Assembly (NCBI GenBank): GCA_903879915.1 | Contig: CAIRNJ010000055.1 | Coordinates: 1 to 64,000 of the forward strand | Direction of reading: 5' to 3' | Origin: an uncultured Elusimicrobia bacterium | GTDB lineage: Bacteria; Elusimicrobiota; Elusimicrobia; Elusimicrobiales; UBA9959 | DNA length: 64,000 nucleotides | In this document: in pieces, positions 1 through 64,000 of the stretch | Layout: every line of letters begins with the position of its first letter | How positions within the stretch are numbered: the first letter of the stretch is position 1 | Position numbers and translations under genes: made by a program | Notes under the pieces: generated by a model | Seen by the model: the letters and a program-made list of their open reading frames with translations, nothing else | What the model was told of the DNA's origin: nothing | Databases searched by the model: none

Positions 1-40
1 CATCTGGCCTGTGGGCTCATCATAAAAGTCTCCCGGAAGG

Positions 41-110
41 GCATAGCCCCTTCGGTAACATCTTAGATGATTCAACGATACCCGCTTCGGTAACATTTTA
101 GTTGATTGAA
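41..110. repeat. Two imperfect tandem copies of a ~34-bp unit
   Basis: The motif CTTCGGTAACAT followed by a TTAGNTGATT-like tail occurs at 50-76 and again at 84-110, with partly matching bases before each copy. The first copy also forms the right arm of a short hairpin (CCGGAAGG to CCTTCGG, about 34-56). The repeat lies 50-120 nt upstream of the secreted protein starting at 164, so it may be an operator or leader structure. It matches no riboswitch family that I recognise. Confidence 0.5.
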
Positions 111-163
111 TACGCATCCTTGCGCATAGGCCTTATGGAAGCTAGACTATAAACGGAGGACAT

Positions 164-994
164 ATGAAAATAATAAAAACAACCATGGCTCTGGCAACGA
201 TACTTTCAATAGTTCCCGCCTTCCTCTCAGCGCAGGGGGAGCAGTTCTCCGAAAAAGATTATTATACGGTCAAGGACTCGGCCGTCACGCTTACGGCCTC
301 AGAAGCGGGCGCAGCCGCCGTCCCCCCCGAACTTCCCGTCCTTACCCCGCTCAAGGGCGCGGAGGGCGGCTTAGCCAACGCCGGGCTGGCCGCCTGGGGC
401 GTTATTACCAGCGGGGCTCCCAGCGCCGGCTACGCCTCCGCCTACGCCAGCGCCATCCCCGGCTTCTCCTTCAGCTGGGGCAACATCACCGGCTGGCAGG
501 GCCCCAAGCAGATGGTCTACCAGTACAAGGTCACCAACCTGATGGGCGTGGACGTGATAAATGTAAAGTACAAGATCTCTTTCTTCTACGGCGGCACCGA
601 GGATTACAGCGGGAAGGAGGACTCCCGCCTGGATAACTATGTGGCCCAGGCCACCGGGCAGGCCCCGACGAAAGACGACAAGATACACGGCCGCTATATC
701 ACCAACTTCACCGTGCAGCCGGTCAGCGTGAACGTGAAATGGGGCTGGAAATTCGACCTGACGGTCAGGATGTCCGACCCGATGAACATCGGGACCAAGA
801 TGAACCCCGTGGCCGCCCTGCAGGCCTCCCTGAACTGGACGCAGAGCACGCCCTTCTCCACCAACGGCGGCACCCTCACCTACAACGTCGATGGCCTGGG
901 GAATTTCAAGGACCTGACCAAAGAGGAAATGGACCGGACCGGCGAAATAGGCCCGGTGCAGGTCTCGAAAACCGCGAAGGTCACCTGGAACTAA
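164..994 (+). CDS. Secreted protein of unknown function (276 aa)
   Basis: I do not recognise the family. The N-terminus is a clear Sec signal peptide (KIIK followed by a hydrophobic stretch, likely cleaved after SAQ near residue 24). The mature part is rich in Gly, Ala and aromatic residues and ends in an alternating pattern of the type NGGTLTYNVDGLGNF, which suggests beta structure; no catalytic motif or lipobox is visible. The start is supported by a strong Shine-Dalgarno site (GGAGG at 155-159) four bases before the ATG. The gene stands alone and ends at the symmetric terminator at 1013-1042. Likely periplasmic or cell-surface, by inference from the signal peptide only. Confidence 0.75.
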   Translation: MKIIKTTMALATILSIVPAFLSAQGEQFSEKDYYTVKDSAVTLTASEAGAAAVPPELPVLTPLKGAEGGLANAGLAAWGVITSGAPSAGYASAYASAIPGFSFSWGNITGWQGPKQMVYQYKVTNLMGVDVINVKYKISFFYGGTEDYSGKEDSRLDNYVAQATGQAPTKDDKIHGRYITNFTVQPVSVNVKWGWKFDLTVRMSDPMNIGTKMNPVAALQASLNWTQSTPFSTNGGTLTYNVDGLGNFKDLTKEEMDRTGEIGPVQVSKTAKVTWN

Positions 995-1012
995 AGGAAT
1001 TATTAAGTAAAT

Positions 1013-1042
1013 AAAAAACCCCGGGGCCGCCCGGGGTTTTTT
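1013..1042. terminator. Bidirectional intrinsic terminator
   Basis: A perfect inverted repeat (A6CCCCGGG / CCCGGGGT6) with a four-base loop sits between two convergent genes. The A-tract on one side and the T-tract on the other let it stop transcription from both strands. Confidence 0.9.
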
Positions 1043-1060
1043 ATTGCCCGCCGCCGGCCT

Positions 1061-1555
1061 TCAGCCTTCGGCCTTTGTGCCGCAGCATTTCTTGTATTTC
1101 TTGCCGGAACCGCAGGGGCAGGGCTCGTTGCGCCCCACTTTCGGCTCCTCGCGCCGCACGGTCTCTATCTTTACCGCCTCTCCTCCCTGCAGCACCTCCG
1201 GATGTTTCTGCATCCATTTCTTAACTTCCTTGTCGTCGTTTATATCCACCTTGGCTACAAGCATCTTGCGGTAGATGCTGATGATCAGGGCGCGCTGCTG
1301 CGGGGCTTTTGCCTGCGCGAGGATGTGGGGAGAGATCTTGTTCAGCTCCTCCGCCAGCTCGTCGTTGGTTTTTTCCTCGGGGCTCTTTGCCTTCACTACC
1401 GCCGGCCGCTCGGGCGCCGGGGCGGGCGCTGCCGGCTTCGGCGCCGCCGGCGCCGGGGCGGGCGCGCCGGCTTTCTCCGGCGCGGCGGACAGTACGGCCG
1501 CCTTGGCGGCCTCATCCTTGGTACCTACGAGCTTTTTAAGAAAATCCCATGCCAT
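1061..1555 (-). CDS. SEC-C motif protein (164 aa)
   Basis: The C-terminus carries a textbook SEC-C zinc-binding motif: [19 protein letters not shown] at residues 141-159, with Cys146, Cys148, Cys157 and Cys158 as the presumed ligands. In SecA this module binds zinc and SecB; in small proteins it is a general interaction module. Ahead of it are a short N-terminal helix, an Ala/Pro-rich linker (about 20-55) and a charged helical stretch (about 58-125) that I do not recognise. A Shine-Dalgarno site (GGAGG) precedes the ATG. It is the last gene of a leftward run after buk and ptb (40 nt gap) and ends at the 1013-1042 terminator. The motif is certain, the role unknown; nothing in the sequence links it to butyrate metabolism beyond position. 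Confidence 0.85.
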
Positions 1556-1595
1556 ATATAGATCCTCCTGGTAATTTCCGAAGCCGGCGGTCCTC

Positions 1596-2528
1596 TTAGT
1601 TTACGGCCACCTTGGCCGCGTCCTTAAGATAACACGCCAGCGCTATAGAGTGAAGTTTGGTGACCGGGGAATCCGTCCTGGACGGCAATATCACCGGGAT
1701 ATTCGAACCCGCCAGCAGCGTGGCCGATTTCATGCCCGCGCCGAAGAAAGACAGGCACTTGTAGACCGGGTTCGCGCTGTCCAGGTCGGGGAACAGGGCT
1801 ATGTCCGTATCGCCGGGGACGCTGGCGCCCTTGATGCCTTTTTCGGCGGCCAGTTCCTTGGAGAACGAGATATACACGTCGTAAGGCCCCTCCACCACGC
1901 AGTTCTTTATGGAACCCTCCCTGTTCATTTTCACGAGGGCTTCCGCGTCCAGCGTGCTGGGGATACTGGGGTTCACCTTCTCCACGGGGCAGATTACGGA
2001 CACTTTCGGCGTTTCCACGCCCAGCATCCGCATCATGTCCACGGCGTTGCGCACGATCTTGGCCTTCTGCTCCAGCGTGGGGCTGATCATGATGGCCGCG
2101 TCGGTGACGGCGAAAAGCTTGTGGTAGTTGGCCAGCTCGAACAGCACGAAATGGCTGAGCACGGTGCCTTCCGCCACGGCGCCCACTTCCTTGCGCAGGA
2201 TGGCCTTCATGTAGAACTTGGTGTCCACCAGGCCTTTCACCAGGAAATCCCCTTTGCCGGCCTTCACCAGGTCCACGGCCAGGTTGCACATCTCCGCGTA
2301 GTCCGACTTGTCTACCAGCTCGAAAATATCCAGCTTAAGCCCCACCTTGGCGGCCATGGCTTCCACCTGAGCTTTGGGCCCGATAAGGATGCCGCCTGAA
2401 ATTATATTGTTGTCCACGCCCATCTTGCAGGCGGTAAGCACCTCGTCGTTATTGGCGCCCGGCACCACGATGCGGTTGGTCTTGCCGCGCACCAGCCCCA
2501 GCAGTTCGTCAAAGTTCTTGAATTTCAT
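1596..2528 (-). CDS. ptb: Phosphate butyryltransferase / phosphate acyltransferase
   Basis: A 310-residue PTA/PTB-family enzyme, close to the usual ~300. It converts an acyl-CoA (butyryl-CoA or a branched short-chain acyl-CoA) and phosphate to acyl phosphate and CoA in the cytoplasm. Family features include the early [11 protein letters not shown] segment, the [16 protein letters not shown] segment, [15 protein letters not shown] and the C-terminal [19 protein letters not shown] lies before the ATG. It follows buk by 33 nt on the same strand, the standard pairing in which Buk uses the acyl phosphate to make ATP. The exact acyl chain cannot be read from the sequence. A phosphate acetyltransferase role is possible but less likely beside a butyrate kinase. 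Confidence 0.93.
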
Positions 2529-2561
2529 TTATCCTCCGGAGTCGTTCAGATTGCCGCAAAT

Positions 2562-3680
2562 TCAATATTTCTTTATTTTCGACGGGTGCCTGAGCGCTAT
2601 CTCGGCCGCCGCGCGCAGCGCCGTCATCTCGTCGCCGCCGGGGTAGGAGAGCACCTGCGCTATCCAGCCCACGCGCCGCTTGATCTCGGGCACCAGCACC
2701 TTGTCGTAGGCGAGCCCCCCGGTCAGCACTATCGCGTCCACCCTGCCTTCCAGCACGCAGGCCATCGCGCCTATCTCCTTGCAGATCTGGTAGCCCATCG
2801 CGTCCACCGCCTCGCGGGCCTCTTCGCGGGTCATCTTGTCGGGGTCTATGCCGGAGCCGGGCTTGATCTCTCCGGTCAGGATATATTTCTCCAGCGCCAC
2901 GCAGTCGGACGTGCCGGTGTAAGCCACCAGGCCGCCGCGGCCCTTGAGCTTGAGCATCATATCCTGCTGGCTGTACTTGCCGCTGAAGCACATCTTCACC
3001 AGGCCGCCGGCCGGCACGCCGCCGGAGCGCTGCGGGGTGAACGGCCCGTCGCCGTTGAGCGCGTTGTTGACGTCTATGACGCGCCCGCCCATGTGCGCCC
3101 CCACCGAGATGCCGCCGCCGCCGTGCATGACGATCAGCCGGCATTCCTCGTACGGCTTGCCGAGCTGGCGCGCCGCGTGGCGCGCGCAGCGCTTCTGGTT
3201 CAGCGCGTGAAAAATGGAGATGCGCGGGTTCTCCGGCATGCCGGAGTAGCGCGCGAGCGGCAGCATCTCGTCGACCACGACGGGATCGGCGATGAAAGCT
3301 TTTATGCCGTTGGCGCCGGCGATGTCGTGCGCTATGATGCCGCCGAGGTTGGAGGAATGGTCGCCCAGCACGCCCTCTTTCAGGTCGGCCAGCAGCGCGT
3401 CGTCCACCGCGTAGACGCCGCCCTCGATGGGCTTCACCAGACCGCCGCGGCCGATGACCGCGTGCAGCTCCTTCACGTCCACCCCGTGTTCCTTCAGCGC
3501 CTCCAGCGCCATGCGCTTGCGCAGCTCGAACTGGGCGGTTATCTTCTCTAGTTCGTAAGGCTTCAGGTCTTCGGGGCTGTAGCGGACGGTCTTATGGAAG
3601 ACCTCAGCCTCGCCGCGGAAATAGCTTACTTCGTCCGAGGTCGACCCCGGGTTTATGACGAGTATGTTATAGTCGGCCAT
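2562..3680 (-). CDS. buk: Butyrate kinase
   Basis: A 372-residue member of the acetate/butyrate kinase (ASKHA) family, slightly longer than the usual ~355. It interconverts butyryl phosphate + ADP and butyrate + ATP. Visible signatures are the N-terminal phosphate loop INPGSTSDEVS, the MHGGGGISVGAHMGGRVID motif and the following NALNGDGPFTPQRSGGVP. GGGGAG precedes the ATG. It sits 8 nt after a DUF4185 gene and 33 nt before ptb, so the genes are almost surely co-transcribed. Together with ptb it gives substrate-level ATP from a short-chain acyl-CoA, or activates scavenged acids in reverse. Confidence 0.95.
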   Translation of the reverse strand: MADYNILVINPGSTSDEVSYFRGEAEVFHKTVRYSPEDLKPYELEKITAQFELRKRMALEALKEHGVDVKELHAVIGRGGLVKPIEGGVYAVDDALLADLKEGVLGDHSSNLGGIIAHDIAGANGIKAFIADPVVVDEMLPLARYSGMPENPRISIFHALNQKRCARHAARQLGKPYEECRLIVMHGGGGISVGAHMGGRVIDVNNALNGDGPFTPQRSGGVPAGGLVKMCFSGKYSQQDMMLKLKGRGGLVAYTGTSDCVALEKYILTGEIKPGSGIDPDKMTREEAREAVDAMGYQICKEIGAMACVLEGRVDAIVLTGGLAYDKVLVPEIKRRVGWIAQVLSYPGGDEMTALRAAAEIALRHPSKIKKY

Positions 3681-3688
3681 GTTCTCCC

Positions 3689-4810
3689 CTATTTGAAGTT
3701 TATTTCGTACAGGTACGGCACGTTCTTCTTTTCCAGCGTGAGATAGACGGTCTGCCCCTTCCGGGCGGCGAAGACGGCGTGTTCTTTAGCGCCGTCGCAG
3801 TATTCTTCCTTTTTACAGGCCAGCAGCCGCTGGGGGTCGCTCCACGGTCCCCAGGGATAGGAAGCGGTCCTGGCCAGCACGCCGCCCGAGACCGCGTCCG
3901 TGTACACGGCCAGGTAGCTCTTCAGGAAATCATTGTAGGAGACGGAAAATTCCTCCGGGGCATTGTCCAGCACGGGCGAAGCCTCGGAAACGTCCTCCGT
4001 CCAGGAACCGGCCGGGACTTCCAGGCTGTAGTACGAATATTTTTCCCGCGAGGAGAGGTCCTCCGGCTTTACCCTGGCCAGTACCGCGCCGTATTCCCCG
4101 GGGGCGTTCATCGCGCGGCCGTACACATAGATCCAGCCGTCCTCGTCGGCCCATGCCGCGCTGCCGAACGCGGGCTCGATGTCGTCCCAAAGGCAATAGC
4201 CTGCGGCGCTGCGCGCTTTCTGGTAGGGGCCGCCCGGTTTTTCCGCCCGGGCCACTCCCTGTCCGACGCGGAAATAATCGTAAAGTTCGGGGCCGTAGTT
4301 GTTCAGCACCGAATAAAAGAAATAATACCTGCCGCCGGCCGTCACGCCGGCCCTGGGCCGGAATTTGCGGGCCTGGCTGTACTCCTTCATCTCCGCGGAA
4401 AGCAGGGGCAGAGGCCAGCCGTTCTCGTCCTTAATGTAGCCTAAAGCGCCGCGCTGCGCCTCCGGGGCCGTGCTTTGCGAGATAGCGGCCGCCCCGTCCA
4501 CTATCCCCCACACCGCGGCCTGGCCGTCGTCCTTCACCTCGCCCAGCCATACGTTATTGAGCAGCCACAGCACGCCGCCGTCCGGCAGGGGCAGGGTGTA
4601 ATTCCCACCCTGTCCTACGACCGCGGCGGTAGCCGCCGACTGCGTGAGCAGGGGCGTGCCGCTGGAGATCTCAAAGGGGGGCAGGGCCGCTGTTCGCTGG
4701 GCGAAGGCCGGCGCCGCGCAGAACAGCGCCAGGAGCAGGGCGAATTTCCCCGCCGCGCGCCGCCGGCCGCGGCTGAACGTCGCGTCTGGGTTTATCATTT
4801 TAATTTTCAT
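3689..4810 (-). CDS. Secreted DUF4185-like beta-propeller protein
   Basis: I place the start at 4810 (373 aa) rather than at an in-frame ATG 96 bases upstream, because it gives a compact signal peptide (RRRAAGKFALLLALFCAAPAFA) and has GAGAGG just upstream. The mature protein has repeated blade-like segments: WADEDGWIYVYGRAM, FSVSYNDFLKSYLAVY and RTASYPWGPWSDP. The last two resemble the DUF4185 five-bladed propeller family, which is related in fold to glycoside hydrolases. No substrate can be inferred. It is 8 nt upstream of buk, an odd partner for a cytoplasmic kinase, so the arrangement may be a read-through operon rather than a pathway. Confidence 0.65.
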   Translation of the reverse strand: MKIKMINPDATFSRGRRRAAGKFALLLALFCAAPAFAQRTAALPPFEISSGTPLLTQSAATAAVVGQGGNYTLPLPDGGVLWLLNNVWLGEVKDDGQAAVWGIVDGAAAISQSTAPEAQRGALGYIKDENGWPLPLLSAEMKEYSQARKFRPRAGVTAGGRYYFFYSVLNNYGPELYDYFRVGQGVARAEKPGGPYQKARSAAGYCLWDDIEPAFGSAAWADEDGWIYVYGRAMNAPGEYGAVLARVKPEDLSSREKYSYYSLEVPAGSWTEDVSEASPVLDNAPEEFSVSYNDFLKSYLAVYTDAVSGGVLARTASYPWGPWSDPQRLLACKKEEYCDGAKEHAVFAARKGQTVYLTLEKKNVPYLYEINFK

Positions 4811-4868
4811 CCGCTGGTGACCTCTCGGGAATGCCGGCTGCGGAAAACGGTCAGTGCAATGCGTCCGT

Positions 4869-4892
4869 GTAATTTGAATTATAATATAATAG
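4869..4892 (-). promoter_or_regulatory. A+T-rich promoter-like stretch upstream of the DUF4185-buk-ptb run
   Basis: TTATAATATAATA (4879-4891) stands out in otherwise GC-rich DNA, about 70-80 nt upstream of the start at 4810. Read on the minus strand it offers overlapping -10 hexamers (TATTAT, TATAAT). The same 13-mer occurs at 22428-22440 between divergent genes, which supports a promoter role. No convincing -35 was identified. Confidence 0.45.
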
Positions 4893-5026
4893 AAACCGCG
4901 GGACATGCAACAACGCCCGCCAGACGCCGTATTTTCAGCGCCGGGACGCGGCCCGGGCAGCGGGCGGCGCGGGGCGCCGTAATATAATTGACATTGATTT
5001 CTGCGAAGTTTCTGGTAAACTGTAAT

Positions 5027-8000
5027 ATGCCGTCATGTGGAAAAACCATCAAGCGCCTGGCTTTTGCGGCCCTGCTGCTTTGCCCCGCGCTGACCGCATC
5101 GGCGCTGACCGACCTGCGCCCCACCGTCCCGGACTATACCGCCAGCTCCATCACCTTCTCCTGGAACTCCTCCGGAACTTTCGTGGCGGCCATCTCCACC
5201 AATTCTAATTTTTCCACGCTGATAGCAACCGGCCCGCTGACGCGCAACACCACTGCTTATACGAACCTTAACCTGAACACCACCTATTATTTCCAGGTAA
5301 AGAAGCAGTCCGAAGGCGACGCGGCCTACGCGCTGAACCGGGTCACGGTCTCCACCTGGGCCGCCGCCCCTTCAGCCCCTTACTTCGAGCCGTCCCGTTT
5401 TTCAGCGGTCTCGTCCTCACTGGCCGTGGCCGGGCTGGGCTGGAACACGGGCGGCAACCCGGACTGGACCATTTACGAGGTGCAGTACGCCTCCAACCCC
5501 GCTTTTTCCGGGGCCCTGGCGGCCGACTACCAGCTGGCGGCGGTATCCATAGACGTCGGAGGGCTCGACGCCAATACCACCTATTATTTCAGCATAAGGG
5601 CGCGCGCGTTCCGCGGCGCGTATTCTTCGTCCACCACGGTTATTTCCACCGCCACGATGGCGCTGGAGCTTTCCGGGCTGAGGGAAACTTTGGCTGAGAC
5701 CAGCGTCACGGTGAACTGGGCCCCTGTTTCGGACACCGTACAGGCCCTGACCTCCGAAGGCTACCGTATACTTTATTCTGTTTCAGAACTGATGACCGGC
5801 CCGACAGAGCGGCTGATAGCTGACGCGGCAACGTCCTCCGCCGTTCTCACCCCGCTGACCCGCAACACCACCTACTATTACCGGGCGGGCGCGCTGAACT
5901 GGAACGGCGCGGCCAAGCTCTCGGACAGGCACACCTTTACCACCCTGACCGCGGCCCTGCTGAACTTCCAGAAGCTGTCCGTAGCCGACTACTCGGCGCG
6001 GCTGGGCTGGACGGCGCTCCCGTCCGCCCCGGTCACGGCCACCGCCGCGGGCTACAGGCTCGAGGCTTCCACCAGCGCCGCTTTCGAGACTTACCTTTCC
6101 TCCGGCACCCCGGACGTGCTCTTAAGCACGCTTACGGTCTCCGCGCTGGATTCGAACACCACGTATTATTTCCGGGCGGCGGCGCTGAACGCGGCGGGGA
6201 ACCCCAATTATACCGCCGTCGTAGATTCGGTGACGCTGGCCGCGCCGATCCCCGAGAACCAGACCTACACCGTGCCGGACACCATGAGCTTGGAGGTGTT
6301 CTTCAACCCGCTGCCTCCCGCCCCCCCGGGCATCTCCTGCGAAGGCTATCGGCTCGAGGCTTCCACCCTGCCTTTCGGCGCCGGAGGGACGGTGATATCC
6401 TCCGTTACGCACGACAACCAGCTGGACCGGCTTGTGGTCCGGGGGCTGGCTTCGAACGTGGACTATTATCTGCGGCTGGGAACGCTTAACTGGCAGGACA
6501 TTCCGAACTACACCGACCTGGACATCACGAGGACGCTCCTGCCGCGGAGCTTTTCCCGGGCCGTCCTCGCCAGCGTGTGGCAGTCCAGCGCCGCGGCGGC
6601 TTTCAGCCCCGGGGACGAAACCCCGGACGGCTTCGTGGCCGAAGCGTCGCTGTACACCTTCCCCAGCGAATTCTTCACCGGGATCTTCGCCAGCTCCGTC
6701 ACCTACGACCCGCAGGTCTCCACGCTGACCATCACGGGCCTGCCGCACAATAAGAAGTTCTATTTCCGCGTGGGAGCGCTTTTCAACGGAGCAACCGTCT
6801 ATCTCAACACCACGCCGTCCCGCGGCTACACGCGCGCGCCGCCCCTGTCCGGCGTCATGGCCGGCGGGGTCTTCTCCTCCAGCGTAACCGTCACCTGGAC
6901 GCCGCTGGCCTCCACGGACTCGAACCACTACCTGCTCGAAGCGGCCGCCGGAGAGGATTTCTCCCCGGTGCTGTTCTTCTCCTCCACCGCGGTAAGTTCG
7001 GAGCCGGGCCTGACCATTGACGGGCTTGAGCCGAACACCAGCTACTATTTCCGCGCCGGGACCTTCAACGAGGAAGGGGACGTCACCTATGTCGTCACCC
7101 CTGCCACCTCCACCCTGGCGAACGCGCCGGTGCCGCGGCCCTTCGGCATCAGTCATTCCACCCTGACGCTCAACTGGCTGCCCGACTCGAACCCGCCGGA
7201 CACGCTCTACCGGGCGGAGCTCGCGGACAATTCCGGGTTCCTCTCCCTCTCCTCCTCCGTCACCGCGCTTACCTCCACTACTTTCGAAGGGCTGGCGTCC
7301 AACAACCCCTACTGGTCGCGCGTTACGGCCGTCAACCGCCTCGGCCGGGAAACTCCGACGGTGAGCTTCTCTTCCATAGCCACCGCCGCCGACTTCCCGG
7401 GCTACGCCGCCTATTCGGACGTAGGCGTCACGTCGGTCACGGTCAACTGGACCCCCGGCCTTAACCCGGCGGGAACTTCCTACCTGGTGGGAGTTTCCAC
7501 GAACACTGATTTTTCCGCCGTAATCGAAACCACGACCCTCAATTACCAGGCGTCGTTCGGCGGGCTCATTTCAAATGCCAGCTACTATCTGCGCGTAGGG
7601 GCCCTGAACCTGGACGGTCTGGCCACCGATCCGGCCACGCCGCTGGGCACCGCGCTGACCCGGCCCGCCACCGCTTATATTTTTCCCGTTACAACGCAGA
7701 CGTTCACGGCTTTCATGATAGACGGCTTCTCGGTCAACTGGGGCGGCAACGGAAACTCCCCTCTTACGCGCTACACCGTGGAGATCTCCACCATGCCGGA
7801 GGCTTTCTTCGTCATGTACGCCTCGCGTTCCGTAACAGCCGAAACCTGCCCGTTCTCGGACCTGCCCATGAACACCACTTACTGGGCGCGCATCCAGGCC
7901 GAGGGGCAGAGCGGGCTCCTGTCCGACTTCGTCTCCACCGGCACGGCGCGCACGCTGATGGTCTCGCACCTGCATGCGGTAGCGCAGAAGGACAATACTA

Positions 8001-8662
8001 TTTCCCTTGCGACCTCCTACGGCACCATCTCGGTTTACCTGCCCAGGGGCTCGCTGGGCAGTTCCACGATAATAGACCTCAGGCCGGTTTCCGTCTTCGC
8101 CCCGCCCGCTTCCGCGGTGGCGGACCTGCGGCCCACCGGCATCGGCATCTCGATAACGTACTACCCGGCCCCGCTGATCCTCAACTCCATCACTATTACG
8201 CTTCCTTACAGGCCGGGAAACCTCCCCGGAGGGACCGACAGGGCGAAGCTGGTCATCGCGCTTTACGACGAGATAAGCGGCATATGGGTGCCGCTGCCTT
8301 CCGTTTCCGACACCGCCGGCAACAGGGTGGTGGCCCAGACCTGGCATTTGTCCACTTTCCAGCTGATGGAAGCGGTTTCACAGACGGCCCTGGCGGAAGC
8401 CAAGATCTACCCTAACCCGTACAAGCCGAACACCACGGCCGAGGTGATGCACTTCACCAATATGACCCCGTACGCAAAGGTCAGGATCTACACTTTCCTG
8501 GGCGAACTGGTGCGCGACCTGAAAGCGGACGTCAACGGCATGGCTTACTGGGACGGGCGGAACAACGCCGGAGAGAAAGCCGCCAGCGGCGTCTATATCG
8601 CTTACATACGCAGCAGCGACAAAAAGAAAGACAAGACTTTCAAGATCGCGCTGGAAAGATAA
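5027..8662 (+). CDS. Giant FN3-repeat surface protein with ZU5-like and FlgD-like C-terminal domains
   Basis: The 1211-residue protein has a signal peptide (SCGKTIKRLAFAALLLCPA...) and about ten fibronectin type III-like repeats of ~95-105 residues. Each is marked by an N-[TAS]-x-YY-x-R core near its end (NTTYYFRAAALN, NTSYYFRAGTFN, NASYYLRVGALN). Around residues 990-1110 is a region resembling a ZU5-like module (SYGTISVYLPRGSLG). The last ~85 residues have the FlgD-like/type IX sorting pattern: IYPNPYKP, VRIYTFLGELVRDL, YWDGRNNAGEKAASGVY. In Bacteroidetes such C-terminal domains direct export by the type IX system. The PorV-like gene 57 nt downstream fits that picture. I take ATG 5027 rather than TTG 4988: a -10-like TAAACT ends 5 nt before it and there is no Shine-Dalgarno site. 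Confidence 0.85.
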   Translation: MPSCGKTIKRLAFAALLLCPALTASALTDLRPTVPDYTASSITFSWNSSGTFVAAISTNSNFSTLIATGPLTRNTTAYTNLNLNTTYYFQVKKQSEGDAAYALNRVTVSTWAAAPSAPYFEPSRFSAVSSSLAVAGLGWNTGGNPDWTIYEVQYASNPAFSGALAADYQLAAVSIDVGGLDANTTYYFSIRARAFRGAYSSSTTVISTATMALELSGLRETLAETSVTVNWAPVSDTVQALTSEGYRILYSVSELMTGPTERLIADAATSSAVLTPLTRNTTYYYRAGALNWNGAAKLSDRHTFTTLTAALLNFQKLSVADYSARLGWTALPSAPVTATAAGYRLEASTSAAFETYLSSGTPDVLLSTLTVSALDSNTTYYFRAAALNAAGNPNYTAVVDSVTLAAPIPENQTYTVPDTMSLEVFFNPLPPAPPGISCEGYRLEASTLPFGAGGTVISSVTHDNQLDRLVVRGLASNVDYYLRLGTLNWQDIPNYTDLDITRTLLPRSFSRAVLASVWQSSAAAAFSPGDETPDGFVAEASLYTFPSEFFTGIFASSVTYDPQVSTLTITGLPHNKKFYFRVGALFNGATVYLNTTPSRGYTRAPPLSGVMAGGVFSSSVTVTWTPLASTDSNHYLLEAAAGEDFSPVLFFSSTAVSSEPGLTIDGLEPNTSYYFRAGTFNEEGDVTYVVTPATSTLANAPVPRPFGISHSTLTLNWLPDSNPPDTLYRAELADNSGFLSLSSSVTALTSTTFEGLASNNPYWSRVTAVNRLGRETPTVSFSSIATAADFPGYAAYSDVGVTSVTVNWTPGLNPAGTSYLVGVSTNTDFSAVIETTTLNYQASFGGLISNASYYLRVGALNLDGLATDPATPLGTALTRPATAYIFPVTTQTFTAFMIDGFSVNWGGNGNSPLTRYTVEISTMPEAFFVMYASRSVTAETCPFSDLPMNTTYWARIQAEGQSGLLSDFVSTGTARTLMVSHLHAVAQKDNTISLATSYGTISVYLPRGSLGSSTIIDLRPVSVFAPPASAVADLRPTGIGISITYYPAPLILNSITITLPYRPGNLPGGTDRAKLVIALYDEISGIWVPLPSVSDTAGNRVVAQTWHLSTFQLMEAVSQTALAEAKIYPNPYKPNTTAEVMHFTNMTPYAKVRIYTFLGELVRDLKADVNGMAYWDGRNNAGEKAASGVYIAYIRSSDKKKDKTFKIALER

Positions 8663-8663
8663 A

Positions 8664-8701
8664 GGGACCGGGAATCGGGGATCGGGAGTCGGGCGTCGGG
8701 G
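8664..8701 (+). repeat. G-rich 7-nt tandem repeat with G-quadruplex potential
   Basis: Six runs of three or four G are separated by 3-4 bases on the coding strand, in units of the form (A/G)TCGGGN. It occupies most of the 56-bp spacer between the FN3 protein and the PorV-like gene. The spacing meets the usual G-quadruplex pattern (G3+N1-7 repeated four or more times). Confidence 0.8.
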
Positions 8702-8718
8702 ACAGAAGACGGGAGCTT

Positions 8719-9726
8719 ATGAAAGGATCGAAGAAAGGGTTCGCGGGCACATTCGCGGCTTTACTGCCGTGGCTGCTGCTCTGCGCCCCGCTGTGCCCGG
8801 GCCGGGCGGCCGCCAGCACCTTCAGCTCCGACTCGGCCGGCACGGCCGGGGTGCAATTCCTTAAGATCGCCTCGGGGGCGCGGGGCGCGGGCCTGGGCGA
8901 GGCCTATTCCGCGTTCGTAGACGACGCCTTCGCGCTGGACTGGAACCCGGCGGGCCTGATAAACATAGAGGCCCAGTCCCTGGTCTTCATGCACGCGCCT
9001 TACCTGGCCGAGACCTACCTGGATTACTTCGCCTACGCCGAGAAGGCCGGCGAGGTTGGGGCCTGGGGCGTGTCCGGCAAGTACATGAATTTCGGCGAGC
9101 TGCGCCATACGGATTCCAGCGGCCTGGACATGGGGGCGTTCACCCCTTACGATATGACCATGAGCGTCGGGCTCGCCTGCTATATCACGGGGTTCAACAA
9201 AGACCCCGACGAGCGTTTCGTGCTGGGCGCCACCGGCAAGTTCGTGCGCTCGAAGATAATTTCCGCCGACAGCACTCTTTCCGCCGATATAGGCCTGCTT
9301 ACCCCGCTGATGCTGGACAAGACCTTCCGCATGGCGCTTACGGCGCAGAACATCATGGGAACGCTGCGCTTCGACAAAGAGGAGACCCAGCTGCCGCTCG
9401 TCCTGCGGCTGGGCAGCCTCATCAGCCTCTCCAAATATCTCAATATTACCGCCGATATCGTGGCGGCGCGCGACTACCTGCCTTACCTGGCCGCCGGCAG
9501 CGAGGCGCGGATCCGCGCCTACGAGGATATGGACCTTTTCCTGCGCGCGGGCTTCAACACGCGCGCGGTGAACGACACTTCCGGCGCCCGCAACGTCACC
9601 TTCGGCGCGGGGCTGCGCTTCAGCAGCTACCGCCTGGATTACGCTTTTTCCCCTTTCGGCGTGCTGGGTTCGGCGCACCGGATCTCTATTTCCATGATCT
9701 TCAGCAGCCCGCAGTACAGGCGCTGA
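8719..9726 (+). CDS. PorV/PorQ-like outer-membrane barrel (UPF0164 family)
   Basis: A 335-residue protein with a long signal peptide ending near GRAAAS. The segment GVQFLKIASGARGAGLGEAYSAFVDDAFALDWNPAGL is the hallmark N-terminus of the PorV/PorQ (UPF0164) family, FadL-like barrels in the outer membrane. The rest alternates in barrel fashion and ends in FSSYRLDYAFSPFGVLGSAHRISISMIF. In Bacteroidetes, PorV shuttles cargo with C-terminal sorting domains to the surface attachment complex. Here the gene directly follows a protein with a FlgD-like C-terminal domain, so a cargo/shuttle pair is plausible. GGGAG lies before the ATG. Confidence 0.85.
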   Translation: MKGSKKGFAGTFAALLPWLLLCAPLCPGRAAASTFSSDSAGTAGVQFLKIASGARGAGLGEAYSAFVDDAFALDWNPAGLINIEAQSLVFMHAPYLAETYLDYFAYAEKAGEVGAWGVSGKYMNFGELRHTDSSGLDMGAFTPYDMTMSVGLACYITGFNKDPDERFVLGATGKFVRSKIISADSTLSADIGLLTPLMLDKTFRMALTAQNIMGTLRFDKEETQLPLVLRLGSLISLSKYLNITADIVAARDYLPYLAAGSEARIRAYEDMDLFLRAGFNTRAVNDTSGARNVTFGAGLRFSSYRLDYAFSPFGVLGSAHRISISMIFSSPQYRR

Positions 9727-9732
9727 GACCGC

Positions 9733-10983
9733 CTACCCCCCGGCCGCGGTCCGGTCCTTCGACGTCAGGGGGAAAGAAATAATAAGCCACGCGGAAGAGA
9801 ATACCAGCCCCAGCGCCGGATAGAAGTTCGGCGTCACGGTCCCCGCCGCCTTGAGCGCGGAAACCCAGGTGGCCGTAAGCCCCTTTGCGAACCGGTAGGT
9901 GAAGGCGTCCGCCACCTGCTTGGCGCGGTAGCGCGTATCGTAGGAGAACGGGATATAAAGCGTCTCCTTGGACGCCCTGAAGATGGAATAGTCCATGCCC
10001 TTGAACAGCAGCAGCGCCGCGGAAGCCACGCCCAGCGCCGGGTAGACGAACAGCAGCAGGCAGGTGACTATATGCACGGCGGGGATGGCCGTGAGTATGC
10101 CGCGCCGCGGTATATAGCGCAGCAGCAGCGGGGTCAGCAGGAACTGCATCGAGAACGAGAAAACGTTCACGTACATCCAGAAATGGCCGAAATAAGCGGT
10201 GCGCTGGTCTTTCAGCGGCATATAGTCCTGCACCAGCTGCGTCCAGCGGAAATCCAGCGCCGTGGCCACTACCTGCGCGGAGAAGATGATGAAAGCGATA
10301 TACAGCACGGTCCGGTTCTCGGCCAGTATGCTCAGGTGCAGGTGGCCTTTTTTGCCGCCGGCCTCGTCCGCCGCCGGCTTGGGCTCCCCGGCGTTGTTGT
10401 AGCCTATCCAGAACAGGACGACGGCCGGGAGGATGACCGCGGCGGCGAAAGCGATAAAGATCTCCGTGCCCAGGCCAACCGCGAACCGGCCCAGCAGGTA
10501 GCCGCCGGCCAGCGATCCCAGCGCTCCCAGCCCGGCCACCGGGCCGTTGAACACCTTCCCCTCCTCGTCCTTCAGCACGCTGTTTATGAAAGACCAGTAC
10601 TGCTCTGAAATGATCACTACGTAAGATTCCTTGAACACCAGCAGCAGGAAGGCCAGCCACCTGCCGGCATGCCCCAGGCCCAGCCAGGCCAGGAAAAAGA
10701 AAGCGGCGCTGCCCAGCATCGAGACGGCCATGGCCTTCTTGGCGCCCGCCGCCGAGAGCAGGCGGCCGTAGCCGTAGATCATGGCGGCCATCATGAACGG
10801 CACGCAGGCTATGGCGTAGGGCTTGGCCCCGGCGCCGTACTGGTCTATGAAAATGGATTCCGCCGGCGAGCGGATGAACTCGTAACCGCAGAACAGGAAA
10901 GAGGCCGAAAGCCCGGCCATAAAAACTGCGCCGGCCACATGCCTGCCCCGTTCGGTCTTAAGCGCGGCTTGAAGTGTGGACAT
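9733..10983 (-). CDS. NTT/ATP-ADP translocase-like membrane carrier
   Basis: A 416-residue protein with about 12 hydrophobic segments. The late segment FRASKETLYIPFSYDTRYRAKQ followed by ADAFTYRFAKG resembles the NTP/NDP exchange (TLC) family and its MFS-like relatives, in which a KE(A/T)LYIP...K...D.F.YR.GK pattern is typical. Substrate is unknown: true nucleotide exchangers are typical of intracellular parasites, but free-living bacteria carry distant homologues of unclear role. It is convergent with the PorV-like gene (6 nt between stops) and transcribed away from the M29 gene region. No Shine-Dalgarno site is obvious at the chosen start. Confidence 0.75.
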   Translation of the reverse strand: MSTLQAALKTERGRHVAGAVFMAGLSASFLFCGYEFIRSPAESIFIDQYGAGAKPYAIACVPFMMAAMIYGYGRLLSAAGAKKAMAVSMLGSAAFFFLAWLGLGHAGRWLAFLLLVFKESYVVIISEQYWSFINSVLKDEEGKVFNGPVAGLGALGSLAGGYLLGRFAVGLGTEIFIAFAAAVILPAVVLFWIGYNNAGEPKPAADEAGGKKGHLHLSILAENRTVLYIAFIIFSAQVVATALDFRWTQLVQDYMPLKDQRTAYFGHFWMYVNVFSFSMQFLLTPLLLRYIPRRGILTAIPAVHIVTCLLLFVYPALGVASAALLLFKGMDYSIFRASKETLYIPFSYDTRYRAKQVADAFTYRFAKGLTATWVSALKAAGTVTPNFYPALGLVFSSAWLIISFPLTSKDRTAAGG

Positions 10984-11034
10984 AGTTGTACCGGCTGAAC
11001 TGCGGATGGCGGACCTTCCGGCGGCCCGGCGCCG

Positions 11035-12237
11035 TCAGCACTTGAACTGGCCTTTCTCGTATAGCGTGAGCTTTTTGCCGCTCTTCAGCGTCGCGGTCAC
11101 TTTCTTGTCTTCGGTGTTTATCAGGTCCCAGTGCACGGCCGAGCTGTTGTAGCCGAGCTTCTCTTTCTTTTCCTTCGTGAGCTTCGAGATGTCGCCCGCG
11201 TAGGTGTCCGAGTAGGAACTGCCGATGGCCACGTGGCAGTTGCCGTATTTGCCGCCATGGTTCTCGTCGAACAGCGTGTCGGCCATGAATTTGTCTATCC
11301 GGGAGAAGCGGCGGTCGGTCAGCGAGTATTCCCCGAGCTGCGCGGCGCCCTTGTCGGTGGCCATGATCTTTTTCACGTACTCTTCGCCTTTTTGGGCGGA
11401 AACCTTCACCGCGCGCCCGTCCTTGAACTCCAGCCGCACGTTCTCCACGTAATTCCCGCCCCGGAAAGCCGGCAGGTTGGCGAAATACACGCCGCGGGTG
11501 CCGCGCCGGTCGGGCGAAGTGAAGATCTCGAACGACGGGAGATTGTGCCCGCTTATCCCGAGGAATTTGCGCCTCTCGCCCATCTTCACCTCAAGGTCCA
11601 TGGAGCGCGACTCCGTGCGGATCACGTCTATGTTCAGGCCGTTAAGCCATTTTTTTATGGCCGTGGAATTTTTATAGACCTCGGCCCATTTTTTGGCCGG
11701 TTTTTTTTCGTCAAGGAAACAGGCTTTGGCTATCTGCCGGGCGTATTCCTTCACGGACATCCTGGCCTGGCGGGCCAGTTCCGCGGTGGGGTAGGTGCAC
11801 AGCGTCCAGCCGAATTTGCCGCGCTCCTCGTTCTTCGTCATGATGTCGCGCAGCGTTTTGCGGGTTATGGCCACCTGCGCCTGGCGCCGGGTGTCTATGC
11901 CTTTAAGGTGCGTCAGCGAAGCCGGCGCGGTTATGTAGATGTTGCCGTTCAGCGCGCCGAACAGCTCCTTCTCCCCCGCCGGCAGGAAGGCGCGCTGTTT
12001 CTCGTCGGAAAATTCGTAGAAGTCGCGCTCCAGCCGGGGGCTGGGCATGAACCGGAAAACCACGTTGCGGCCGGCCTGCACGAGCTTGCGGTGCACCACT
12101 TCTCCGAGCTCCCGGCCTTCCAGGTCGCAGCGCACGAGCACGGTGTCGTACCTGGCGGAGCCGGGGCGGGCCGTGGTCAGTCCCCAGATAAGCGCGTCCG
12201 CGTATTTCTCCAGCTGAACCCTGGTATAAATGCTCAT
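11035..12237 (-). CDS. M29-family aminopeptidase (AmpS/PepS-like)
   Basis: A 400-residue cytoplasmic metallopeptidase of the thermophilic aminopeptidase (M29) family. The expected metal-site landmarks are present in order: SGHNLPSFEIFTSPD (first Glu), KGEEYV (second Glu), a LFDENHGG/NCHVAIGSSY pair and SAVHWDLIN near the C-terminus, providing His, Tyr and Asp ligands. It probably removes N-terminal residues from peptides during turnover. AAGGAG precedes the ATG. It has no signal peptide. Genes on both sides are unrelated, so it is probably monocistronic or in a loose pair with the carrier downstream. Confidence 0.88.
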   Translation of the reverse strand: MSIYTRVQLEKYADALIWGLTTARPGSARYDTVLVRCDLEGRELGEVVHRKLVQAGRNVVFRFMPSPRLERDFYEFSDEKQRAFLPAGEKELFGALNGNIYITAPASLTHLKGIDTRRQAQVAITRKTLRDIMTKNEERGKFGWTLCTYPTAELARQARMSVKEYARQIAKACFLDEKKPAKKWAEVYKNSTAIKKWLNGLNIDVIRTESRSMDLEVKMGERRKFLGISGHNLPSFEIFTSPDRRGTRGVYFANLPAFRGGNYVENVRLEFKDGRAVKVSAQKGEEYVKKIMATDKGAAQLGEYSLTDRRFSRIDKFMADTLFDENHGGKYGNCHVAIGSSYSDTYAGDISKLTKEKKEKLGYNSSAVHWDLINTEDKKVTATLKSGKKLTLYEKGQFKC

Positions 12238-12395
12238 GCCTTTCTCCTTGGCCGCCTTGCCGACCTTTTAATTATATTTTATTTCGCGGGCATTTGGCCC
12301 TTGCCGTATAGGTCCTTTGGCACTTAATAAACACTGTGGTTCAGCTACAATTAAGTATGGACCATCAGGACCTTGCCGTTAGCCGGTTCTCAACT

Positions 12396-13373
12396 ATGAT
12401 AAAACTTATTTCTCTCGCCTCGGTGCTCCTGCTCGCCTCCTCGAACCTCCGGGCGCAGCTCAATGTCTATTACGTGGATGTCGGCCAGGGCGACGCCATT
12501 TATATAGAGCTGCCCAACCATCACAATGTTCTCATAGACGGCGGCCCCTCCGGCGAGCCTATTGCGAAGTTCCTCAAAGAGAAGGGCGTGACCACCATAG
12601 ACCACGTGCTGCTCACCCATCCGCACAGCGACCATTACCGCGGCCTGAAAAAGGTCTTTACTGCTTTCGACGTCAAGAATTATTACGATACCAAGGCCGA
12701 GAACAGGGACGCCCAGGGCGACAACAACCTGCGGGACCTGGCCGCCGCGGAGCCTGGCTGCAAAACCCATTACCCCGAGCCCGGCGAAACGCTGAACTGG
12801 GATTCCAGGGTAACGGTAAAGGTACTGAACTCCTGCTATGAGCCGGTGATAACGCACAACAACGACGAAACCAACGCCTGCTCCCTGGTGATCCGGCTGT
12901 TCTACAACGGCACCGGGCTCCTGTTCATGGGCGACGCCGATGCCGCTGTCGAGAACGCGATGACGAGGATCTTCAAGTCCGGCCTGCAGTCTTACGGGCT
13001 GAAGGTCGGCCACCACGGCTCGCGCTATTCCTCCACCGACGCGTTCCTCGCCCGTGTTCAGCCTAAAGTAGCGGTTATTTCCGTGGGCGTCGACAATGTT
13101 TACGGCCACCCGCATAAAGAGGCCATCGACCGCATCAGGGCGACCGGCGCCAAGATCTTCTACACTACCAGCGGCACCCAGACGCTCTTCATCCCTGCTC
13201 CCAAGAAAGGCGTGGAGCCCGTGCTGCAGGGCCCGGTGCCCTATGACCCGGGCGCCGCCGCGCAGCCTCAGGCCGTCAGGGACGTGGTCTATACCCCCGA
13301 AGTGCAGGCGCCGGTCAGCGTGAACTCGCAGGCGCTGGACCAGCTGACGCAGCAGGCCGCGGACCAGAATTAA
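12396..13373 (+). CDS. Exported ComEC/Rec2-like metallo-beta-lactamase-fold hydrolase
   Basis: The 325-residue protein starts with a signal peptide (IKLISLASVLLLASS...) and continues with the ComEC-type MBL domain: VYYVDVGQGDAIYIELP, VLIDGGPSG, the metal site LTHPHSDHYRG, LLFMGDADA and LKVGHHGSRYSS. This family includes the C-terminal domain of the competence protein ComEC and free-standing exported hydrolases, probably acting on nucleic acid or phosphoester substrates. The tail (about 290-325) is Gln/Pro-rich and non-conserved. An alternative start at 12357 adds 13 residues; it is preceded by TACAAT five bases upstream, the spacing seen at other possible leaderless genes in this window. No membrane channel domain is present, so it is not ComEC itself. 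Confidence 0.85.
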   Translation: MIKLISLASVLLLASSNLRAQLNVYYVDVGQGDAIYIELPNHHNVLIDGGPSGEPIAKFLKEKGVTTIDHVLLTHPHSDHYRGLKKVFTAFDVKNYYDTKAENRDAQGDNNLRDLAAAEPGCKTHYPEPGETLNWDSRVTVKVLNSCYEPVITHNNDETNACSLVIRLFYNGTGLLFMGDADAAVENAMTRIFKSGLQSYGLKVGHHGSRYSSTDAFLARVQPKVAVISVGVDNVYGHPHKEAIDRIRATGAKIFYTTSGTQTLFIPAPKKGVEPVLQGPVPYDPGAAAQPQAVRDVVYTPEVQAPVSVNSQALDQLTQQAADQN

Positions 13374-13389
13374 AGGACCGGGATAAAGC

Positions 13390-13426
13390 AAAAAGGCCGT
13401 CCGCCTGAAAGCGGACGGCCTTTTTT
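13390..13426 (+). terminator. Intrinsic terminator
   Basis: GGCCGTCCGC / GCGGACGGCC forms a 10-bp stem with a short loop, flanked by A5 and T6. It lies 17 nt after the MBL gene and 19 nt from the stop of the convergent cNMP-binding gene, so it can serve both. Confidence 0.93.
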
Positions 13427-13444
13427 GCGGGCCGGGACAGTGAA

Positions 13445-13903
13445 TTACTGCTGCTGGTTCAGCTCGAATCTCCTGGCGGCGGCAAGGCTTTTCATGTAGG
13501 CCACAAAATCCGGGTTCCCTTTGGCCACCTCGTTGAAATGCTCGGCGAGCAGCACGAAAACCTTGGAATCCTCCTCGCAGTCTATGGTAGCGGTCCGGGG
13601 CGCTCTATCCAGCAGCGCCATCTCGCCGAAGAAATCGCCGGAACTGAGCGAGGCTACCTTATGATTAGAACTGAAAATACCTTTTTTAATGCTGACGTTC
13701 AGCTTCCCGGAATAGACCAGGTAGAACGCGTCCCCCGGCCCGCCCTGTTTGCATATTTTTTCGCCTTTCTTGTACTCGAAGAGCATTACGAACGCGAAGA
13801 TCTTCTCGAGCAGCCCCACGGTCATCTGGCTGAAAAAGTTGACCTTGCGGGCCATGTTCGTGAATTCCGCGATATCCGCGTCGGTAGCGTTGAGTCTTTT
13901 CAT
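13445..13903 (-). CDS. Stand-alone cyclic-nucleotide-binding domain protein
   Basis: A 152-residue protein consisting of a leader helix and one cNMP-binding (Crp-type) domain. The phosphate-binding cassette is clear: KICKQGGPGDAFYLVYSGKL, then SGDFFGEMALLDRAPRTATI with the conserved Glu and Arg that hold cAMP or cGMP in family members. There is no helix-turn-helix and no channel or kinase domain, so it is probably a cytoplasmic ligand sensor that acts through a partner protein. AGGGGAT lies just before the ATG. Upstream is the L,D-transpeptidase-like gene, 32 nt away on the same strand. Confidence 0.88.
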   Translation of the reverse strand: MKRLNATDADIAEFTNMARKVNFFSQMTVGLLEKIFAFVMLFEYKKGEKICKQGGPGDAFYLVYSGKLNVSIKKGIFSSNHKVASLSSGDFFGEMALLDRAPRTATIDCEEDSKVFVLLAEHFNEVAKGNPDFVAYMKSLAAARRFELNQQQ

Positions 13904-13935
13904 AATCCCCTAGCGGATATTTTACCTTATTATTA

Positions 13936-14967
13936 CTAAAATTTCGCAGGCGGCGGCCCGGCCGGGCCGGCGGAGAGGTCCGGCAGTTCCCGCACCTCCA
14001 GCTGCACGCGGCGGCCCAGCGCGGCCTGCCCCGCCACGAACTCGTTGAATACGGCCAGGCAGCCCGGGCGCAGCTTCACGCAGCCGCTGGTGTCCCTGAA
14101 GCGGAAATCCTCTAATTCCGCCCTGCCGGCGAACGCGGGATCGGCGCGCTTTCCCGCGTCCTCCCATCTGTCCGTATGTACGGCCCAGCCCGAGCGCCCG
14201 TAAGGCCCGTAATAATAGCGCGGGTTATGCGCCAGCTGCGCCTCCAGCCTGGCCCGCTCTTCCGGCTTTAGAACCTTGGGACGCAGCTCCAGGAAAGGCC
14301 GGCCCTCGCCCTGCGTGCCCGCCTGGTACTCTTCCGCCCAGGTCATGTCCACCGGCACAACGCGCACGTCGGCGGGATACCAGTGCTTCCAGACGGAGGA
14401 AAAGAACGGCTTGGGCTTTCCGTCCGGGTTCGCCGTGGCGGCGAGCACGGCCTCTTCGCCCTTGAGGTCCTCCGGCTTGCCGAGCAGGGTTATCTGGTAA
14501 CGGTCGGGGGTAATATTGCGCAGGTCATAGACCCCGGGAACGGTGATCCCGTTCATAACGTCAGCGGGAGCGTAATAAATGGTGGTCCCGCCTATCACGC
14601 CCTTCAGCGTGCCGGGGAGCTGCCGCGCGTAAGTAGCGCCCCTGCCCAGCGCCTCGCACTGGTAAACGCCCGGCCGGCTGCCGCCCTCCAGCTCGAAGCT
14701 CAGCACCCCGGCGTTGGAGCGGTCGGCCGGCAGCAGCAGCAGCGCGCGGGAGAGCCTTTCGCCCTTCAGCCCTTCCATATTATTTAGCCCGAGGGTCTTG
14801 AGCTTGCCGCGCAGTTCCGCGGTAAGCAGGTCCAGGGCGGGCCGGTCATAGGGTATCTGAAAAGAAGGGAGCAGGGTTACAGCGCTGAGCGCGTCTTTCT
14901 TCCCGGCCCCGGCCGCAGCGCAGGACGGAAAAATTAAAAACACAGCGAGGAGTTTTAAAAGTCTCAT
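13936..14967 (-). CDS. L,D-transpeptidase (YkuD)-like lipoprotein
   Basis: A 343-residue protein with a lipoprotein-type signal (LAVFLIFPSC, candidate lipidated Cys16). The C-terminal third contains the YkuD signature in recognisable form: YYGPYGRSGWAVHTDRW supplies the conserved His, and DTSGCVKLRPGCL the Ser-Gly-Cys-(V/I) catalytic motif. L,D-transpeptidases make 3-3 crosslinks or attach proteins to peptidoglycan in the periplasm. The N-terminal 200 residues are unrecognised. A -10-like TATTAT ends seven bases before the ATG with no Shine-Dalgarno site. The call rests on the SGC motif and its upstream His, so it is good but not certain. Confidence 0.72.
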   Translation of the reverse strand: MRLLKLLAVFLIFPSCAAAGAGKKDALSAVTLLPSFQIPYDRPALDLLTAELRGKLKTLGLNNMEGLKGERLSRALLLLPADRSNAGVLSFELEGGSRPGVYQCEALGRGATYARQLPGTLKGVIGGTTIYYAPADVMNGITVPGVYDLRNITPDRYQITLLGKPEDLKGEEAVLAATANPDGKPKPFFSSVWKHWYPADVRVVPVDMTWAEEYQAGTQGEGRPFLELRPKVLKPEERARLEAQLAHNPRYYYGPYGRSGWAVHTDRWEDAGKRADPAFAGRAELEDFRFRDTSGCVKLRPGCLAVFNEFVAGQAALGRRVQLEVRELPDLSAGPAGPPPAKF

Positions 14968-15111
14968 TGCCGATATAATACAATAACTTGCCCCGCACTT
15001 TGAACTTCTCCCTCCCGCCGGGGGAAAAGAAAGAACCCGCGAAATCCCGTTTATAAGGGCCGCAGGTTCGAAAATATTCTAGCAGAAATATAACGGTTGT
15101 CAAGACCCAAT

Positions 15112-16911
15112 TCAGTCCCCGTGCAGCTCCGACCAGCGGAGGAAAAGCGCCTCTACTTTGGCCAGCGCGGCGTCCAGTTTTTTATGGCGCGCGGCCAGTT
15201 CTTCCGAGTTGGTGGCTATGGCGGGGTCCTCCAGGGCCAGGCGTGCCCTGGCGGCCTGGTTCTCGGCGGTCTGCATTTCGGATTCCAGCTTGCGTATGGC
15301 GGCCTTGAACTCCCTGGTCTCTTTGGCCGAAGGCCCCTGCGCGGCGGCCGCCTCAGGGGCTGGCGCGCTGGCGGCCTCGAGCCGAGCTTCCTCCATCCGG
15401 TTCTCCCACTGCGAAAGGTCGGCGAAGAACCCGGCGTTGCCCCTGCCGTCCAGCGCCAGCAGCCTGCGGCTGACGCGCTCCAGCAGGTAGCGGTCGTGCG
15501 TGACCAGCACCAGCGCGCCGGGGAACTCGCACATGCTTTCCTCCAGCACCTCCAGCGACTGCAGGTCAAGGTCGTTGGTGGGCTCGTCCAGGAGCAGCAC
15601 GTCGGCGGGCTCCAGCATGAAGCCGGCTATCAGCACGCGGGCCTGCTCGCCGCCCGACAGCAGCCTGAGCGGCATCTCCAGCTGCTCGGCCCGGAAAAGG
15701 AAGCGGGTGGCCCAGCCTTTGACGTGGATGGCCGCGCCTTTGTAGAACACGTGCTCGCCGTGGCCGCACAGCGCCTGTTTAAGCGTATGGTCGAGGTTGA
15801 GCTTCGCGCGGTGCTGGTCGAACACGGCCACGCGCAGGCCGTCGGCCCGCTTTAGCGTGCCGGAATCCGGCGCCAGCTGCCCGGCCAGCATCCTGAGCAG
15901 GGTGGTCTTGCCCGAGCCGTTGCCGCCCAGCAGGCCCAATTTTTCGCCGGGCCCCAGCGTAAGGTCCAGCGGCCCGAACAGCTTGCGTCCGCCCAGGCTT
16001 TTTGAGATATTCACGGCGTGGATAAGGCGGTTGGCCTGGCGGTCCCCGGCGGTGAAATCCAGGCTGGCGGTGCGGTTCTGGGCGTTGTGGTACTCCAGCT
16101 CGGAAAGCTCCTTTATCCATTCGCCCGCCCTGTCTATATGGGCTTTCTGCTTGGTGGTACGGGCCCTGGCGCCCCTGCGCAGCCAGGCTATTTCCGTGCG
16201 CACTATATTGCGCACTGACTCTTCACGCGACGCCTGCGCGTCGAAAAAAGATTCCCGGTTCTCCAGGAACTTGCTGTAATTGCCCACGCTGTTGAAATAG
16301 CCTTCCGGATAGCGCTTGTTGAGCTCTATCACGCGGTTGGTGACGCGCTCAAGGAAGCGGCGGTCGTGCGTGACCACCAGGAAAGGGAATTTATAGTCAG
16401 TAATGAAGTTTTCCAGCCACAGCACGCCTTCGATGTCCAGGTGGTTGGTGGGCTCGTCCAGCAGCAGCAGGTCGGGCTCGCGCACGGTGGCCGCCAATAT
16501 AGCCAGGCGCTTGCGCCAGCCGCCGGAAAGCACGTTCACGCCCTGCGCGGGGTCGGCGAAGCCCGCGGCGGCCAGCCCCGCACTGGCGCGCCGGTCTATC
16601 TCGTAATCTTCCAGGCCCAGGCCGTCCAGGGCTTTCACTATCTCTCCGCGCACCGTCCAGCCTTCGGCGGCGTCGGTAAAACTATCCTGCTGCGCCAGGT
16701 AGCCCAGCCGCAGGCCGCGCCTTGGCGTGACCGCGCCCGAGTCCTGCGTTTCCGCCCCGGCCAGAATTTTAAGCAGCGTGGATTTGCCGGCCCCGTTGGG
16801 GCCGATAAGCCCCGTCCGCTCGCCTTCTTCCAGGCCGAACGACAGCCCCTCGAACAAAGGGCGCGAGCCGAAGCTTTTGGAAAGGTCCTGACAACTGAGC
16901 AGTATGGCCAT
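15112..16911 (-). CDS. ABC-F family ATPase (Uup-like)
   Basis: A 599-residue soluble protein with two ABC ATPase domains and no membrane segment. Domain 1 has Walker A GPNGAGKST, signature LSGGWRKR and Walker B LLLLDEPTNHLD. Domain 2 has GGNGSGKTT, LLSGGEQAR and VLLLDEPTNDLD. Between them is the linker characteristic of ABC-F proteins, and the C-terminus has a charged coiled coil (about 520-599) as in Uup. ABC-F proteins act on ribosomes, rescuing stalled translation or, for Uup, working with branched DNA and ribosome assembly. It follows a small membrane protein gene by 48 nt. Which ABC-F subfamily it belongs to needs a tree. Confidence 0.92.
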   Translation of the reverse strand: MAILLSCQDLSKSFGSRPLFEGLSFGLEEGERTGLIGPNGAGKSTLLKILAGAETQDSGAVTPRRGLRLGYLAQQDSFTDAAEGWTVRGEIVKALDGLGLEDYEIDRRASAGLAAAGFADPAQGVNVLSGGWRKRLAILAATVREPDLLLLDEPTNHLDIEGVLWLENFITDYKFPFLVVTHDRRFLERVTNRVIELNKRYPEGYFNSVGNYSKFLENRESFFDAQASREESVRNIVRTEIAWLRRGARARTTKQKAHIDRAGEWIKELSELEYHNAQNRTASLDFTAGDRQANRLIHAVNISKSLGGRKLFGPLDLTLGPGEKLGLLGGNGSGKTTLLRMLAGQLAPDSGTLKRADGLRVAVFDQHRAKLNLDHTLKQALCGHGEHVFYKGAAIHVKGWATRFLFRAEQLEMPLRLLSGGEQARVLIAGFMLEPADVLLLDEPTNDLDLQSLEVLEESMCEFPGALVLVTHDRYLLERVSRRLLALDGRGNAGFFADLSQWENRMEEARLEAASAPAPEAAAAQGPSAKETREFKAAIRKLESEMQTAENQAARARLALEDPAIATNSEELAARHKKLDAALAKVEALFLRWSELHGD

Positions 16912-16959
16912 AGGGGTAAGAGGTAAAGGGGATCTGTTCCGGCCGGGAACGGCGGACCG

Positions 16960-17235
16960 CTAAATTCTGTCGCGGTAATAATGCCAGGCCATGACCCCGG
17001 CGCCGATAAGGATTATATAAGGCGTTTTAGTGACAAAATACGGGAAGATCATCAGCACAACGCCCGTGCCTAAAGTAGTAAAGTCGCTGTTCCTTTTCCC
17101 GGCCCTGAAATAAAAATAGCCTATGGTGGAAAAGGCTATGCCGGCCAGCAGCGCCCATACGGTAAATCCGAACATCCCGTCCGAGCCGCCGCCGGCAGCC
17201 AGGTTAGTAAAAGCTTCCTTCTGCAGCTCGTTCAT
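16960..17235 (-). CDS. Small three-helix membrane protein (91 aa)
   Basis: Three hydrophobic segments are visible: about 20-42 (GFTVWALLAGIAFSTIGYFYF), 52-68 (TLGTGVVLMIFPYFV) and 72-86. The pattern SxIGYFYFRAGK...GxxLMIFPYFV is shared with small conserved inner-membrane proteins often labelled, without strong evidence, as amino acid transport proteins. Function is unknown. TAGAAT ends six bases before the ATG and there is no Shine-Dalgarno site, so its transcript may be leaderless. It sits between the LuxC/LuxE operon and the ABC-F gene on the same strand. Confidence 0.7.
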   Translation of the reverse strand: MNELQKEAFTNLAAGGGSDGMFGFTVWALLAGIAFSTIGYFYFRAGKRNSDFTTLGTGVVLMIFPYFVTKTPYIILIGAGVMAWHYYRDRI

Positions 17236-17340
17236 ACAGTGATTCTACCAAATTCGACGGCTGCGCCCGGTGCGGGGGCCGGGTTAGCAAAACGCGGGGT
17301 CGGGCACACCGTGCCCGACCCTCATCGCCCTGTATGTAAA

Positions 17341-19983
17341 TCAGGCCTTGATCCTTTTGTCTATGACCTTGCGGATCTTGCCGGTGCGCTGGACGCGCTC
17401 TATGGTGCCGGGCTTCAGGGGCTCTATCTCCGGGCGGTCCAGCCAGTGCATGCGCACGCTTTCGCGCAGGTCTTCGCAGTGGGTCTCTATCTCGCGCCAC
17501 AGCAGGTCGGCCAGTTCGCCGGCCCGCGCCAGCGCCGCCGGGTCCTTCACTTCCACGCGTATCGCCAGAGTATCCTTGTGGCCTTTCTTGGCGATCACCA
17601 CCTGGAAATTGAAACTCAGGTCCGGCACACGGCCCAGCGCGTTCTGGATGTCGTTGACGAACAGATGCGCCCCGCCGACATGGATGCGGTCGTCGCAGCG
17701 GCCGAGTATCTCGAACATCGGCTCCTTCCTGCCGCAGGCGCACGGCTTCAGGAGCCACCGCCCCAGGTCGCCTACCCGGTAGCGGATCACCGGCATGTGC
17801 TTCTTGGAAAGACAGGTCACCACCAGTTCGCCCACCTCGCCCTTCTTCACCGGGGCCATGGTGTCCTGGTCCACGAACTCTATGAACTGGCTGAAGGCGA
17901 AAAGATGATGCTGCCCCTTCACGCACGACGGGCACTGAAAGCCGATCACGCCGGCGTCCGCCGTGGCGTACCCGGCCGAACGAACATCCACGCCGGGGAA
18001 CACGCCCTTAAAGAACTTGATCATTTCCAGCCCGACATATTCACCGCCGTAAAATATCTTTTCGACGCGGAGCTTATACTTGCCCGGGTTGGCCTTCACA
18101 TATTCCGCCAGCTTCACCAGGAAGGAGGGCAGGCCGATCACCGCCGTCACCCTGAAATCCTCCAGGTACTGCACGATGTTCTCCAGCGGCAGGTTGCTGC
18201 CCACCGGCACCGAAATGGCCTTGGTATAGGAGATGGCCTTCTCCACCGACAGCCAGCTCGACCAGAGGTTCCCGGCGATGAACAGGTTCGCTATCGTATC
18301 CTTTTCATTGAGGCCGGCCGCCTCGAGCGTAAAAGCCAGCATCCGGCAGGTATGGTCGTACTCGTGCTGGTCGTAAAAAATATACTTCGGCTGGCCGGTG
18401 GAGCCGCCGCTGGCGAAATAAATGCCGCGCTGCACCTTGGAGGTGAGCAGGTCCGCGCTGTCGGGCGGCGTGTTCTCCAGCACGTGGTGCTTCTCCAGGA
18501 AAGGCACCTTCGCGAAATCCTCGATGTTCGTTATCCGGGGCACGTCCTTGAAATGCCGGCCGTAGAAAGGGCTGCGGCGCCTGGCATGGTCCACCAGTTC
18601 GCTGAGCCGGTCCAGCTGGGAGGGCTTCTCCTCTATGGGCACCCAGTTCACCAGCGACATCATCGGGAAGATGCCGTCGTGCGGGGAGCCGTTGGCCTCC
18701 TCCAGCATTTTGCCCAGCTTCACCACGCGGGCGATCCCCGCCGGGGCCAGCGTTTCCAGCACTTTCTTTCGCTCTATGGAGCCGCCCACGCCCACGGTCT
18801 GGATGTAGCCGCGCATAGGCATCAGCTTCTCTTTTACTTCCTCTATGCTCTCCACGGTCTTAACATACAACACGCGGTTGAGCGGCGAAACTCTGTAAAC
18901 CGGGTCTTTTTCGTAGATCACGGTCCAGTCCGTCTTCGGCGCGGAACACTCGTAGCTCCCCGCGCCCAGCGCCGCGTCCACGCGGGCAAGCTGCCGCGCC
19001 TTGGTTATCTCCACCTGCTCGTCGGGGGACAGCCTGCCCTGCGGCAGTTCCCTGGCGAACCGTGCGAAATGCACCTTCGCTTCTTTCAGGAAAGAAGCCG
19101 CCAGCGCCTTGTGCTTGCCGGCCGGCGCTATCAGGTAAAGCGTATGCAGCGAGGAGCAGGCCGCCTGGTCCCACAGCGAAGCGTCCAGCGCCGCGCGGCG
19201 GGCCACCTCGGCCATCCCTTCGTTCTTAACGCAGCTCTCGAATACCACGCCCACGCTGGTCTTGGGGCCGAAACCCTCCACGCGCACGTCGATTGGGGCT
19301 ATCTTGCGGTAGCTCTGCACCGCTTCGTACCCGCCCCAGACGAACACCGTGTTCACGTTCTTCAGCGCCGCCTCTTCCAGGCCCTGGCTGCCGCCCTTCC
19401 AGGTCACCACGGCCACGCACTTGGAAAGCACGCCCTTAGTATCCGCCTCTTTCAGCGCGTCCATGAACAGGTTCATGAACCGCGAGCCCGACGAGGAAAG
19501 CTTTATGATATTCACGTTCTTGGTGAGCAGCCCTATCACCATGGAATCCAGGATGCCCAGAAAAACGTTGCCGGCGCCCACGTGCAGCACCACGCCCTTG
19601 GGCAGCGCCCGCAGCAGGCCTTCGTAGCCGCGGCGCTCCACCGGGGCCTCCAGCGCGTAGGGCAGGAACAGCTCCATGTTCATGCGCTTGACCAGGGCGT
19701 GCTTGTCGAGTATCTCCGGTATCACGTCCAGGCTTTTGTCTATCACCGGCTCGGAGAAGGTTATGTGCTCTTTAAGGTGCTCCAGCGCCGCTTTGCGGTA
19801 TTTGGTGCCCGGTGCGAACAGCTTGCCGGCCTTGGCCAGCGTGTCCGTTATGTATTCTCGCGTCACCCCGCGCAGCAGCTCGCGCGCTGCCTGCGCTTTC
19901 CGGCCCAGCTCTTCCAGCTCGGCGGGGGTCCAGGCGGTCTTGTCCAGGGTTTTTCCGAATAAATAGGTGTTGTGTATTTTCAT
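17341..19983 (-). CDS. Fusion of LuxC-type acyl-CoA reductase and PaaK/LuxE-type AMP-forming ligase
   Basis: An 880-residue two-domain protein. Residues ~1-440 are a LuxC (acyl-CoA reductase, aldehyde dehydrogenase fold) domain: LPKGVVLHVGAGNVFLG, KLSSSGSRFMNLF, and SLWDQAACSSLHTLYL with Cys276 as the presumed thioester-forming residue. Residues ~455-880 are an adenylating domain of the phenylacetate-CoA ligase class, with the phosphate loop FASGGSTGQPKYIF (about 523-536), a later HMPVIRYRVGDLGRW and ILGRCDDRIHVGGAHLF, and two Cys/His clusters (CPSCVKGQHH, CACGRKEP). The expected chemistry is activation of a carboxylate and NAD(P)H-dependent reduction to an aldehyde. Its ATG overlaps the LuxE stop by four bases. 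LuxC and LuxE are usually separate, so the fused ligase is notable. Substrate unknown. Confidence 0.88.
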   Translation of the reverse strand: MKIHNTYLFGKTLDKTAWTPAELEELGRKAQAARELLRGVTREYITDTLAKAGKLFAPGTKYRKAALEHLKEHITFSEPVIDKSLDVIPEILDKHALVKRMNMELFLPYALEAPVERRGYEGLLRALPKGVVLHVGAGNVFLGILDSMVIGLLTKNVNIIKLSSSGSRFMNLFMDALKEADTKGVLSKCVAVVTWKGGSQGLEEAALKNVNTVFVWGGYEAVQSYRKIAPIDVRVEGFGPKTSVGVVFESCVKNEGMAEVARRAALDASLWDQAACSSLHTLYLIAPAGKHKALAASFLKEAKVHFARFARELPQGRLSPDEQVEITKARQLARVDAALGAGSYECSAPKTDWTVIYEKDPVYRVSPLNRVLYVKTVESIEEVKEKLMPMRGYIQTVGVGGSIERKKVLETLAPAGIARVVKLGKMLEEANGSPHDGIFPMMSLVNWVPIEEKPSQLDRLSELVDHARRRSPFYGRHFKDVPRITNIEDFAKVPFLEKHHVLENTPPDSADLLTSKVQRGIYFASGGSTGQPKYIFYDQHEYDHTCRMLAFTLEAAGLNEKDTIANLFIAGNLWSSWLSVEKAISYTKAISVPVGSNLPLENIVQYLEDFRVTAVIGLPSFLVKLAEYVKANPGKYKLRVEKIFYGGEYVGLEMIKFFKGVFPGVDVRSAGYATADAGVIGFQCPSCVKGQHHLFAFSQFIEFVDQDTMAPVKKGEVGELVVTCLSKKHMPVIRYRVGDLGRWLLKPCACGRKEPMFEILGRCDDRIHVGGAHLFVNDIQNALGRVPDLSFNFQVVIAKKGHKDTLAIRVEVKDPAALARAGELADLLWREIETHCEDLRESVRMHWLDRPEIEPLKPGTIERVQRTGKIRKVIDKRIKA

Positions 19984-21149
19984 AACATCGTAGCGGCCGA
20001 GATGGCGCAGCCTTTTAGTTTAGTAACTCCGGCCCGGCCTTTTATTTCCAGCAGCGGGCCCGGCAGGCCGCAGGCGCATTTGCGGCGCAGCAGCCCGAAG
20101 TCCGACGACAGTACCGACAGCGACGGGTAGCTGGTAAGGTACGGCGTGATGAACTGCAGCAGGCCGGGCTGGTCGTAGCCCAGCGGCTCGAGCGTCCCCG
20201 GATGGCGGGCTATCACGCGGCCGTAGTTGGGCACGTGGAAGTTCCCCAGTTTGCAGTCCACGTAAGGCACGCCGTGTTCCACCATGCCGAACAGGTCGCG
20301 CACGTTCTCCACCGGGATGCCCAGGTCGTCGGCCAGTATCTTGCGGTAAACTTTCTTATCCATGGCCTCGTCGGCCAGCGTTTTCCAGCCGCCGCCGGTC
20401 ACTACGCTCGAGCCGGGATTGAGCCGCGGGCTGCGGCCGAACCGCTTCTTGAACTCCTCGGTCAGTTTCAGCGCGAAAGCGGGGAAGCCCACCAGCCGCA
20501 CCAGGCTCTGCGAAGTTTCGAATTTCTTCATGGCCGATACCGCGCCGTCTATGTCGAAGTAGAAATCGTTCTTCGACCTGCTCCAGCGGAAGGTGTAGAA
20601 GATCTCGCCCTGTTTGGTGAAGCCGGCCAGCAGTTTGTCCGTCCAGGCCGTGCCGAGGTCTTTCGCCACTTCGGGGTCGTAGGTGAAGCAGATATAATCG
20701 TGCGCGTGTTCCAGGTCGGTGAGGCCCAGCCCCTCGAACACCTTCCAGGCCATGCGGCGCACCCGCATCAGGGAACCCTTGTCGAGCTGCATGCGGCTGC
20801 GCTGGCCGGAAGTGCCGCTGGATTTCAGTTCCAGTACGATCTTGGAATATGGCAGCGTGGTCAGGTCGCGCTCTTTGAGCGCCGACACGAACAGGAAGGG
20901 GATATTGGCGATATCCCACTCGGTCTTCACCGAGGCGGGGTCGAACCCTTCCGCCTTGTACAGCGCCTTGAGCACCGGGGAGCGCGCGCCCTGGAAAGCC
21001 AGCGCCGCGCGCATGGCGGCGCAGAAAGCTTTCGAGGTCTCGGGGGAATACCTGAAAGCCGGGGTTTCGAACAGCGCGTCCACCGCGGCCCGGCTTTTAA
21101 GCGGTCTATACACCGGGGGAAGACGGTCTTCTACGGAAAGGTCTGCCAT
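19980..21149 (-). CDS. luxE: LuxE-type acyl-protein synthetase
   Basis: A 389-residue LuxE-family protein, near the usual ~370-380. The adenylate-forming loop is LELKSSGTSGQRSRMQ (about 107-120). Other landmarks are VTGGGWKTL, VRDLFGMVEHGVPYVDC and a C-terminal Cys motif, RRKCACGLPGP. In bioluminescent bacteria LuxE activates a fatty acid with ATP, holds it as an acyl-enzyme and passes it to LuxC for reduction. Here it is translationally coupled (4-bp ATGA overlap) to the LuxC-ligase fusion and follows the GNAT gene by 23 nt. GGAGGAG precedes its ATG. No luxA, luxB or luxD is in the window, so light production is not implied. Confidence 0.9.
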   Translation of the reverse strand: MADLSVEDRLPPVYRPLKSRAAVDALFETPAFRYSPETSKAFCAAMRAALAFQGARSPVLKALYKAEGFDPASVKTEWDIANIPFLFVSALKERDLTTLPYSKIVLELKSSGTSGQRSRMQLDKGSLMRVRRMAWKVFEGLGLTDLEHAHDYICFTYDPEVAKDLGTAWTDKLLAGFTKQGEIFYTFRWSRSKNDFYFDIDGAVSAMKKFETSQSLVRLVGFPAFALKLTEEFKKRFGRSPRLNPGSSVVTGGGWKTLADEAMDKKVYRKILADDLGIPVENVRDLFGMVEHGVPYVDCKLGNFHVPNYGRVIARHPGTLEPLGYDQPGLLQFITPYLTSYPSLSVLSSDFGLLRRKCACGLPGPLLEIKGRAGVTKLKGCAISAATML

Positions 21150-21172
21150 GATTTTTCGCTCCTCCGGAGCCG

Positions 21173-22369
21173 TTACCTGGGCTCTGTCTTGAACGCCAGC
21201 TCAATATAGTTCTCCCGCCAAAGCTTCAGATATTCGCGCAGGAAGTTCTTATACAGCGAGATTATCTTCACGTTGCGGAAGTCGAGGATGTCGAACGTGC
21301 GCGAGAACACCACGCAGTCGTAGCGCCTGCCGCCCATGCGCTTGGCGCAGGGGAAATAAGCGCTCGGGATGTAGCGCGCGTCCAGCGCGTCGCGCTGTAT
21401 GGCCGGGGAATAGGAGTCGATTATAACTTCAACGTAGGCCAGGTCCATCTGGCTGACCTTCTGCGCCACGCTCTCCAGCACCACGGCGAAGCTTTTTTCG
21501 TTGGTCACGCCGCCCACTATCACGCTGTACTTGTCCTTCAGGTTGTAGGTAAGGTACACCTCGGTGCCCTGGTCGGGGGTTATCAGGATCAGGTTCGGCT
21601 CGTGGAACGGCATCACTATGTGCTCGAAGAAGCTGTTGTGCTTCGTTTTGTGGTACCTGTTGCGCACGAACTCCGGCGCCGTGATGGCCTCGAAGTTCAA
21701 CAGCGGGATCTTGATCTTATGGTCGCTGTAAAGGCCCTTCGCGTCCTTTACAATGGCCTTATCCATGGTTATCTGCCGGCGGACTATCTCGTAAAAAGGC
21801 AGTACTTCCGGTATGATGACGGGCTTGCGGCGGCGGCACTGCATGGCCCTGTCGGTAAAATAGGCCGTGAGGCAGTGCGTTTCGTTGTCCTGCACCTTGT
21901 GCGTGTTCGGAAAAATGCCGAGCTTTATGAAGCCCAGGCTTTCGGTAAGCCTTTGCGGCGCGGAAGAGGCCGTGCGGGTGGTGGCGTAAACCAGGTCCAC
22001 CAGGTTGCGCTTCTTGGTTATGTCGTCGAGCACCAGCTTCATCATGGTGTAGGCCAGGTTCAGCTTACGGTACTCCTGGCTGACCACGGCCCCAAAGGCC
22101 TTGGAATTCCTGTACTTGTTGTCCAGCGCGTACACCAGGCTGCCCACTATACGCCCTTTGGCCTCGGCCACCAGCCAGTAATACTCGTCGTCCTCTATGG
22201 CGCTGCGCATCTTCTCCTTGTCCGTAACCATGGAGATGGAGTAGCTGCCGCCGTAAACTTCGGCGTAAAGCATCTGGATGCGCCGCATGTCCTGCGTCTT
22301 GGCCAGGCGCACTGTTATGTCGCCCTGGCCCTCGCTCACTATGATCTTGTCCAATATTCTTACCGCCAT
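21173..22369 (-). CDS. GNAT-fold acyltransferase with an uncharacterised C-terminal domain
   Basis: A 398-residue protein. Residues ~17-175 form a GNAT N-acetyltransferase domain: ITVRLAKTQDMRRIQMLYAEVYGG, then WLVAEAKGRIVGSLVY, then AFGAVVSQEYRKLNLAYTMM, where the acetyl-CoA loop would be, and a LTESLGFIKLGIFPN strand-turn. The C-terminal half (about 200-398) is unrecognised; it contains LILITPDQGTEVYL and IPSAYFPCAKRMGGRRYDCVVF and may be a second degenerate GNAT-like domain. It is the first gene of the LuxE/LuxC operon, so it probably transfers or senses the acyl intermediate made by that pair. The ATG has only a weak Shine-Dalgarno site (AAGGGG). Confidence 0.8.
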   Translation of the reverse strand: MAVRILDKIIVSEGQGDITVRLAKTQDMRRIQMLYAEVYGGSYSISMVTDKEKMRSAIEDDEYYWLVAEAKGRIVGSLVYALDNKYRNSKAFGAVVSQEYRKLNLAYTMMKLVLDDITKKRNLVDLVYATTRTASSAPQRLTESLGFIKLGIFPNTHKVQDNETHCLTAYFTDRAMQCRRRKPVIIPEVLPFYEIVRRQITMDKAIVKDAKGLYSDHKIKIPLLNFEAITAPEFVRNRYHKTKHNSFFEHIVMPFHEPNLILITPDQGTEVYLTYNLKDKYSVIVGGVTNEKSFAVVLESVAQKVSQMDLAYVEVIIDSYSPAIQRDALDARYIPSAYFPCAKRMGGRRYDCVVFSRTFDILDFRNVKIISLYKNFLREYLKLWRENYIELAFKTEPR

Positions 22370-22425
22370 GAATTAACACCCCTTTCCCCGCGCCTTATCG
22401 CTCATGGCCGGGAAACCGCCTTACA

Positions 22426-22440
22426 TATTATAATATAATA
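22426..22440. promoter_or_regulatory. A+T-rich divergent promoter region
   Basis: TATTATAATATAATA lies between the divergent GNAT-luxE-luxC operon (start 22369) and the lipoprotein gene (start 22516). It offers overlapping -10 hexamers in both directions and shares a 13-mer with the upstream region of the DUF4185-buk operon at 4879-4891. Exact transcription starts cannot be read. Confidence 0.5.
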
Positions 22441-22515
22441 AAATCAAAGCCGGTCGCATGACGGCTGTCACGGTTTTCCCCGGACTTCTACGCGGACTGG
22501 CACAGGACTTTAACA

Positions 22516-23289
22516 ATGAAAACACACAAGCTTTTACTGGCGGCGGCAGCGGCGCTCTCCGCCTGCGGCTGCGCCTCTTTTACTTCGGGCGACGTGCTGG
22601 TGGAAAAAGAAACGGCGCAGGCCATGTTCGACGATCATACCCTCGCCCCCTTCGCCGATATACAGTTGTCCTGGATAAATTACCCTTACCGCTCCCCTAC
22701 CGATTCCATCGCCGGAGAGACCACCGTGGACGACAAAGGCCGGTTCACGGCGCAGCAGGCTGCGCCCGTGCAGGTCCCCCCGGAGGACCTGGTCAGGCTG
22801 GCGAAGCGGGCGCGCGGGATCTTCTCGGAAGCGGGGCTTTACGACAAGCAGAAAGGCCGCGGCACGCTGCGCCTGGCGCTCACCACGGTGAACCGCTGGA
22901 CCTACGGCGAACTTTTTCGGTCCTATCTGGTGGACACCGGCTTTATTTTCCTTATCCCCTCTTCGCTGCGGGTCAATTACCTGCTCAGCGCTGAATTCGA
23001 GACTTCCTCCGGTACGGTGAAAGTGGAAACGCTGGGGCAGAACAAGACCACTTTCCACCTGCTGCTGGCGCCCCTTTACCCGCTGTTCGCTCCCGGCGGC
23101 AGGGAAACGGGCCTGCTCAAGCAGATGCTCTGGCGCTGCGCCACCGACACTTACTCCCGCCTGAAGCACGAAGGCCGGACCGTAAAAGAATCCCCCGCGG
23201 CCGCCGCGCCCCCGGCGCAGGCCGGCCCGGAGAAAACAGAGCCGCCGGCGCGGGGTCCCGTGCCGGCGGAAGAAACTCCCGACGATTAA
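22516..23289 (+). CDS. Predicted lipoprotein of unknown function (257 aa)
   Basis: The N-terminus has a lipobox (LLLAAAAALSAC, Cys17), so the mature protein should be anchored in a membrane facing the periplasm. The middle is a mixed alpha/beta region with RGTLRLALTTVNRWTYGELF and SLRVNYLLSAEFETSSGTVKVETLG, possibly strands of a lipocalin- or LptE-like fold, but I do not recognise the family. The last ~45 residues are Pro/Ala/Glu-rich and disordered-looking. AGGA lies 10 nt before the ATG. It is divergent from the LuxC operon and its stop is 3 nt from the metG stop on the other strand. Confidence 0.75.
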   Translation: MKTHKLLLAAAAALSACGCASFTSGDVLVEKETAQAMFDDHTLAPFADIQLSWINYPYRSPTDSIAGETTVDDKGRFTAQQAAPVQVPPEDLVRLAKRARGIFSEAGLYDKQKGRGTLRLALTTVNRWTYGELFRSYLVDTGFIFLIPSSLRVNYLLSAEFETSSGTVKVETLGQNKTTFHLLLAPLYPLFAPGGRETGLLKQMLWRCATDTYSRLKHEGRTVKESPAAAAPPAQAGPEKTEPPARGPVPAEETPDD

Positions 23290-23292
23290 ACC

Positions 23293-24975
<1,683 letters not shown>

Positions 24976-25004
24976 GTTGTTATCCTTAATTCGCGCGGGG
25001 CCGC

Positions 25005-25775
25005 TCAGCAGCCCAGCGTTATCCCCACCGGGCAGTGGTCAGAACCCTGCACTTCCGGCAGTATGAAAGCGTCCTTAACCAGGGCCGCTTTTTCTTTATT
25101 GATAAAGAAATAGTCGATGCGCCAGCCCACGTTCCTTTCGCGGGCGCGGGTCTTGTAATCCCACCAGCTGTACTGGCCGGGCTCGGGGTGGAAGGCCCGG
25201 AAAGTATCCACCCAGCCGAGGCCGGTTATTTTGTCCAGCCAGGCGCGCTCCACCGGCATGAAGCCCGAGTTCTCAACGTTCTCTTTGGGCCGGGCCAGGT
25301 CTATCTCATGATGCGCGGTGTTCACGTCGCCGCAGAAAATAACGGCTTTGCCCGCCGCGCGCAGTTTTTCGATATGCTCCAGGAAAGCCCCGTAGAACTC
25401 CAGCTTATAGGCCAGCCGCTCCGGGCCCTGCCCGCCGTTGGGGAAATAAACGTTGAGCAGGTAAAAATCCTTGTACTCCAGCGTTATCACGCGGCCTTCG
25501 CGGTCGAAGCGCTCGATCCCGAAGCCGTTGACCGACGCTCTCGGCGCATTCCTGTAGAAGGCGGCCACGCCGCTGTAACCGGGCCGTTCGGCGCTGTTCC
25601 AGGCGGCCTTATAGCCCGCGAAATCCGTATCCTTAGGGGTAAGCTGGGCGGGACTGGCCTTTACCTCCTGCAGGCCAAGTATGTCGGCCCCGGAGCCCAG
25701 CAAAAAAGGCCCGAAGCCTTTTTTCAGCGCGGCCCGGTAGCCGTTCACGTTCCAGGAAAGGATCTTCAGCGTCAT
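25005..25775 (-). CDS. xth: Exodeoxyribonuclease III (AP endonuclease)
   Basis: A 256-residue member of the endonuclease/exonuclease/phosphatase family that cuts at abasic sites and trims 3' ends in base-excision repair. All landmarks are present: LSWNVNGYRA at the start, LQEVKA with the metal-binding Glu, YFPNGG, GDVNTAHHEIDLARP, WWDYKTRARERNVGWRIDYFF and the terminal SDHCPV with catalytic Asp/His. Length matches the family. It lies between a small secreted protein (82 nt upstream) and metG (29 nt downstream) on the same strand. Confidence 0.95.
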   Translation of the reverse strand: MTLKILSWNVNGYRAALKKGFGPFLLGSGADILGLQEVKASPAQLTPKDTDFAGYKAAWNSAERPGYSGVAAFYRNAPRASVNGFGIERFDREGRVITLEYKDFYLLNVYFPNGGQGPERLAYKLEFYGAFLEHIEKLRAAGKAVIFCGDVNTAHHEIDLARPKENVENSGFMPVERAWLDKITGLGWVDTFRAFHPEPGQYSWWDYKTRARERNVGWRIDYFFINKEKAALVKDAFILPEVQGSDHCPVGITLGC

Positions 25776-25857
25776 AAGAATACGTACCGCGCAGCGCTGC
25801 GTAAGAACGGCGGGCGGCGTACGGTCCTTGACCAGCGCCGCCGGCAGGCCAGGGCGC

Positions 25858-26313
25858 TCAGGGCGCGGCGGTTACGGGCTTCTCCCCGGCCGGCTTGGGC
25901 GTTTCCTCCGCGGCCGGCTTTTCGGACGGGAGCTTTTCCAGCGCCTCTTTGGCGTCCTGCAGGTAAACGCTCTCGGGGTTGCCGCTGACGAACTTCTCCA
26001 GCGCGGCTTTGGCGCCCTTGTTGTCCCCGTCCACCGCCAGCTGTACGGCGTCGGCCAGCTGCTTGCGCTCGGCCTCCAGCTTTTTCTGCGCGGCTTCGGA
26101 AACCCCTCCCTTCCAGTACAGGGCATGGGCGTCCGCGCCCTGCTTGGCCCCGCGCACGGCGGCCACGGCCGAGATCCTGTTCTTCGAGGTCAGTTTTTTC
26201 TCCACCTTGGCCCTGAGCCCTTTCAGCAGGCTCTCGTACCAGCCGCCGGAATCCGCCGCGTACGCGGCGTTGACGGAGAACAGCAGCGCCAGCGTTAAAA
26301 GTATTTTTTTCAT
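25858..26313 (-). CDS. Small exported protein with a Pro-rich tail (151 aa)
   Basis: It has a clean signal peptide (KKILLTLALLFSVNAAYA). The mature part is mostly helical and charged (about 50-115), with KKLEAERKQLADAVQLAVDGDNKGAKAALEKFVSGNPESVYLQDAKEAL resembling one or two TPR/Sel1-like helices. The end is a Pro/Glu/Lys-rich tail. AGAGGGT is the Shine-Dalgarno site. It starts 8 nt after the stop of the 1157-residue TPR protein, so the two are co-transcribed and may work together in the periplasm. The family is not recognised. Confidence 0.72.
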   Translation of the reverse strand: MKKILLTLALLFSVNAAYAADSGGWYESLLKGLRAKVEKKLTSKNRISAVAAVRGAKQGADAHALYWKGGVSEAAQKKLEAERKQLADAVQLAVDGDNKGAKAALEKFVSGNPESVYLQDAKEALEKLPSEKPAAEETPKPAGEKPVTAAP

Positions 26314-26321
26314 ATACCCTC

Positions 26322-29300
26322 TTATTTCTGCAGTTTATCGCCGATGTTCTTCACCGCGGGGTCCAGTTTGGCGGCCTTGTCGGCGAACGTCTTCACGTCG
26401 TCCTTTTTGCCCTGTTTGTCGGCGGTCCGCGCCAGGTTCAGCCAGATCTCGGCGTCGTAGGGGTCGGCCTTGGCCGCGGCGAAATACTTTTCGTTCGCCG
26501 CCTCGTACCTGCCCTGCTGGTACGCCATGTTGCCCAGGTTGTTGAGCGCGGCAGCGTTGAAAGGCTCTTTCTCCAGCACTTTGGCGAACGACCTCTCCGC
26601 GTCGGCGGTCTCGCCCTGCTTGGCGGCCAGTATGCCCAGGTTAAGGTTGGCGTCCAGGTCGTCGGGGTTCTCCAGCAGCACGCGCCCGAAGTATTCCTTG
26701 AAGTAATTGTAGCGCGCCTTCAGCAGGGCGGCCACGCTGCCCTGCACCCTGGCCAGGAATCTGTCCCTGTCGGGATAGCTCTCGTCCGTGGTCGTTTCGG
26801 GCAGCGTCACCGGCTCGAACTCGGCCCAGGATTTCCTGACCTCTATCACGTGCACGTCCGCTTCGTTCTGACGGTAGAAGTCGGCCGCGTGCTTGATGGC
26901 GTCGTAAAGGTCCTTGCCCACCATGGTGACCTCGAGCCCCACCCAGTAAGTGTTCTCGTACTTTATAAGGTACTCGGCCGGCAGCCCCGCGTCGCGCGGG
27001 TCCGTGGCGCCGGTGTCGAACATCATGGAAATGTGGGCCGGGTAATCCAGCAGGGCCGTGCGCACGCCCGACGCCTCGAAGATGGCCGCGAACAGCGCGG
27101 TCAGGTCGTCGCAGTCCCCGCTCTTGAGCTTCAGCGTGGTGCGCGGGAACTGCACCGTGTCCAGCACGAGTTCCTTGGTGGACTTGAGCACCGAGTACGG
27201 GTTCACCGGGTCGGCCAGGTAGCTGAGGCCCTTCTCTCCCAGCGCCTCCCAGACCATCAGCGCGGTAACGATGTTCTCGTTGAGGTCGGAGGCCGCCTCC
27301 TCGGTCTTGCTCTTTTCGTTGAGCGCGAAGCGGCTGAAGCCGAACACCGGGGTGTCCTTCGGGGTTATGAAGTTGGCCAGCCGGGCCGGCTTGTCCCAGA
27401 CTATGGCGTTCTTCGAAAGCATCTTTATGGGCCTATTGAGCGTGGCGGTTTTCTCCGCCCCGTCCTGGTACCAGGTTACCGTGAGCTGGCACTGCACGGG
27501 TGTATCCTCGGTGATGCCCAGCACCCGGTTATTGAGCGTGGCCATGATATCCACCTCGGCCTTGGAATGCGGGGCGATGGAGCCCTCCACTATGGCGTCC
27601 GTGGGGAAGTCCATAAAATCCCGCAGGAAGAAGGAGACCTTCACGTTGCTGAATTCGTTGTTCGTGTTGTTCTGTATGCCGATGCGGCCCAGCGGATTTT
27701 TAAGGTAATGCTTATAGTTCGCCGAGAACACGAAGTTCAGCTCTCCGGGGAGTATTTCCATCGGGGCCAGGTTCTTATTGTCCGCCGCCGGTTTGGCCTT
27801 GGGGGCCTCAGGGCCCTGGAAATAGACCACGGCGGGGGCGGACAGGCCGCCCCTGACCCCGCTCACCGAAACGCCGGCCGCGTAGTAATAATAGGTGGTA
27901 TCCGGAGCCAGCCCGGTATCGGACAGCTTAGTTTCCGTAGAGGCCCCTACCTCCTGAAGCTCGCCTTTTTCGCCGGCCGCCCTGTAAACCTTGACCCCGC
28001 TGGTCCAGGCGTTGGGCCGCGCGGTCCAGGACAGGTCAACTCTGGTCTTGCCGGCCTCCGCCTTCAGCGCCGCGGGCGCCTCGGGCAGATAGCTGATATC
28101 GAAAGCAACTATCCGCGCGTTCTCCAGGTCGGAGATATAGACGCGGTCGTTGCGGAACGCCAGGTTCTGCGGCGTCCAGAGCTCGCGCTCGCCGCGGCCC
28201 TTGGCGAAGAAGCTCGCCGTGAATTTGCCGGCGGCGTCGAAGATCTTCACGTTGTAGCTGCCCTTGTCCAGGACATAGAAAAAACCTTTATTGTCGTAGA
28301 TCAGCGCGGCCGGGTCCTGCAGGCTCCCGGAGTCGTCCCACGCGCGCAGGAATTTCCCCATGGCGTCGGTCACTATCACCTTCTTCAGCACGGAGTCCAG
28401 GATGTAGACGTTCTTGTTCTCGTCGCAGCGCACCGCCACCGGGCTCATCAGCGTGATATCCCCGAACACCGGGCCCGCGGAGAACAGGAACATGCCGTCG
28501 GGACTGAACGCCTTTATTCTCTTGTTCTTGTTGTCGGCCACATAGATGTTGCCTTTGGAGTTAACGGCCACCGAGACGGGGTTCCTGAACTGACCTTCGT
28601 CCGAGCCGCTTTCGCCGAACATGTTGGAATAAGTGCCGTCGGGATTGAAGATCTGCACGCGGTCGTTGCCGGAATCCGCCACGTAGATCATGCCTTTGGG
28701 ACCCACGAAGATGCCGCGCGGGTTCTTCACCTGGCCCTGCGCCGAGCCGGCCTTGACCAGCGTTCTTTTAGTATCGCTGGAGAACAGCACGATCTCCCTG
28801 GTCTCCGGCAGGTAGGCTACGATGCTGTTGTCCGGCGTCACGGCGAAAACTTCGGCTTTGAACGGATATTTCGCGGCCGGCCCTTTTACGGTGAACCGGT
28901 CCAGCACCGGCGCCCGCTCCAGCCTTACGCCGCCCTCGGCGCTCTCCAGCCGTATGGACACCACCTTCTTGTTCTCCTCGTCGCACAGGTACAGGATGCC
29001 GGCCTCGTCTATGGCGATGTCGGTCAGCTTCTTGAACTCGCTCTTGCCTTTGCCCCGGGTGCCGAAAGTCCCTATCACCTCGCCCGAGCCGGCCATTTCC
29101 CGCACTTTGCCCTCTTTGGCGTTTATGGTGTAAATGGTCCCGTTCAGGTCCGGGGTGGCCCCGTCGTTGGCCATGGGGTATTCCTTAATGAGCCTGCCCG
29201 TCCGGTCATACTTCTGCAGCAGGGCCTTGCCCGGGTCGGAGACGTACACGTCCCCGGAATAGCTCAGCTCTATCTTGGCCGGTTCGAGCTTCGTCAGCCC

Positions 29301-29795
29301 GTCGGCCCTGCCCGCCGGGAAGCCGTAGAGATAGACGCCGTCGGAGTTGAAAACGTCCACGCGCGAATTGCCGGTATTGGAAACGTACACCCTGTCGTCC
29401 GGCCCGTAAGCCACGCCGCGCGGCCCGGCGAGCTGCCCGGGCGCCTCGCCTTCCCCCGCGAAAGCCCACAGCGCCCTGCCTTCGGCGTCGAACACGACTA
29501 TCCGTGAATTGCCGGTGTCCGCCACGTAGAGGCGGCCGCCGCCGAACGCCAGGGCCTGGGGCCCTTTCAGGCCGCCTTCGGCTTTCCTGAGCAGTTTCCC
29601 GTCCGCGTCGAAAATAAAGATGCAGTTGGCCTTGGCGTCCGCCACGTAGGTGCGGCCCTGCGCCACGGCAACGGCCGAGAGCTTCATGAAAGCCGGGTTC
29701 AGCATCTGGCTCCTGAACTCTATTTTTTCATAAGCGCCGGCGCCGGCCGCCGAAAAAGCCAGTACTGCGAAAAAGATAAAAGCGCGATTGGACAT
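26322..29795 (-). CDS. 1157-aa exported NHL-propeller / FN3 / transglutaminase-like / TPR protein
   Basis: A signal peptide (NRAFIFFAVLAFSAAGAGA) is followed by two NHL-repeat beta-propellers (about 35-275 and 300-585). Repeats have the form G-x-(I/L)-Y-V-A-D-x-x-N-x-R-(I/V), e.g. GRLYVADTGNSRIVVFD, MIYVADSGNDRVQIF and NIYVADNKNKRIKAF. An FN3 domain follows (about 590-670, APDTTYYYYAAGVSVSGVRG), then an Ig-like region (~700-840), a transglutaminase-like domain (~880-1010) with KSGDCDDLTALFAAIFEASG supplying Cys and AHISMMF supplying His, and C-terminal TPRs (~1045-1140). GGAGG precedes the ATG. The combination suggests a large periplasmic or surface scaffold that binds polymers and processes or crosslinks protein; each domain is recognised, the joint function is not. 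Confidence 0.85.
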   Translation of the reverse strand: MSNRAFIFFAVLAFSAAGAGAYEKIEFRSQMLNPAFMKLSAVAVAQGRTYVADAKANCIFIFDADGKLLRKAEGGLKGPQALAFGGGRLYVADTGNSRIVVFDAEGRALWAFAGEGEAPGQLAGPRGVAYGPDDRVYVSNTGNSRVDVFNSDGVYLYGFPAGRADGLTKLEPAKIELSYSGDVYVSDPGKALLQKYDRTGRLIKEYPMANDGATPDLNGTIYTINAKEGKVREMAGSGEVIGTFGTRGKGKSEFKKLTDIAIDEAGILYLCDEENKKVVSIRLESAEGGVRLERAPVLDRFTVKGPAAKYPFKAEVFAVTPDNSIVAYLPETREIVLFSSDTKRTLVKAGSAQGQVKNPRGIFVGPKGMIYVADSGNDRVQIFNPDGTYSNMFGESGSDEGQFRNPVSVAVNSKGNIYVADNKNKRIKAFSPDGMFLFSAGPVFGDITLMSPVAVRCDENKNVYILDSVLKKVIVTDAMGKFLRAWDDSGSLQDPAALIYDNKGFFYVLDKGSYNVKIFDAAGKFTASFFAKGRGERELWTPQNLAFRNDRVYISDLENARIVAFDISYLPEAPAALKAEAGKTRVDLSWTARPNAWTSGVKVYRAAGEKGELQEVGASTETKLSDTGLAPDTTYYYYAAGVSVSGVRGGLSAPAVVYFQGPEAPKAKPAADNKNLAPMEILPGELNFVFSANYKHYLKNPLGRIGIQNNTNNEFSNVKVSFFLRDFMDFPTDAIVEGSIAPHSKAEVDIMATLNNRVLGITEDTPVQCQLTVTWYQDGAEKTATLNRPIKMLSKNAIVWDKPARLANFITPKDTPVFGFSRFALNEKSKTEEAASDLNENIVTALMVWEALGEKGLSYLADPVNPYSVLKSTKELVLDTVQFPRTTLKLKSGDCDDLTALFAAIFEASGVRTALLDYPAHISMMFDTGATDPRDAGLPAEYLIKYENTYWVGLEVTMVGKDLYDAIKHAADFYRQNEADVHVIEVRKSWAEFEPVTLPETTTDESYPDRDRFLARVQGSVAALLKARYNYFKEYFGRVLLENPDDLDANLNLGILAAKQGETADAERSFAKVLEKEPFNAAALNNLGNMAYQQGRYEAANEKYFAAAKADPYDAEIWLNLARTADKQGKKDDVKTFADKAAKLDPAVKNIGDKLQK

Positions 29796-29910
29796 GCTGC
29801 CTCCAGGGAGATACTCTGCTTGTGGTATTTTATTATATTTAGACGCGCGAAAGGAAAGGGCCGCTATTTCGCGTATTATATTTGCTTATAACCCGTTAAG
29901 GAAAAGATTC

Positions 29911-29939
29911 TTGCCTTGCTGGCGCTAATTACCTAATAT
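29911..29939 (+). promoter_or_regulatory. Sigma-70-type promoter of the sdh operon
   Basis: TTGCCT (29911-29916) and TAATAT (29934-29939) are separated by exactly 17 bases, 83 nt before the sdhC start. This is the best -35/-10 pair in the 226-bp gap between the divergent NHL/TPR gene and sdhC. An additional TATTATATTT run at about 29874 could serve either direction. Confidence 0.6.
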
Positions 29940-30021
29940 ACTCCCATAGGGCCCGGCGGCGGACACTGCCGCTTTACAGGGCGCCGGGCGTATTTTCACG
30001 TCATTCGTTTAGGAGTCAAGT

Positions 30022-30705
30022 ATGGATATCACTTTCATAAAGCGGTTCGCATTTACCTCTATCGGCAGGAAGGCCGTGATGGCCGCCTCGGGCCTGCTGT
30101 TGGGCGCTTTCATGCTGATCCACCTGGCGGAGAACCTGCTGCTGTTCAAGGGCGAAGCCTTCTACAACGGCTGGGTGGATTTCCTGCTCACGAACCCCGT
30201 AACCCCGTTCCTCGAGGCGGCCCTGGCGCTCATTTTCGTGGCGCACATCATAGCCGGCACCTGGGTACGCGTGGAGGACTTCATCAACTCGCCCGGCGGC
30301 TATGAAGCCCGCAAATGGCAGGGCGGCCGCACCATCGGCTCGGCCACCATGCTCTATACCGCCATAGCCATACTGGCCTACCTGGTCTATCACATGCTCA
30401 CTTTCCGCCTGGTGGACCATTCCATGGGCTTTTTTCAGATGGTCACCTCGGCCTTCCGCCGCCCCGTGTTCGTGGCCGTTTACGTGGCCGGCTCGGCGGC
30501 GCTGGCGCTGCACCTCAGCCACGGCATGCAGAGCGCTTTCCAGACCCTGGGCCTGAACCACCCCAAATATACCCCGCTGATCAAGGTCCTCGGCCTGCTC
30601 ACGGCCGTTGCCATGGTAGGCTTCGCGCTGATCTCCCTTTATTATCTGGCCGGCATAGACCTTAAAGCGGCCGAAACGGGCATCGAGATGGTGGTCATAC
30701 AGTAA
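30022..30705 (+). CDS. sdhC: Succinate dehydrogenase/fumarate reductase cytochrome b subunit (type B)
   Basis: A 227-residue single-subunit membrane anchor of the b558 family, with five hydrophobic segments. These subunits hold heme b and the quinone site and anchor the SdhAB dimer. Histidines at the expected segment positions are seen in AFMLIHLAENLLL, FVAHIIAGTW, YLVYHMLTF and LALHLSHGMQSAFQ. The long single anchor with no SdhD places it with the Bacteroidetes/epsilonproteobacterial/Bacillus type B enzymes. AGGAG lies before the ATG; sdhA follows 36 nt later. Confidence 0.92.
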   Translation: MDITFIKRFAFTSIGRKAVMAASGLLLGAFMLIHLAENLLLFKGEAFYNGWVDFLLTNPVTPFLEAALALIFVAHIIAGTWVRVEDFINSPGGYEARKWQGGRTIGSATMLYTAIAILAYLVYHMLTFRLVDHSMGFFQMVTSAFRRPVFVAVYVAGSAALALHLSHGMQSAFQTLGLNHPKYTPLIKVLGLLTAVAMVGFALISLYYLAGIDLKAAETGIEMVVIQ

Positions 30706-30741
30706 CGCGCGGCGCTGCGATCCCAACAGTCGGAGGAAGCT

Positions 30742-32655
<1,914 letters not shown>

Positions 32656-32682
32656 GGCGCGCAGCCGGCCCAGGGAGAATTT

Positions 32683-33453
32683 ATGACGAATAATTCAAAG
32701 AACTTTTCCGTGACCGTGCGCGTCTGGCGGCAGGCCGGGCCCAAAGAGCCGGGCAAGATGGTCTCCTACAAGGTGAAGGACGTCTCGCCGGACACCTCCT
32801 TCCTCGAGATGCTGGACATCCTCAACGACAATCTGCTCAAGGCCGGCGAGCACCCGGTGACTTTTGAAAGCGACTGCCGCGAGGGCATCTGCGGCTCGTG
32901 CGGCCTGGTGATCAACGGCGACGTGCACGGCCCCGACGAGCACTCCACCGTCTGCCAGCTGCACATGCGCAGGTTCAAGAACGGCGACGTGATCACCGTG
33001 GAACCCTGGCGCGTGAAAACTTTCCCCATCCTCAAGGACCTGGCCGTGGACCGCAGCGCGCTGGACCGGGTGATGAAGGCCGGCGGCTTCGTTTCCATCC
33101 CTGTAGGCTCCGCCCAGGACGCCAACGCCATCCCCGTGGAGAAGGACAAGGCCGAAGAGGCCATGGACGCGGCGGCCTGCATAGGCTGCGGCGCCTGCGT
33201 GATAGCCTGCCCCAACGGGGCGGCCATGCTGTTCACCGGCGCGAAGATCTCGCAGCTGGCGCTGCTGCCGCAGGGCGGGCCGGAAAGGGCGCGGCGCGCG
33301 CTGGGCATGGTGGAAGCCATGGACCGCGAAGGCTTCGGCAACTGTTCCAACGAATACGAATGCGAAGCGGTCTGCCCCAAAGAAGTGAAAGTGGCCAACA
33401 TCGCCCGCATGAACCGGGAATTCCTGCTGGCGAACCTGGCCTCGAAACGCTGA
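32683..33453 (+). CDS. sdhB: Succinate dehydrogenase/fumarate reductase iron-sulfur subunit
   Basis: A 256-residue subunit carrying electrons from FAD to the membrane heme. Three clusters are visible: [2Fe-2S] in SDCREGICGSCGLVING plus TVCQLHM; [4Fe-4S] in CIGCGACVIACPNG; and the third cluster in CSNEYECEAVCPKEV. Length and order match type B SdhB. GGGAG precedes the ATG and sdhA ends 27 nt upstream. Confidence 0.97.
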   Translation: MTNNSKNFSVTVRVWRQAGPKEPGKMVSYKVKDVSPDTSFLEMLDILNDNLLKAGEHPVTFESDCREGICGSCGLVINGDVHGPDEHSTVCQLHMRRFKNGDVITVEPWRVKTFPILKDLAVDRSALDRVMKAGGFVSIPVGSAQDANAIPVEKDKAEEAMDAAACIGCGACVIACPNGAAMLFTGAKISQLALLPQGGPERARRALGMVEAMDREGFGNCSNEYECEAVCPKEVKVANIARMNREFLLANLASKR

Positions 33454-33494
33454 GCGCGGCCGGGCGCGGGCGGCCGCGTTCTCCGCGAGCTTCA

Positions 33495-34574
33495 ATGAAC
33501 AACAGGTATCATCTTTTTCTGCCTGCGGCGCTGCTCCTCGCGGCCTGCTCGTCCCTGCCCAGGGCCGAAAAGATACAGAAGCCGCCATGGCTGGCGGTGG
33601 ACGTGGACCACCACGAAACGCTTGGCGAATTCCTGGTGATCACCCCTTCGTTCAAGATCCTCCTGCCCGAGACCACCGAAGAGCGGCGCGCCTACCTTGA
33701 AGCCCAGGTGGCCGACCTGGACAGGACGAAGCTTTACAAGTACAACAGCTACGGCGCCGACAGGACCATCGTTACCAACGACGCGAAAAGCGTGGCCGAA
33801 GAGCTGGCCCGTTACGGCAAGACCGCGAAAGTCGTTCCGGCGGCGCTCACTATCTCCGCCAAGTACTTCTCCGGAAAAAAGCCGCGCATAGTGCTCACCG
33901 CCGCGCCCAATATCCTCGACGAGGACGGCACGCTGCATTTCTCGCTCGACGAACAGACCGCCCCCGGCGGGCCGAAAGCCGCGCCCAGAACCCCGGCGGC
34001 CCCGGCAGAACCCGCCCCGGTCACCGCCAAAGAAAAAGCCGCCGCCATACGCGCCTACCTGCTTGGCAAATACGGCAAGACAGCCAGGCTTAAAAGGAGC
34101 GGGACGGTGACCAGCGCCGCGGGCAAGCCGCTGGCCCTGGTGGAAGCCGAGCTCACGTTCTTCCTTGAAACCGCCAGGATGACCGTCAACGGAAGCGTCA
34201 AGAACCTGGGCGGCCAGAAGATGTGGGCGACCTTCTACCTGCCGCAGCTAACCTACCACAAGGGCAGGGACTGGTTCACGTTCTCCTCCCGCCAGTTCAC
34301 CGACTCCCTCAAGGGCGAGGAACTGAAGCCTTACCTTATCTCCTCCGGGTCAGAAAAGAAATTCCAGTTCACCACCGACCCCGAGCTGCAGGTGCTGGTC
34401 TACGACGCCGCCCAGAACAGGATAGCGGCGCATAACGCGTTCCCGTCAAAGGACGACGACGACCTGCTCAAGCTGGAGATCCTGGAAAAATACCTGGCCG
34501 ACAGCCCGGACGTAAGGTTCGAGGTGTTCCCCAACAAGCTTATCTGCGCGGACTGCGGCGTCAGACTGTACTGA
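33495..34574 (+). CDS. Predicted lipoprotein between sdhB and fumarase (359 aa)
   Basis: I start it at ATG 33495, which gives a lipobox (LLLAACSSLP, near residue 16) and leaves a 41-nt gap after sdhB; the longer in-frame reading would run back through sdhB. The mature protein is alpha/beta with a central Ala/Pro linker (about 155-180). It shows FYLPQLTYHKGRDWFTFSSRQFTDSL and ends in a Cys pair, ICADCGVRLY. I do not recognise the family. It is 9 nt upstream of the fumarase gene. The position inside a TCA operon may be incidental or may mean a cell-envelope partner; nothing in the sequence decides. Confidence 0.72.
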   Translation: MNNRYHLFLPAALLLAACSSLPRAEKIQKPPWLAVDVDHHETLGEFLVITPSFKILLPETTEERRAYLEAQVADLDRTKLYKYNSYGADRTIVTNDAKSVAEELARYGKTAKVVPAALTISAKYFSGKKPRIVLTAAPNILDEDGTLHFSLDEQTAPGGPKAAPRTPAAPAEPAPVTAKEKAAAIRAYLLGKYGKTARLKRSGTVTSAAGKPLALVEAELTFFLETARMTVNGSVKNLGGQKMWATFYLPQLTYHKGRDWFTFSSRQFTDSLKGEELKPYLISSGSEKKFQFTTDPELQVLVYDAAQNRIAAHNAFPSKDDDDLLKLEILEKYLADSPDVRFEVFPNKLICADCGVRLY

Positions 34575-34583
34575 GGTGCTGCC

Positions 34584-36215
34584 ATGGAAAAAACCGGTTC
34601 GGCCTTCACTTACCACGAACTTTTCGAAATGGAGCGCCCCGCGCCCGAATTCCGCCTGCTGTCCTCCGGCGGGGTCAGAACTATCGAAGCCGGAGGCAGG
34701 GAGGTCCTCGAGGTAGCTCCCGAAGCTTTGGCGAACCTGGCCCGGGAGGCGTTCAGGGACGTTTCGTTCCTGCTGCGCCGGAAACACAATGAACAGGTGG
34801 CCGCTATTTTCTCCGACCCCGAAGCGTCCGAAAACGATAAGTTCATGGCTTTCTGCCTGCTGGACAACGCCGCCATTTCCGCGGGCTTCGAACTGCCTTT
34901 CTGCCAGGACACCGGCACCGCCACCGTGGTGGCGAAGAAGGGCGAGCAGGTCTGGACCCGCTCCAACGACGAGGAAGCCCTCGCCCGCGGCATCCGGGAA
35001 GCCTACACCGGCGAGAACCTGCGCTACTCCCAGACGCTGGCGCTGGACATGTACAAAGAAAGGAATTCCGGCGACAACCTGCCCGCGCAGATAGATATTT
35101 ATTCCAGGCCGGGCCTGGCCTACGACTTCCTTTTCGTGGCCAAGGGCGGCGGTTCGGCCAACAAGACCATGCTCTTCCAGGAGACCAAGGCCACGCTGAC
35201 CCCGGAAAAGCTCAAGCCTTTCCTGGTAGAAAAAATGAGGTCGCTGGGCACCGCCGCCTGCCCGCCCTACCACGTTGTTTTCGTGATAGGCGGCACTTCG
35301 GCGGAAATGTGCCTGAAGACCGTAAAGCTGGCCTCCACCGGCTACCTGGACGGCCTGCCCTGCGACCCCGGCAGTACCGGCCGCGCTTTCCGGGACATCG
35401 CGCTGGAGACCCAATTACAGGCCGCCGCGCGGGAGCTGGGCTACGGCGCGCAGTTCGGCGGCAAATGCTTCGCCCACGATGTCCGCGTGATACGCCTGCC
35501 GCGCCACGGCGCCTCGGCGCCCGTAGGCATGGGCGTGTCCTGCTCCGCCGACAGGAATATCCTGGCCCGCGTAGACAAGGACGGCGCGTGGCTGGAGAAA
35601 CTGGACCGCGATCCCGGCAGCCTCATCCCGCGCGAGGTCAGGGCGCGCTTCTCCTCCTGCGCGGGCTGCGTCAGCGTCGACCTGAACCGCCCCATGCCGG
35701 CGGTGAGGGCCGAACTTTCAAAACATCCGATAGGGACCAGGCTCGCGCTCAGCGGCCGCATAGTGGTGGCGAGGGACCTGGCTCACGCCCGCTTCAAGGA
35801 ACTGCTGGACGGCGGCGGGCAATTGCCGGAGTACCTGAAGAAACACCCGGTCTATTACGCGGGCCCGGCCAAACAGCCGGCGGACAAGCCCTCCGGCTCT
35901 TTCGGGCCCACCACGGCCGGCCGCATGGATTCCTACGTGGACCTGCTGCAGGCGAAAGGCGCCTCCCTTATCATGATAGCCAAGGGCAACCGCTCGAAAG
36001 CCGTGACGGAAGCCTGCAGGAGATACGGCGGCTTCTACCTGGGCTCTCCGGGCGGCCCGGCCGCGCTGCTGGCCGAGCGCCACATAAAGAAAGTGGAAAC
36101 GCTGGATTACCCGGAGCTGGGCATGGAGGCGGTGTGGGCCATAGAAGTGGAGGATTTTCCGGCTTTCATACTGGTAGACGATAAAGGCGGGGATTTTTTC
36201 GGGAGCATAAAATGA
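34584..36215 (+). CDS. fumA: Class I (iron-sulfur) fumarate hydratase
   Basis: A 543-residue single-chain class I fumarase that hydrates fumarate to malate with an oxygen-sensitive [4Fe-4S] cluster. Landmarks: [17 protein letters not shown] with a cluster Cys, [43 protein letters not shown] with a second Cys, and [15 protein letters not shown]. The C-terminal beta-subunit-like domain follows: [35 protein letters not shown] and [31 protein letters not shown] lies before the ATG. Its stop overlaps the pilin start by 4 bp. It would act on the fumarate made by SdhABC encoded just upstream. Confidence 0.95.
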
Positions 36216-36649
36216 AAAAAAATAACGCGTTCACTCTCATAGAACTGCTGATAGTGGTGGCCATTATAGGCATACTGGCCGCCATCGCCATCCCGAAATT
36301 CTCCGCGCTCGTGGATAAATCCAAGGAGGGCGCCACCAAAGGCGCGATCGCCAGCATCCGCACCGCCCTGTCGGTCTATTACTCGGACAACGAAGGCATC
36401 TTCCCTTCCGACAACCTCTCCATACTTACCAATAGCGGGAAATATTTAACGGACGTCCCCTTCGCCAAGCTCCCGGGCACCGGCCATCAGAACTCCAACG
36501 CCGTCGCCGCCGCCGCGAACGTAGCCGGCCTTATAACGGATACCGGCGGCTGGGCTTACCTGAACAATCCGGCGGACCATGAATGGGGGAAGCTGGCCGT
36601 CAACTGCGAGCATTCTGACTCCGGCGCGGCCGCCTGGAGCACTTTCTAA
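36212..36649 (+). CDS. Type IV pilin-like (prepilin) protein
   Basis: A 145-residue protein with a canonical class III prepilin leader and N-terminal helix: KKNNA then [20 protein letters not shown], including the conserved Glu5 of the mature protein. Position -1 is Ala rather than the usual Gly. The rest (about 35-145) is a short globular head with [16 protein letters not shown] and [20 protein letters not shown], the layout of pseudopilin/GspG-like heads. It would be processed by a prepilin peptidase not found in this window. ATGA overlap with fumarase implies translational coupling. Confidence 0.9.
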
Positions 36650-36669
36650 ACAGCCGGCCGCCCCCGCAA

Positions 36670-37785
36670 ATGAAACAGCATCACTTCCTGCCGGTCTTCC
36701 TCGCGCTCATCGCGTCCTATCTCGGCCTGCATTTTTACGCCGCCCGCTGGCTGGTAAAAAGCTTTTCATTAAGCCCTTCCGCGGCCGCCTGGCTGCGCAC
36801 GGCGCTGCTGCTGGCGGCTTTCTTCTCCCCTTTTACCATGTACCTGAAAAGGCAATGGGACTCCCCTGCGCTCGAGCCCCTTTATACCGCCGGCTACGCC
36901 TGGATGGGGATCATCCTGCTGGCCGCTTTTTTCTTCGCCTGCTCCGACCTGGCCTCCGTGCTGCTCAGGCGCGCGCAGGCCGCGGGGACCATCCCCCCCG
37001 CCGCGGTGCTAACGGCGCTGCTTTTCACGCTGGCCTGGGCTTTTTACGGCGGGCTCAAGGCGCCGGCGGTCAAAGAGATCACCGTCCGGCTCAAAGGCCT
37101 GCCGCCCGGCCTGGAAGGCTACAAGATAGCGCAGATCTCGGACATGCACATCGACTCCGCCTGGAAACTGCGCGAATTCGCCGCGCTGGTGGACGAGATA
37201 AACGCGGCCTCTCCGGACCTGGTGCTGATAACCGGCGATCTGATAGATCCCGGCATAACGTGCCAGGAGAACCTGGCCGCGCTGACGGCCAGACTAAAAA
37301 GCCGGCAGGGCGTTTTCGGCTCGCCCGGCAACCATGAATACTATTACGGCCTGGAGAAGGCCATGGGCTGCTACAAAGCCTTCGGGATAACCACGCTGGT
37401 CAACGAGGCCGCCGACCTCAAGGACCTGCGGCTTATCGGCTTCGGGGACATCCATACGGAAAATCTTTCTGGGCCGGAGGTCAGGAGCCTCCTTGAAAAG
37501 TACCGGTCGGACAAGCTGACGGTCATAATGTCGCACCAGCCGGTCTACTACGACCTGATGGCCGGCACCGGGAACTACCTGGTGCTTTCAGGCCATACGC
37601 ACCGGGGCCAGATCTTCCCTTTCCACATCTTCACAAAACTTTTTTACCGTTATTTTTACGGGCTCTACCGCATCAAGGACAGCGTTTTTTACGTAACCTC
37701 AGGCGCGGGCACCTGGGGCCCGCCCATGCGCTGGCTGGCGCCCGCGGAGGTCCCGGTAATAACGCTCCTGGGCGCGGAAAAATAA
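36670..37785 (+). CDS. Membrane-anchored metallophosphoesterase (YkuE-like)
   Basis: A 371-residue protein. Four hydrophobic segments fill the first ~130 residues, then a calcineurin-like phosphoesterase domain with all metal-site motifs: IAQISDMHIDSAW, LITGDLIDP, GSPGNHEYYYG and LVLSGHTHRGQIFPF. Homologues act on lipid or nucleotide pyrophosphates at the membrane (YkuE, UDP-diacylglucosamine-type relatives). It starts 21 nt after the pilin and ends a seven-gene rightward run starting at sdhC. Substrate not determined. Confidence 0.88.
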   Translation: MKQHHFLPVFLALIASYLGLHFYAARWLVKSFSLSPSAAAWLRTALLLAAFFSPFTMYLKRQWDSPALEPLYTAGYAWMGIILLAAFFFACSDLASVLLRRAQAAGTIPPAAVLTALLFTLAWAFYGGLKAPAVKEITVRLKGLPPGLEGYKIAQISDMHIDSAWKLREFAALVDEINAASPDLVLITGDLIDPGITCQENLAALTARLKSRQGVFGSPGNHEYYYGLEKAMGCYKAFGITTLVNEAADLKDLRLIGFGDIHTENLSGPEVRSLLEKYRSDKLTVIMSHQPVYYDLMAGTGNYLVLSGHTHRGQIFPFHIFTKLFYRYFYGLYRIKDSVFYVTSGAGTWGPPMRWLAPAEVPVITLLGAEK

Positions 37786-37810
37786 CGGGCCGCCCGCCCG
37801 TTCCCATACA
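37784..37810 (+). terminator. Possible weak terminator
   Basis: AACGGGC / GCCCGTT with a five-base loop begins at the metallophosphoesterase stop codon and is followed by a T-rich stretch (TATTTTTGT at about 37810-37819). It lies between two convergent genes. Confidence 0.45.
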
Positions 37811-37829
37811 TATTTTTGTCAGGAGCTCT

Positions 37830-38552
37830 TCAGGGTTCGCCGTGCAGCAGCAGGCGCCCGGCGCTCTTCAGCGTTTTCCAGGAAGTCACGAGCGAATCCG
37901 CCGCCGGCAGCGGACCGCGGGGCGCGTCCTCGAACTTTTCCACCACGTAAAGTCCGTTGCCTATGCCCTCCAGCAGCACCGGCCTGGCGGCGTCGCCATA
38001 GGCGTCCAGCCAGCCGTTCCACTCCGCGCGCCTGCTGCCCTCGGAATTAGCCTCGCCCAGCACGATGAAACCGCCCGGCGCCACCGCCGGGAAGACGTCG
38101 TAGAACGCGGCTTCGCTGGCGTAGCCGTGGTGCGGCGGCGCGTCTATCAGCGCCAGGTCGAAAGGCCCCAACGCCTCGAGCAGGCCTTCGGGCAGGGAAT
38201 AGGAAAGCAGCAGCCGCAGGCCGTAGAATTTAGGTTTGAGCGGCGCTACGCGGAATTCCACTTTGGCCTGAACGCCGGAATTCTCGAAACTTTCGCGGGC
38301 CAGCGCGGAATGGCGGGCCGAGCTGTCTATGGAAAGCAGGGAACTCTCTTCGGCAGCGACTATTTCGCGGGCTATCATCAGCGAGGAAAAGCCCGAGCCG
38401 AATTCCAGGACCTTCGCCGAAGCGGTGGCGCGGATGAACGCGGCCAGGAACCGGCACGAAGCCGGGTCCAGCGCGGCGTCGCCCGGATGCTCGAGCCGCG
38501 ACACGTTGACCTTGTCCATTTCCGCCAGCGCGGCGGCTATATAAGGGTTCAT
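37830..38552 (-). CDS. Class I SAM-dependent methyltransferase-like protein
   Basis: A 240-residue Rossmann-fold protein of the O-methyltransferase type. Motif I is KVLEFGSGFSSLMIA, followed by LLSIDSSARHSALARE (motif II acidic residue) and FDLALIDAPPHHGYASE with PGGFIVLGEAN. It should bind S-adenosylmethionine; the acceptor is unknown. There is no signal peptide. No Shine-Dalgarno site precedes the ATG, but TATACT ends seven bases upstream, so it may be read from a leaderless mRNA. It is convergent with the metallophosphoesterase gene. Confidence 0.8.
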   Translation of the reverse strand: MNPYIAAALAEMDKVNVSRLEHPGDAALDPASCRFLAAFIRATASAKVLEFGSGFSSLMIAREIVAAEESSLLSIDSSARHSALARESFENSGVQAKVEFRVAPLKPKFYGLRLLLSYSLPEGLLEALGPFDLALIDAPPHHGYASEAAFYDVFPAVAPGGFIVLGEANSEGSRRAEWNGWLDAYGDAARPVLLEGIGNGLYVVEKFEDAPRGPLPAADSLVTSWKTLKSAGRLLLHGEP

Positions 38553-38642
38553 CCTGTATAGTATAGGAATTTAAAGCGCCGGGGAGAAATCCCACGCCGT
38601 GCGGCACGGGAGCGGCCTGTACCTATCCGGTAAAAACCAGTA

Positions 38643-39029
38643 TCACGGCGCCGGCTGCTCGAGGCTGCAAAGGACCTTATGTATCCTGTCGAACATGCAC
38701 GCGCCGTCCTTGAGAATAAAATACTCGGTCTGGCAGTCCTTGTAAACGCTGCCTTCTATGGTTATGTCGCCGCTGACGATCAATATAGGCGTTTCCTTCA
38801 GATTCTCGCTTTTCCGGATATAGGACGCCACCTGCACGGCATCGCCGTCCTCCAGGTGATAATCCAGAACTATGTAGTCGGGTCGGAGCTCCTCGGCCAG
38901 CGCTATGCCCTCCGCGCAGGTAGCAGCGGTATGGGTTTTATAGTTTTTCCTGGCGAAATACCTGGACGTAAGGCTGCACAGGTCCGAATTGTCGTCGATG
39001 ATGAGCAGAGTGCGTTCCGGCATGTTCAT
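38643..39029 (-). CDS. Stand-alone response-regulator receiver protein
   Basis: A 128-residue single REC domain without output domain. Key residues are in place: acidic pair Asp12/Asp13, phospho-acceptor Asp56 (IVLDYHLEDGD), Ser86 (LIVSGD) and Lys107 (FILKDGA). It would relay a phosphoryl signal through protein contact. It starts 17 nt after the stop of the 1117-residue coiled-coil gene, on the same strand, so the two are likely co-expressed and may interact. Confidence 0.92.
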   Translation of the reverse strand: MNMPERTLLIIDDNSDLCSLTSRYFARKNYKTHTAATCAEGIALAEELRPDYIVLDYHLEDGDAVQVASYIRKSENLKETPILIVSGDITIEGSVYKDCQTEYFILKDGACMFDRIHKVLCSLEQPAP

Positions 39030-39046
39030 AGCTCCTTTTCTCCCGG

Positions 39047-42000
39047 CTATTTCCCGCCCCTGTTCTCTTTGATGGCGCGGCTTAGTTCGGCCTTCAGCTT
39101 TTCCGCTTCGGCGGCCTTCGCGGCGTAGTCCTTTTCCAGCGCCTGGCGGTAATCGTTCACGGCCTTTTCCCGGTCGGCCAGGGCCTGCTTCTGGGCCAGC
39201 AGTTCCTCGTTGAATCTATTGACCTTCTTGTCGAATTCGGCGCGCAGGCCGTCCATCTCCAGCTGCCGCTGTTCGCGCACCACCTCCCGGTAGCGCTCCT
39301 CCTGCTCGGCTATCTGGGCAAGCAGCTCGCCCGAAGCGTTCTGGCGGTACTTTATAATGTCCAGTTCCATCTGCCTTATCTTCAGGTCGGCCGTTTCCAC
39401 GTATTTATCGCGGCGGGCCAGCTCGGCCAGCAGCCGCTCTTTCTCGGCGGCGAAGCGTTCCTCCGCCAGCCCGGCGGCGATATGGCCGGCCTCTTCCCCG
39501 GCAGCGCGCAGCCTGGCCAGGTCTTCCTTGAGCGCCAGGTTCTCCGCGGCCAGGCGCAGGCTTTCCTCGAACTCGCGGCGCATCTCCGCGGCTTCGGCCC
39601 TTAAAACGCGTACGGCGTCGCCCCGCTCGGCCGCGGCCGCGGCCAGCTCGTCGTTCTTGGCCCTGGCCGCTTCCAGCGCCGCAATCAAAGGCGCCGTCCG
39701 CTCGCTCACGGCTTCGGCCACGCTCCGGTCCAGGTCCCTGGCGTGCGCGGCCTTGACCTCTTTGAGCCTGTTTATGAACCGGTCCTCGTTGGTCGAGCTC
39801 TCCTCCGCCGCGCCCTCGAGCGCCGCGCCGAGCTCCGCTATCTCTTTCTGGGCTTTGATGAAATTGCCGGACGCCTCCGCCAGCATTTTTTCCAGCCGGG
39901 CGCGCTCGGCGTGCCAGTTCTTCCGCTCGAACTCGACATCCGCCGCGGCCCCGCCGGCGGCCGCGTCCGCCCTGGCGCGCAGCTCCGCTTCAAGCCGCTC
40001 TTTCCTGGCGTTGAAATCCGCGTCCAGCGCGGCGGCCCTGGCCGCCAGCCCGGCTTCCAGCTCCGCGGCGCGCCTTTCGGCCGCGGCGCAAGCGGCGGCC
40101 CGCTCCAGCATCCAGACGCCCCTTTCCTGCTCGAAACTTTCGCGCAGCGCTTTCTCGGCCGCGCGGCCCTCGGCGGCGGCGCGCTCCAGCTGCGTCTCCT
40201 TGCGCGCTATTGTTTCTTTAAGCCCGGCCAGCCGCGCCTCGTATTCCCGGCGCACGGCCTCGGCGCGCTCCTCGCTCCCGGCGCGCGCGGCCTCGCCGGC
40301 CTCAGCCAGCGCGGCGGAAAGCTTTTCCCGCTCCCCGCGCAGCGCGCCGATCTCGGCGTTCATCCGCGCCTCGCGGCTCCCGGTCTCTTCCGCGGCCGCT
40401 TTCACCGCGGCGCGCAATTTGCCGTCGTACTCCAGGGCCAGCGCGTGCTTTTCGTCGGTGGCGGTCTTGCGCAGCCCGGCCATTTCCGCGTCCAGGCCGG
40501 CCGCTTTCTCGTAAGCCTCCTTCAGCAGCAGCTCGCGCTCGGCCAGGGCTTCGTTCACCCGGGCCTTTTCCGCCTCCATAGCCCTGAGACGGTCGCCGTA
40601 GCGCGCCACGAACTCCCGTTCCAGTTCCACTTTTCGGGTATCGAAGTCCACGCGCAGTATGGCCAGGCGTTTTTCCGCCAGCGTCTGGGTCTCGGCCGCC
40701 ACGCGCGCTATCTCGCTCTTGAGGTTCTCCCGGTCCAGCAGCGCGGCCTTGGACGCCTCGTTGACGCGCGCGGTCAGTTCGGATATTTTAGTGTTATAGG
40801 CCCTGCGCTCCGCGTCAAAAGCGGCTTCTGACCGGCGCACGTGGTCCTCGCAGGCCGCGGCCTTGGCCTCGAATTCGGAGGCAAGCCGGCCTTTCTCCTC
40901 CAGCAGGGCCGCTTCCCTGGCGCGCAGGTCGTCGGCAAGATCGTTTATTTTCTGATTATAGGCCGCTTTCTCGGATTCGAAGCCGGCCAGCTTTTCGCGG
41001 AAACCGGTCTCTCCGGCATTGATCTGCGCCATCAGCTCTTTGCGGTGCGCTTCGCTGGCGGCGGCCAGCGCGGCCTCCAGCCCGCAGATCTGTTTCCCGG
41101 CCTCCGCCAGCGCGGCCTCGCGCAGCGCCTTCGCGGCCGCCAACGCGGCTTTTTCTCCGGCCAGCGCCCGGCGCTCGGTCTCCAGGCGGAACTGGAGCTC
41201 GCGCTCGAAATTTTCGCGCCCCGCCGCCAGCTCGGCGCGCAGCTCCTCTTTTTTCCCGGCGTAGCCGCGCTCCAGCTCGGCCGCGCGTTCGCGCGCCGCC
41301 GCCTCTACGGCGGCCAGGCGGCCTCCGTACTCGGCCTCCAGCCGCGCGCGCTCCCCCTCCCAGCCCGCGCTCTTCTCCGCCAACCGGGCCATCAGTTCCC
41401 TCACGTTCTGCTCTTTGGCGGCCTTTTCCCGCTCCAGCGCCAGCAGCTGGGCGCGGAACGCGGTCTCCTTTTCGGTGATCAGCTTCAGCAGTTCGCCGTG
41501 GTGGGCTTCCTGCTGGGCGGCCAGGCCGTTCTCCAGCTCCTTGATGCGGGCCTGCGCGTCCCGGAACTGGACGTCGCGCACGCGCTGCTCGTCCAGCAGC
41601 CGCGCGCGCTCTATCTGCCAGGACCTTTCCAGCGAATTCACCTGCGCGGCGTGGTCGCAATCCATCGCGCGGAGCTTATCCTCCAGGCCAGCCTCGAGCA
41701 GGTTCTTCAGTTTGCGGTAATTATCCTCCGCCTCCCGCTTCTGCAGCAGGTACTGCGTCTCCAGCTCGCCGCGGCGCGCCTCGGTCCTGGCGTCCTTCTC
41801 GCCGGCGCCGGCCTCCAGCGCCGCTATGCGCGCGGACAGCGCGGCTTCCTTGCCGCGGAAAGCCTCCTGCAGGGCGTTAAGGCGCCCCTGGTGTTCGGTC
41901 TCCAGCTCCGCGCGCAGCGCGTCGTATTTCTTCTGCGCCTCGGCCAGCCGCCCCGCGTACTGGCTTTCCGTCTCCAGCAGGCGCGCGCTCCAGCGCTCTA

Positions 42001-42400
42001 TCACGCCGCGCTGGTTATGGTCCAGCTCGGCGAATTTCTCCTGGTATTCGTTCTCCAGGCTCAGGCGCAGGCTGTCCAGCTTGGCCTCTTTCTTCAGCAG
42101 CTGCTGTATGTTCAGCTTGCCTTCGCCCAGCAGCTGCATGGTGGTTTCCAGTTTGGTGTAAAAATTTTCTTTTTCCCCCAGCGTTCTGCCGCGGGTCTCG
42201 TAAACCTCGCGCAGCGAGGCGTCCTTAGCCTGCAGGCCGCGCGCGGTCTCCTCGGCCAGGGTGAGGCTTTTCTTGAGCTCGGCTTTTTCTTTCTCTATGG
42301 AATTGAGCCTTTCCAGCGCCCAGCGCAGCGTCATGCGGGCCGTGTCCAGGCTCGTTACGTCGTTCACCAGCTGTTCTATTTCGCCGTATTCATTCGCCAT
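39047..42400 (-). CDS. 1117-aa coiled-coil protein
   Basis: Almost the whole length is charged heptad-type sequence, rich in Ala, Glu, Arg, Lys and Leu, with repeats of the form E-x-x-x-R-x-x-L-E-A-E-L. There is no signal peptide, membrane segment, Walker motif or SMC hinge, so it is not an SMC or Rad50 ATPase. It starts MANEYGEIEQLVNDVTSLDTARMTLR, a short non-repetitive N-terminal head, and ends in a basic tail. Such cytoplasmic filaments act as scaffolds for cell shape, pole organisation or motility. A receiver protein gene follows 17 nt later. The composition produces long open frames on the other strand, which I ignore. Confidence 0.85.
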   Translation of the reverse strand: MANEYGEIEQLVNDVTSLDTARMTLRWALERLNSIEKEKAELKKSLTLAEETARGLQAKDASLREVYETRGRTLGEKENFYTKLETTMQLLGEGKLNIQQLLKKEAKLDSLRLSLENEYQEKFAELDHNQRGVIERWSARLLETESQYAGRLAEAQKKYDALRAELETEHQGRLNALQEAFRGKEAALSARIAALEAGAGEKDARTEARRGELETQYLLQKREAEDNYRKLKNLLEAGLEDKLRAMDCDHAAQVNSLERSWQIERARLLDEQRVRDVQFRDAQARIKELENGLAAQQEAHHGELLKLITEKETAFRAQLLALEREKAAKEQNVRELMARLAEKSAGWEGERARLEAEYGGRLAAVEAAARERAAELERGYAGKKEELRAELAAGRENFERELQFRLETERRALAGEKAALAAAKALREAALAEAGKQICGLEAALAAASEAHRKELMAQINAGETGFREKLAGFESEKAAYNQKINDLADDLRAREAALLEEKGRLASEFEAKAAACEDHVRRSEAAFDAERRAYNTKISELTARVNEASKAALLDRENLKSEIARVAAETQTLAEKRLAILRVDFDTRKVELEREFVARYGDRLRAMEAEKARVNEALAERELLLKEAYEKAAGLDAEMAGLRKTATDEKHALALEYDGKLRAAVKAAAEETGSREARMNAEIGALRGEREKLSAALAEAGEAARAGSEERAEAVRREYEARLAGLKETIARKETQLERAAAEGRAAEKALRESFEQERGVWMLERAAACAAAERRAAELEAGLAARAAALDADFNARKERLEAELRARADAAAGGAAADVEFERKNWHAERARLEKMLAEASGNFIKAQKEIAELGAALEGAAEESSTNEDRFINRLKEVKAAHARDLDRSVAEAVSERTAPLIAALEAARAKNDELAAAAAERGDAVRVLRAEAAEMRREFEESLRLAAENLALKEDLARLRAAGEEAGHIAAGLAEERFAAEKERLLAELARRDKYVETADLKIRQMELDIIKYRQNASGELLAQIAEQEERYREVVREQRQLEMDGLRAEFDKKVNRFNEELLAQKQALADREKAVNDYRQALEKDYAAKAAEAEKLKAELSRAIKENRGGK

Positions 42401-42581
42401 AGTTCGCCTCGTCCGCTTAAAGTATCAAGCTGCCGGCCGCCCGGAACGCCCTGGTTCTAGTGTAATACAGACGCCGTAAAGGGAATGTTAAATGATTGTT
42501 GACAGATTATTGCGCCGCCGCGGGACGCGGGGCGTTAAAAAATACTTTTTATGGACGGAAGTATTTTATAAGATTGATAGG

Positions 42582-42995
42582 ATGCTTAAGAGACTGCTGT
42601 GGATACTGCTGCTGGCGGCCGCGGGGCTGGCCTTCTCGCGCTTCGGCTACCCGGCCTATCTGCGCTATTTTTTCAAGGTCGGCGGCACCATAACCACGAG
42701 CGCCGAAACCGAAAGGGCGCTGCCGGCCAACAGCATGCTTTTCATCATCGTGAAGAACGACGGCCGCGTGCCGGTAGCCGTTAAAAAGATAATCAACCCG
42801 GTCTTCCCGCTCGATTTCGTAATAACCCGTTCCAACCTGATACTGCCCGACCTTGTGACCCGGCAGGTTTACCTGGAAGCGCACGTGAACACGCACGGGC
42901 TGCTGGGCGTTTTCCGCGAGGGCGACCTTAAAGGCGAAAGCAAGGACGCGGTCACGGCGTTCCGCAAAGACGTGGCTTTACGGCTCGAGCCTTAA
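42582..42995 (+). CDS. Membrane-anchored CcmI/CycH C-terminal-domain-like protein (137 aa)
   Basis: One N-terminal transmembrane segment (KRLLWILLLAAAGLAFSRFG) is followed by a ~90-residue domain with the pattern of the C-terminal domain of the cytochrome c biogenesis factor CcmI/CycH: GGTITTSAETERALP, SMLFIIVKNDGRVPVAVKKI, FPLDFVITRSNLILP and REGDLKGES, as in the family's GxLxxxPxxxLAVxRLPxxxLPLxFxLDDS...GDLxG arrangement. In CcmI this domain presents apocytochrome to heme lyase. Here the TPR part is missing. I choose ATG 42582 over an earlier start because it begins at the membrane segment. TATAAG lies 10 nt upstream. The homology is by eye, moderate confidence. Confidence 0.6.
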   Translation: MLKRLLWILLLAAAGLAFSRFGYPAYLRYFFKVGGTITTSAETERALPANSMLFIIVKNDGRVPVAVKKIINPVFPLDFVITRSNLILPDLVTRQVYLEAHVNTHGLLGVFREGDLKGESKDAVTAFRKDVALRLEP

Positions 42996-43009
42996 CAATA
43001 TATTCCGCG

Positions 43010-43028
43010 CCGGCCGCGGCGCGGCCGG
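43010..43028. terminator. GC-rich hairpin between convergent genes
   Basis: CCGGCCG / CGGCCGG with a five-base loop sits between the stops at 42995 (+) and 43030 (-). There is no T-tract on either side, so termination is possible but unproven. Confidence 0.4.
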
Positions 43029-43029
43029 T

Positions 43030-43200
43030 TCAGTCGACCTTCACCTGTCCTCTGCCGTTCGAGAACATGAACAGCCACACCAGTTTGTCCGTGGATTTCA
43101 CCAGGTTGTCCCAGTTCTTTTCCAGTTTAGGCCGTCTTTCGTTAAGGCGTTCCCCCCGCTTCTCGGCCTCGTACTTCTTGGTTATCTCTTCCCAGTTCAT
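43030..43200 (-). CDS. Small charged protein (56 aa)
   Basis: A short, strongly charged, probably helical protein (NWEEITKKYEAEKRGERLNERR, then a W/F-rich end, KLVWLFMFSNG). I choose ATG 43200 because GGAGG lies eight bases upstream; an in-frame ATG at 43224 has a weaker site. A promoter with good -35 and -10 hexamers is 130 nt upstream (43332-43359). No family recognised and no signal peptide. The strong ribosome site and promoter are the main evidence that it is real. Confidence 0.6.
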   Translation of the reverse strand: MNWEEITKKYEAEKRGERLNERRPKLEKNWDNLVKSTDKLVWLFMFSNGRGQVKVD

Positions 43201-43331
43201 ACCCCCCACCTCCGCAGCTTTCATGCAGCCCCCCGGCTGTATCCGGCTGATTAACGTAAGAACGGGCCCTTTGGGGGCCTGGAAGGAAAGCGCATATAAT
43301 GCCGGATATAATACCCCTCCCCCCTGTTTGT

Positions 43332-43359
43332 ATTATACAACAACCCTGCCCGCGCTCAA
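43332..43359 (-). promoter_or_regulatory. Sigma-70-type promoter of the 56-aa gene
   Basis: On the minus strand TTGAGC and a perfect TATAAT are separated by 16 bases. The position is 131 nt upstream of the start at 43200, leaving a long 5' leader. The TATAAT is part of the palindrome TTTGTATTATACAA. Confidence 0.65.
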
Positions 43360-43395
43360 GGGCCGGCCTGCCCGCTCCCAAAGGGGCCGAAAGAC

Positions 43396-43620
43396 CTACT
43401 TCAGTTTGGTCAGCCCCATATACACGAGCACGCCGCCCAGCAGCACCAGCAGGAACCCCCAGTTCTTGCGGTGCAGCGCCAGGTAAGAATCGTTGAGGAA
43501 AGTTTCGCGTATCAGGCGGTTGATGCGCTCGATAACTTCCGGCTTATAAATATAGCCCAGGCCCAGCAGTACGAACAGCAGGCCGAAAAAAAGCTTAAGG
43601 TACGGACTTATCTCCATCAT
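43396..43620 (-). CDS. Small membrane protein (74 aa)
   Basis: Two hydrophobic helices, about 8-25 (YLKLFFGLLFVLLGLGYIY) and 53-70 (GFLLVLLGGVLVYMGL), are separated by a charged loop (KPEVIERINRLIRETFLND). It overlaps the 3' end of pth by 26 bp and is last in the glmU-prs-rplY-pth run. Family not recognised. The overlap and helix pattern support it as a real small inner-membrane protein. Confidence 0.65.
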   Translation of the reverse strand: MMEISPYLKLFFGLLFVLLGLGYIYKPEVIERINRLIRETFLNDSYLALHRKNWGFLLVLLGGVLVYMGLTKLK

Positions 43621-44191
43621 AGTTATAGCGGTTCATCGCGTTTTCAAGCCCCGTTGCGAACACGGCGCTCAAAGCGTCAAAAGCCCTGTCTAGAAAACCG
43701 GGCAGCCGCTCCTCCTCTTCTTTTGAGAATCTGGACAGCACGAAATTCTTCCCCGGGATATTCTCCGGGCGGGGCCCGATGCCCAGCCTCAGGCGCGGCA
43801 CGCCCGCCCCCAGCGCGGAGATCACCGACGCCATGCCGTTGTGCGAACCGGCCGAACCGTCCTTGCGCAGGCGGAGCCGCCCGAAAGGCAGCGCCAGGTC
43901 GTCGTACCCCGCCAGCACCTGCGCCGGCGGTATCTTGTAAAAAGCCGCGAAAGACTGCGCCGCCTCCCCCGAAAGGTTCATGTAGGTCTGCGGCTTCAGC
44001 AGGTAAACGCGGCGCCCGCCGGCTTCGGCTTCCACGTACAGCCCCTTGCCTTTCCAGTCCCGCCAGCGCGCGCCGGGCGCCAGGCGCTGGGCCGCCAGGT
44101 CGGCCAGCATAAAGCCGATGTTATGCCGGGTGCGCTCGTATTCGCTCCCGGGGTTGCCCAGCAGTACCGCAAGTGAAATATATTCCGCCAT
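43595..44191 (-). CDS. pth: Peptidyl-tRNA hydrolase
   Basis: I start it at ATG 44191 (198 aa, the normal size); an open frame upstream to 44602 is the reverse-frame shadow of rplY. Motifs: LLGNPGSEYERTRHNIGFMLAD with the catalytic His, KPQTYMNLSGEA, and GYDDLALPFGRLRLRKDGSAGSHNG with conserved Asp and His. It recycles peptidyl-tRNA dropped by ribosomes. It follows rplY with a large hairpin in the 77-bp spacer, and overlaps the 74-aa membrane gene. rplY-pth adjacency is widespread in bacteria. Confidence 0.96.
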   Translation of the reverse strand: MAEYISLAVLLGNPGSEYERTRHNIGFMLADLAAQRLAPGARWRDWKGKGLYVEAEAGGRRVYLLKPQTYMNLSGEAAQSFAAFYKIPPAQVLAGYDDLALPFGRLRLRKDGSAGSHNGMASVISALGAGVPRLRLGIGPRPENIPGKNFVLSRFSKEEEERLPGFLDRAFDALSAVFATGLENAMNRYNYDGDKSVP

Positions 44192-44208
44192 GATCACAGT
44201 AAAAGCAA

Positions 44209-44256
44209 GGAGCAGAAGCCGAACAGGTCCGGTAAGGACTCGCCGACTTCTGCTCC
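44209..44256 (-). promoter_or_regulatory. Hairpin between rplY and pth
   Basis: GGAGCAGAAG (44209-44218) and CTTCTGCTCC (44247-44256) form a perfect 10-bp stem; inner CCG/CGG and TCC/GGA pairs may extend it. On the minus strand it begins 13 nt after the rplY stop and is followed by TTGCTTTTACTG, a modest T-rich run, just before the pth ATG. It could attenuate or process the transcript. Confidence 0.6.
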
Positions 44257-44268
44257 GCAAGGGCCGGC

Positions 44269-45000
44269 CTATTTCTTGGGCTCGGCCTTTTTCGCTTCGG
44301 GCTTGGCTCCGGGCTTGGCGGCGGCTGCGCCTTCCTCGCCCTCTTCCTTCTTGCCCTTCGCTATAACTTCGGGTTCGGCGCCGGCTGCGGCTCCGGCGGC
44401 GGCGCCTGCGGCGGCCGCGGCTCCGGCCACGGGCTCGGCAACCTTCTCTTCCTTGGGCGCGGTCACGCTGACCACTATCTGTTCGGGAGAGTCGAGCAGT
44501 TCGTACTTGCCTGCCTTGACGTCCTTGACGCGCAGGGACTGGCCGATATGCAGCTCCGTGATATCCAGTTCTATTTCGTGCGGGATGTCGTTCGGGAGGC
44601 ACAGCACGTGCAGTTCGCGCATGGTGTGCTCCACAAGACCGGTCTGCACCTTGACGCCGTAAGACTCGCCGGTGATCTTCACGGGCACCTTCACCTTGAT
44701 CTTATCGGTGAGCGAGATGCGGTGGAAGTCGACATGCGTCCACCTTTCGGTGAGCGGATGGCGCTGCCTGTCCTTGATCACCACGGTATCCTCGCCGCCG
44801 GGATGCTTGATGGTAAGTACCCTGTTGGCTCCGCCTTTAAGCATGGCGCAGAATTCCTTCTCGTCGACGATGACGTTCACCGGCGCTTTGTCCTGCCCGT
44901 AGATGACCGCGGGGATCTTGCCGCTGGCGCGGAACGCGCTCAGTTTGCTGCGCATGCCCGCGTTTTCCCGGTTTTCCGCTGAAATTATTGTCTTTTGCAT
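44269..45000 (-). CDS. rplY: Ribosomal protein bL25, CTC form with a long acidic/Ala-Lys tail
   Basis: A 243-residue general-stress-type bL25 (CTC). The L25 5S-rRNA-binding domain (about 1-95: AENRENAGMRSKLSAFRASGKIPAVIYGQ, then RHPLTERWTHVDFHRI) is followed by the TL5 C-terminal domain (about 96-185). Beyond residue ~190 is a low-complexity tail of Ala, Lys, Glu and Gly. AGGAGG precedes the ATG. It lies between prs (28 nt upstream) and pth, a common arrangement. Confidence 0.95.
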   Translation of the reverse strand: MQKTIISAENRENAGMRSKLSAFRASGKIPAVIYGQDKAPVNVIVDEKEFCAMLKGGANRVLTIKHPGGEDTVVIKDRQRHPLTERWTHVDFHRISLTDKIKVKVPVKITGESYGVKVQTGLVEHTMRELHVLCLPNDIPHEIELDITELHIGQSLRVKDVKAGKYELLDSPEQIVVSVTAPKEEKVAEPVAGAAAAAGAAAGAAAGAEPEVIAKGKKEEGEEGAAAAKPGAKPEAKKAEPKK

Positions 45001-45028
45001 ACTGCGTTTCCTCCTGACCCCGCGTCGA

Positions 45029-45982
45029 TCACTTGAAAAGCTCGCTTATGGACTCGCCCATGTGATTGCGCTTAATGGCCTCCGCAAGGAGCGGCGCCAC
45101 GGATACTACCTTTATTTTAGCACTTTTTGAGGCGTTTACGGGAATTGTATCCGTCAGGATCATCTCTTCGATGGGAGATCTCTCTATTCTTTCGATGGCG
45201 TCCCGGGACAGAACGCCGTGGGTGCAGGCCGCTATTACTTTGGCCGCGCCGCGCTCTTTTATGGAGCTGGCCACCTGCGTCAGCGTGCCGGCCGTGTCCA
45301 CCAGGTCGTCGAAGATGAAGCAGGTCTTGCCCGTCACGTCGCCGATGATATTGTAGACCTCGGCCTCGTTGGGGCGGGGGCGGCGTTTATCGATGATGAC
45401 CAGGCCCATGTCCAGGCGCTTGGCGAAAGAACGCGCCCTTTCCACGCTGCCCACGTCCGGGGAGACCACCACCATGTTGTCGAAATTGCGTCCCCTGATA
45501 TAATCCAGCACCACCGGCCTGGCGTAGAGGTGGTCCAGCGGGATGTCGAAAAAGCCCTGTATCTGAGCGGCGTGCAGGTCCAGCGTGATCACGCGGTTGG
45601 CGCCGGCTTCGGTTATGAGGTTGGCCACGAGCTTCGCCGTGATGGCCACGCGGGGCGCGGGTTTGCGGTCGGCGCGGGCATAGCCGTAGTAGGGGATAAC
45701 GGCGGTTATGCGGCCGGCGGAAGCGCGGCGCAGCGCGTCCAGCATGATGAGGAGTTCCATCAGGTTGTCGTTCACGGGCGGGCAGGTGGGCTGCACCACG
45801 TAGCAGTCCTCGCCGCGCACGTTCTCCAGGATATGCGCGTCGATCTCGCCGTCGGCGAACTTCGACACCCGGGTCTCGGACAGCGGCACGCCCAGGATGT
45901 CGCAGATCTTTTTGGCCAGCGCCGGGTTGGCGTTGCCGCTGAATACCTTAAACGTTCCCCTTTGCCTCATCTCTGAAGTCAT
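45029..45982 (-). CDS. prs: Ribose-phosphate pyrophosphokinase (PRPP synthase)
   Basis: A 317-residue class I PRPP synthase, which makes 5-phosphoribosyl diphosphate from ribose 5-phosphate and ATP for nucleotide, His and Trp synthesis. Visible motifs: FSGNANPALAKKICDILGV, FADGEIDAHILENVRGEDCYVVQ, IPYYGYARADRKPAPR, the flexible DKRRPRPNEAEV region and the PRPP loop CFIFDDLVDTAGTL. AGAGGA lies before the ATG, which overlaps the glmU stop by 4 bp. Confidence 0.97.
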   Translation of the reverse strand: MTSEMRQRGTFKVFSGNANPALAKKICDILGVPLSETRVSKFADGEIDAHILENVRGEDCYVVQPTCPPVNDNLMELLIMLDALRRASAGRITAVIPYYGYARADRKPAPRVAITAKLVANLITEAGANRVITLDLHAAQIQGFFDIPLDHLYARPVVLDYIRGRNFDNMVVVSPDVGSVERARSFAKRLDMGLVIIDKRRPRPNEAEVYNIIGDVTGKTCFIFDDLVDTAGTLTQVASSIKERGAAKVIAACTHGVLSRDAIERIERSPIEEMILTDTIPVNASKSAKIKVVSVAPLLAEAIKRNHMGESISELFK

Positions 45983-47373
45983 TTTGTCCTCTTTTTAAGC
46001 TGCTTAACCACCTGCCGGGCGCGCGCTATGGCCAGCGCTCCTCCCGGGACGTCCTCCGTTATTGTGGATCCGGCGGCCGTGTAAGCGCCCGCCCCGATAA
46101 TTACCGGGGCCACGAGATTGGTGTTGGAGCCGATGAACGCGCCGGCCCCGATGACGGTCCTGTTCTTCTGAACGCCGTCGTAATTGCAGGTGATGGTGCC
46201 CGCGCCGATATTGACCTTTTCGCCCATCTCGGTATCGCCGATGTAGCTGTGGTGGTGTATTTTGGAGCCGCGGCCGATATTGGACTTCTTGACCTCGGCG
46301 AAATTGCCTACCTGCGCGTCAGGCCCGATGTCGGACAGCGGGCGCAGGCGGGCGAAGGGCCCGACCACGGCGCCGGCGCGCACGCGGCTGTTCTCCAGCG
46401 CGCAGGAATATTTCACCGTCGCGCCGTCGTCTATGCGGCAGTCCTCGATAACCCCGCACGGCCCTATTTTGCAGTTGCGGCCTATAGAGGTGACGCCCTT
46501 TATAAAGACGCCCGGGTAGATCACCGTATCGCGGCCGATCACGGTGCTTTCCTCTACATAAGTGTTCGAGGGGTCCACCACCGTAACGCCCGCGGCCATC
46601 AGGTCGGCGGCTTTGCGCCGGTTGAGCATGGCGTAGGCGGCGGCCAGGTCGGCGCGGGAATTTATGCCGGTCATCTCGGTGGCGTCGGAAAGCTTGAAAG
46701 CGGCGGCCTGGCCGCCCGCGGTTATGATGTTCTCCACGGCGTCGGTCAGGTAGAACTCGCCCTTGGAGCCTTTCTTCTTAAGGCCGCGCACGGCTTTTTC
46801 CAGCGCTTTAACGCTGAAGAAATAAGTGCCGGAGTTAACTTCCTTTATGTTCTTCTCCCAGGTGTCGGCGTCGGCGGCCTCCACTATGGCCGCCACGTCC
46901 CCGGCGTGGTTGCGCTTGATGCGCCCGTAGGAGCCCGGCTCGGGCAGGTCGGCCGTCATCACCAGGCAGTCGGGGGCGTGCTTGAAATAGAAGCCCGCCA
47001 TTTTTTTCACGGTCTCGGCCCGGAACAGCGGGGCGTCGCCGCACAGCACCATGGCGTGCGCGTAGGCCCGGATGGCCGGCATGGCCTCCTGCACGGCGCG
47101 GCCGCTGCCTAACAGCCGTTTCTGCCGCACGAAAACTATTTTTTCAAAAAGGGCGGGGCCCAGCCTTTTGGCAAGCTCGGCCTCCACCAGTTCGGCCTTG
47201 TGGCCCGTGATAACGATTATTTTTGCGGGCCCCAGCTGCGCTATTTTGCGGATGGCGCGCTCTATCAGGGACATGTCGCCGAGGTAATGCAGCACCTTGG
47301 GCAGGTCGGACCTCATACGGGTGCCGAGGCCGGCCGCCAGGACCACCGCCGCGAAACTTTTATTTTTTGCCAT
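45979..47373 (-). CDS. glmU: Bifunctional GlmU (UDP-GlcNAc pyrophosphorylase / GlcN-1-P acetyltransferase)
   Basis: A 464-residue cytoplasmic enzyme making UDP-GlcNAc for peptidoglycan and LPS. The N-terminal uridylyltransferase domain has the signature LAAGLGTRMRSDLPKVLH and the later VLCGDAPLF and NSGTYFF segments. The C-terminal half is a left-handed parallel beta-helix of hexapeptide repeats (about 255-445), with RLRPLSDIGPDAQVGNFAEVKKS and YIGDTEMGEKVNIGAGTITCNYDG at the acetyl-transfer site. First gene of the glmU-prs-rplY-pth run; AAAGGA lies before the ATG. Confidence 0.96.
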   Translation of the reverse strand: MAKNKSFAAVVLAAGLGTRMRSDLPKVLHYLGDMSLIERAIRKIAQLGPAKIIVITGHKAELVEAELAKRLGPALFEKIVFVRQKRLLGSGRAVQEAMPAIRAYAHAMVLCGDAPLFRAETVKKMAGFYFKHAPDCLVMTADLPEPGSYGRIKRNHAGDVAAIVEAADADTWEKNIKEVNSGTYFFSVKALEKAVRGLKKKGSKGEFYLTDAVENIITAGGQAAAFKLSDATEMTGINSRADLAAAYAMLNRRKAADLMAAGVTVVDPSNTYVEESTVIGRDTVIYPGVFIKGVTSIGRNCKIGPCGVIEDCRIDDGATVKYSCALENSRVRAGAVVGPFARLRPLSDIGPDAQVGNFAEVKKSNIGRGSKIHHHSYIGDTEMGEKVNIGAGTITCNYDGVQKNRTVIGAGAFIGSNTNLVAPVIIGAGAYTAAGSTITEDVPGGALAIARARQVVKQLKKRTK

Positions 47374-47493
47374 TACGGAAATCCTTTTACAGCAAGGAGT
47401 ACGGCCGCTATGCCGCGAGAACGCGGGCAGCGCGGAGTTTGTGAATTACGGGGTCAATGAGCAGTAAAGGCGACCCCTGAATTTTACTATTTT

Positions 47494-47796
47494 TTAGGGC
47501 AGGGGTGTTTGATCCCGGGCAATGCATTGTTTTTTCCCGGCGCGCGGGAGCTTTTTTATGGCGGCTTCCAGCTTAAGCGCCGCCGACCGCGTAAAACCCG
47601 CCCGGCTCCAGACGAGCCTTACCGGCGCGAAGGCCCGGGTGAACTTAGCCCCCAGGCCCGCTTTATGCGCCGCCAGGCGATGCTCGAGATTAGTGGTAAC
47701 GCCGGTATAAAGCCGGCCGCCGCGGCATTTAAGGATATAGACTACCCAATCGCCGGTTTTCGCGGCTGGTTTATTCTTTTTATGGGCTCTGGGCAT
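47494..47796 (-). CDS. GIY-YIG nuclease-family protein (UPF0213-like)
   Basis: A 100-residue single-domain protein of the short GIY-YIG group (YhbQ/UPF0213). The core is VVYILKCRGGRLYTGVTTNLEHRLAAHKAGLGAKFTR, with the (V)YIL...(L)YTG strands, the catalytic-position Arg and a Lys-rich C-terminus (LKLEAAIKKLPRAGKKQ). These proteins are presumed to nick branched or damaged DNA. It has basic, nucleic-acid-binding ends and no signal peptide. Isolated between glmU and the bactofilin-like gene. Confidence 0.9.
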   Translation of the reverse strand: MPRAHKKNKPAAKTGDWVVYILKCRGGRLYTGVTTNLEHRLAAHKAGLGAKFTRAFAPVRLVWSRAGFTRSAALKLEAAIKKLPRAGKKQCIARDQTPLP

Positions 47797-47828
47797 TTAT
47801 TAAGGTCCGGGGTCCCCGTCCGGGGAAA

Positions 47829-47859
47829 GGCCGGCGCCGGTTTTCACCGGGCGCCGGCC
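47829..47859. terminator. Strong hairpin between the bactofilin-like and GIY-YIG genes
   Basis: GGCCGGCGCC (47829-47838) and GGCGCCGGCC (47850-47859) pair perfectly over an 11-base loop. It is 36 nt after the stop of the leftward gene at 47895. The T8 run lies on the plus-strand side (about 47873-47881), so it is an imperfect rho-independent terminator for the leftward transcript. Confidence 0.55.
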
Positions 47860-47894
47860 GAGTACTACTATACTTTTTTTTCGCGCTGAGCCGC

Positions 47895-49067
47895 TTACTC
47901 CGGCTTAGCGGGAGGCAGGTCCTGCTGCGGCGCGGGCTGCGCTGCGGCGGCCGGCGGAACTACGGGCTGCGCTGCCGGCTGCTGTGCCGGCACGTACGCC
48001 CTGCTGCCCATCTTGGTCATCCACACCGAGCCGAGGCCCATCATTACGCCGAAGGCCATAAGCATGGCCCCGATCAGCGACAATATGCCGCCTATGAACG
48101 GGATAAGCTTGCCGAAGAACAGCAGGCCTGCCATGATGGCGTAGCCGGTGGCCACCTTGCCGTACAGCGTGACCGGGCCGGCTTTCTTTATGCCTTCGAA
48201 GAAGCGCTGCTGCAGCACCACGCTGAAAGCGCTGAGCCCCAGCACCGCGGCCGCCGCGGCCAGGATCAGCGCGAACGGCACCAGGGGGATGCCCATCACG
48301 GAAACCACAAGTACCAGCAGCCCCGGGAACAGGCAGACCATGATCAGCGCCCCTATGCCGCAGGCGCGCCAGATATCGCCCGAAATGGCCGCCGCCGCGT
48401 TCTCCACGTTCTTCGGGAAGAAGACCGCGGGCAGCAGCAGCAGTATCACGCCGGTTACCAGCACCGAGAAGATAAGGAACAGGCCGAGGCCTACCAGCCC
48501 GCCTATGAGGCCGCCGGCCAGCCAGGGGTTATCGATATTCTCGTGCCCGCTGGTGTAGCGCAGTATCTTCAGCACGCGCGGCAGCGTGGTGCGCAGGGCG
48601 CGCACGTCGAAATTCTGCGTTTGCCCCTTATGCACGGACTTTTCGCCTTTCACCACCGTGCCGCCCAGCGACGAGATATCCCCGTCCACCTGGCCGGTGC
48701 CGGAAAGCTCCACCTTGGCGCCGATGTCGGTAATATCGCCGCCCACTTTGCCGCTCACGTTAACGGGCCCGCCGATGCTGATGATATCGCTCTTCACCGA
48801 GCCGGGCACGTTCACGGTGCCGCCCAGCGAGATCAGGTCGCCGGTTATTTCCCCGTTCACGGTAACGGAGGCTCCGCCCACCGAAACCGCGTCGCCGTCC
48901 AGCACGCCGTCAACGGTGATGGACTTGTCGGTGACCACGTCGCCGCTGGTAGCGCCTTTGGCTACGAAGATGTCCTCGTGGCGCAGTTCGTTCCTGCGCG
49001 CTTCGGCCGCGCCCGCAAAACAGGCCAGGGCCAGTACGAACATCAGCTGTCTTTTTAAGTTTTTCAT
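47895..49067 (-). CDS. Exported bactofilin-like beta-helix domain fused to a polytopic membrane domain
   Basis: I start it at ATG 49067 (390 aa), since an upstream in-frame ATG overlaps the GGAGG ribosome site. A signal peptide (KNLKRQLMFVLALACFAGAAEA) is followed by ~120 residues of polymer-forming (bactofilin-like) repeats: SITVDGVLDGDAVSVGGASVTVNGEITGDLISLGGTVNV and so on, each ~18 residues with V-x-G-x-(V/I)-x-G-D pattern. Then five or so hydrophobic segments (about 185-350) and a Pro/Gln-rich tail. Downstream of ECF sigma and anti-sigma genes, so it is probably part of an envelope-stress regulon. Related to the family of secreted 'polymer-forming cytoskeletal' proteins with membrane C-terminus. 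Confidence 0.82.
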   Translation of the reverse strand: MKNLKRQLMFVLALACFAGAAEARRNELRHEDIFVAKGATSGDVVTDKSITVDGVLDGDAVSVGGASVTVNGEITGDLISLGGTVNVPGSVKSDIISIGGPVNVSGKVGGDITDIGAKVELSGTGQVDGDISSLGGTVVKGEKSVHKGQTQNFDVRALRTTLPRVLKILRYTSGHENIDNPWLAGGLIGGLVGLGLFLIFSVLVTGVILLLLPAVFFPKNVENAAAAISGDIWRACGIGALIMVCLFPGLLVLVVSVMGIPLVPFALILAAAAAVLGLSAFSVVLQQRFFEGIKKAGPVTLYGKVATGYAIMAGLLFFGKLIPFIGGILSLIGAMLMAFGVMMGLGSVWMTKMGSRAYVPAQQPAAQPVVPPAAAAQPAPQQDLPPAKPE

Positions 49068-49085
49068 TACAATATCCTCCATATA

Positions 49086-49544
49086 CTAGATCCTTACGCC
49101 GGCGGGCCTTTTCGAAAGGGCCGCCACCGCGGCGGCGCAGATCACGGCCGCCGCCGCTACTTCATAACCGCCGGGGAAACCGGCCGCCGCCGCCGCCAGG
49201 TCGGCCGTAAAGGACAGGCCCCCCGCCAGCTTTACTCCGAACAGGGCAGCATACGCCGCCAGAAGTTTCAACCCCTGCGCCGCCGCTCCCGGCTGTATAA
49301 GGAACGCCGCTATCTCCGGCAGGTTGGAATAAACCAGCTTCGCGCCGATGACCCCCAGCGTCATCGCCCACCCCGCCACTGTCAGCCCCGTGGCTTTAAG
49401 TATATATCCGTTCCACGGCGCCGCAGCCTGCGCCGCGGCTATTTCGGCCATCACCCTGGCGGAGAAACCCGCCCGGGGCCGCCTGTAAGGCAGGGCGGCT
49501 ATGGCTTTGTTGATCAGCTGGTCGGTCTTGGCGTCCATATTCAT
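49086..49544 (-). CDS. Probable anti-sigma factor, small membrane protein
   Basis: I start it at ATG 49544 (152 aa), preceded by GGAG with six-base spacing; an in-frame ATG at 49574 overlaps the sigma gene. The first ~45 residues are soluble and charged (AKTDQLINKAIAALPYRRPRAGFSARVMAEI); the rest has three hydrophobic segments (about 50-70, 80-100 and 125-145). The N-terminus resembles the cytoplasmic anti-sigma segment of membrane-bound ECF regulators but has no zinc motif (HxxxCxxC). The role is inferred mainly from its place 16 nt after an ECF sigma gene. Confidence 0.62.
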   Translation of the reverse strand: MNMDAKTDQLINKAIAALPYRRPRAGFSARVMAEIAAAQAAAPWNGYILKATGLTVAGWAMTLGVIGAKLVYSNLPEIAAFLIQPGAAAQGLKLLAAYAALFGVKLAGGLSFTADLAAAAAGFPGGYEVAAAAVICAAAVAALSKRPAGVRI

Positions 49545-49560
49545 AATACGCTCCAGGTCC

Positions 49561-50112
49561 TTAAACGGTTGCATCCGCGGCCAATTTCGTCTTTATCATC
49601 TCTCGGCCGCGGAACAGGCGGGCTTTCACGGTGCCTTCCGGCACGCCCAGCACGCGCCCTATCTCGGCCGGGCCCATGTCCTCGCGGTACGCCAGCAGCA
49701 GCGCCTCGCTGTATAAAGGAGGCAGCGAGGCCAGCAGGGCCTCTATGCGCTCGCTGTCGATGGCGGCGGCCACGCTTTCGGCTACGCCCGCGGTGCGGTC
49801 GGGCAGGTCGGAAAAATCCTCGGTGTCCATGGAAACCGTTTTGCCGCCGGCGCGCAGGGCGTCCATGCTGGCGTTGTGCGCTATGCGGAACAGCCAGGAC
49901 GCGAAAGGGTACGCGGGGTTATAGGAAGCGAGGTTCTTAAAAGCTTTGAGGAAGGTTTCCTGCGCGGCGTCCTCGGCAGCCTGCTCGTCCCTGAGCAGGC
50001 GCAGGGCGAAACTGTAGATCCTGTCCTGGTAAAGCTCCAGGATGCCCTCAAAAGCGGCATTGTCGCCGCCCAGGCAGCGGCGCACCAGTTCTATATCCGT
50101 TTCAGCCATCAT
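49561..50112 (-). CDS. ECF-family RNA polymerase sigma factor
   Basis: A 183-residue sigma-70 family member with regions 2 and 4 only. Region 2: YSFALRLLRDEQAAEDAAQETFLKAFKNLASYNPAYPFASWLFRIAHNASMD. Region 4: LPPLYSEALLLAYREDMGPAEIGRVLGVPEGTVKARLFRGREMIK, with the helix-turn-helix. It starts with MMAETD; the second Met at 50109 is also possible. Its stop is next to the anti-sigma start, then the bactofilin-like gene, typical of an autoregulated stress module. No Shine-Dalgarno site is clear. Confidence 0.93.
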   Translation of the reverse strand: MMAETDIELVRRCLGGDNAAFEGILELYQDRIYSFALRLLRDEQAAEDAAQETFLKAFKNLASYNPAYPFASWLFRIAHNASMDALRAGGKTVSMDTEDFSDLPDRTAGVAESVAAAIDSERIEALLASLPPLYSEALLLAYREDMGPAEIGRVLGVPEGTVKARLFRGREMIKTKLAADATV

Positions 50113-50154
50113 TGTTAATACGCGCCGCGGGCCGTTTCGGTTGCACGGCCCCCG

Positions 50155-50967
50155 TCAATGCTGCTTCCTGCTCCAGTATTCCGCCGCGGCTTTCAGCAGC
50201 AAAGGGGTAAACTCTCCTTCCGACATCGGGTTCTGCGCGGTTATCAGTTCCCGGTCCTGCACGGCGTAGCTGTTCCAGGGCGCGGTGGAGGAAACCACCC
50301 CCCCGGCTTTGGACAATTCTTCTGCGGCGTAGAAAGGCACCAGCCCGGCCAGCGCGCCGCCCTTTTCCTGCTGCTGCTCTTCGGGGGTGGAGAACACGGT
50401 CATTTTATAACCGTCGTATATCCATTTTCCCTTGCCGGACGAAGCCAGCAAAGCCGCCGGCCCGTGGCAGATCAGCGCGGTGGGTATGCCCTGTTTATGG
50501 AAGAAAGCCAGCAGCTTCCCAAGCCTGGCGTCCTTAAAAAGGTCTTCCATGGGCGCGTGCCCGCCCGGCACGAACAGGGCGCTGAAAGTTGAAAGTTCTT
50601 TGTCCGAGAACGAAGCCAGCCTGCGCGGTTTTTTCAGGCCGGCCGCGCCGGCCACAAAAGTTTTGGCCAGCTGGTATTCCTCTGCGCTCTTATACCACTG
50701 CGCGCTGTCGCTGGTCTTGTCCATGGCCGGCTCTTTGCCGGTAGGGTTGGCGAACACCAGCTCGTAGCCGGCGGCTTTCAGCGCCAGCGCGGGCCCGGTC
50801 AGTTCGGACAGGAAATAACCAGTGGGATGGCGCTCGCCGCTTTTCAGCGTAACATGGCCGGCGCCGGACATAACTACCAATATCTTGCTTTTATTTTCCG
50901 CGGCCCGCGCGGCCGTTACGGAGCACGCGGCAGCGCTAACAGCCAAAGCCAGCATTATTGTTTTCAT
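50155..50967 (-). CDS. Exported DJ-1/PfpI-superfamily protein
   Basis: A 270-residue protein with a signal peptide (KTIMLALAVSAAACSVTAARA). The DJ-1/ThiJ/PfpI fold is marked by ILVVMSGAGHV, YELVFANPTG, ALFVPGGHAPMEDL and the nucleophile elbow TALICHGPAALL with the reactive Cys. The length and the long middle insert are closest to Hsp31/HchA-like members (glyoxalase III, chaperone or deglycase activities). Periplasmic location is less common for this superfamily. GGAGGG precedes the ATG, and the gene lies 42 nt upstream of the ECF sigma gene on the same strand. Confidence 0.87.
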   Translation of the reverse strand: MKTIMLALAVSAAACSVTAARAAENKSKILVVMSGAGHVTLKSGERHPTGYFLSELTGPALALKAAGYELVFANPTGKEPAMDKTSDSAQWYKSAEEYQLAKTFVAGAAGLKKPRRLASFSDKELSTFSALFVPGGHAPMEDLFKDARLGKLLAFFHKQGIPTALICHGPAALLASSGKGKWIYDGYKMTVFSTPEEQQQEKGGALAGLVPFYAAEELSKAGGVVSSTAPWNSYAVQDRELITAQNPMSEGEFTPLLLKAAAEYWSRKQH

Positions 50968-51095
50968 AAATTCCCTCCGCTCCGCCCGGATATTACTGTA
51001 GCAAAAGCGCCGCGGCGAGTAAAATTCCGCGGCGCGGGCCTGAATGACCGCGGAAGGCCTTAATCAACTGCGGGATTTCTTGCTATATTATAAGC

Positions 51096-51881
51096 ATGAA
51101 AATAAAATCTTTCGCACTGGCTTTACTTTGCTCCGCTCCGGTTCTCCTCCCGGCGCAGCAGTTCTCGCGCTACGACGACATGCGCATCCGCGCGCCCGAG
51201 AACTGGAAGCCGGTGAAAGTATACAGCCTCGACATTGCCGCCGGCGGCAATTACATGAACGGCAACGTGGACAGCGTGGGCTACTACGGCAAGATAGATT
51301 TCAGCAAGGTCCTCAGCGAAAAGAATAATTTTTACGTTCAGGCCGAGCAGAATTTCGTTAAGTTCGGGACTAACGTAGTTATGGACAAGGTCCGCGGCGC
51401 GTTCCTGTACACCTACGCCGCCGCCCCGCATATCAACCTGTATTTCAGCAGCACGCACGCCAAGAACAAGTTTTTGAAGCTGAAATACCGCACGGCCAAC
51501 TCGGCCGGCGTCTGCTACCATTTCCTGCTGCAGAAGGACGCCAAGGAGCGCGTGGTACTGAGCGCCGGGCCCATGCCGGAGTATTCTTCCTATAAGAACG
51601 GCACCATCCAGCGCGAATTCCGCGCCGCGGCCAGGGCCATAGTGCCGGTGCGGCTGTCCGACTACGCGCTGCTGGGCACCGACTTCATGTATTTCCCGCT
51701 GGTGGCGGATATGGCCGATTTCCGCACCTACACGGAAGCGTACCTGCAGTTCACGATAGTGCCGGAGAAATGGTTCTTCCGGATAACCACTAACAATGAA
51801 TATTCCTCCAGGCCCCAGCCGGGAGTAAGGCACAACGACCTGAGCCTTAATTATTCGGTGTCGCTGAAATTAGGGAAATAA
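51096..51881 (+). CDS. DUF481-like secreted beta-barrel protein (261 aa)
   Basis: Signal peptide KSFALALLCSAPVLLPAQ is followed by alternating beta strands of the DUF481/YdiY type: LDIAAGGNYMNGNVDSVGYYGKIDFSKVLSEKNNFYVQAEQNF, VCYHFLL, YFPLVADMADFRTYTEAYLQFTIV and the end, SSRPQPGVRHNDLSLNYSVSLKLG, with the SRPxxGxxxxD(x)4Y pattern. Such proteins sit in the outer membrane. TATATT ends six bases before the ATG and no Shine-Dalgarno site is present. Confidence 0.72.
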   Translation: MKIKSFALALLCSAPVLLPAQQFSRYDDMRIRAPENWKPVKVYSLDIAAGGNYMNGNVDSVGYYGKIDFSKVLSEKNNFYVQAEQNFVKFGTNVVMDKVRGAFLYTYAAAPHINLYFSSTHAKNKFLKLKYRTANSAGVCYHFLLQKDAKERVVLSAGPMPEYSSYKNGTIQREFRAAARAIVPVRLSDYALLGTDFMYFPLVADMADFRTYTEAYLQFTIVPEKWFFRITTNNEYSSRPQPGVRHNDLSLNYSVSLKLGK

Positions 51882-51884
51882 GCG

Positions 51885-54677
51885 TTAAACGGCCACCCAT
51901 TGCCGGCCGCAGAGGTTCCTGAACGGGCATACCGCGCAGGGCGTTTCGTCCGGCGGCGGGCTGAAAGGCAGGTCCTTATCCAGGATCTCCTCTAGCAGGG
52001 CCGTTATGGCTTCCTTATAGGTGCCGAAGATGGCCGCCTTGTCCGGCACCTTCTTATTGCGTTCCTTATACAGCGTTTCCTCGGCTATATTTTCCGCGCC
52101 CAGCAGCATCAGGGAAGCGTCCATGCAAGCCGCGCCGCTTATGCCGTGTTCCGCCATGTACGCCAGTACATAGAAAGGCAGCTGCACCGACTTCAAAGTG
52201 GCGGGCCAGTCCTCGCGCACGCCCAGGTCGAACCGCTGCCAGTTCGGCACGCCGGCCCGGGCGCCGGTCTTATAATCCAGTATATGCGTCACGCCGCCGC
52301 GCAGGTCCACGCGGTCGGCCCGGCCTTTCAGCTTTATGCTGCCGTATTTAGTGGGCAGCTCGGCGGTTAATTTGGTCTCGCAGTCCAGTATGGTTATCCC
52401 GGCCAGGTTGTCGCGGTGGTAATCCAGGATGTCGCGCAGGCGGCGCTCCACCTGCCGCTTTATCAGGTATTCGAAGCCGGCGTTATGGCCTTTCAGCCGC
52501 GCGTCGAACACACGGCCGGCGTCCTCTATTACCTTGCCGTAGTCGGCCTCCAGGATATTCAGCGGGCCGCCCTTGCGGGCCGCGAAGAAGCTTTCCAGCA
52601 CCTCGTGCACTATGGTGCCGATGTCGCGCTGCTCGATGTCGTCGGAGAGCTCGTCCTTCTCGCTCAGGCGCAGGGCGTACTGGTAATAGAACCGCAGGCC
52701 GCAGTTCAGGTAAGTATCTATGGCCGAAGGCGAGAATTCGCGCTTTTTCAGCGCCTCTATCAGTTCGGGCGGTTTGGCTATGGCCTTCGGCTCGGCCTGC
52801 GCGAAATTGATGCGCAGGTGCACGTCGTGCTCGTCGGGCTTCTCCCCCTTGCGCTCCAGGTCCCAGATAAGTTTTTCCACGAACGGGCTGCGCTCTTTGT
52901 CCGCGCTGTCCTTGTAGAAGATATGCGCCTCTTTGGCGCCCGCCGTCAGCGCGCTGAAATAATAGCGGGACAGCCGCTCGCGCGTTTTGTAGGTGGACAG
53001 CCCCAGGCTTTCGCGCACGAAATGGGAAAGGATGGTATCCTCTTTGCGGGCCGCGGGCAGGATGTCCGAGTTGGCGTCCAGGAAATAAACGCGGTCGAAC
53101 CTGAGGCAGCGCGTTTCCAGGAAACCCAGCACCTGCAGGCCTTTGAGCGGCGTGCCCGGGAACGGGTAATTCACGCCCTGTATGAAAGTTTTGAAGAACT
53201 TGAAATAGCCGGCCGCGCCGCCGAAGCTTTCCGCCGCCAGGCGGCTGTTCTTCAGCGCTATGATCTGCTCCATGGCCTTTTCCACGAAAGGCGCCCAGTA
53301 AGGATGCAGCGGCGCCGTGCTGTGCTCCGAAATATGCGAGATGAAAGCCAGCAGCTTGCCGGCGAAATCGGCGATGTTCTTTATGTCCTCGAACGGGGCG
53401 ATGAGCGTTCTGTGCACGGCGGCGATATGCGCCTTGATATCGGCGGGTTCCAGTTCCCCGCCGTAATCCCGCAGCCTGGCCGCGGCCGCTTTAAGCAGTT
53501 CCACGTCGTTCTCTATTTCCCTGAGCGTAACGTACTTGTTCACCCGGCTGGAAAGGTGCTCCTCTATGGTCTGGAAGATAACGCGGCTGGGCTCGGCCGA
53601 GCCATTGAGGTAAATGTTCTTTACGTACGGATGGAAGACCAGCTTTAAATAGTTAGGCGCGAAGTAGCCGGCCTCGTTCTTCTTATCCAGCAGGTCGCCC
53701 AGCGCGTCCAGCAGGGCGTAGACCGGCGTGGCGGCCAGCGGGTAGCCCATGGAGATGTTGTACTCCCCCGCCCGCGGCAGCACGTTCTCTATCAGCGGGA
53801 ACAGGCTCTGCGGCTCGGGCAGCACTATCACGTCCCCGGGGGCGGGGTTCTTGAGGATCTCCGCCAGCTTGAATATTTCGCCGTGGGTGTCGGAAGCTTT
53901 GTAAAAGTGCAAAGCCGGCTGGCCTGCCGGCCGGGCGGCCGGGACAGGGCCGAGGAAAGCGAACTGCTCCTCCAGCCCGGGCCCGGGTTCGAGCAGGATA
54001 TGCGCGCCGCGCGCGGCGAGGTGTTTTAGAATGGTCCTTTCCGCGCCGGTCAGCGCGAAGAAGCCGGCGAAGACGATGTTTTCGTAGCGGGCATGGTCGA
54101 GCGTCTCTATTTCCCCCGCCACCCGGGCGTATTTCATGGAGCGGGTGAGCAGCTTTTCTTTTTCCAGCTCCTCGTAAAATTCGCCGTAAAGCCGGCTGAA
54201 ACTTTCCAGCTTCTTGATAAAAGACTCGCTGCGCAGGTCTTCGGGCAGGATGGCATCGTAACCGGACAGCTCTTTGCGGGTTTTTAGCTCGATCTTGAGC
54301 TCTTCGAAATCTCCGATGATCTTAAGCGCCCAGGGCAGGAAAGAATCAAGCGTAAGCTCTTCGGGATCGCGCGAGATTACGCCGCAGAGTTCTTTTTTAA
54401 GCCGCCCATAAAGCAATGCCGCCAGGTCCAGCGTGGAAGCCTCCGCGCCTTTTAGCCCCAGCTCTTCGGCGGCCAGGTCTATGAACCCGTCCATGGAAGT
54501 GATGACCGGCGCGCGCAGCGCCGCGCCTTTCTTCCCGGCCAGGTACTTGCGCAGAAAATACGCCGGCCGCTTCCCCGGGAAAACCACGATATTATCGGCC
54601 AAAGACCCGGCCGAAAGCAGGAGCTCCCCCGCTTTCCCGACAATGTTTTCTTCCGGTCCGATTACGCTAAGTTTCAA
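51885..54677 (-). CDS. AddB-like PD-(D/E)XK nuclease / inactive helicase protein
   Basis: A 930-residue protein. The first ~640 residues are an inactive-helicase-like region (IVVFPGKRPAYFLRKYLA; VYFLDANSDILPA, a relic of helicase motifs). The C-terminal ~250 hold a RecB-family nuclease: SPSAIDTYLNCGLRFYYQYAL, GRADRVDLRGGVTHILDYKTG (Asp and Lys of the active site), and the iron-sulfur Cys triplet CAVCPFRNLC at 914-923 whose fourth ligand is the Cys in YLNCGLRF. This is the AddB/RexB plan. No addA is adjacent here. The start codon is TTG at 54677, with TAGGAG six bases upstream. Confidence 0.85.
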   Translation of the reverse strand: MKLSVIGPEENIVGKAGELLLSAGSLADNIVVFPGKRPAYFLRKYLAGKKGAALRAPVITSMDGFIDLAAEELGLKGAEASTLDLAALLYGRLKKELCGVISRDPEELTLDSFLPWALKIIGDFEELKIELKTRKELSGYDAILPEDLRSESFIKKLESFSRLYGEFYEELEKEKLLTRSMKYARVAGEIETLDHARYENIVFAGFFALTGAERTILKHLAARGAHILLEPGPGLEEQFAFLGPVPAARPAGQPALHFYKASDTHGEIFKLAEILKNPAPGDVIVLPEPQSLFPLIENVLPRAGEYNISMGYPLAATPVYALLDALGDLLDKKNEAGYFAPNYLKLVFHPYVKNIYLNGSAEPSRVIFQTIEEHLSSRVNKYVTLREIENDVELLKAAAARLRDYGGELEPADIKAHIAAVHRTLIAPFEDIKNIADFAGKLLAFISHISEHSTAPLHPYWAPFVEKAMEQIIALKNSRLAAESFGGAAGYFKFFKTFIQGVNYPFPGTPLKGLQVLGFLETRCLRFDRVYFLDANSDILPAARKEDTILSHFVRESLGLSTYKTRERLSRYYFSALTAGAKEAHIFYKDSADKERSPFVEKLIWDLERKGEKPDEHDVHLRINFAQAEPKAIAKPPELIEALKKREFSPSAIDTYLNCGLRFYYQYALRLSEKDELSDDIEQRDIGTIVHEVLESFFAARKGGPLNILEADYGKVIEDAGRVFDARLKGHNAGFEYLIKRQVERRLRDILDYHRDNLAGITILDCETKLTAELPTKYGSIKLKGRADRVDLRGGVTHILDYKTGARAGVPNWQRFDLGVREDWPATLKSVQLPFYVLAYMAEHGISGAACMDASLMLLGAENIAEETLYKERNKKVPDKAAIFGTYKEAITALLEEILDKDLPFSPPPDETPCAVCPFRNLCGRQWVAV

Positions 54678-54720
54678 GACTAACTCCTAAAGTTAATTAA
54701 AGTATCAGCTGCCTCCGGCC

Positions 54721-54782
54721 TTTTTGTATTATAACGGTAAAGGAGACCTCCCGCAAATTCTCCCCGCAGCGGAAAGAGCAAG
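54721..54782 (+). repeat. Leader/promoter element, copy A
   Basis: TTTTTGTATTATAACGGTAA begins a stretch (GGAGACCTCCCGCAAATT, then GCAGCGGAAAGAGCAAGA) homologous to copy B at 60613. It contains a -10-like TATTAT at 54727-54732. No gene follows closely in this direction: the next start is at 54896. Confidence 0.7.
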
Positions 54783-54895
54783 ACTTAGAAACCGATTACA
54801 ATTAATATGTGTTATGTTTCCTACAAATCAAACTTCTCCCAATTAAATACTACAGAAATATGAGGATTTTAAATTATTGAATTTATTTTGAGCCT

Positions 54896-55668
54896 ATGAT
54901 TCCCACATATTTGGAAATACCAGACAAGAATTTGAAGATACAAAAACCCTCTCCCGAGGATATTTCTCGCGAATTATCAGCTATTAAATATTCTTCAAAT
55001 CAGGATAACTGTCTGGATCTTTATTCTGAAGACAAGGAATTTGTTCAGGCAATAGGATGTGCTAAGGGTGGCTTTTTAATACGTTTTTGTAATAAGACCG
55101 GAAAAGTTATACAAACCGTAGAATCAAACTCCCTTAAAAAAACAGAAAGGGTACTTAAGTCGTATTTGCTTTCTGGTTCTTTTCCAGTTGGGAGTTTAAC
55201 TATGGAAAAAGTTGAAATCTCGATTCACGTAAAATGGGGATATCGTGAATGGCTATACTTTCAAGCTATCTTTATACTTATAGCTGGATTAACTCTGCCT
55301 GGATTCGCTGATAGAAGGCATTATTCTTTGATTGAGTTCCTGTCTGGAATATTTGAAGTTGAACCTGCAGACTTCGTTATATTCCTAAGTCCTTTTTTGT
55401 TCATGCGATTTTCCTTTTAGTTGTTACACTAATGCAACCTAAGAACGGAAAGATAACTGCTGAACGCTTTTGGGGACAATTTGGTGGTGGGTGCGCTATC
55501 TTTCTCCCATATTATGTTGTTGTTTTTCGAAACCTTGCTGGCGGAAATGCCCCGCAAAGTTTATTTGTTTTGGTTCTTCCTCTTTCCGTTATCTTTACTC
55601 TGCCGATTTTATATGGAATTGGATATTTTATTGGGTCAGCTGTATCCAAAATAAGTTCTAAAAGATAA
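54896..55668 (+). pseudogene. Frameshifted A+T-rich membrane protein gene
   Basis: Two overlapping reading frames make one protein if a single T is added to the T6 run at 55393-55398. Frame 1 (54896-55420) ends ...DFVIFLSPFLFMRFSF*. With one T it continues ...FLSPFFVHAIFLLVVTLMQPKNGKI into the frame that runs to 55668, giving ~257 residues with about four hydrophobic segments and no stop. The N-terminal ~110 residues are soluble (LEIPDKNLKIQKPSPEDIS). The A+T content is clearly above that of the surrounding genes, so it is probably acquired. Family unknown. It may be a genuine mutation, slippage control, or a sequencing error in the run. Confidence 0.75.
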
Positions 55669-55715
55669 CTGCTTGCAAGTAAAAAGGACGCTCTTGACGA
55701 GGGAGCGCCAAGGAG

Positions 55716-55742
55716 ATAAGTCAAATAGTCAAATACGTCCCC
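55716..55742 (+). repeat. REP-like element, single-arm copy 1
   Basis: ATAAGTCAAATAGTCAAATACGTCCCC matches the right arm of the two full palindromes at 56488-56559 and 57949-58029. No matching left arm was seen within 100 bp upstream, so this copy is partial. Confidence 0.75.
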
Positions 55743-55789
55743 ATAGGACGTCCCTTTATCAGAATAGGCTGTTAGTCAATGGAGAGGAA

Positions 55790-56464
55790 ATGAAAATTTT
55801 AATATTACTCTTAACTCTTAATTGGGGTATGCCGCATAATATATATGCGGGTGAAAAGCGTCTCAATAGTGGCAATGGATTTCCCGATGTCCTTTTGAAA
55901 CTAGTCGGGAATAATGCCGTTGTGACTAAAAATGGCAAGAGAATGTTGAAGATCGCTATAAAACCCTGGAAAATATTTAAAGACAAGGATGTTAAAGACG
56001 GGGCCGTTTTAGTTGCGAATTGTCTTGTGGTCGCGCGGGGGCTTACCTATATAAAAGGGGATAATCCGGATGGCGCCCCGGCTTTAGCTCAATCCATTGA
56101 GGTGTACACTTTAAACGGAAAGCACCGCCTTTATCCGGGTGGTTTATTTTATGGACATGAATTTTCTACCCCATCCGGAACGTGGGGGATTATCATATAT
56201 AACGGTTTATGCGGGGCAGAAGGTGATTTCTGTGGTTATCATATCGTTAAATCTGACGGGTCCTTAAAGAGTTATCCCCTTACTAACCCTTTGAACTTTT
56301 CAAATGCATCAATTCCCGGTTTTACTACTTCAGAGGAAAAGTTTATTATTCCAATAGATCCCCCCAATATGCCTAATGGCAAATCATTAGTTATTAAACC
56401 CGATGGTAGCCAGAGAATAGAATCAACAAGTAATGAAAATACTCCGACTAATTCCCCCAATTAA
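55790..56464 (+). CDS. A+T-rich exported protein of unknown function (224 aa)
   Basis: I start it at ATG 55790, preceded by GGAGAGG, which gives a signal-peptide-like start (KILILLLTLNWGMPHNIYA). An earlier in-frame start would translate the REP-like arm at 55716-55742. The mature part has several Gly/aromatic segments, SGNGFPDVLLKLVGNN, GGLFYGHEFSTPSGTWGIIIYNG and YHIVKSDGSLKSYPLTNP, with possible repeated beta structure; no motif is recognised. Like its upstream neighbour it is A+T-rich, so both probably came in by transfer. It ends 23 nt before the left arm of a REP-like palindrome. Confidence 0.65.
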   Translation: MKILILLLTLNWGMPHNIYAGEKRLNSGNGFPDVLLKLVGNNAVVTKNGKRMLKIAIKPWKIFKDKDVKDGAVLVANCLVVARGLTYIKGDNPDGAPALAQSIEVYTLNGKHRLYPGGLFYGHEFSTPSGTWGIIIYNGLCGAEGDFCGYHIVKSDGSLKSYPLTNPLNFSNASIPGFTTSEEKFIIPIDPPNMPNGKSLVIKPDGSQRIESTSNENTPTNSPN

Positions 56465-56487
56465 TTTATGCGACCGGGGCGGCAATC

Positions 56488-56559
56488 GGGACGTATCTGA
56501 TTATTTATAAGTAAAATAAACTAACTCCAGAAATAAGTCAAATAGTCAAATACGTCCCC
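56488..56559. repeat. REP-like palindromic element, copy 2
   Basis: Left arm GGGACGTATCTGATTATTTA (56488-56507) and right arm (56532-56559, AAATAGTCAAATACGTCCC core) are inverted copies, matching at about 17 of 19 core bases, around a 24-base loop. Ends and length match the RAYT-associated REP type. It begins 23 nt after one stop codon and ends 2 nt from the next gene's stop, so it may also act as a terminator. Confidence 0.78.
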
Positions 56560-56561
56560 AA

Positions 56562-57836
56562 TCACTCCACCGTCACTTTCAGGCGGGTGTCGTTCTCGGT
56601 GATATCGTCCTGGTTCACTTCTTCCGGAGTAACGTTGCCGTCTTCGTCGGTCAGCGTCACTTCAAGGGTGTATTCGCCCGGGGGCAGCGTTTTTCCGTCG
56701 GCCATGCCGGTCCATTCCGTTCTGACGCGGTTGCTGAAGAACGGCATGCGCCAGCTTTTCGGTTCCACCATGCCCAGCGCGCCCCGGCTCATTTCACCCA
56801 CGAACACGCCGCCGCTGTAAATATTAATTACGCAATTCACCCGGCTGGAATTATTGTCCAGCGCGCCGAAGCTGAGCGGGGCGATGCGGCCCTGTTTCAC
56901 CGTGTCGCCATCCTTCATTTTAAGGTCGTAGGCCAGCGGCGGCAGCATCCTGGACGCGGCCTTTACGATGTTCACCGTGGCCAGCGCGGCAGCGGCAAGC
57001 TGCTCCCGGTGTATTTCGGGGCTGAGGGTAACCTTGTCCTTGGCGAAAAGGTCCTCGCCGCCGGCGCCGCCGTAATGGCCCTTCGGGCCGCGGGTGGTGT
57101 CCTGGCCCAGGGGCAGGCGGTTGGCGGGTTCCAGCCAGTAAGGCTCGCCCGTGACGGGGCTCACCCACTTCATCAATTTAAGGCGGGTTTCGTTCTGCAG
57201 CGGCTGGTAATAGCCGAACGGGGGCAGGGCGCCGTCCGCCCCGGCGGGAACGGTTATTTCATCATCTGAATTCCAGCCTTCGAAAGTGTCGTTATGCACG
57301 AACAGCCCGTGCGGGATGTTGGCCACGTGAGTGGGAACGGCCATATCCTGCGTAAGATGGCAGATAACGCCGATATTCTCGTAGGCGGTGGAGGAGTTGA
57401 AACGCTCGTAATTCTTTATGACGCCGCCGCGTATGCCGGCTTTGGAAGTGCCGTACCAGATGCTGGCGACGTCCCCCCCGTTGGCCGACATGGACGGGTG
57501 GCCGGATTCGGACGACGAGCCCGAGATGATGGCGCCTTTGCGGAGGGCGAATTCCGGGGAGTTCAGGGTTGCCATGGCCGCTTTTGAAATTTTCTTATGC
57601 ACGCCGCCGAACAGGCTGGACCATTTCCCCTGGTCAGGGTTCATCAGTTCGGATTCCTGTATGGCGTTCTGCGCGGAGGGCGCGGGCGGCACGGGCATTA
57701 TTACGCCCTGGTTCCCGGCCGCGGTGTTAAGGTCGCCATAGGCGCTTAACTGGGCGGATGCGGGGCCGGAAAAAACTAAGGGGAACAGGGCGAAGAGCAA
57801 GACGAGGGCGGGTTTGCGCGCACAATGTATTGACAT
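56562..57836 (-). CDS. Exported phospholipase C / P1-nuclease-like protein
   Basis: I start it at ATG 57836 (424 aa), where a signal peptide begins (SIHCARKPALVLLFALFPLVFSGPASA). Longer in-frame starts run into the REP-like element at 57949. The domain resembles zinc-dependent phospholipase C/S1-P1 nuclease: HKKISKAAM, then ENIGVICHLTQDMAVPTHVANIP, whose HxxxDM(A)xPxH spacing is the family's metal-binding core, and HNDTFEGW. The last ~90 residues look like an Ig-type domain (PPGEYTLEVTLTDEDGNVTPE). TACAAT ends 5 nt before the ATG without a Shine-Dalgarno site. Substrate unknown; lipid or nucleic acid phosphodiesters are possible. Confidence 0.72.
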   Translation of the reverse strand: MSIHCARKPALVLLFALFPLVFSGPASAQLSAYGDLNTAAGNQGVIMPVPPAPSAQNAIQESELMNPDQGKWSSLFGGVHKKISKAAMATLNSPEFALRKGAIISGSSSESGHPSMSANGGDVASIWYGTSKAGIRGGVIKNYERFNSSTAYENIGVICHLTQDMAVPTHVANIPHGLFVHNDTFEGWNSDDEITVPAGADGALPPFGYYQPLQNETRLKLMKWVSPVTGEPYWLEPANRLPLGQDTTRGPKGHYGGAGGEDLFAKDKVTLSPEIHREQLAAAALATVNIVKAASRMLPPLAYDLKMKDGDTVKQGRIAPLSFGALDNNSSRVNCVINIYSGGVFVGEMSRGALGMVEPKSWRMPFFSNRVRTEWTGMADGKTLPPGEYTLEVTLTDEDGNVTPEEVNQDDITENDTRLKVTVE

Positions 57837-57948
57837 GCAATATTGTACCGCGCGGGGCTGGAAAGACAAGAACCTAAAGGCCCAGGGCCGCCCGCCAATA
57901 GGTACGCCGCGCTGCCAGATAAAAAGCGGGAACAGGAAGGAGGGGTAA

Positions 57949-58029
57949 GGGACGTATTTGACTTTTCCACTATTTATCAACTGGTGGAAGTGAATTGTTA
58001 ATAATAAGTCAAAAAGTCAAATACGTCCC
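57949..58029. repeat. REP-like palindromic element, copy 3
   Basis: GGGACGTATTTGACTTTT (57949-57966) pairs perfectly with AAAAGTCAAATACGTCCC (58012-58029), an 18-bp stem with a 45-base loop that holds a second small inverted pair (CCACT...AGTGG-like). The copy ends 8 nt before the stop of the gene at 58037. Confidence 0.85.
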
Positions 58030-58036
58030 TATAAGC

Positions 58037-58636
58037 CTAGTGCGCCGGCCGGAAGGATTTCAGCGCCGCCTCGAAAAGTTTACGACTGGCCGCGGCGCGC
58101 GCTTTGGGGGCGGTCAATTTCACCACGTAAAAACCTTCTTTGGCGGTGATCACCGCGGTCCTTTCCAGGACCGGGTATTTTTTAGCGTCCGGCGAACCGT
58201 GCGGCAGCGTCCGCGCCGACTCTTTTTCGAAAATGCTGGCGCGGCGGCCGGCCACCTCCGCAGTTTTGACGGGGCCGTACTTATCGTCCGGCAGCGCCAG
58301 CACCGCGGCTTTGGAATTGCTGTCTATGAAGTCCTGCTGGCTTTTAAAAAGCAGGTTCCCGGCCGTATAATAGTCCGCGGAGATCCTGGCCGGAACGCCG
58401 TCGGCTCCGCGCGGGTCCACTGCCTCGGCGCCGAACACCTTCTCGGCCTTATCGTAAACCGCGCTGCGGCTTACCTGCCAGCCTTTCGGGAAGTCTATCT
58501 TGTAATGACCGCCCTCTATCACGTATGGCCCGCCCGCCGGCTTGGCGGCGCCGTTCTGCTCGTCCTTTGTATTCTGGGCCGCCAGGCAGACCAGCGGTAC
58601 CAGCACCACTGCGGCTAAAATGTATATGGCTTTCAT
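58037..58636 (-). CDS. Small exported protein of unknown function (199 aa)
   Basis: A signal peptide (KAIYILAAVVLVPLVCLAA) leads a mixed protein that begins GGHYKIDFPKGWQVSRS, a strand-turn pattern seen in PsbP/MOG1-like and other lipid- or ligand-binding folds. It continues ISADYYTAGNLLFKS...VLALPDDKYGPVKTAEVAGRRASIFE and ends with a helix (AASRKLFEAALKSFRP). I do not name a family. AAGGAG precedes the ATG. It starts 9 nt after the stop of the 616-residue HExxH protein, so the two are co-transcribed. Confidence 0.72.
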   Translation of the reverse strand: MKAIYILAAVVLVPLVCLAAQNTKDEQNGAAKPAGGPYVIEGGHYKIDFPKGWQVSRSAVYDKAEKVFGAEAVDPRGADGVPARISADYYTAGNLLFKSQQDFIDSNSKAAVLALPDDKYGPVKTAEVAGRRASIFEKESARTLPHGSPDAKKYPVLERTAVITAKEGFYVVKLTAPKARAAASRKLFEAALKSFRPAH

Positions 58637-58645
58637 AAATTCTCC

Positions 58646-60496
58646 TTAATTCCCCTTTCCTTCTCCGGGCAGCGGCGGCGCTTTGTTCTGGGCGGCGGTG
58701 GCCGGCCCCGCCTCGGCCTTCACTTTCTGGAAAGCGGCGGAGTACCAGGCAGCCTCGCTTTCCACGCGGTCGCGGAACACGCTGTACAAAGCGAGTAAAG
58801 CGTCGCGCAGCCCCTCAAGGGAGCTCGTCTTCATGGTCTTTACCGCCTTATCAAAAGACTGCCCTCCCTGGGGTTGGGCCAGGCCGGTCCGCTCCAGGCG
58901 CGTCTGCTCCGCGGCCGGCAGCAGTTTACGGCGGTCCAGCTCCGCGGCCGCTGTTTTCCCCATTGTAAGGAACCCGGCAGCTCTATACTCCAAAGAAGGG
59001 ACCATGCTGCCGTAATAAGCGTCCTGAACGTAGCGCCGCAGCTCGCGCGGGCTGGAAGCGTACAGCTGCGCGATCTCTATTTCTCCCTGAATGTAGGGGG
59101 AACGCGCGCTTTCCCGTTTCAGCATCGCCGCGAATTCCGGGTCCTTTTTGCTTTTCTCCGTTATGAACAAAGCTTCGGAGGTGAAAGTCTCTATCTCGTC
59201 CTCGTGGTTGTACATATCCGGGATGCCATTGCGCGTCTTCCAGAGTTTCTGTTCTTTATGCACCGCCTCATGCACCAGGACCGGGGAAATATACCTGGCA
59301 AATCCCTGAATGGCCGCGGGATTCTGCTTAAGGTCCTGCACCGTGAACTTATTGTTCTTGAGCCAATTCTCCGCCTCATTTTTGCTCACGGTGATCAGCC
59401 CGGTATCCGGGGTGAACATCCCCAGGGCGCCCGGCATAGGTTTTACGGCGATAAGGGGCTTACTGAAGTCCAGCCTGCTCATCAGCCTGTCACCCATAGC
59501 GGTACCGGCCAGCTCCGATATGAACGCTTTCTGAAGAAGGCCGCCTATCTGCTGAAAATCGCTCTCCGGGATGCTCTCCACCGCGGAAGAGGTCCTGAAA
59601 GCATTCACCTTCACGCCTATCTCGGAATCACGCAGGGCCGGGTTCTTGTCGAACAAAGCGTTGAGCGCCGACAACTGGTCGGAAACGGGCAGGTCCCGGA
59701 TAGCGGCAAGCTTGGCCTGGAAATCCTGCCGCTGTTTAGCGTCGGGCAACAGGGCTACGGCGTCTTTCCTGGCGCGGACCAGCGTCTCCGTCTGCCTGAT
59801 GAAGACATACAGCTTTTCAGCGGAAGCGTCGGACAGGTAGCCGCGAATTTTCATCGCGGCGGCCTTCAAAGCGGTAACTCCCGCCATGTCGGCCGGGGCC
59901 GGTGTCTTAATAAGCGCGGCGGCTTCGGCCTCGGCGTACTTTGCAAGGAGCTCGTACTTCACGCTGCCAAGCGGGGCCGCTTCCCACGCGGGAACGGTTA
60001 CCCCGTTCTTCCCGAGCCAGCTCTGCTGCTCGGGAGGGAGGGTGCTCCATTTGAGCACGGCCTCCTGAGCCATGACCAGTTTACCGGGCCGGTATTTCTT
60101 TACCCAGGCCAGGAACTTGTCGGCCTCCGGGGCCAGCCCCAGAGCGGCGGCGGGCGTACCCGGTTCAAGGGCCGGAAGCAGCGCCCTGCGCAGCGTACCG
60201 GTAGTCTGGGATATGGACAGGCAGTCGGAAAGATTTTTAATGGTATTCGCCTGAGCCAGCAATTTGATCCCCCGGCCGGGGTTTTCAGCCGCAAACGCCT
60301 CCAGTATCCGCTGGTCCAGGCATTCGGTCGTCTTGTCGGGGTCAAGAGCGGCAATGCCGGCCTCGCAGTTGCGTACCTGCTCCGCAGCAGGCCCGCCCGA
60401 AGCCGCGGCGGCAAAAGAAGGGACCTGCAGCGTGACCGCGGCCACGGCAACCGCGGCCAACAGCGCTTTTCCAATAAAAAGTTTAAACTGTTTCAT
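58646..60496 (-). CDS. Exported 616-aa protein with an HExxH metallopeptidase-like motif
   Basis: A signal peptide (KLFIGKALLAAVAVAAVTLQ...) is followed by a mostly helical protein. At residues 408-413, VHEAVH gives an HExxH zinc motif, followed by an acidic patch (NHEDEIETF, Glu at about 432-436) that could provide a third ligand or the gluzincin Glu. Helices before it contain EAAALIKTPA-type repeats and the C-terminus has FDKAVKTMKTSSLEG. No peptidase family was recognised. AGGATG lies before the ATG. It heads a two-gene run with the 199-residue protein. Confidence 0.7.
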   Translation of the reverse strand: MKQFKLFIGKALLAAVAVAAVTLQVPSFAAAASGGPAAEQVRNCEAGIAALDPDKTTECLDQRILEAFAAENPGRGIKLLAQANTIKNLSDCLSISQTTGTLRRALLPALEPGTPAAALGLAPEADKFLAWVKKYRPGKLVMAQEAVLKWSTLPPEQQSWLGKNGVTVPAWEAAPLGSVKYELLAKYAEAEAAALIKTPAPADMAGVTALKAAAMKIRGYLSDASAEKLYVFIRQTETLVRARKDAVALLPDAKQRQDFQAKLAAIRDLPVSDQLSALNALFDKNPALRDSEIGVKVNAFRTSSAVESIPESDFQQIGGLLQKAFISELAGTAMGDRLMSRLDFSKPLIAVKPMPGALGMFTPDTGLITVSKNEAENWLKNNKFTVQDLKQNPAAIQGFARYISPVLVHEAVHKEQKLWKTRNGIPDMYNHEDEIETFTSEALFITEKSKKDPEFAAMLKRESARSPYIQGEIEIAQLYASSPRELRRYVQDAYYGSMVPSLEYRAAGFLTMGKTAAAELDRRKLLPAAEQTRLERTGLAQPQGGQSFDKAVKTMKTSSLEGLRDALLALYSVFRDRVESEAAWYSAAFQKVKAEAGPATAAQNKAPPLPGEGKGN

Positions 60497-60612
60497 AATT
60501 GCATCCTAAGTCGGGACTAATTCAACGCCACTTTATTTATACCAGACGGATAGAGTTGCTGTCAAGGGTCGTTGACACTACTCGCGGGACGATTAATGCG
60601 CCCGTTCTTCAA

Positions 60613-60680
60613 TTTGTATTATAACGGTAATGGCAGGATTTCCGCAAATTTTTCAGGCAGTTGAAAGGGCAAGAGACAGG
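60613..60680 (+). repeat. Leader/promoter element, copy B
   Basis: TTTGTATTATAACGGTAA followed by TTTCCGCAAATTTTTCAGGCAG and GAAAGGGCAAGAG is homologous to copy A over ~65 bp. It contains TATTAT at 60617-60622. Downstream on the same strand there is only the 3' end of a convergent gene, so the copy drives no recognised gene. Confidence 0.7.
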
Positions 60681-60735
60681 AAGCACTTGCGATATTAAGC
60701 GCGACGTTTACTTCAGACCTTCTTCTGCTGGTATC

Positions 60736-61176
60736 TCACCAGATAATGCGGTACAGCAGGTTGATGCGCGAAGGGGCGACCCGGCCGCTCAGCACGCCAA
60801 AAAGCGCGAACGGCGCTATCAGCACAGATACGATAACGCGTGGAATAAAAAACACTACGTCCTGCAGCAGCTTTCCGGAATCCAGGGGACGGCTTTCCGT
60901 ATAACTTTTATTCTCCCCGGCCGCAGGGAATGGGACCTTGGCGGCCATGGACAGTTTAGCTGGAGCGGCGGGTTTTTCAGCCGCGCTGCCGCTTTTTTCG
61001 GCGGCCGGGCTGGCAGCAGGGATATTTACGCTTACGGACTGCCCCTTCCCCACATACGCCTGCCCCAGCGTGTCCTTGGTGATCCTGTTAAGGTTAAAAC
61101 CTTCTTCCGCGTAGGCGGCGGCGTTCATCCCGAGCATCGCTGTTATAAGTATTTTGCTTACCAGTTTAGTGTTCAT
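60736..61176 (-). CDS. Exported protein with one C-terminal membrane segment (146 aa)
   Basis: Signal peptide (TKLVSKILITAMLGMNAAAYA), an Ala/Lys-rich middle (AASPAAEKSGSAAEKPAAPAK) and, near the C-terminus, a hydrophobic helix (LLQDVVFFIPRVIVSVLIAPFALFGVLSG, about 105-133). No family recognised. It is convergent with nothing coding and its 3' end faces leader copy B. Confidence 0.65.
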   Translation of the reverse strand: MNTKLVSKILITAMLGMNAAAYAEEGFNLNRITKDTLGQAYVGKGQSVSVNIPAASPAAEKSGSAAEKPAAPAKLSMAAKVPFPAAGENKSYTESRPLDSGKLLQDVVFFIPRVIVSVLIAPFALFGVLSGRVAPSRINLLYRIIW

Positions 61177-61493
61177 TCGTTCTCCTGTTCAGTGTCCGTA
61201 CCTCAAGCCAGGCCGCGTTATCCGCCCGGATGATCTCTTACTATAAGTTTACACCGTCCGCGAAAGGATCGCCTGAGACTAAAGAACAGCGGCATCCTTA
61301 TCATTCGGCCCAGGAGCGGCGGCTTACAGGAAAGGCCGTTAGTTAAGCCGCAAGCTTAATTAAAGGCCACGAGATACTGATACGCCCCTGGCTGTCGCCC
61401 GGGCCGCGCCGGGGGCGGCCCGAGACTTCATGGATTGAACGTTTGCTTTATGTTTCCTACAGAATTTATATGAAACTGCTATAATCCCATATA
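61177..61493. other. Intergenic region with a GC-rich hairpin and zeta promoter
   Basis: The 317-bp gap holds a perfect 8-bp hairpin, CGGGCCGC / GCGGCCCG (61400-61422, loop of seven), and a consensus -10 TATAAT (61480-61485) 8 nt before the zeta-like gene. No open frame with a ribosome site is visible. Confidence 0.5.
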
Positions 61494-62075
61494 ATGGGCA
61501 AAGCCTCTAATGTGTATGTTGTAGCAGGCCCCAACGGCTCGGGTAAAACCACTTTTGCCCGTGAGTTCCTTCCCAATTACGCCAAATGCCCCCATTTCGT
61601 GAACGCCGACCTCATCGCTAACGGGCTGTCGCCGTTCAATCCCAGGATAGTCGCGCTTAAAGCCGGGAAACTGGTCCTGGCCAGCATACGCGAATTCTTA
61701 AAAGGCGGCGAGGATTTCGGCTTTGAAACCACTCTTTCAGGCCGCAGCCATTTCAAAATGTCCCGGCGGTTACAAGCCGCCGGCTACAAAGTGCACCTGT
61801 TCTTCCTGTGGGTGCCGGGCGTGGAACTTTCCCTCCTGCGCGTAAAGAACCGCGTCGCAGAAGGCGGGCACGACGTGCTTTCCACCGACATCAGGCGCCG
61901 CTTTCCCCGCTCCATAGCCAATTTCTTCACAGACTATTCCCACCTGGCCGACACCTGGATGCTGTTCGACAATTCCGGTGAGAAGCCCGTACTGGCGGCC
62001 AAGGGCTCCAACGGCGGCCTCACGGTTGAAAACCAGCCGGTTTACCGCAGCATAATGGATTCCGTGAACCTATGA
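61494..62075 (+). CDS. Zeta-toxin-family P-loop kinase
   Basis: A 193-residue protein of the zeta/AAA_33-like P-loop kinase group. Walker A is GPNGSGKTT (12-20); FVNADLIANGLSPFNP follows, with the conserved Asp that deprotonates the substrate in zeta toxins, then FGFETTLSG and RVAEGGHDVLSTDIRRRFPR with arginines for the phosphate site. Zeta toxins phosphorylate UDP-N-acetylglucosamine and block wall synthesis. A perfect TATAAT ends 8 nt before the ATG and there is no Shine-Dalgarno site. Its stop overlaps the start of a 49-residue gene. Confidence 0.85.
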   Translation: MGKASNVYVVAGPNGSGKTTFAREFLPNYAKCPHFVNADLIANGLSPFNPRIVALKAGKLVLASIREFLKGGEDFGFETTLSGRSHFKMSRRLQAAGYKVHLFFLWVPGVELSLLRVKNRVAEGGHDVLSTDIRRRFPRSIANFFTDYSHLADTWMLFDNSGEKPVLAAKGSNGGLTVENQPVYRSIMDSVNL

Positions 62076-62221
62076 AAAAAAGGCTTTCTTTGCAGGATAA
62101 AGCGGAATTGGCCATGAAAGCCGCCGTGCGGAAAGTAGTGGCCGACCACAAAAAAACCGGCCGCCCACTGGCCATCTGGAAGAACGGCAAAGCAGTGAAC
62201 GTCTCGCCCGACACCCTCTAA
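62072..62221 (+). CDS. 49-aa partner protein of the zeta-like kinase
   Basis: Overlaps the kinase by ATGA (62072-62075), so translation is coupled. The protein is basic at the start (KKRLSLQDKAELAMKAAVRKVV) and ends with TGRPLAIWKNGKAVNVSPDTL. The GRPLxxWxxGKxVxxxP ending matches small conserved proteins found next to zeta-like kinases, which are suggested antitoxins. Its size rules out the three-helix epsilon antitoxin. Antitoxin function is inferred. A strong terminator follows immediately at 62223. Confidence 0.7.
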   Translation: MKKRLSLQDKAELAMKAAVRKVVADHKKTGRPLAIWKNGKAVNVSPDTL

Positions 62222-62222
62222 G

Positions 62223-62250
62223 AAAAAAGGGGACAGGTGTCCCCTTTTTT
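62223..62250 (+). terminator. Intrinsic terminator
   Basis: A6GGGGACA / TGTCCCCT6 forms a stem directly after the stop codon of the 49-aa gene. It is symmetric with A- and T-tracts on both sides, so it also ends the convergent protease gene (stop at 62254). Confidence 0.9.
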
Positions 62251-62253
62251 TGG

Positions 62254-63243
62254 TCACCAGCCTGCTGCTTTGGCGATAGCTTTCAGGACGGCTTTTTTGT
62301 GGATGGGCGGGAGCAGCGTGGTGTACACGCTTTTCATGATGGTATCAAACTCATAGGGGCGGAACGACGGAAGCTTGCGGCTGCAGTTGGAGCCCGGATA
62401 CAGCCCGGGTTCCATATTGCCCGATGATGCCGGCGTTCCCAGCTGGAACCCGGCCGCGCCGGCGGTGTTCACGGGCGGAGTTGTGATAGGCACCCGGATA
62501 TCGTCGAACCAGGGAATGTCGTCCCGGTGCCGGCCGCCGGCTTCGGCATCCGAACCATAAGTTTCCATTATGGGAAAAGCGCTGGTATTAGGCGCTTTCA
62601 ATATCTTGCTGTAGCCGCAGTAATAATCGGCCTCGGCCTGCGAGTAGATATACTCGTCCTGAAGCCCCCAGGTATGCAGCATCTCGTGGAGAATGGTGGG
62701 CAGCGGGTAATCTATGGACGCTATCGGCACCGCGCTCCCGGCGCCGCCGGTGCCTCGGCTGGTGAAAACCGCCGTCAGATGCGCCGGCGAGGCTCCCAGG
62801 GAAAGGATATAGTCCATGTTGCAGCTGATGATGCGCTTGGACTGCAGCACATCGTTGCGGCAATTCATCCGGGCCGCGTCTCCTTCCACGTATTCGATAC
62901 GGAACCGGTCCCGGACTGATGCGAACGCTTCATGGTTCAGCAGCAGCTCCGTAAATTCCCTGGCGCGCGCCATAGCAGCGGCGTCGGCCACAAAGCGGAT
63001 GTGGTAATACCCGTCCACGGGCACGGGCTTCATCCCCTTTTCACGGAACCGGGCTCCTTGTTCCGGGTCCAGATATACGCCTCCGGTCAGGACCGGCTCC
63101 CCCCCGGCGCCTGTTTCAACGGAGTCGTAGAATACCAGGTCGGCCCCATCCGCGGCGGGCCGGGCGCCAAAAGCGCAGTTCACGCCAAAAGCTCCGAAAG
63201 CCAGTAATATTCCAAGGAGCCTGAGTCCTGATCTTAGCTTCAT
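62254..63243 (-). CDS. Exported zinc metalloprotease-like protein (M64-like)
   Basis: A 329-residue protein with an N-terminal hydrophobic leader (LRLLGILLAFGAFGVNCAFG). Residues 186-198 are HEMLHTWGLQDEY, an HExxHxxGxxDE(Y) zinc site like that of IgA-peptidase M64 and related metzincin-type families. The Ser/Gly-rich segment before it (TSRGTGGAGSAVPIASI) and the later YCGYSKILKAPNTSAFPIMETYG could be substrate-cleft loops. Four Cys may form disulfides. The exact family cannot be fixed by eye. The gene ends at the terminator shared with the zeta operon. Confidence 0.75.
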   Translation of the reverse strand: MKLRSGLRLLGILLAFGAFGVNCAFGARPAADGADLVFYDSVETGAGGEPVLTGGVYLDPEQGARFREKGMKPVPVDGYYHIRFVADAAAMARAREFTELLLNHEAFASVRDRFRIEYVEGDAARMNCRNDVLQSKRIISCNMDYILSLGASPAHLTAVFTSRGTGGAGSAVPIASIDYPLPTILHEMLHTWGLQDEYIYSQAEADYYCGYSKILKAPNTSAFPIMETYGSDAEAGGRHRDDIPWFDDIRVPITTPPVNTAGAAGFQLGTPASSGNMEPGLYPGSNCSRKLPSFRPYEFDTIMKSVYTTLLPPIHKKAVLKAIAKAAGW

Positions 63244-63596
63244 AATGATCCGCTTGGAAAGAAGCGCCTACGATAAACACGGCCTGCGCCAGCCTGGCGT
63301 CCGCGAGATCCTTTGGCCTTGAAGATCCTGGCCTTTACCGCGGCATCGGCTGCTTTTGCTTTATATTTCTCAGCAAGTATATTGTTACCTTAACTGAGCC
63401 TTGTGTCATGGGCATAAAGACCTAACGAACAACCAGCGAAGTCAACCACGGTCCTGGCGCGTCAATGCGTTTGTGTACGTGATTTCGCCTGATGTATTTT
63501 CGCGAATTTAACTCGTCCCGCTTTAATTTACGAGGCCGGCAAGCCGTTCACCGGCAGCCGCCGGACCCGTTTTCGGGGTTTTCACCGGCTCCTGCG
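63244..63596. other. Intergenic region without recognised gene
   Basis: I see no open frame with a ribosome site in these 353 bases. Several short inverted repeats are present, including GCCGGC-containing arms near 63534-63560 (CCGGCAAGCCG...CCGGCAGCCGCCGG). No tRNA fold or terminator with a T-tract was found. Confidence 0.5.
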
Positions 63597-63650
63597 TTTT
63601 TGTATTATAACGGTAAAGGAAACTTCCCGCGGTTTTTAAGAAAGGGCTAT
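63597..63650 (+). promoter_or_regulatory. Leader/promoter element, copy C, before a response regulator
   Basis: TTTTTGTATTATAACGGTAA (63597-63616, TATTAT at 63603-63608) is followed by GGAAACTTCCCGC and then AAAGGGC, the ribosome site of the gene starting at 63651. Copies A and B share the same beginning. This copy shows that the element is a 5' leader plus promoter. Confidence 0.72.
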
Positions 63651-64000
63651 ATGCACAAATCGATACTTATCATTGACGACGATGATTACCTCTCGAACCT
63701 GCTTATGGAGTTCCTTCAGTCGAAAGGATTCATCGTATACCGTGAGCCCGACGGCCCTTCCGGGGCCGCGAAGGCCAGGGAGATCCTGCCCGATCTTATA
63801 ACCCTGGACTTTAATATGCCCGGCGTGACCGGCGTAGAGACTTACAAAGAGCTGCGCCAGTATCCGGCTACCGCGGTCATCCCGATCCTCTTTTTCTCGT
63901 CCACCCTGCTGGGGCTGATAAAACGGCTGCTCACGGATAACGACCGGGTGAGGTTTTTAAAAAAAGGCTGCCAGACCACGGAGCTGGAACGGTGCGTCAA
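63651..64000 (+). CDS. Response regulator receiver protein, cut by the window end
   Basis: At least 116 residues of a REC domain: KSILIIDDDDYLSNLLMEFL with the acidic cluster, phospho-acceptor Asp53 in ITLDFNMPG, Ser/Thr region ILFFSSTLLG and Lys in FLKKGC. AAAGGGC precedes the ATG. The output domain, if any, lies beyond the window, so it may be stand-alone or a longer regulator. Confidence 0.9.
   Translation, partial: MHKSILIIDDDDYLSNLLMEFLQSKGFIVYREPDGPSGAAKAREILPDLITLDFNMPGVTGVETYKELRQYPATAVIPILFFSSTLLGLIKRLLTDNDRVRFLKKGCQTTELERCV

Follow-up and report, generated by a model that had tools for sequence, protein, structure and literature searches.

Luciferase-free LuxC and LuxE genes pose a simple question: what do they make? 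LuxCE reductases are textbook bioluminescence enzymes, and the window analyzed here, a stretch of 64,000 nucleotides from an uncultured Elusimicrobia bacterium, carries genes for both. No match to luciferase (PF00296) was obtained in the whole genome, which is 99% complete, while the same search was positive in 10 of 14 control genomes; the absence of luciferase reported for this locus in the earlier note thus extends to the genome. Nor did the Pfam scan recognize a LuxD-like acyl transferase in the three genes of the operon or in the adjacent ORFs scanned. A search of the genome for PF03007, indicative of a wax-ester fate, gave no match, but as the control set was also without matches, this result carries no weight.

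Gene layout and catalytic residues of the operon

The ORF check of the window places three genes head to tail, all on the minus strand, as are the other features given with coordinates below. The first encodes a GNAT-type protein of 398 amino acids (21173..22369), identified by an Acetyltransf_1 match above cut-off and by an AlphaFold model. It is followed by LuxE, an acyl-protein synthetase of 389 amino acids (19980..21149), and by a LuxC-PaaK fusion of 880 amino acids (17341..19983) containing the Pfam domains LuxC, AMP-binding and AMP-binding_C_2. The GNAT stop at 21173 and the LuxE start at 21149 are separated by a 23-nt gap that contains a GGAGG ribosome-binding-like site (21161..21165), and an ATGA overlap combines the LuxE stop with the start of the fusion. 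This layout, including every coordinate, is as the earlier note had given it. Scanning for promoters and terminators yielded a number of sites not above that of shuffled sequences.

The fusion begins with a LuxC reductase domain (residues 1-450, 18634..19983) that matches the solved LuxC 7xc6_A (E 2e-20); Pfam LuxC (PF05893) covers residues 45-447 with 236.8 bits against a curated cut-off of 21 (E 5e-70). The nucleophile Cys276 (codon 19156..19158), already singled out by the first reading of the sequence, lines up with the DQQACFS cysteine of 7xc6_A and is invariant in 146/146 fused proteins. LuxE is equally well recognized, scoring 128.4 bits against a curated cut-off of 24.9 for the LuxE Pfam family (PF04443, E 4e-37) and matching the solved LuxE 7xc6_E (E 9e-19). 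Its acyl-acceptor cysteine, Cys381 in a KGCA motif (codon 20007..20009), aligns with the KGCSLS cysteine of 7xc6_E and is a cysteine in 75/75 sequences. The locus therefore has in common with the LuxC-LuxE(-LuxD) fatty acid reductase (PDB 7xc6) the LuxE acyl-cysteine, the LuxC nucleophile cysteine and the adjacency of the two genes. It differs from lux operons in that luciferase and LuxD are missing, LuxC is fused to a PaaK ligase, and a tandem-GNAT gene comes first.

The second part of the fusion (residues 451-880, 17344..18633) is a PaaK-like adenylating ligase domain matching the phenylacetate-CoA ligase 4r1l (E 3e-37), with Pfam AMP-binding at residues 525-722 and AMP-binding_C_2 at residues 771-877. 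Both hallmarks of adenylate-forming (ANL) enzymes are present, as judged by column counts. The ATP loop SGGSTGQPK (residues 525-533, 18385..18411) has G526 and G527 in 146/146 fusions and K533 in 135/146, and the A10-type lysine, Lys869 (codon 17377..17379), is a lysine in all 143 of the 143 fusions with a residue in this column. The fold, the ATP loop and the C-terminal lysine are shared with PaaK-type phenylacetate-CoA ligases, including the natural-product ligases AjiA1 and FevW/BagE. However, the domain reaches only 152 bits with TIGR02155 (phenylacetate-CoA ligase PaaK), far below the equivalog cut-off of 646, and is fused to a reductase; judged by its sequence, the fused ligase is PaaK-like and not PaaK. 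As LuxE is encoded separately, the domain architecture supports the proposal that the operon combines two acyl-activating units with one reductase.

The predicted combination of acid adenylation and reduction in one polypeptide recalls carboxylic acid reductases (CAR), which are organized as adenylation - carrier - reductase. Unlike in CAR, the Pfam scan found no carrier-protein (PP-binding) domain in the fusion, and the reductase is N-terminal and is a LuxC instead of an SDR-type thioester reductase.

A GNAT protein with two predicted GNAT-like halves

Pfam Acetyltransf_1 is limited to residues 32-147 of the 398 residues of the GNAT protein (32.5 bits against a cut-off of 20.7), and the C-terminal half had been described as unrecognized. 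An AlphaFold model (pLDDT 88) shows GNAT topology in both halves. The N-terminal domain (residues 17-170, 21860..22321) gives Foldseek matches to ArsN/RimI (E 3e-10). Its pyrophosphate loop departs from the intact R/QxxGxG/A form, RxxGxG being altered to RKLNLA in the window protein and column counts showing mixed G/D/N in relatives; with its acetyl-CoA loop thus degraded, the GNAT may not use acyl-CoA. The C-terminal half (residues 222-360, 21290..21706, delimited from the DSSP element order of the model) contains P254, P258, E314 and D351, invariant in 75/75 sequences, and is predicted to be a second GNAT-like fold, which displaces the view of this half as an unknown domain. Since hhalign between the two halves gave a weak match (probability 21%, E 0.001), this reading rests on the AlphaFold model. 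The model of a GNAT protein from an extended cluster was of low confidence (pLDDT 67) and was left out of the evidence.

Tandem-GNAT proteins include the mycothiol synthase MshD and FemX, which likewise have two GNAT-type halves per chain. The window protein differs from them by its altered acyl-CoA loop and by several invariant residues in its second half, and it had no sequence match above cut-off to the MshD/FemX families.

Distribution of the gene set

We collected 144 distinct fused genes from Elusimicrobiota, Riflebacteria, two further phyla, Streptomyces plasmids and Salmonella plasmids. Most of the 31 other genomes of this genus carry the fusion in full length, and it is present in other phyla too. 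Its full-length occurrence in many independent genomes and several phyla rules out an assembly join; the LuxC-ligase fusion first noticed in the window is real. LuxE lies immediately upstream of 137/144 distinct fusions, and in 6 of the 7 exceptions the upstream sequence is shorter than 3 kb. Near 131/144 distinct fusions there is also a GNAT belonging to the same families. Among 295 genomes of the phylum, 59 have fusion and GNAT, 1 the fusion only, 4 the GNAT only and 231 neither, counts that ignore shared ancestry. A search of 72,556 plasmid records with the GNAT as sole query hit only 4, all of them Streptomyces-type records that also carry the fusion, although a LuxC relative was present in 55. 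The Salmonella cluster had no copy in the E. coli collection. The three genes thus stay together at the species, family, phylum and between-phylum levels, as anticipated for a shared pathway, which supports that GNAT, LuxE and fusion form one unit.

A tree separates the LuxC domains of the fusions from classical LuxC that is not fused, and one group of unfused ones is nested inside. Such quick trees are compatible with a single origin of the LuxC fusion, which may then have spread between phyla. The gene set with the fused enzyme is found in six phylum-level bacterial groups and on plasmids. Related clusters of other phyla and Streptomyces contain additional copies of PaaK and an exporter of the MFS type; more GNAT-type proteins are likewise found in related clusters. 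One such arrangement is PaaK-MFS-GNAT-LuxE-fusion, the operon of Streptomyces sp. NBC_00158 and S. cattleyicolor. The number of PaaK-type ligases per cluster varies from one to two; LuxE is always single. A conserved, divergent lipoprotein-like gene adjoins the operon in the family.

The operon probably encodes a variant form of the LuxCE acid reductase. It could simply be an ordinary fatty-acid reductase without light, in which the fatty aldehydes or alcohols formed by LuxE and LuxC would go into ether lipids or waxes, with the PaaK domain and the GNAT in accessory roles. The LuxC and LuxE families and their catalytic cysteines are indeed those of the lux fatty-acid reductase, but the operon is without a LuxD-like gene. 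Moreover, the catalytic residues of PaaK show almost complete conservation over six phylum-level groups and the GNAT stays with the fusion, so neither looks accessory, and we regard this explanation as very unlikely.

A putative acid reduction and acyl-transfer pathway

On balance, we think it somewhat more likely than not that the operon is a self-contained unit for reducing carboxylic acids and transferring acyl groups, its chemistry being deduced from the LuxCE and PaaK families. LuxE would adenylate a carboxylic acid with ATP, hold the acyl group on Cys381 and pass it on to the LuxC domain, where Cys276 would receive it for reduction to an aldehyde with NAD(P)H. The fused PaaK domain would activate the same or a second acid to an acyl-AMP or acyl-CoA, which could be supplied to LuxC in cis or to the GNAT. 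Our guess for the tandem-GNAT protein is acyl transfer to a partner that is an amine or an alcohol; another guess is that it serves in acyl chain release or acceptance, as does LuxD in the lux system. In related clusters, the MFS carrier may export the product.

Within this reduction and transfer unit, what feeds LuxC could differ. In a sub-case, LuxC would mainly serve the fused PaaK domain (acid to acyl-CoA to aldehyde on one chain), LuxE would take a different acid, and the operon would join two different acyl groups instead of offering two routes to a single aldehyde. The variable number of PaaK-type ligases compared with a single LuxE is consistent with this, as is the condensation of two building blocks proposed for the PaaK relatives FevW/BagE (PMC6692506). 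We hold it to be rather unlikely, however: LuxE is upstream of nearly every fusion and its acyl-cysteine is kept, so acyl transfer from LuxE to LuxC fits.

Non-luminous LuxE/LuxC pairs are also reported from glycosylation-type loci, those of RfbN of V. cholerae (O-antigen) and of the Aeromonas flagellar glycosylation islands (PMC4772473, PMC7874193). The aldehyde or reduced acid could be a building block for envelope or surface-glycan decoration, modifying lipopolysaccharide, glycan or flagellin, as proposed for RfbN (tetronate) and for Aeromonas luxE-luxC. A Riflebacteria LuxE-LuxC fusion (L223) adjoins a glycosyltransferase, and the lipoprotein-like neighbor would also suit such a role. However, no glycosyltransferase or sugar gene was recognized as a constant neighbor in the loci looked at, and the domain order differs in the Riflebacteria LuxE-LuxC fusion. 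What both systems have in common is LuxE and LuxC chemistry in bacteria that are not luminous, but the ligase fused in RfbN-type proteins is LuxE, as in L223, whereas in the window it is PaaK-type with LuxE as a separate gene; the RfbN/Aeromonas partners are ACP, ketoreductase and glycosyltransferase, and the window partner is a GNAT. We consider glycan decoration unlikely.

To return to the acid reduction and acyl-transfer unit, its product, which like its substrate is a guess, would probably be a lipid or small metabolite bearing an aldehyde-derived group. No constant neighbor using an aldehyde (aminotransferase, alcohol dehydrogenase or decarbonylase) was recognized, and our literature search found no paper describing this cluster. 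Since the gene set recurs in six phylum-level groups and on plasmids, it probably represents an unstudied pathway to some aldehyde-derived compound. More tentatively, and with considerable doubt, GNAT, LuxE and LuxC-PaaK could be the central part of an NRPS/PKS-free assembly line that has so far gone undescribed. It would be very widespread, occurring almost throughout one family of Elusimicrobiota, commonly among Riflebacteria and in mobile form on plasmids. Two acids would be activated, one reduced to an aldehyde and both joined by the two-domain GNAT, giving exported aldehyde-derived metabolites.

The non-luminous LuxCE version, in which a ligase is fused and a GNAT is the partner, is the common form in whole lineages. 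As Streptomyces and Salmonella plasmids carry copies, the pathway can be tested in hosts that are culturable. Its acid reductase would be compact, natural and based on LuxC instead of the CAR scaffold, and the second half of this GNAT family, which is conserved, would gain a first function.

Operon layout and predicted activities

The operon consists of three minus-strand genes encoding a GNAT-type protein of 398 aa (21173-22369; Pfam Acetyltransf_1), a LuxE of 389 aa (19980-21149; Pfam LuxE) and a LuxC-PaaK fusion of 880 aa (17341-19983; Pfam LuxC, AMP-binding and AMP-binding_C_2). The window sequence bears out the arrangement described in the earlier note, with 23 nt containing a GGAGG between the GNAT and luxE genes and an ATGA common to the luxE and fusion genes. 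The genome (3.4 Mb, 99% complete, with Elusimicrobia MAGs as its closest named relatives) contains a single LuxC, and the absence of luciferase claimed from the window holds for the whole genome, where none is recognisable. A divergent lipoprotein-like gene (22516-23289, plus strand) adjoins the operon, and genes for a small secreted protein and an NHL/TPR protein lie further away (25858-29795, minus strand), both positions being kept across the family. Elsewhere in the window, a phosphate acetyl/butyryl transferase gene adjoins an acetate-kinase-family, butyrate-kinase-like gene (1596-3680, minus strand), a possible source of short acyl groups without link to the operon, and a small zeta-toxin-family kinase (PF06414) is encoded near the window end (61494-62075, plus strand).

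Alignment with the solved LuxC/LuxE structure 7xc6 places Cys276 of the fusion on the cysteine of DQQACFS (chain A) and Cys381 of LuxE on that of KGCSLS (chain E), the residues that carry the acyl group in the lux enzymes. Among 146 fused proteins, neither Cys276 nor the first two glycines of the ATP loop vary, Lys869 is kept wherever its column is filled, and Cys381 is a cysteine in 75 of 75 LuxE sequences. Since these catalytic residues are kept, LuxC, the PaaK-like domain and LuxE look catalytically intact. Phenylacetate-CoA ligases align with the second half of the fusion, whose score lies far under the PaaK equivalog cut-off. By the class tests applied, this half is PaaK-like rather than a PaaK, and the operon is neither a lux bioluminescence system nor a CAR.

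The C-terminal half of the GNAT protein had been considered unrecognised, but a confident AlphaFold model (pLDDT 88, pTM 0.88) shows the GNAT element order in both halves. ArsN, SpeG and RimI are fold matches of the N-terminal half, whose acyl-CoA loop is altered (RKLNLA; in relatives the key residue is G, D or N); P254, P258, E314 and D351 are invariant in the C-terminal half. On this model, the protein is best called a predicted tandem-GNAT protein.

Co-occurrence of the three genes

The expectation that the three genes stay together was upheld at every scale examined. Each protein is present in 35 of 61 relatives, where the genes adjoin except at contig ends or in a few genomes with a few hundred to about 3,000 intervening bases; a sister family with small genomes is devoid of all three. 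Among 295 Elusimicrobiota genomes, the fusion occurs in 60, the GNAT in 63 and both in 59 (Fisher p about 5e-56, treating genomes as independent and ignoring kinship). We then considered 144 distinct fusions, including some from beyond Elusimicrobiota, at loci picked by the fusion alone with no selection for LuxE or GNAT. In 137 the gene immediately upstream is luxE (of the seven others, six have less than 3 kb of upstream sequence), and in at least 104 the order is GNAT-LuxE-fusion, as in the window. A GNAT of the same families, detected by profiles trained on fusion-type loci, is encoded no more than 12 kb away in the same orientation in 131. As a control independent of these loci, the window GNAT was used as sole query against 72,556 plasmids. 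It retrieved four records, all Streptomyces-type plasmids with the fusion; LuxE lies between GNAT and fusion in the three examined, the fourth being a second record of S. cattleyicolor. LuxC relatives, mostly unfused, were found on 55 plasmid records.

Distribution, cluster variants and possible transfer

The fusion profile is matched at the search threshold by 33 of 40 Riflebacteria genomes, including a few partial or single-domain matches, and at least in part by 85 of 291 genomes of the phylum of MAG LLD_190. The fusion also occurs in a few genomes of one further phylum, on Streptomyces and Streptantibioticus plasmids and on two Salmonella IncF plasmids. The latter, conjugative (CP053580 and CP054717), carry LuxE, LuxC-PaaK and PaaK genes whose annotations say no more than AMP-binding or acyl-protein synthase; on CP054717 the adjacent gene is annotated as a GNAT.

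Three layouts recur: the window type GNAT-LuxE-fusion; GLN-PaaK-GNAT2-LuxE-fusion-MFS-GNAT, in which GLN looks secreted and weakly matches PF18626, and GNAT2 (490 aa) contains a stretch weakly resembling GNAT; and a set of PaaK, MFS, GNAT, LuxE and fusion in varying order, PaaK often lying directly 3' of the fusion. An extended cluster at several other loci (L032, 7132-17445; L098, L101, L140 and L146) combines PaaK and MFS genes with those for a glutaminase-like secreted protein, a GNAT-like protein of 490 aa and a second GNAT, and appears to serve biosynthesis and export. One Riflebacteria locus (L223, 2323-5466, plus strand) encodes a LuxE-LuxC fusion adjoining a glycosyltransferase and resembling RfbN of Vibrio cholerae.

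In quick trees with long branches, the fused LuxC domains are largely separate from the classical unfused LuxC of 7xc6, Priestia and Azospirillum, one fusion being deep and weakly placed. Three unfused LuxC, found with LuxE in low-GC Riflebacteria (L218, L219 and L220), nest within the fused group and have probably lost the PaaK part. The fusion PaaK domains separate from neighbouring single PaaKs, and the fusion may have a single origin. Because Streptomyces sequences group with Elusimicrobiota and the Salmonella sequence with the LLD_190 phylum, the trees suggest transfer between phyla.

Proposed chemistry and role

No literature on a GNAT-LuxE-LuxC-PaaK cluster was found among the open-licence papers searched; the component families are already known, and their combination is a new variant of LuxCE reductase. 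By analogy with established LuxE/LuxC chemistry, an acid and ATP would give acyl-AMP, then acyl-LuxE and acyl-LuxC, and, upon reduction with NAD(P)H, an aldehyde. The PaaK domain would provide a second activation step and the GNAT an acyl transfer step; the two activating units could serve two acids or offer two entry routes for one. The operon may have an envelope role, as is known for other LuxE/LuxC pairs (PMC4772473, PMC7874193). Related clusters contain extra PaaK copies and an MFS carrier, features that favour a metabolite pathway over a housekeeping lipid step.

Follow-up and report, generated by a model that had tools for sequence, protein, structure and literature searches.

A large transglutaminase-fold protein and its small motif-bearing partner as a putative envelope module in Elusimicrobiota

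Members of the transglutaminase-like superfamily usually carry a Cys-His-Asp/Glu triad, as summarized in PMC4866520. One of them, the transglutaminase-like cysteine protease LapG, is described in PMC3032545 as cutting its target LapA between Ala108 and Ala109. Here, we analyzed a stretch of 64,000 nucleotides (the window) that encodes an exported protein, more than 1100 residues long, with a core of this kind. The protein is uncharacterised, and its phylum, the Elusimicrobiota, is mostly known from metagenomes. To judge by the title of a 2013 study by Kubiak, an acetyltransferase with a Cys-His-Glu triad is reportedly active. No description of the module presented below was found by title or abstract opening with the terms Elusimicrobia, transglutaminase, NHL, CsgG, PorV, TPR and VAAVRG.

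The large gene occupies positions 26322 to 29795 on the minus strand, on which all features described here lie, starts with ATG and encodes 1157 amino acids, as delimited by its open reading frame, Pfam and NCBIfam matches and homologues. As originally predicted, the protein appears to be exported, since a Sec-type signal peptide was read by eye at its start (MSNRAFIFFAVLAFSAAGAGA; residues about 1-21, 29733 to 29795). Two NHL propellers follow, the first at residues about 37-290 (28926 to 29687), delimited by NHL, SGL and PQQ_2 matches and by our family HMM P1, and the second at residues about 335-566 (28098 to 28793), where NHL stretches coincide with matches to the solved NHL domains 6d69 (349 to 430) and 8j72 (349 to 438). 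Pfam NHL matched the protein in eight stretches with 142 bits (E 1.4e-42) against a cut-off of 20. A single weak PADLOC match to PD-T4-6 (E 0.00096) lies over a propeller and was read as a propeller match. The putative FN3 domain (residues 573-655, 27831 to 28079) reached 18.5 bits (E 0.0024) with Pfam fn3, below the cut-off of 25 bits, and its place is conserved, as our own family HMM matches the same position in the homologues. The C-terminal end carries TPRs (residues about 1049-1147, 26355 to 26651) recognized by TPR_17, TPR_16, TPR_2 and other Pfam families (best E 3.6e-13).

Between FN3 and the transglutaminase-fold domain (residues about 800-1010, 26766 to 27398) lies an Ig-like beta-sandwich (residues about 676-800, 27396 to 27770) identified by structure prediction and structure comparison. 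Residues 1-121 of the model resemble many Ig-type domains, with 8u01 as the best match (Z 11.3) and the C-terminal barrel of transglutaminase 2 also among them (6kzb, Z 10.6). The original prediction had the order of NHL, FN3, transglutaminase-like and TPR parts right, as well as the binding domains surrounding a transglutaminase-type core, but it had missed the Ig-like domain.

Pfam gave little indication of the transglutaminase fold. Transglut_core was not among the 25 families listed of the 37 that matched the whole protein, the isolated region scored 15.3 bits (E 0.025) with PF01841, below the gathering cut-off of 23 bits, and a PF01841 search of the source genome gave no match on the contig of the large gene. 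Since such a weak Pfam score is insufficient, the assignment was based on four further results. The Ig-transglutaminase region has a predicted fold with a mean pLDDT of 90.4; the C-terminal part of this model matches the peptide:N-glycanase 1x3w (Z 9.9 over 154 residues) and the putative protease 3kd4 (Z 9.7 over 134 residues); a profile-profile alignment of the core with 14 PF01841 domains from related genomes reached an E-value of 1.9e-6; and the homologue L142 clears the Transglut_core cut-off with 23.6 bits. A search of PDB chains with the core sequence profile returned only two arrestin-chimera rows (E 0.43). By its predicted structure, the core of the large protein thus has a transglutaminase-like superfamily fold.

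The profile-profile alignment with the PF01841 domains places Cys895 in GDCDDL (27111 to 27113) on the canonical Cys, the nucleophile position, His921 in AHISMMF (27033 to 27035) on the canonical His, and Glu955 in WVGLEVT (26931 to 26933) on the canonical Asp, the third catalytic position. All three residues are invariant in the 39 rows of the close alignment and in the 23 rows of a wider set, 15 of which are also among the 39. They are kept even where the neighbors of the cysteine have changed, as in L046 (GNCSAM) and L037 (GNCADV). At the level of aligned positions, these residues correspond to the Cys-His-Asp/Glu triad of the superfamily. The expectation of an intact Cys and His and of a retained third catalytic residue was therefore borne out, except that this residue is Glu and not the Asp of the proposed Cys-His-Asp triad. 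No such signature was seen in the distant proteins L146 and L147, which counts against the enzymatic reading favored below.

A second gene of 151 codons (25858 to 26313) starts 8 bp downstream of the large gene on the same strand and was delimited by its open reading frame, homologues and co-occurrence. This conserved partner had been overlooked in the original prediction. Its product also appears by eye to be exported, and a search against Pfam and NCBIfam at E-values up to 10 gave nothing above cut-off. The predicted structure (pTM 0.46) contains a helical C-terminal domain. While the remainder of the protein is divergent, the motif SAVAAVRG (residues 48-55, 26149 to 26172), in full SAVAAVRG...LYWKG, is its best-conserved stretch and near-invariant: among 57 aligned rows, which include two contigs twice (L151 and L156 look the same as L127 and L124), G55 is found in all and R54, V53 and V50 in 96% each. 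Profile A3 was built from 30 of these rows, picked for spread. The motif lies in a predicted-disordered segment (residues about 42-72, pLDDT about 55) and, as short linear motifs do, would occupy an unstructured stretch. Two observations count against its being a target of the core: four of the 57 rows (L031, L033, L120 and L155) miss the pattern, and its di-Ala is not strict, with AG, GG and FG also occurring, unlike at the LapG site.

A degenerate DNA pattern for VA[AG]VRG-type motifs was not enriched over its reversed control in six genomes. G000, G018, G042, G304, G212 and G152 contained 10, 3, 4, 18, 1 and 20 motif sites and 6, 3, 7, 12, 5 and 23 control sites, respectively. Among eight of the 10 sites in the source genome, seen in context, one is the partner itself and one lies inside the FecR domain of another protein (L212, TPSAVAAVRGTEF). 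Promoter and terminator scans remained at or below chance level, and no Rfam family reached gathering level between positions 25000 and 31000.

The residues around the motif also bear on the suggestion that the large protein is a true transglutaminase, which would cross-link an envelope protein, through a Gln, to an amine and might, by way of Lys and Gln near VRGAKQ, attach the partner to a further protein. Lys and Gln are indeed frequent in the stretch after the motif, but Gln directly follows VRG in only about 70% of the partner rows. Likewise, the top three Foldseek matches are transglutaminase 2, but in a closer comparison it is the Ig-like domain that aligns; the matches spanning the catalytic domain include the peptide:N-glycanase and the putative protease, and no transglutaminase catalytic domain is among the 50 matches listed, which by itself does not argue against one. 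We consider cross-linking very unlikely.

Pairing of the two proteins was assessed in 294 Elusimicrobiota genomes at E-values up to 1e-5 for the core and 1e-10 for the partner. Both genes were found in 88 genomes, the large gene alone in two, the partner alone in two and neither in 202, counts that are not independent, as the two genes are for the most part inherited as a pair. The partner threshold dropped 17 of 107 partner-matching genomes, in most of which the match was confined to the helical C-terminal portion. The partner lies directly downstream on the same strand in 83 of the 88 genomes with both genes. Both genes of the non-adjacent pair in G044 lie at contig ends and may in truth be adjacent, and in G043, G051, G056 and G256 the two are unlinked. 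For three of the four genomes with a single gene, there is an ordinary explanation: G287 carries a short open reading frame with a weak partner match immediately behind the large gene, and in G032 and G305 the lone partner lies at a contig end. A gene-cluster table built from longest open reading frames contained wrong frames in GC-rich stretches and showed the partner in 39 loci only; it was not used for counts. Our results show that the pairing of the large protein and its partner is well supported.

Among 247 genomes of the Desulfuromonas phylum, a strong partner match was found in six, all belonging to the 11 that bear the core. The other five (G329, G367, G392, G427 and G493) count against a functional link, as do extra partner copies in G257 and G006 with no recognized large gene in the surrounding stretch; the core matches of G427 and G493 are partial. 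The two genes might also encode ordinary periplasmic proteins whose functions are unrelated and whose association reflects nothing more than inheritance as an operon. Gene neighborhoods, which were looked at in selected genomes, are also conserved within the source organism's family (f1), and the core tree largely follows lineages, as such inheritance would predict. However, both genes persist unlinked in four genomes, across changed outside neighbors, and both also occur in another phylum, so that we regard this reading as highly improbable.

With respect to a possible loss in host-associated lineages, the large protein matched 51 of the 59 f1 genomes, G032 and G037 weakly, and outside this family two of 42, both from family f2. 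The remaining non-matching genomes among those listed belong to small-genome f2 genera, which we take to be gut bacteria, with 28 others outside the list. A plasmid search with the core gave no match. We aligned 38 further homologues, one of which (L061) is cut by a contig end, and comparison of the large gene with three homologues gave a dN of about 0.10-0.24 and a dS of about 0.81-0.93. Given these homologues and a dN below dS, the domain order is not due to chance. The combination, originally described as unusual, is indeed unusual among named families, but it is the fixed plan of an uncharacterised family whose core is present in 90 of the 294 genomes of the phylum. The expected absence of many proteins of the same plan did not hold: they are many in number, and none was found to be characterised.

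The complete plan was also found in one Desulfuromonas MAG, and some proteins of that other phylum keep the Ig-transglutaminase-TPR half and the partner with different N-termini. L139, L140 and L141 lack the NHL propellers and retain both the core and the downstream partner. This suggests that the steadier counterpart of the core is the partner and not a ligand of the propellers, such as the extracellular protein originally proposed as a target of modification. In G002, the Ig-transglutaminase-TPR half has been swapped by recombination for one from another genus, with flanks that are 81-99% identical, and the partner stayed of the type found in the window. Any fit between enzyme and partner is therefore not allele-specific, which counts against the enzymatic reading favored below.

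Taken together, we lean tentatively toward reading the two proteins as an envelope module of two components, a transglutaminase-fold enzyme with a Cys-His-Glu triad and a partner whose peptide is its target or docks onto it. With their apparent signal peptides, both proteins would function outside the cytoplasm. The large protein would be a cysteine enzyme of the transglutaminase superfamily flanked by recognition domains, its core being preceded by the two NHL propellers and FN3 and enclosed by the Ig-like domain and the TPRs. The core would most likely be a peptidase or another acyl-transfer enzyme working on the flexible SAVAAVRG...LYWKG segment, which the partner would present beside its helical C-terminal domain, and the lineage-variable N-terminal domains would bring in a further envelope client. 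It is possible, if somewhat doubtful, that the protein is instead a scaffold for assembly or anchoring of an outer-membrane or surface complex, with the transglutaminase fold as a peptide-binding module and the motif docking in its cleft or adding a beta-strand, unprocessed. Nearly all parts besides the core are binding domains, CsgG and PorV-family parts are fused to the related core in L147, a GNA1162-like protein adjoins L139 and a CsgG-containing protein L140, L142 shows a weak TolB_N match, and the motif letters within the FecR domain of L212 would be structural. However, a pure scaffold would not need the Cys, His and Glu that are invariant in both alignments. A bolder form of the enzymatic module is rather unlikely, namely a new envelope processing system in which a Cys-His-Glu peptidase or ligase with exchangeable sensors reads its dedicated secreted partner via a near-universal SAVAAVRG...LYWKG tag, its catalytic half recombining between species independently of sensor half and partner. 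The two-component module offers a testable pair of enzyme and candidate peptide, a clear motif, a set of catalytic residues and a natural recombinant for studying domain function.

Several known families resemble parts of the large protein. Transglut_core (PF01841) and DUF553 (PF04473) share its fold, the Cys and His motifs and the position of the third residue, whereas the large protein scores below the Pfam cut-off and has Glu for Asp, a His-Glu spacing that is longer by about 19 alignment columns and a constant Ig-like domain in front. The propellers resemble the ScyF/NHL-repeat family NF035926 with 213.5 bits against an NCBIfam cut-off of 350, and this profile of 376 positions is too short to include the transglutaminase part. 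Of the 1903 positions in anti-phage ProA (NF058533), for which no literature was found by title, those from 12 up to 328 at most resemble the Ig-transglutaminase region in all eight proteins scanned (E 2e-7 to 2e-16), with scores of 28-59 bits where the cut-off is 1500 and the remainder of ProA absent from these proteins; the whole large protein reached 24.8 bits and its Ig-transglutaminase region 28.6. The related cores L139-L144 share the Ig-transglutaminase part with a readable C-H-E and differ from the large protein in their N-termini, which hold Reg_prop propellers in L143 and L144 and the TolB_N match in L142, as L147 holds its PorV-family and CsgG parts; among these seven, the partner adjoins only L139-L141.

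Pfam also includes DUF920, the LapG family, and at E-values up to 10 the region matched only PF01841 and PF04473. To our knowledge, LapG has neither propellers nor TPRs. As described in PMC3032545, LapG uses a C-H-D triad on a large adhesin, whereas the large protein has C-H-E; what it shares with LapG and its family (BTLCP) is export, the make-up of a cysteine enzyme with a transglutaminase fold and a short peptide as candidate target, here in a dedicated partner. If the motif is processed, the module would place a second enzyme-partner logic beside that of LapG and LapA among extracytoplasmic enzymes with a transglutaminase fold.

The gene at 29795-26322 on the minus strand of the window encodes a large protein of 1157 residues, which begins with a putative Sec-type signal peptide recognized by eye. 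Pfam assigned NHL repeats to eight stretches of the protein (E 1.4e-42) and TPRs to residues about 1049-1147, while an fn3 match at residues 573-655 stayed below the cut-off. No Pfam family was found above its cut-off in residues 676-1010, where Transglut_core reached 15.3 bits (cut-off 23) and DUF553 14.2 bits (cut-off 20.5). Structure prediction of the Ig-like and transglutaminase-fold (Ig-TG) region from an input of 39 homologues yielded a model of two domains with high confidence (mean pLDDT 90.4, pTM 0.86). In structure comparison, the first 121 model residues formed an Ig-like sandwich with many Ig-type matches (best Z 11.3), one of them the transglutaminase 2 C-terminal barrel (Z 10.6), and the remainder adopted a transglutaminase fold matching peptide:N-glycanase 1x3w (Z 9.9 over 154 residues) and the putative protease 3kd4 (Z 9.7 over 134 residues). 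Since Foldseek by itself returned only two rows at E <= 0.001, both with low TM scores, the fold assignment is based on the Z-scored comparison, a profile-profile alignment and the homologue L142, which clears the Transglut_core cut-off (23.6 bits vs 23). With dN/dS values of about 0.12-0.26 in three comparisons, the large protein is conserved, under purifying selection and, judging from its signal peptide, probably exported.

In the profile-profile alignment, which set 23 homologues against 14 transglutaminase-core domains of related genomes (E 1.9e-6, probability 89.6), Cys fell on Cys, His on His and Glu955 (WVGLEVT) on the canonical Asp. All three residues were invariant in two alignments of 39 and 23 rows (39/39 and 23/23), which share 15 rows. 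The original prediction of a catalytic Cys (Cys895, in GDCDDL) and His (His921, in AHISMMF) is thus borne out, and the third member of the expected Cys-His-Asp triad is a Glu. As read from these alignments, the C-H-E site is intact. It is also readable in the Desulfuromonas-phylum loci L139-L144, despite their other N-termini, but not in L146 and L147, which are more distant.

The 335-residue core region was matched in 53 of 101 genomes comprising that of the window and its relatives. At E <= 1e-5 the core profile matched 90 of the 294 phylum genomes, of which 89 belong to the window's class, and in the Desulfuromonas phylum the core was found in 11 of 247 genomes. The 57 named loci of the family comprise 50 labeled as Elusimicrobia or kin, six labeled only 'bacterium' and one Desulfuromonas MAG. 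The order propeller-propeller-FN3-Ig-TG-TPR was seen in all nine loci L119-L127, including the Desulfuromonas locus, and in all 11 class-level loci L148-L158, of which L151 and L156 duplicate L127 and L124. NHL was not matched in L139-L144; Reg_prop propellers are present in L143 and L144, with a PorZ-like match in L143, and L145 of the same phylum, cut by a contig end, has NHL, FN3, TPR and Ig. In the core tree, seven Desulfuromonas-phylum rows split from 56 others (99/91), with long branches of unsure placement. A distant Elusimicrobiota protein of 873 residues unites PorV-family, CsgG and transglutaminase-like parts (L147:4964-7585). In L150 (6514-11430), GatB and the large protein form a single 1638-residue open frame without a stop, either a real fusion or a lost stop; by eye, a GatB-like gene also lies upstream in L121, L122 and L149.

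Eight bases downstream of the large gene, a small gene (26313-25858, minus strand) encodes a partner of 151 residues with a putative signal peptide, again by eye. A homologue occurred on the same fetched stretch in 34 of 38 large-protein loci and on a different contig in the remaining four (G043, G051, G056, G044). At E <= 1e-10 the partner profile matched 90 of the 294 phylum genomes: 88 had core and partner, two the core only, two the partner only and 202 neither. The two genes were adjacent and co-directional in 83 of the 88. In G032 and G305 the lone partner sits at a contig end, as does the non-adjacent one of G044; the partners of G043, G051, G056 and G256 are truly located elsewhere, and in G287 a short ORF behind the large gene is a weak match. 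In the Desulfuromonas phylum, strong matches were found in six of 247 genomes, all among the 11 bearing the core; none was found in the other five, two of which have a partial core only. Extra motif-bearing copies occur in L229, L230 and L231, with no recognized large gene on the fetched stretch. The partner is nearly obligate for the large protein.

Its motif (SAVAAVRG...LYWKG) is conserved: across 57 aligned rows G55 is present in all, V50, V53 and R54 each in 96%, and the YWK letters in 89%, 91% and 96%; four rows escaped the pattern used. In the predicted model, residues 42-72, which contain the motif, are unstructured (pLDDT about 55) and probably flexible, and the C-terminal helices are confident. 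The motif letters recur in the window's own genome at residues 154-160 of a 606-residue protein (L212:1039-2859), within a FecR domain (residues 86-179) that contains TPSAVAAVRGTEF and is followed by a long low-complexity tail. A FecR protein also lies close to the gene pair in L119.

The homologue L037 of genome G002 appears to be an intragenic recombinant, a natural domain swap. In and around the propeller half its DNA is 93-99% identical to the window (150-column steps); identity drops to 55-76% between residue about 663 and the gene end and recovers to 87-99% across the partner and the gene after it; the last part of the compared stretch is at 81-85%. The proteins are 97-99% identical over propellers and FN3 (propellers 98-99%), 64% over Ig, 51% over TG and 47% over TPR. 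In the swapped half, L037 is closest to L060 and L040, which belong to a different genus, and the core tree supports this kinship (100/100). Given the 5% contamination of the G002 MAG, a chimera is possible, although it would require two junctions, at both ends of one domain block. The swap points to an Ig-TG-TPR half that can be exchanged as a unit and that tolerates a partner from a different lineage.

The separate parts of this module are of known kinds. Neither their fixed combination nor the C-H-E core together with its Ig domain nor the partner motif corresponds to a named family in the libraries that were searched, and nothing on the module was found among the paper listings searched, which included few subscription journals. 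We favor, by analogy, an enzyme-peptide pair, in which the large protein would act on the partner. The strongest alternative is a scaffold whose transglutaminase fold merely binds the motif, in keeping with the CsgG-, PorV- and GNA1162-like proteins that accompany the core in some relatives; cross-linking by the large protein is a less likely possibility. The Ig-TG region (702-922 of the window protein, and relatives) matched the N-terminal part of the model for anti-phage ProA (NF058533) in eight of eight proteins scanned, a likeness that we regard as a lead only. For the enzyme-peptide pair, a precedent is LapG-LapA, in which an exported transglutaminase-fold protease acts on a short site of its dedicated partner (PMC3032545).
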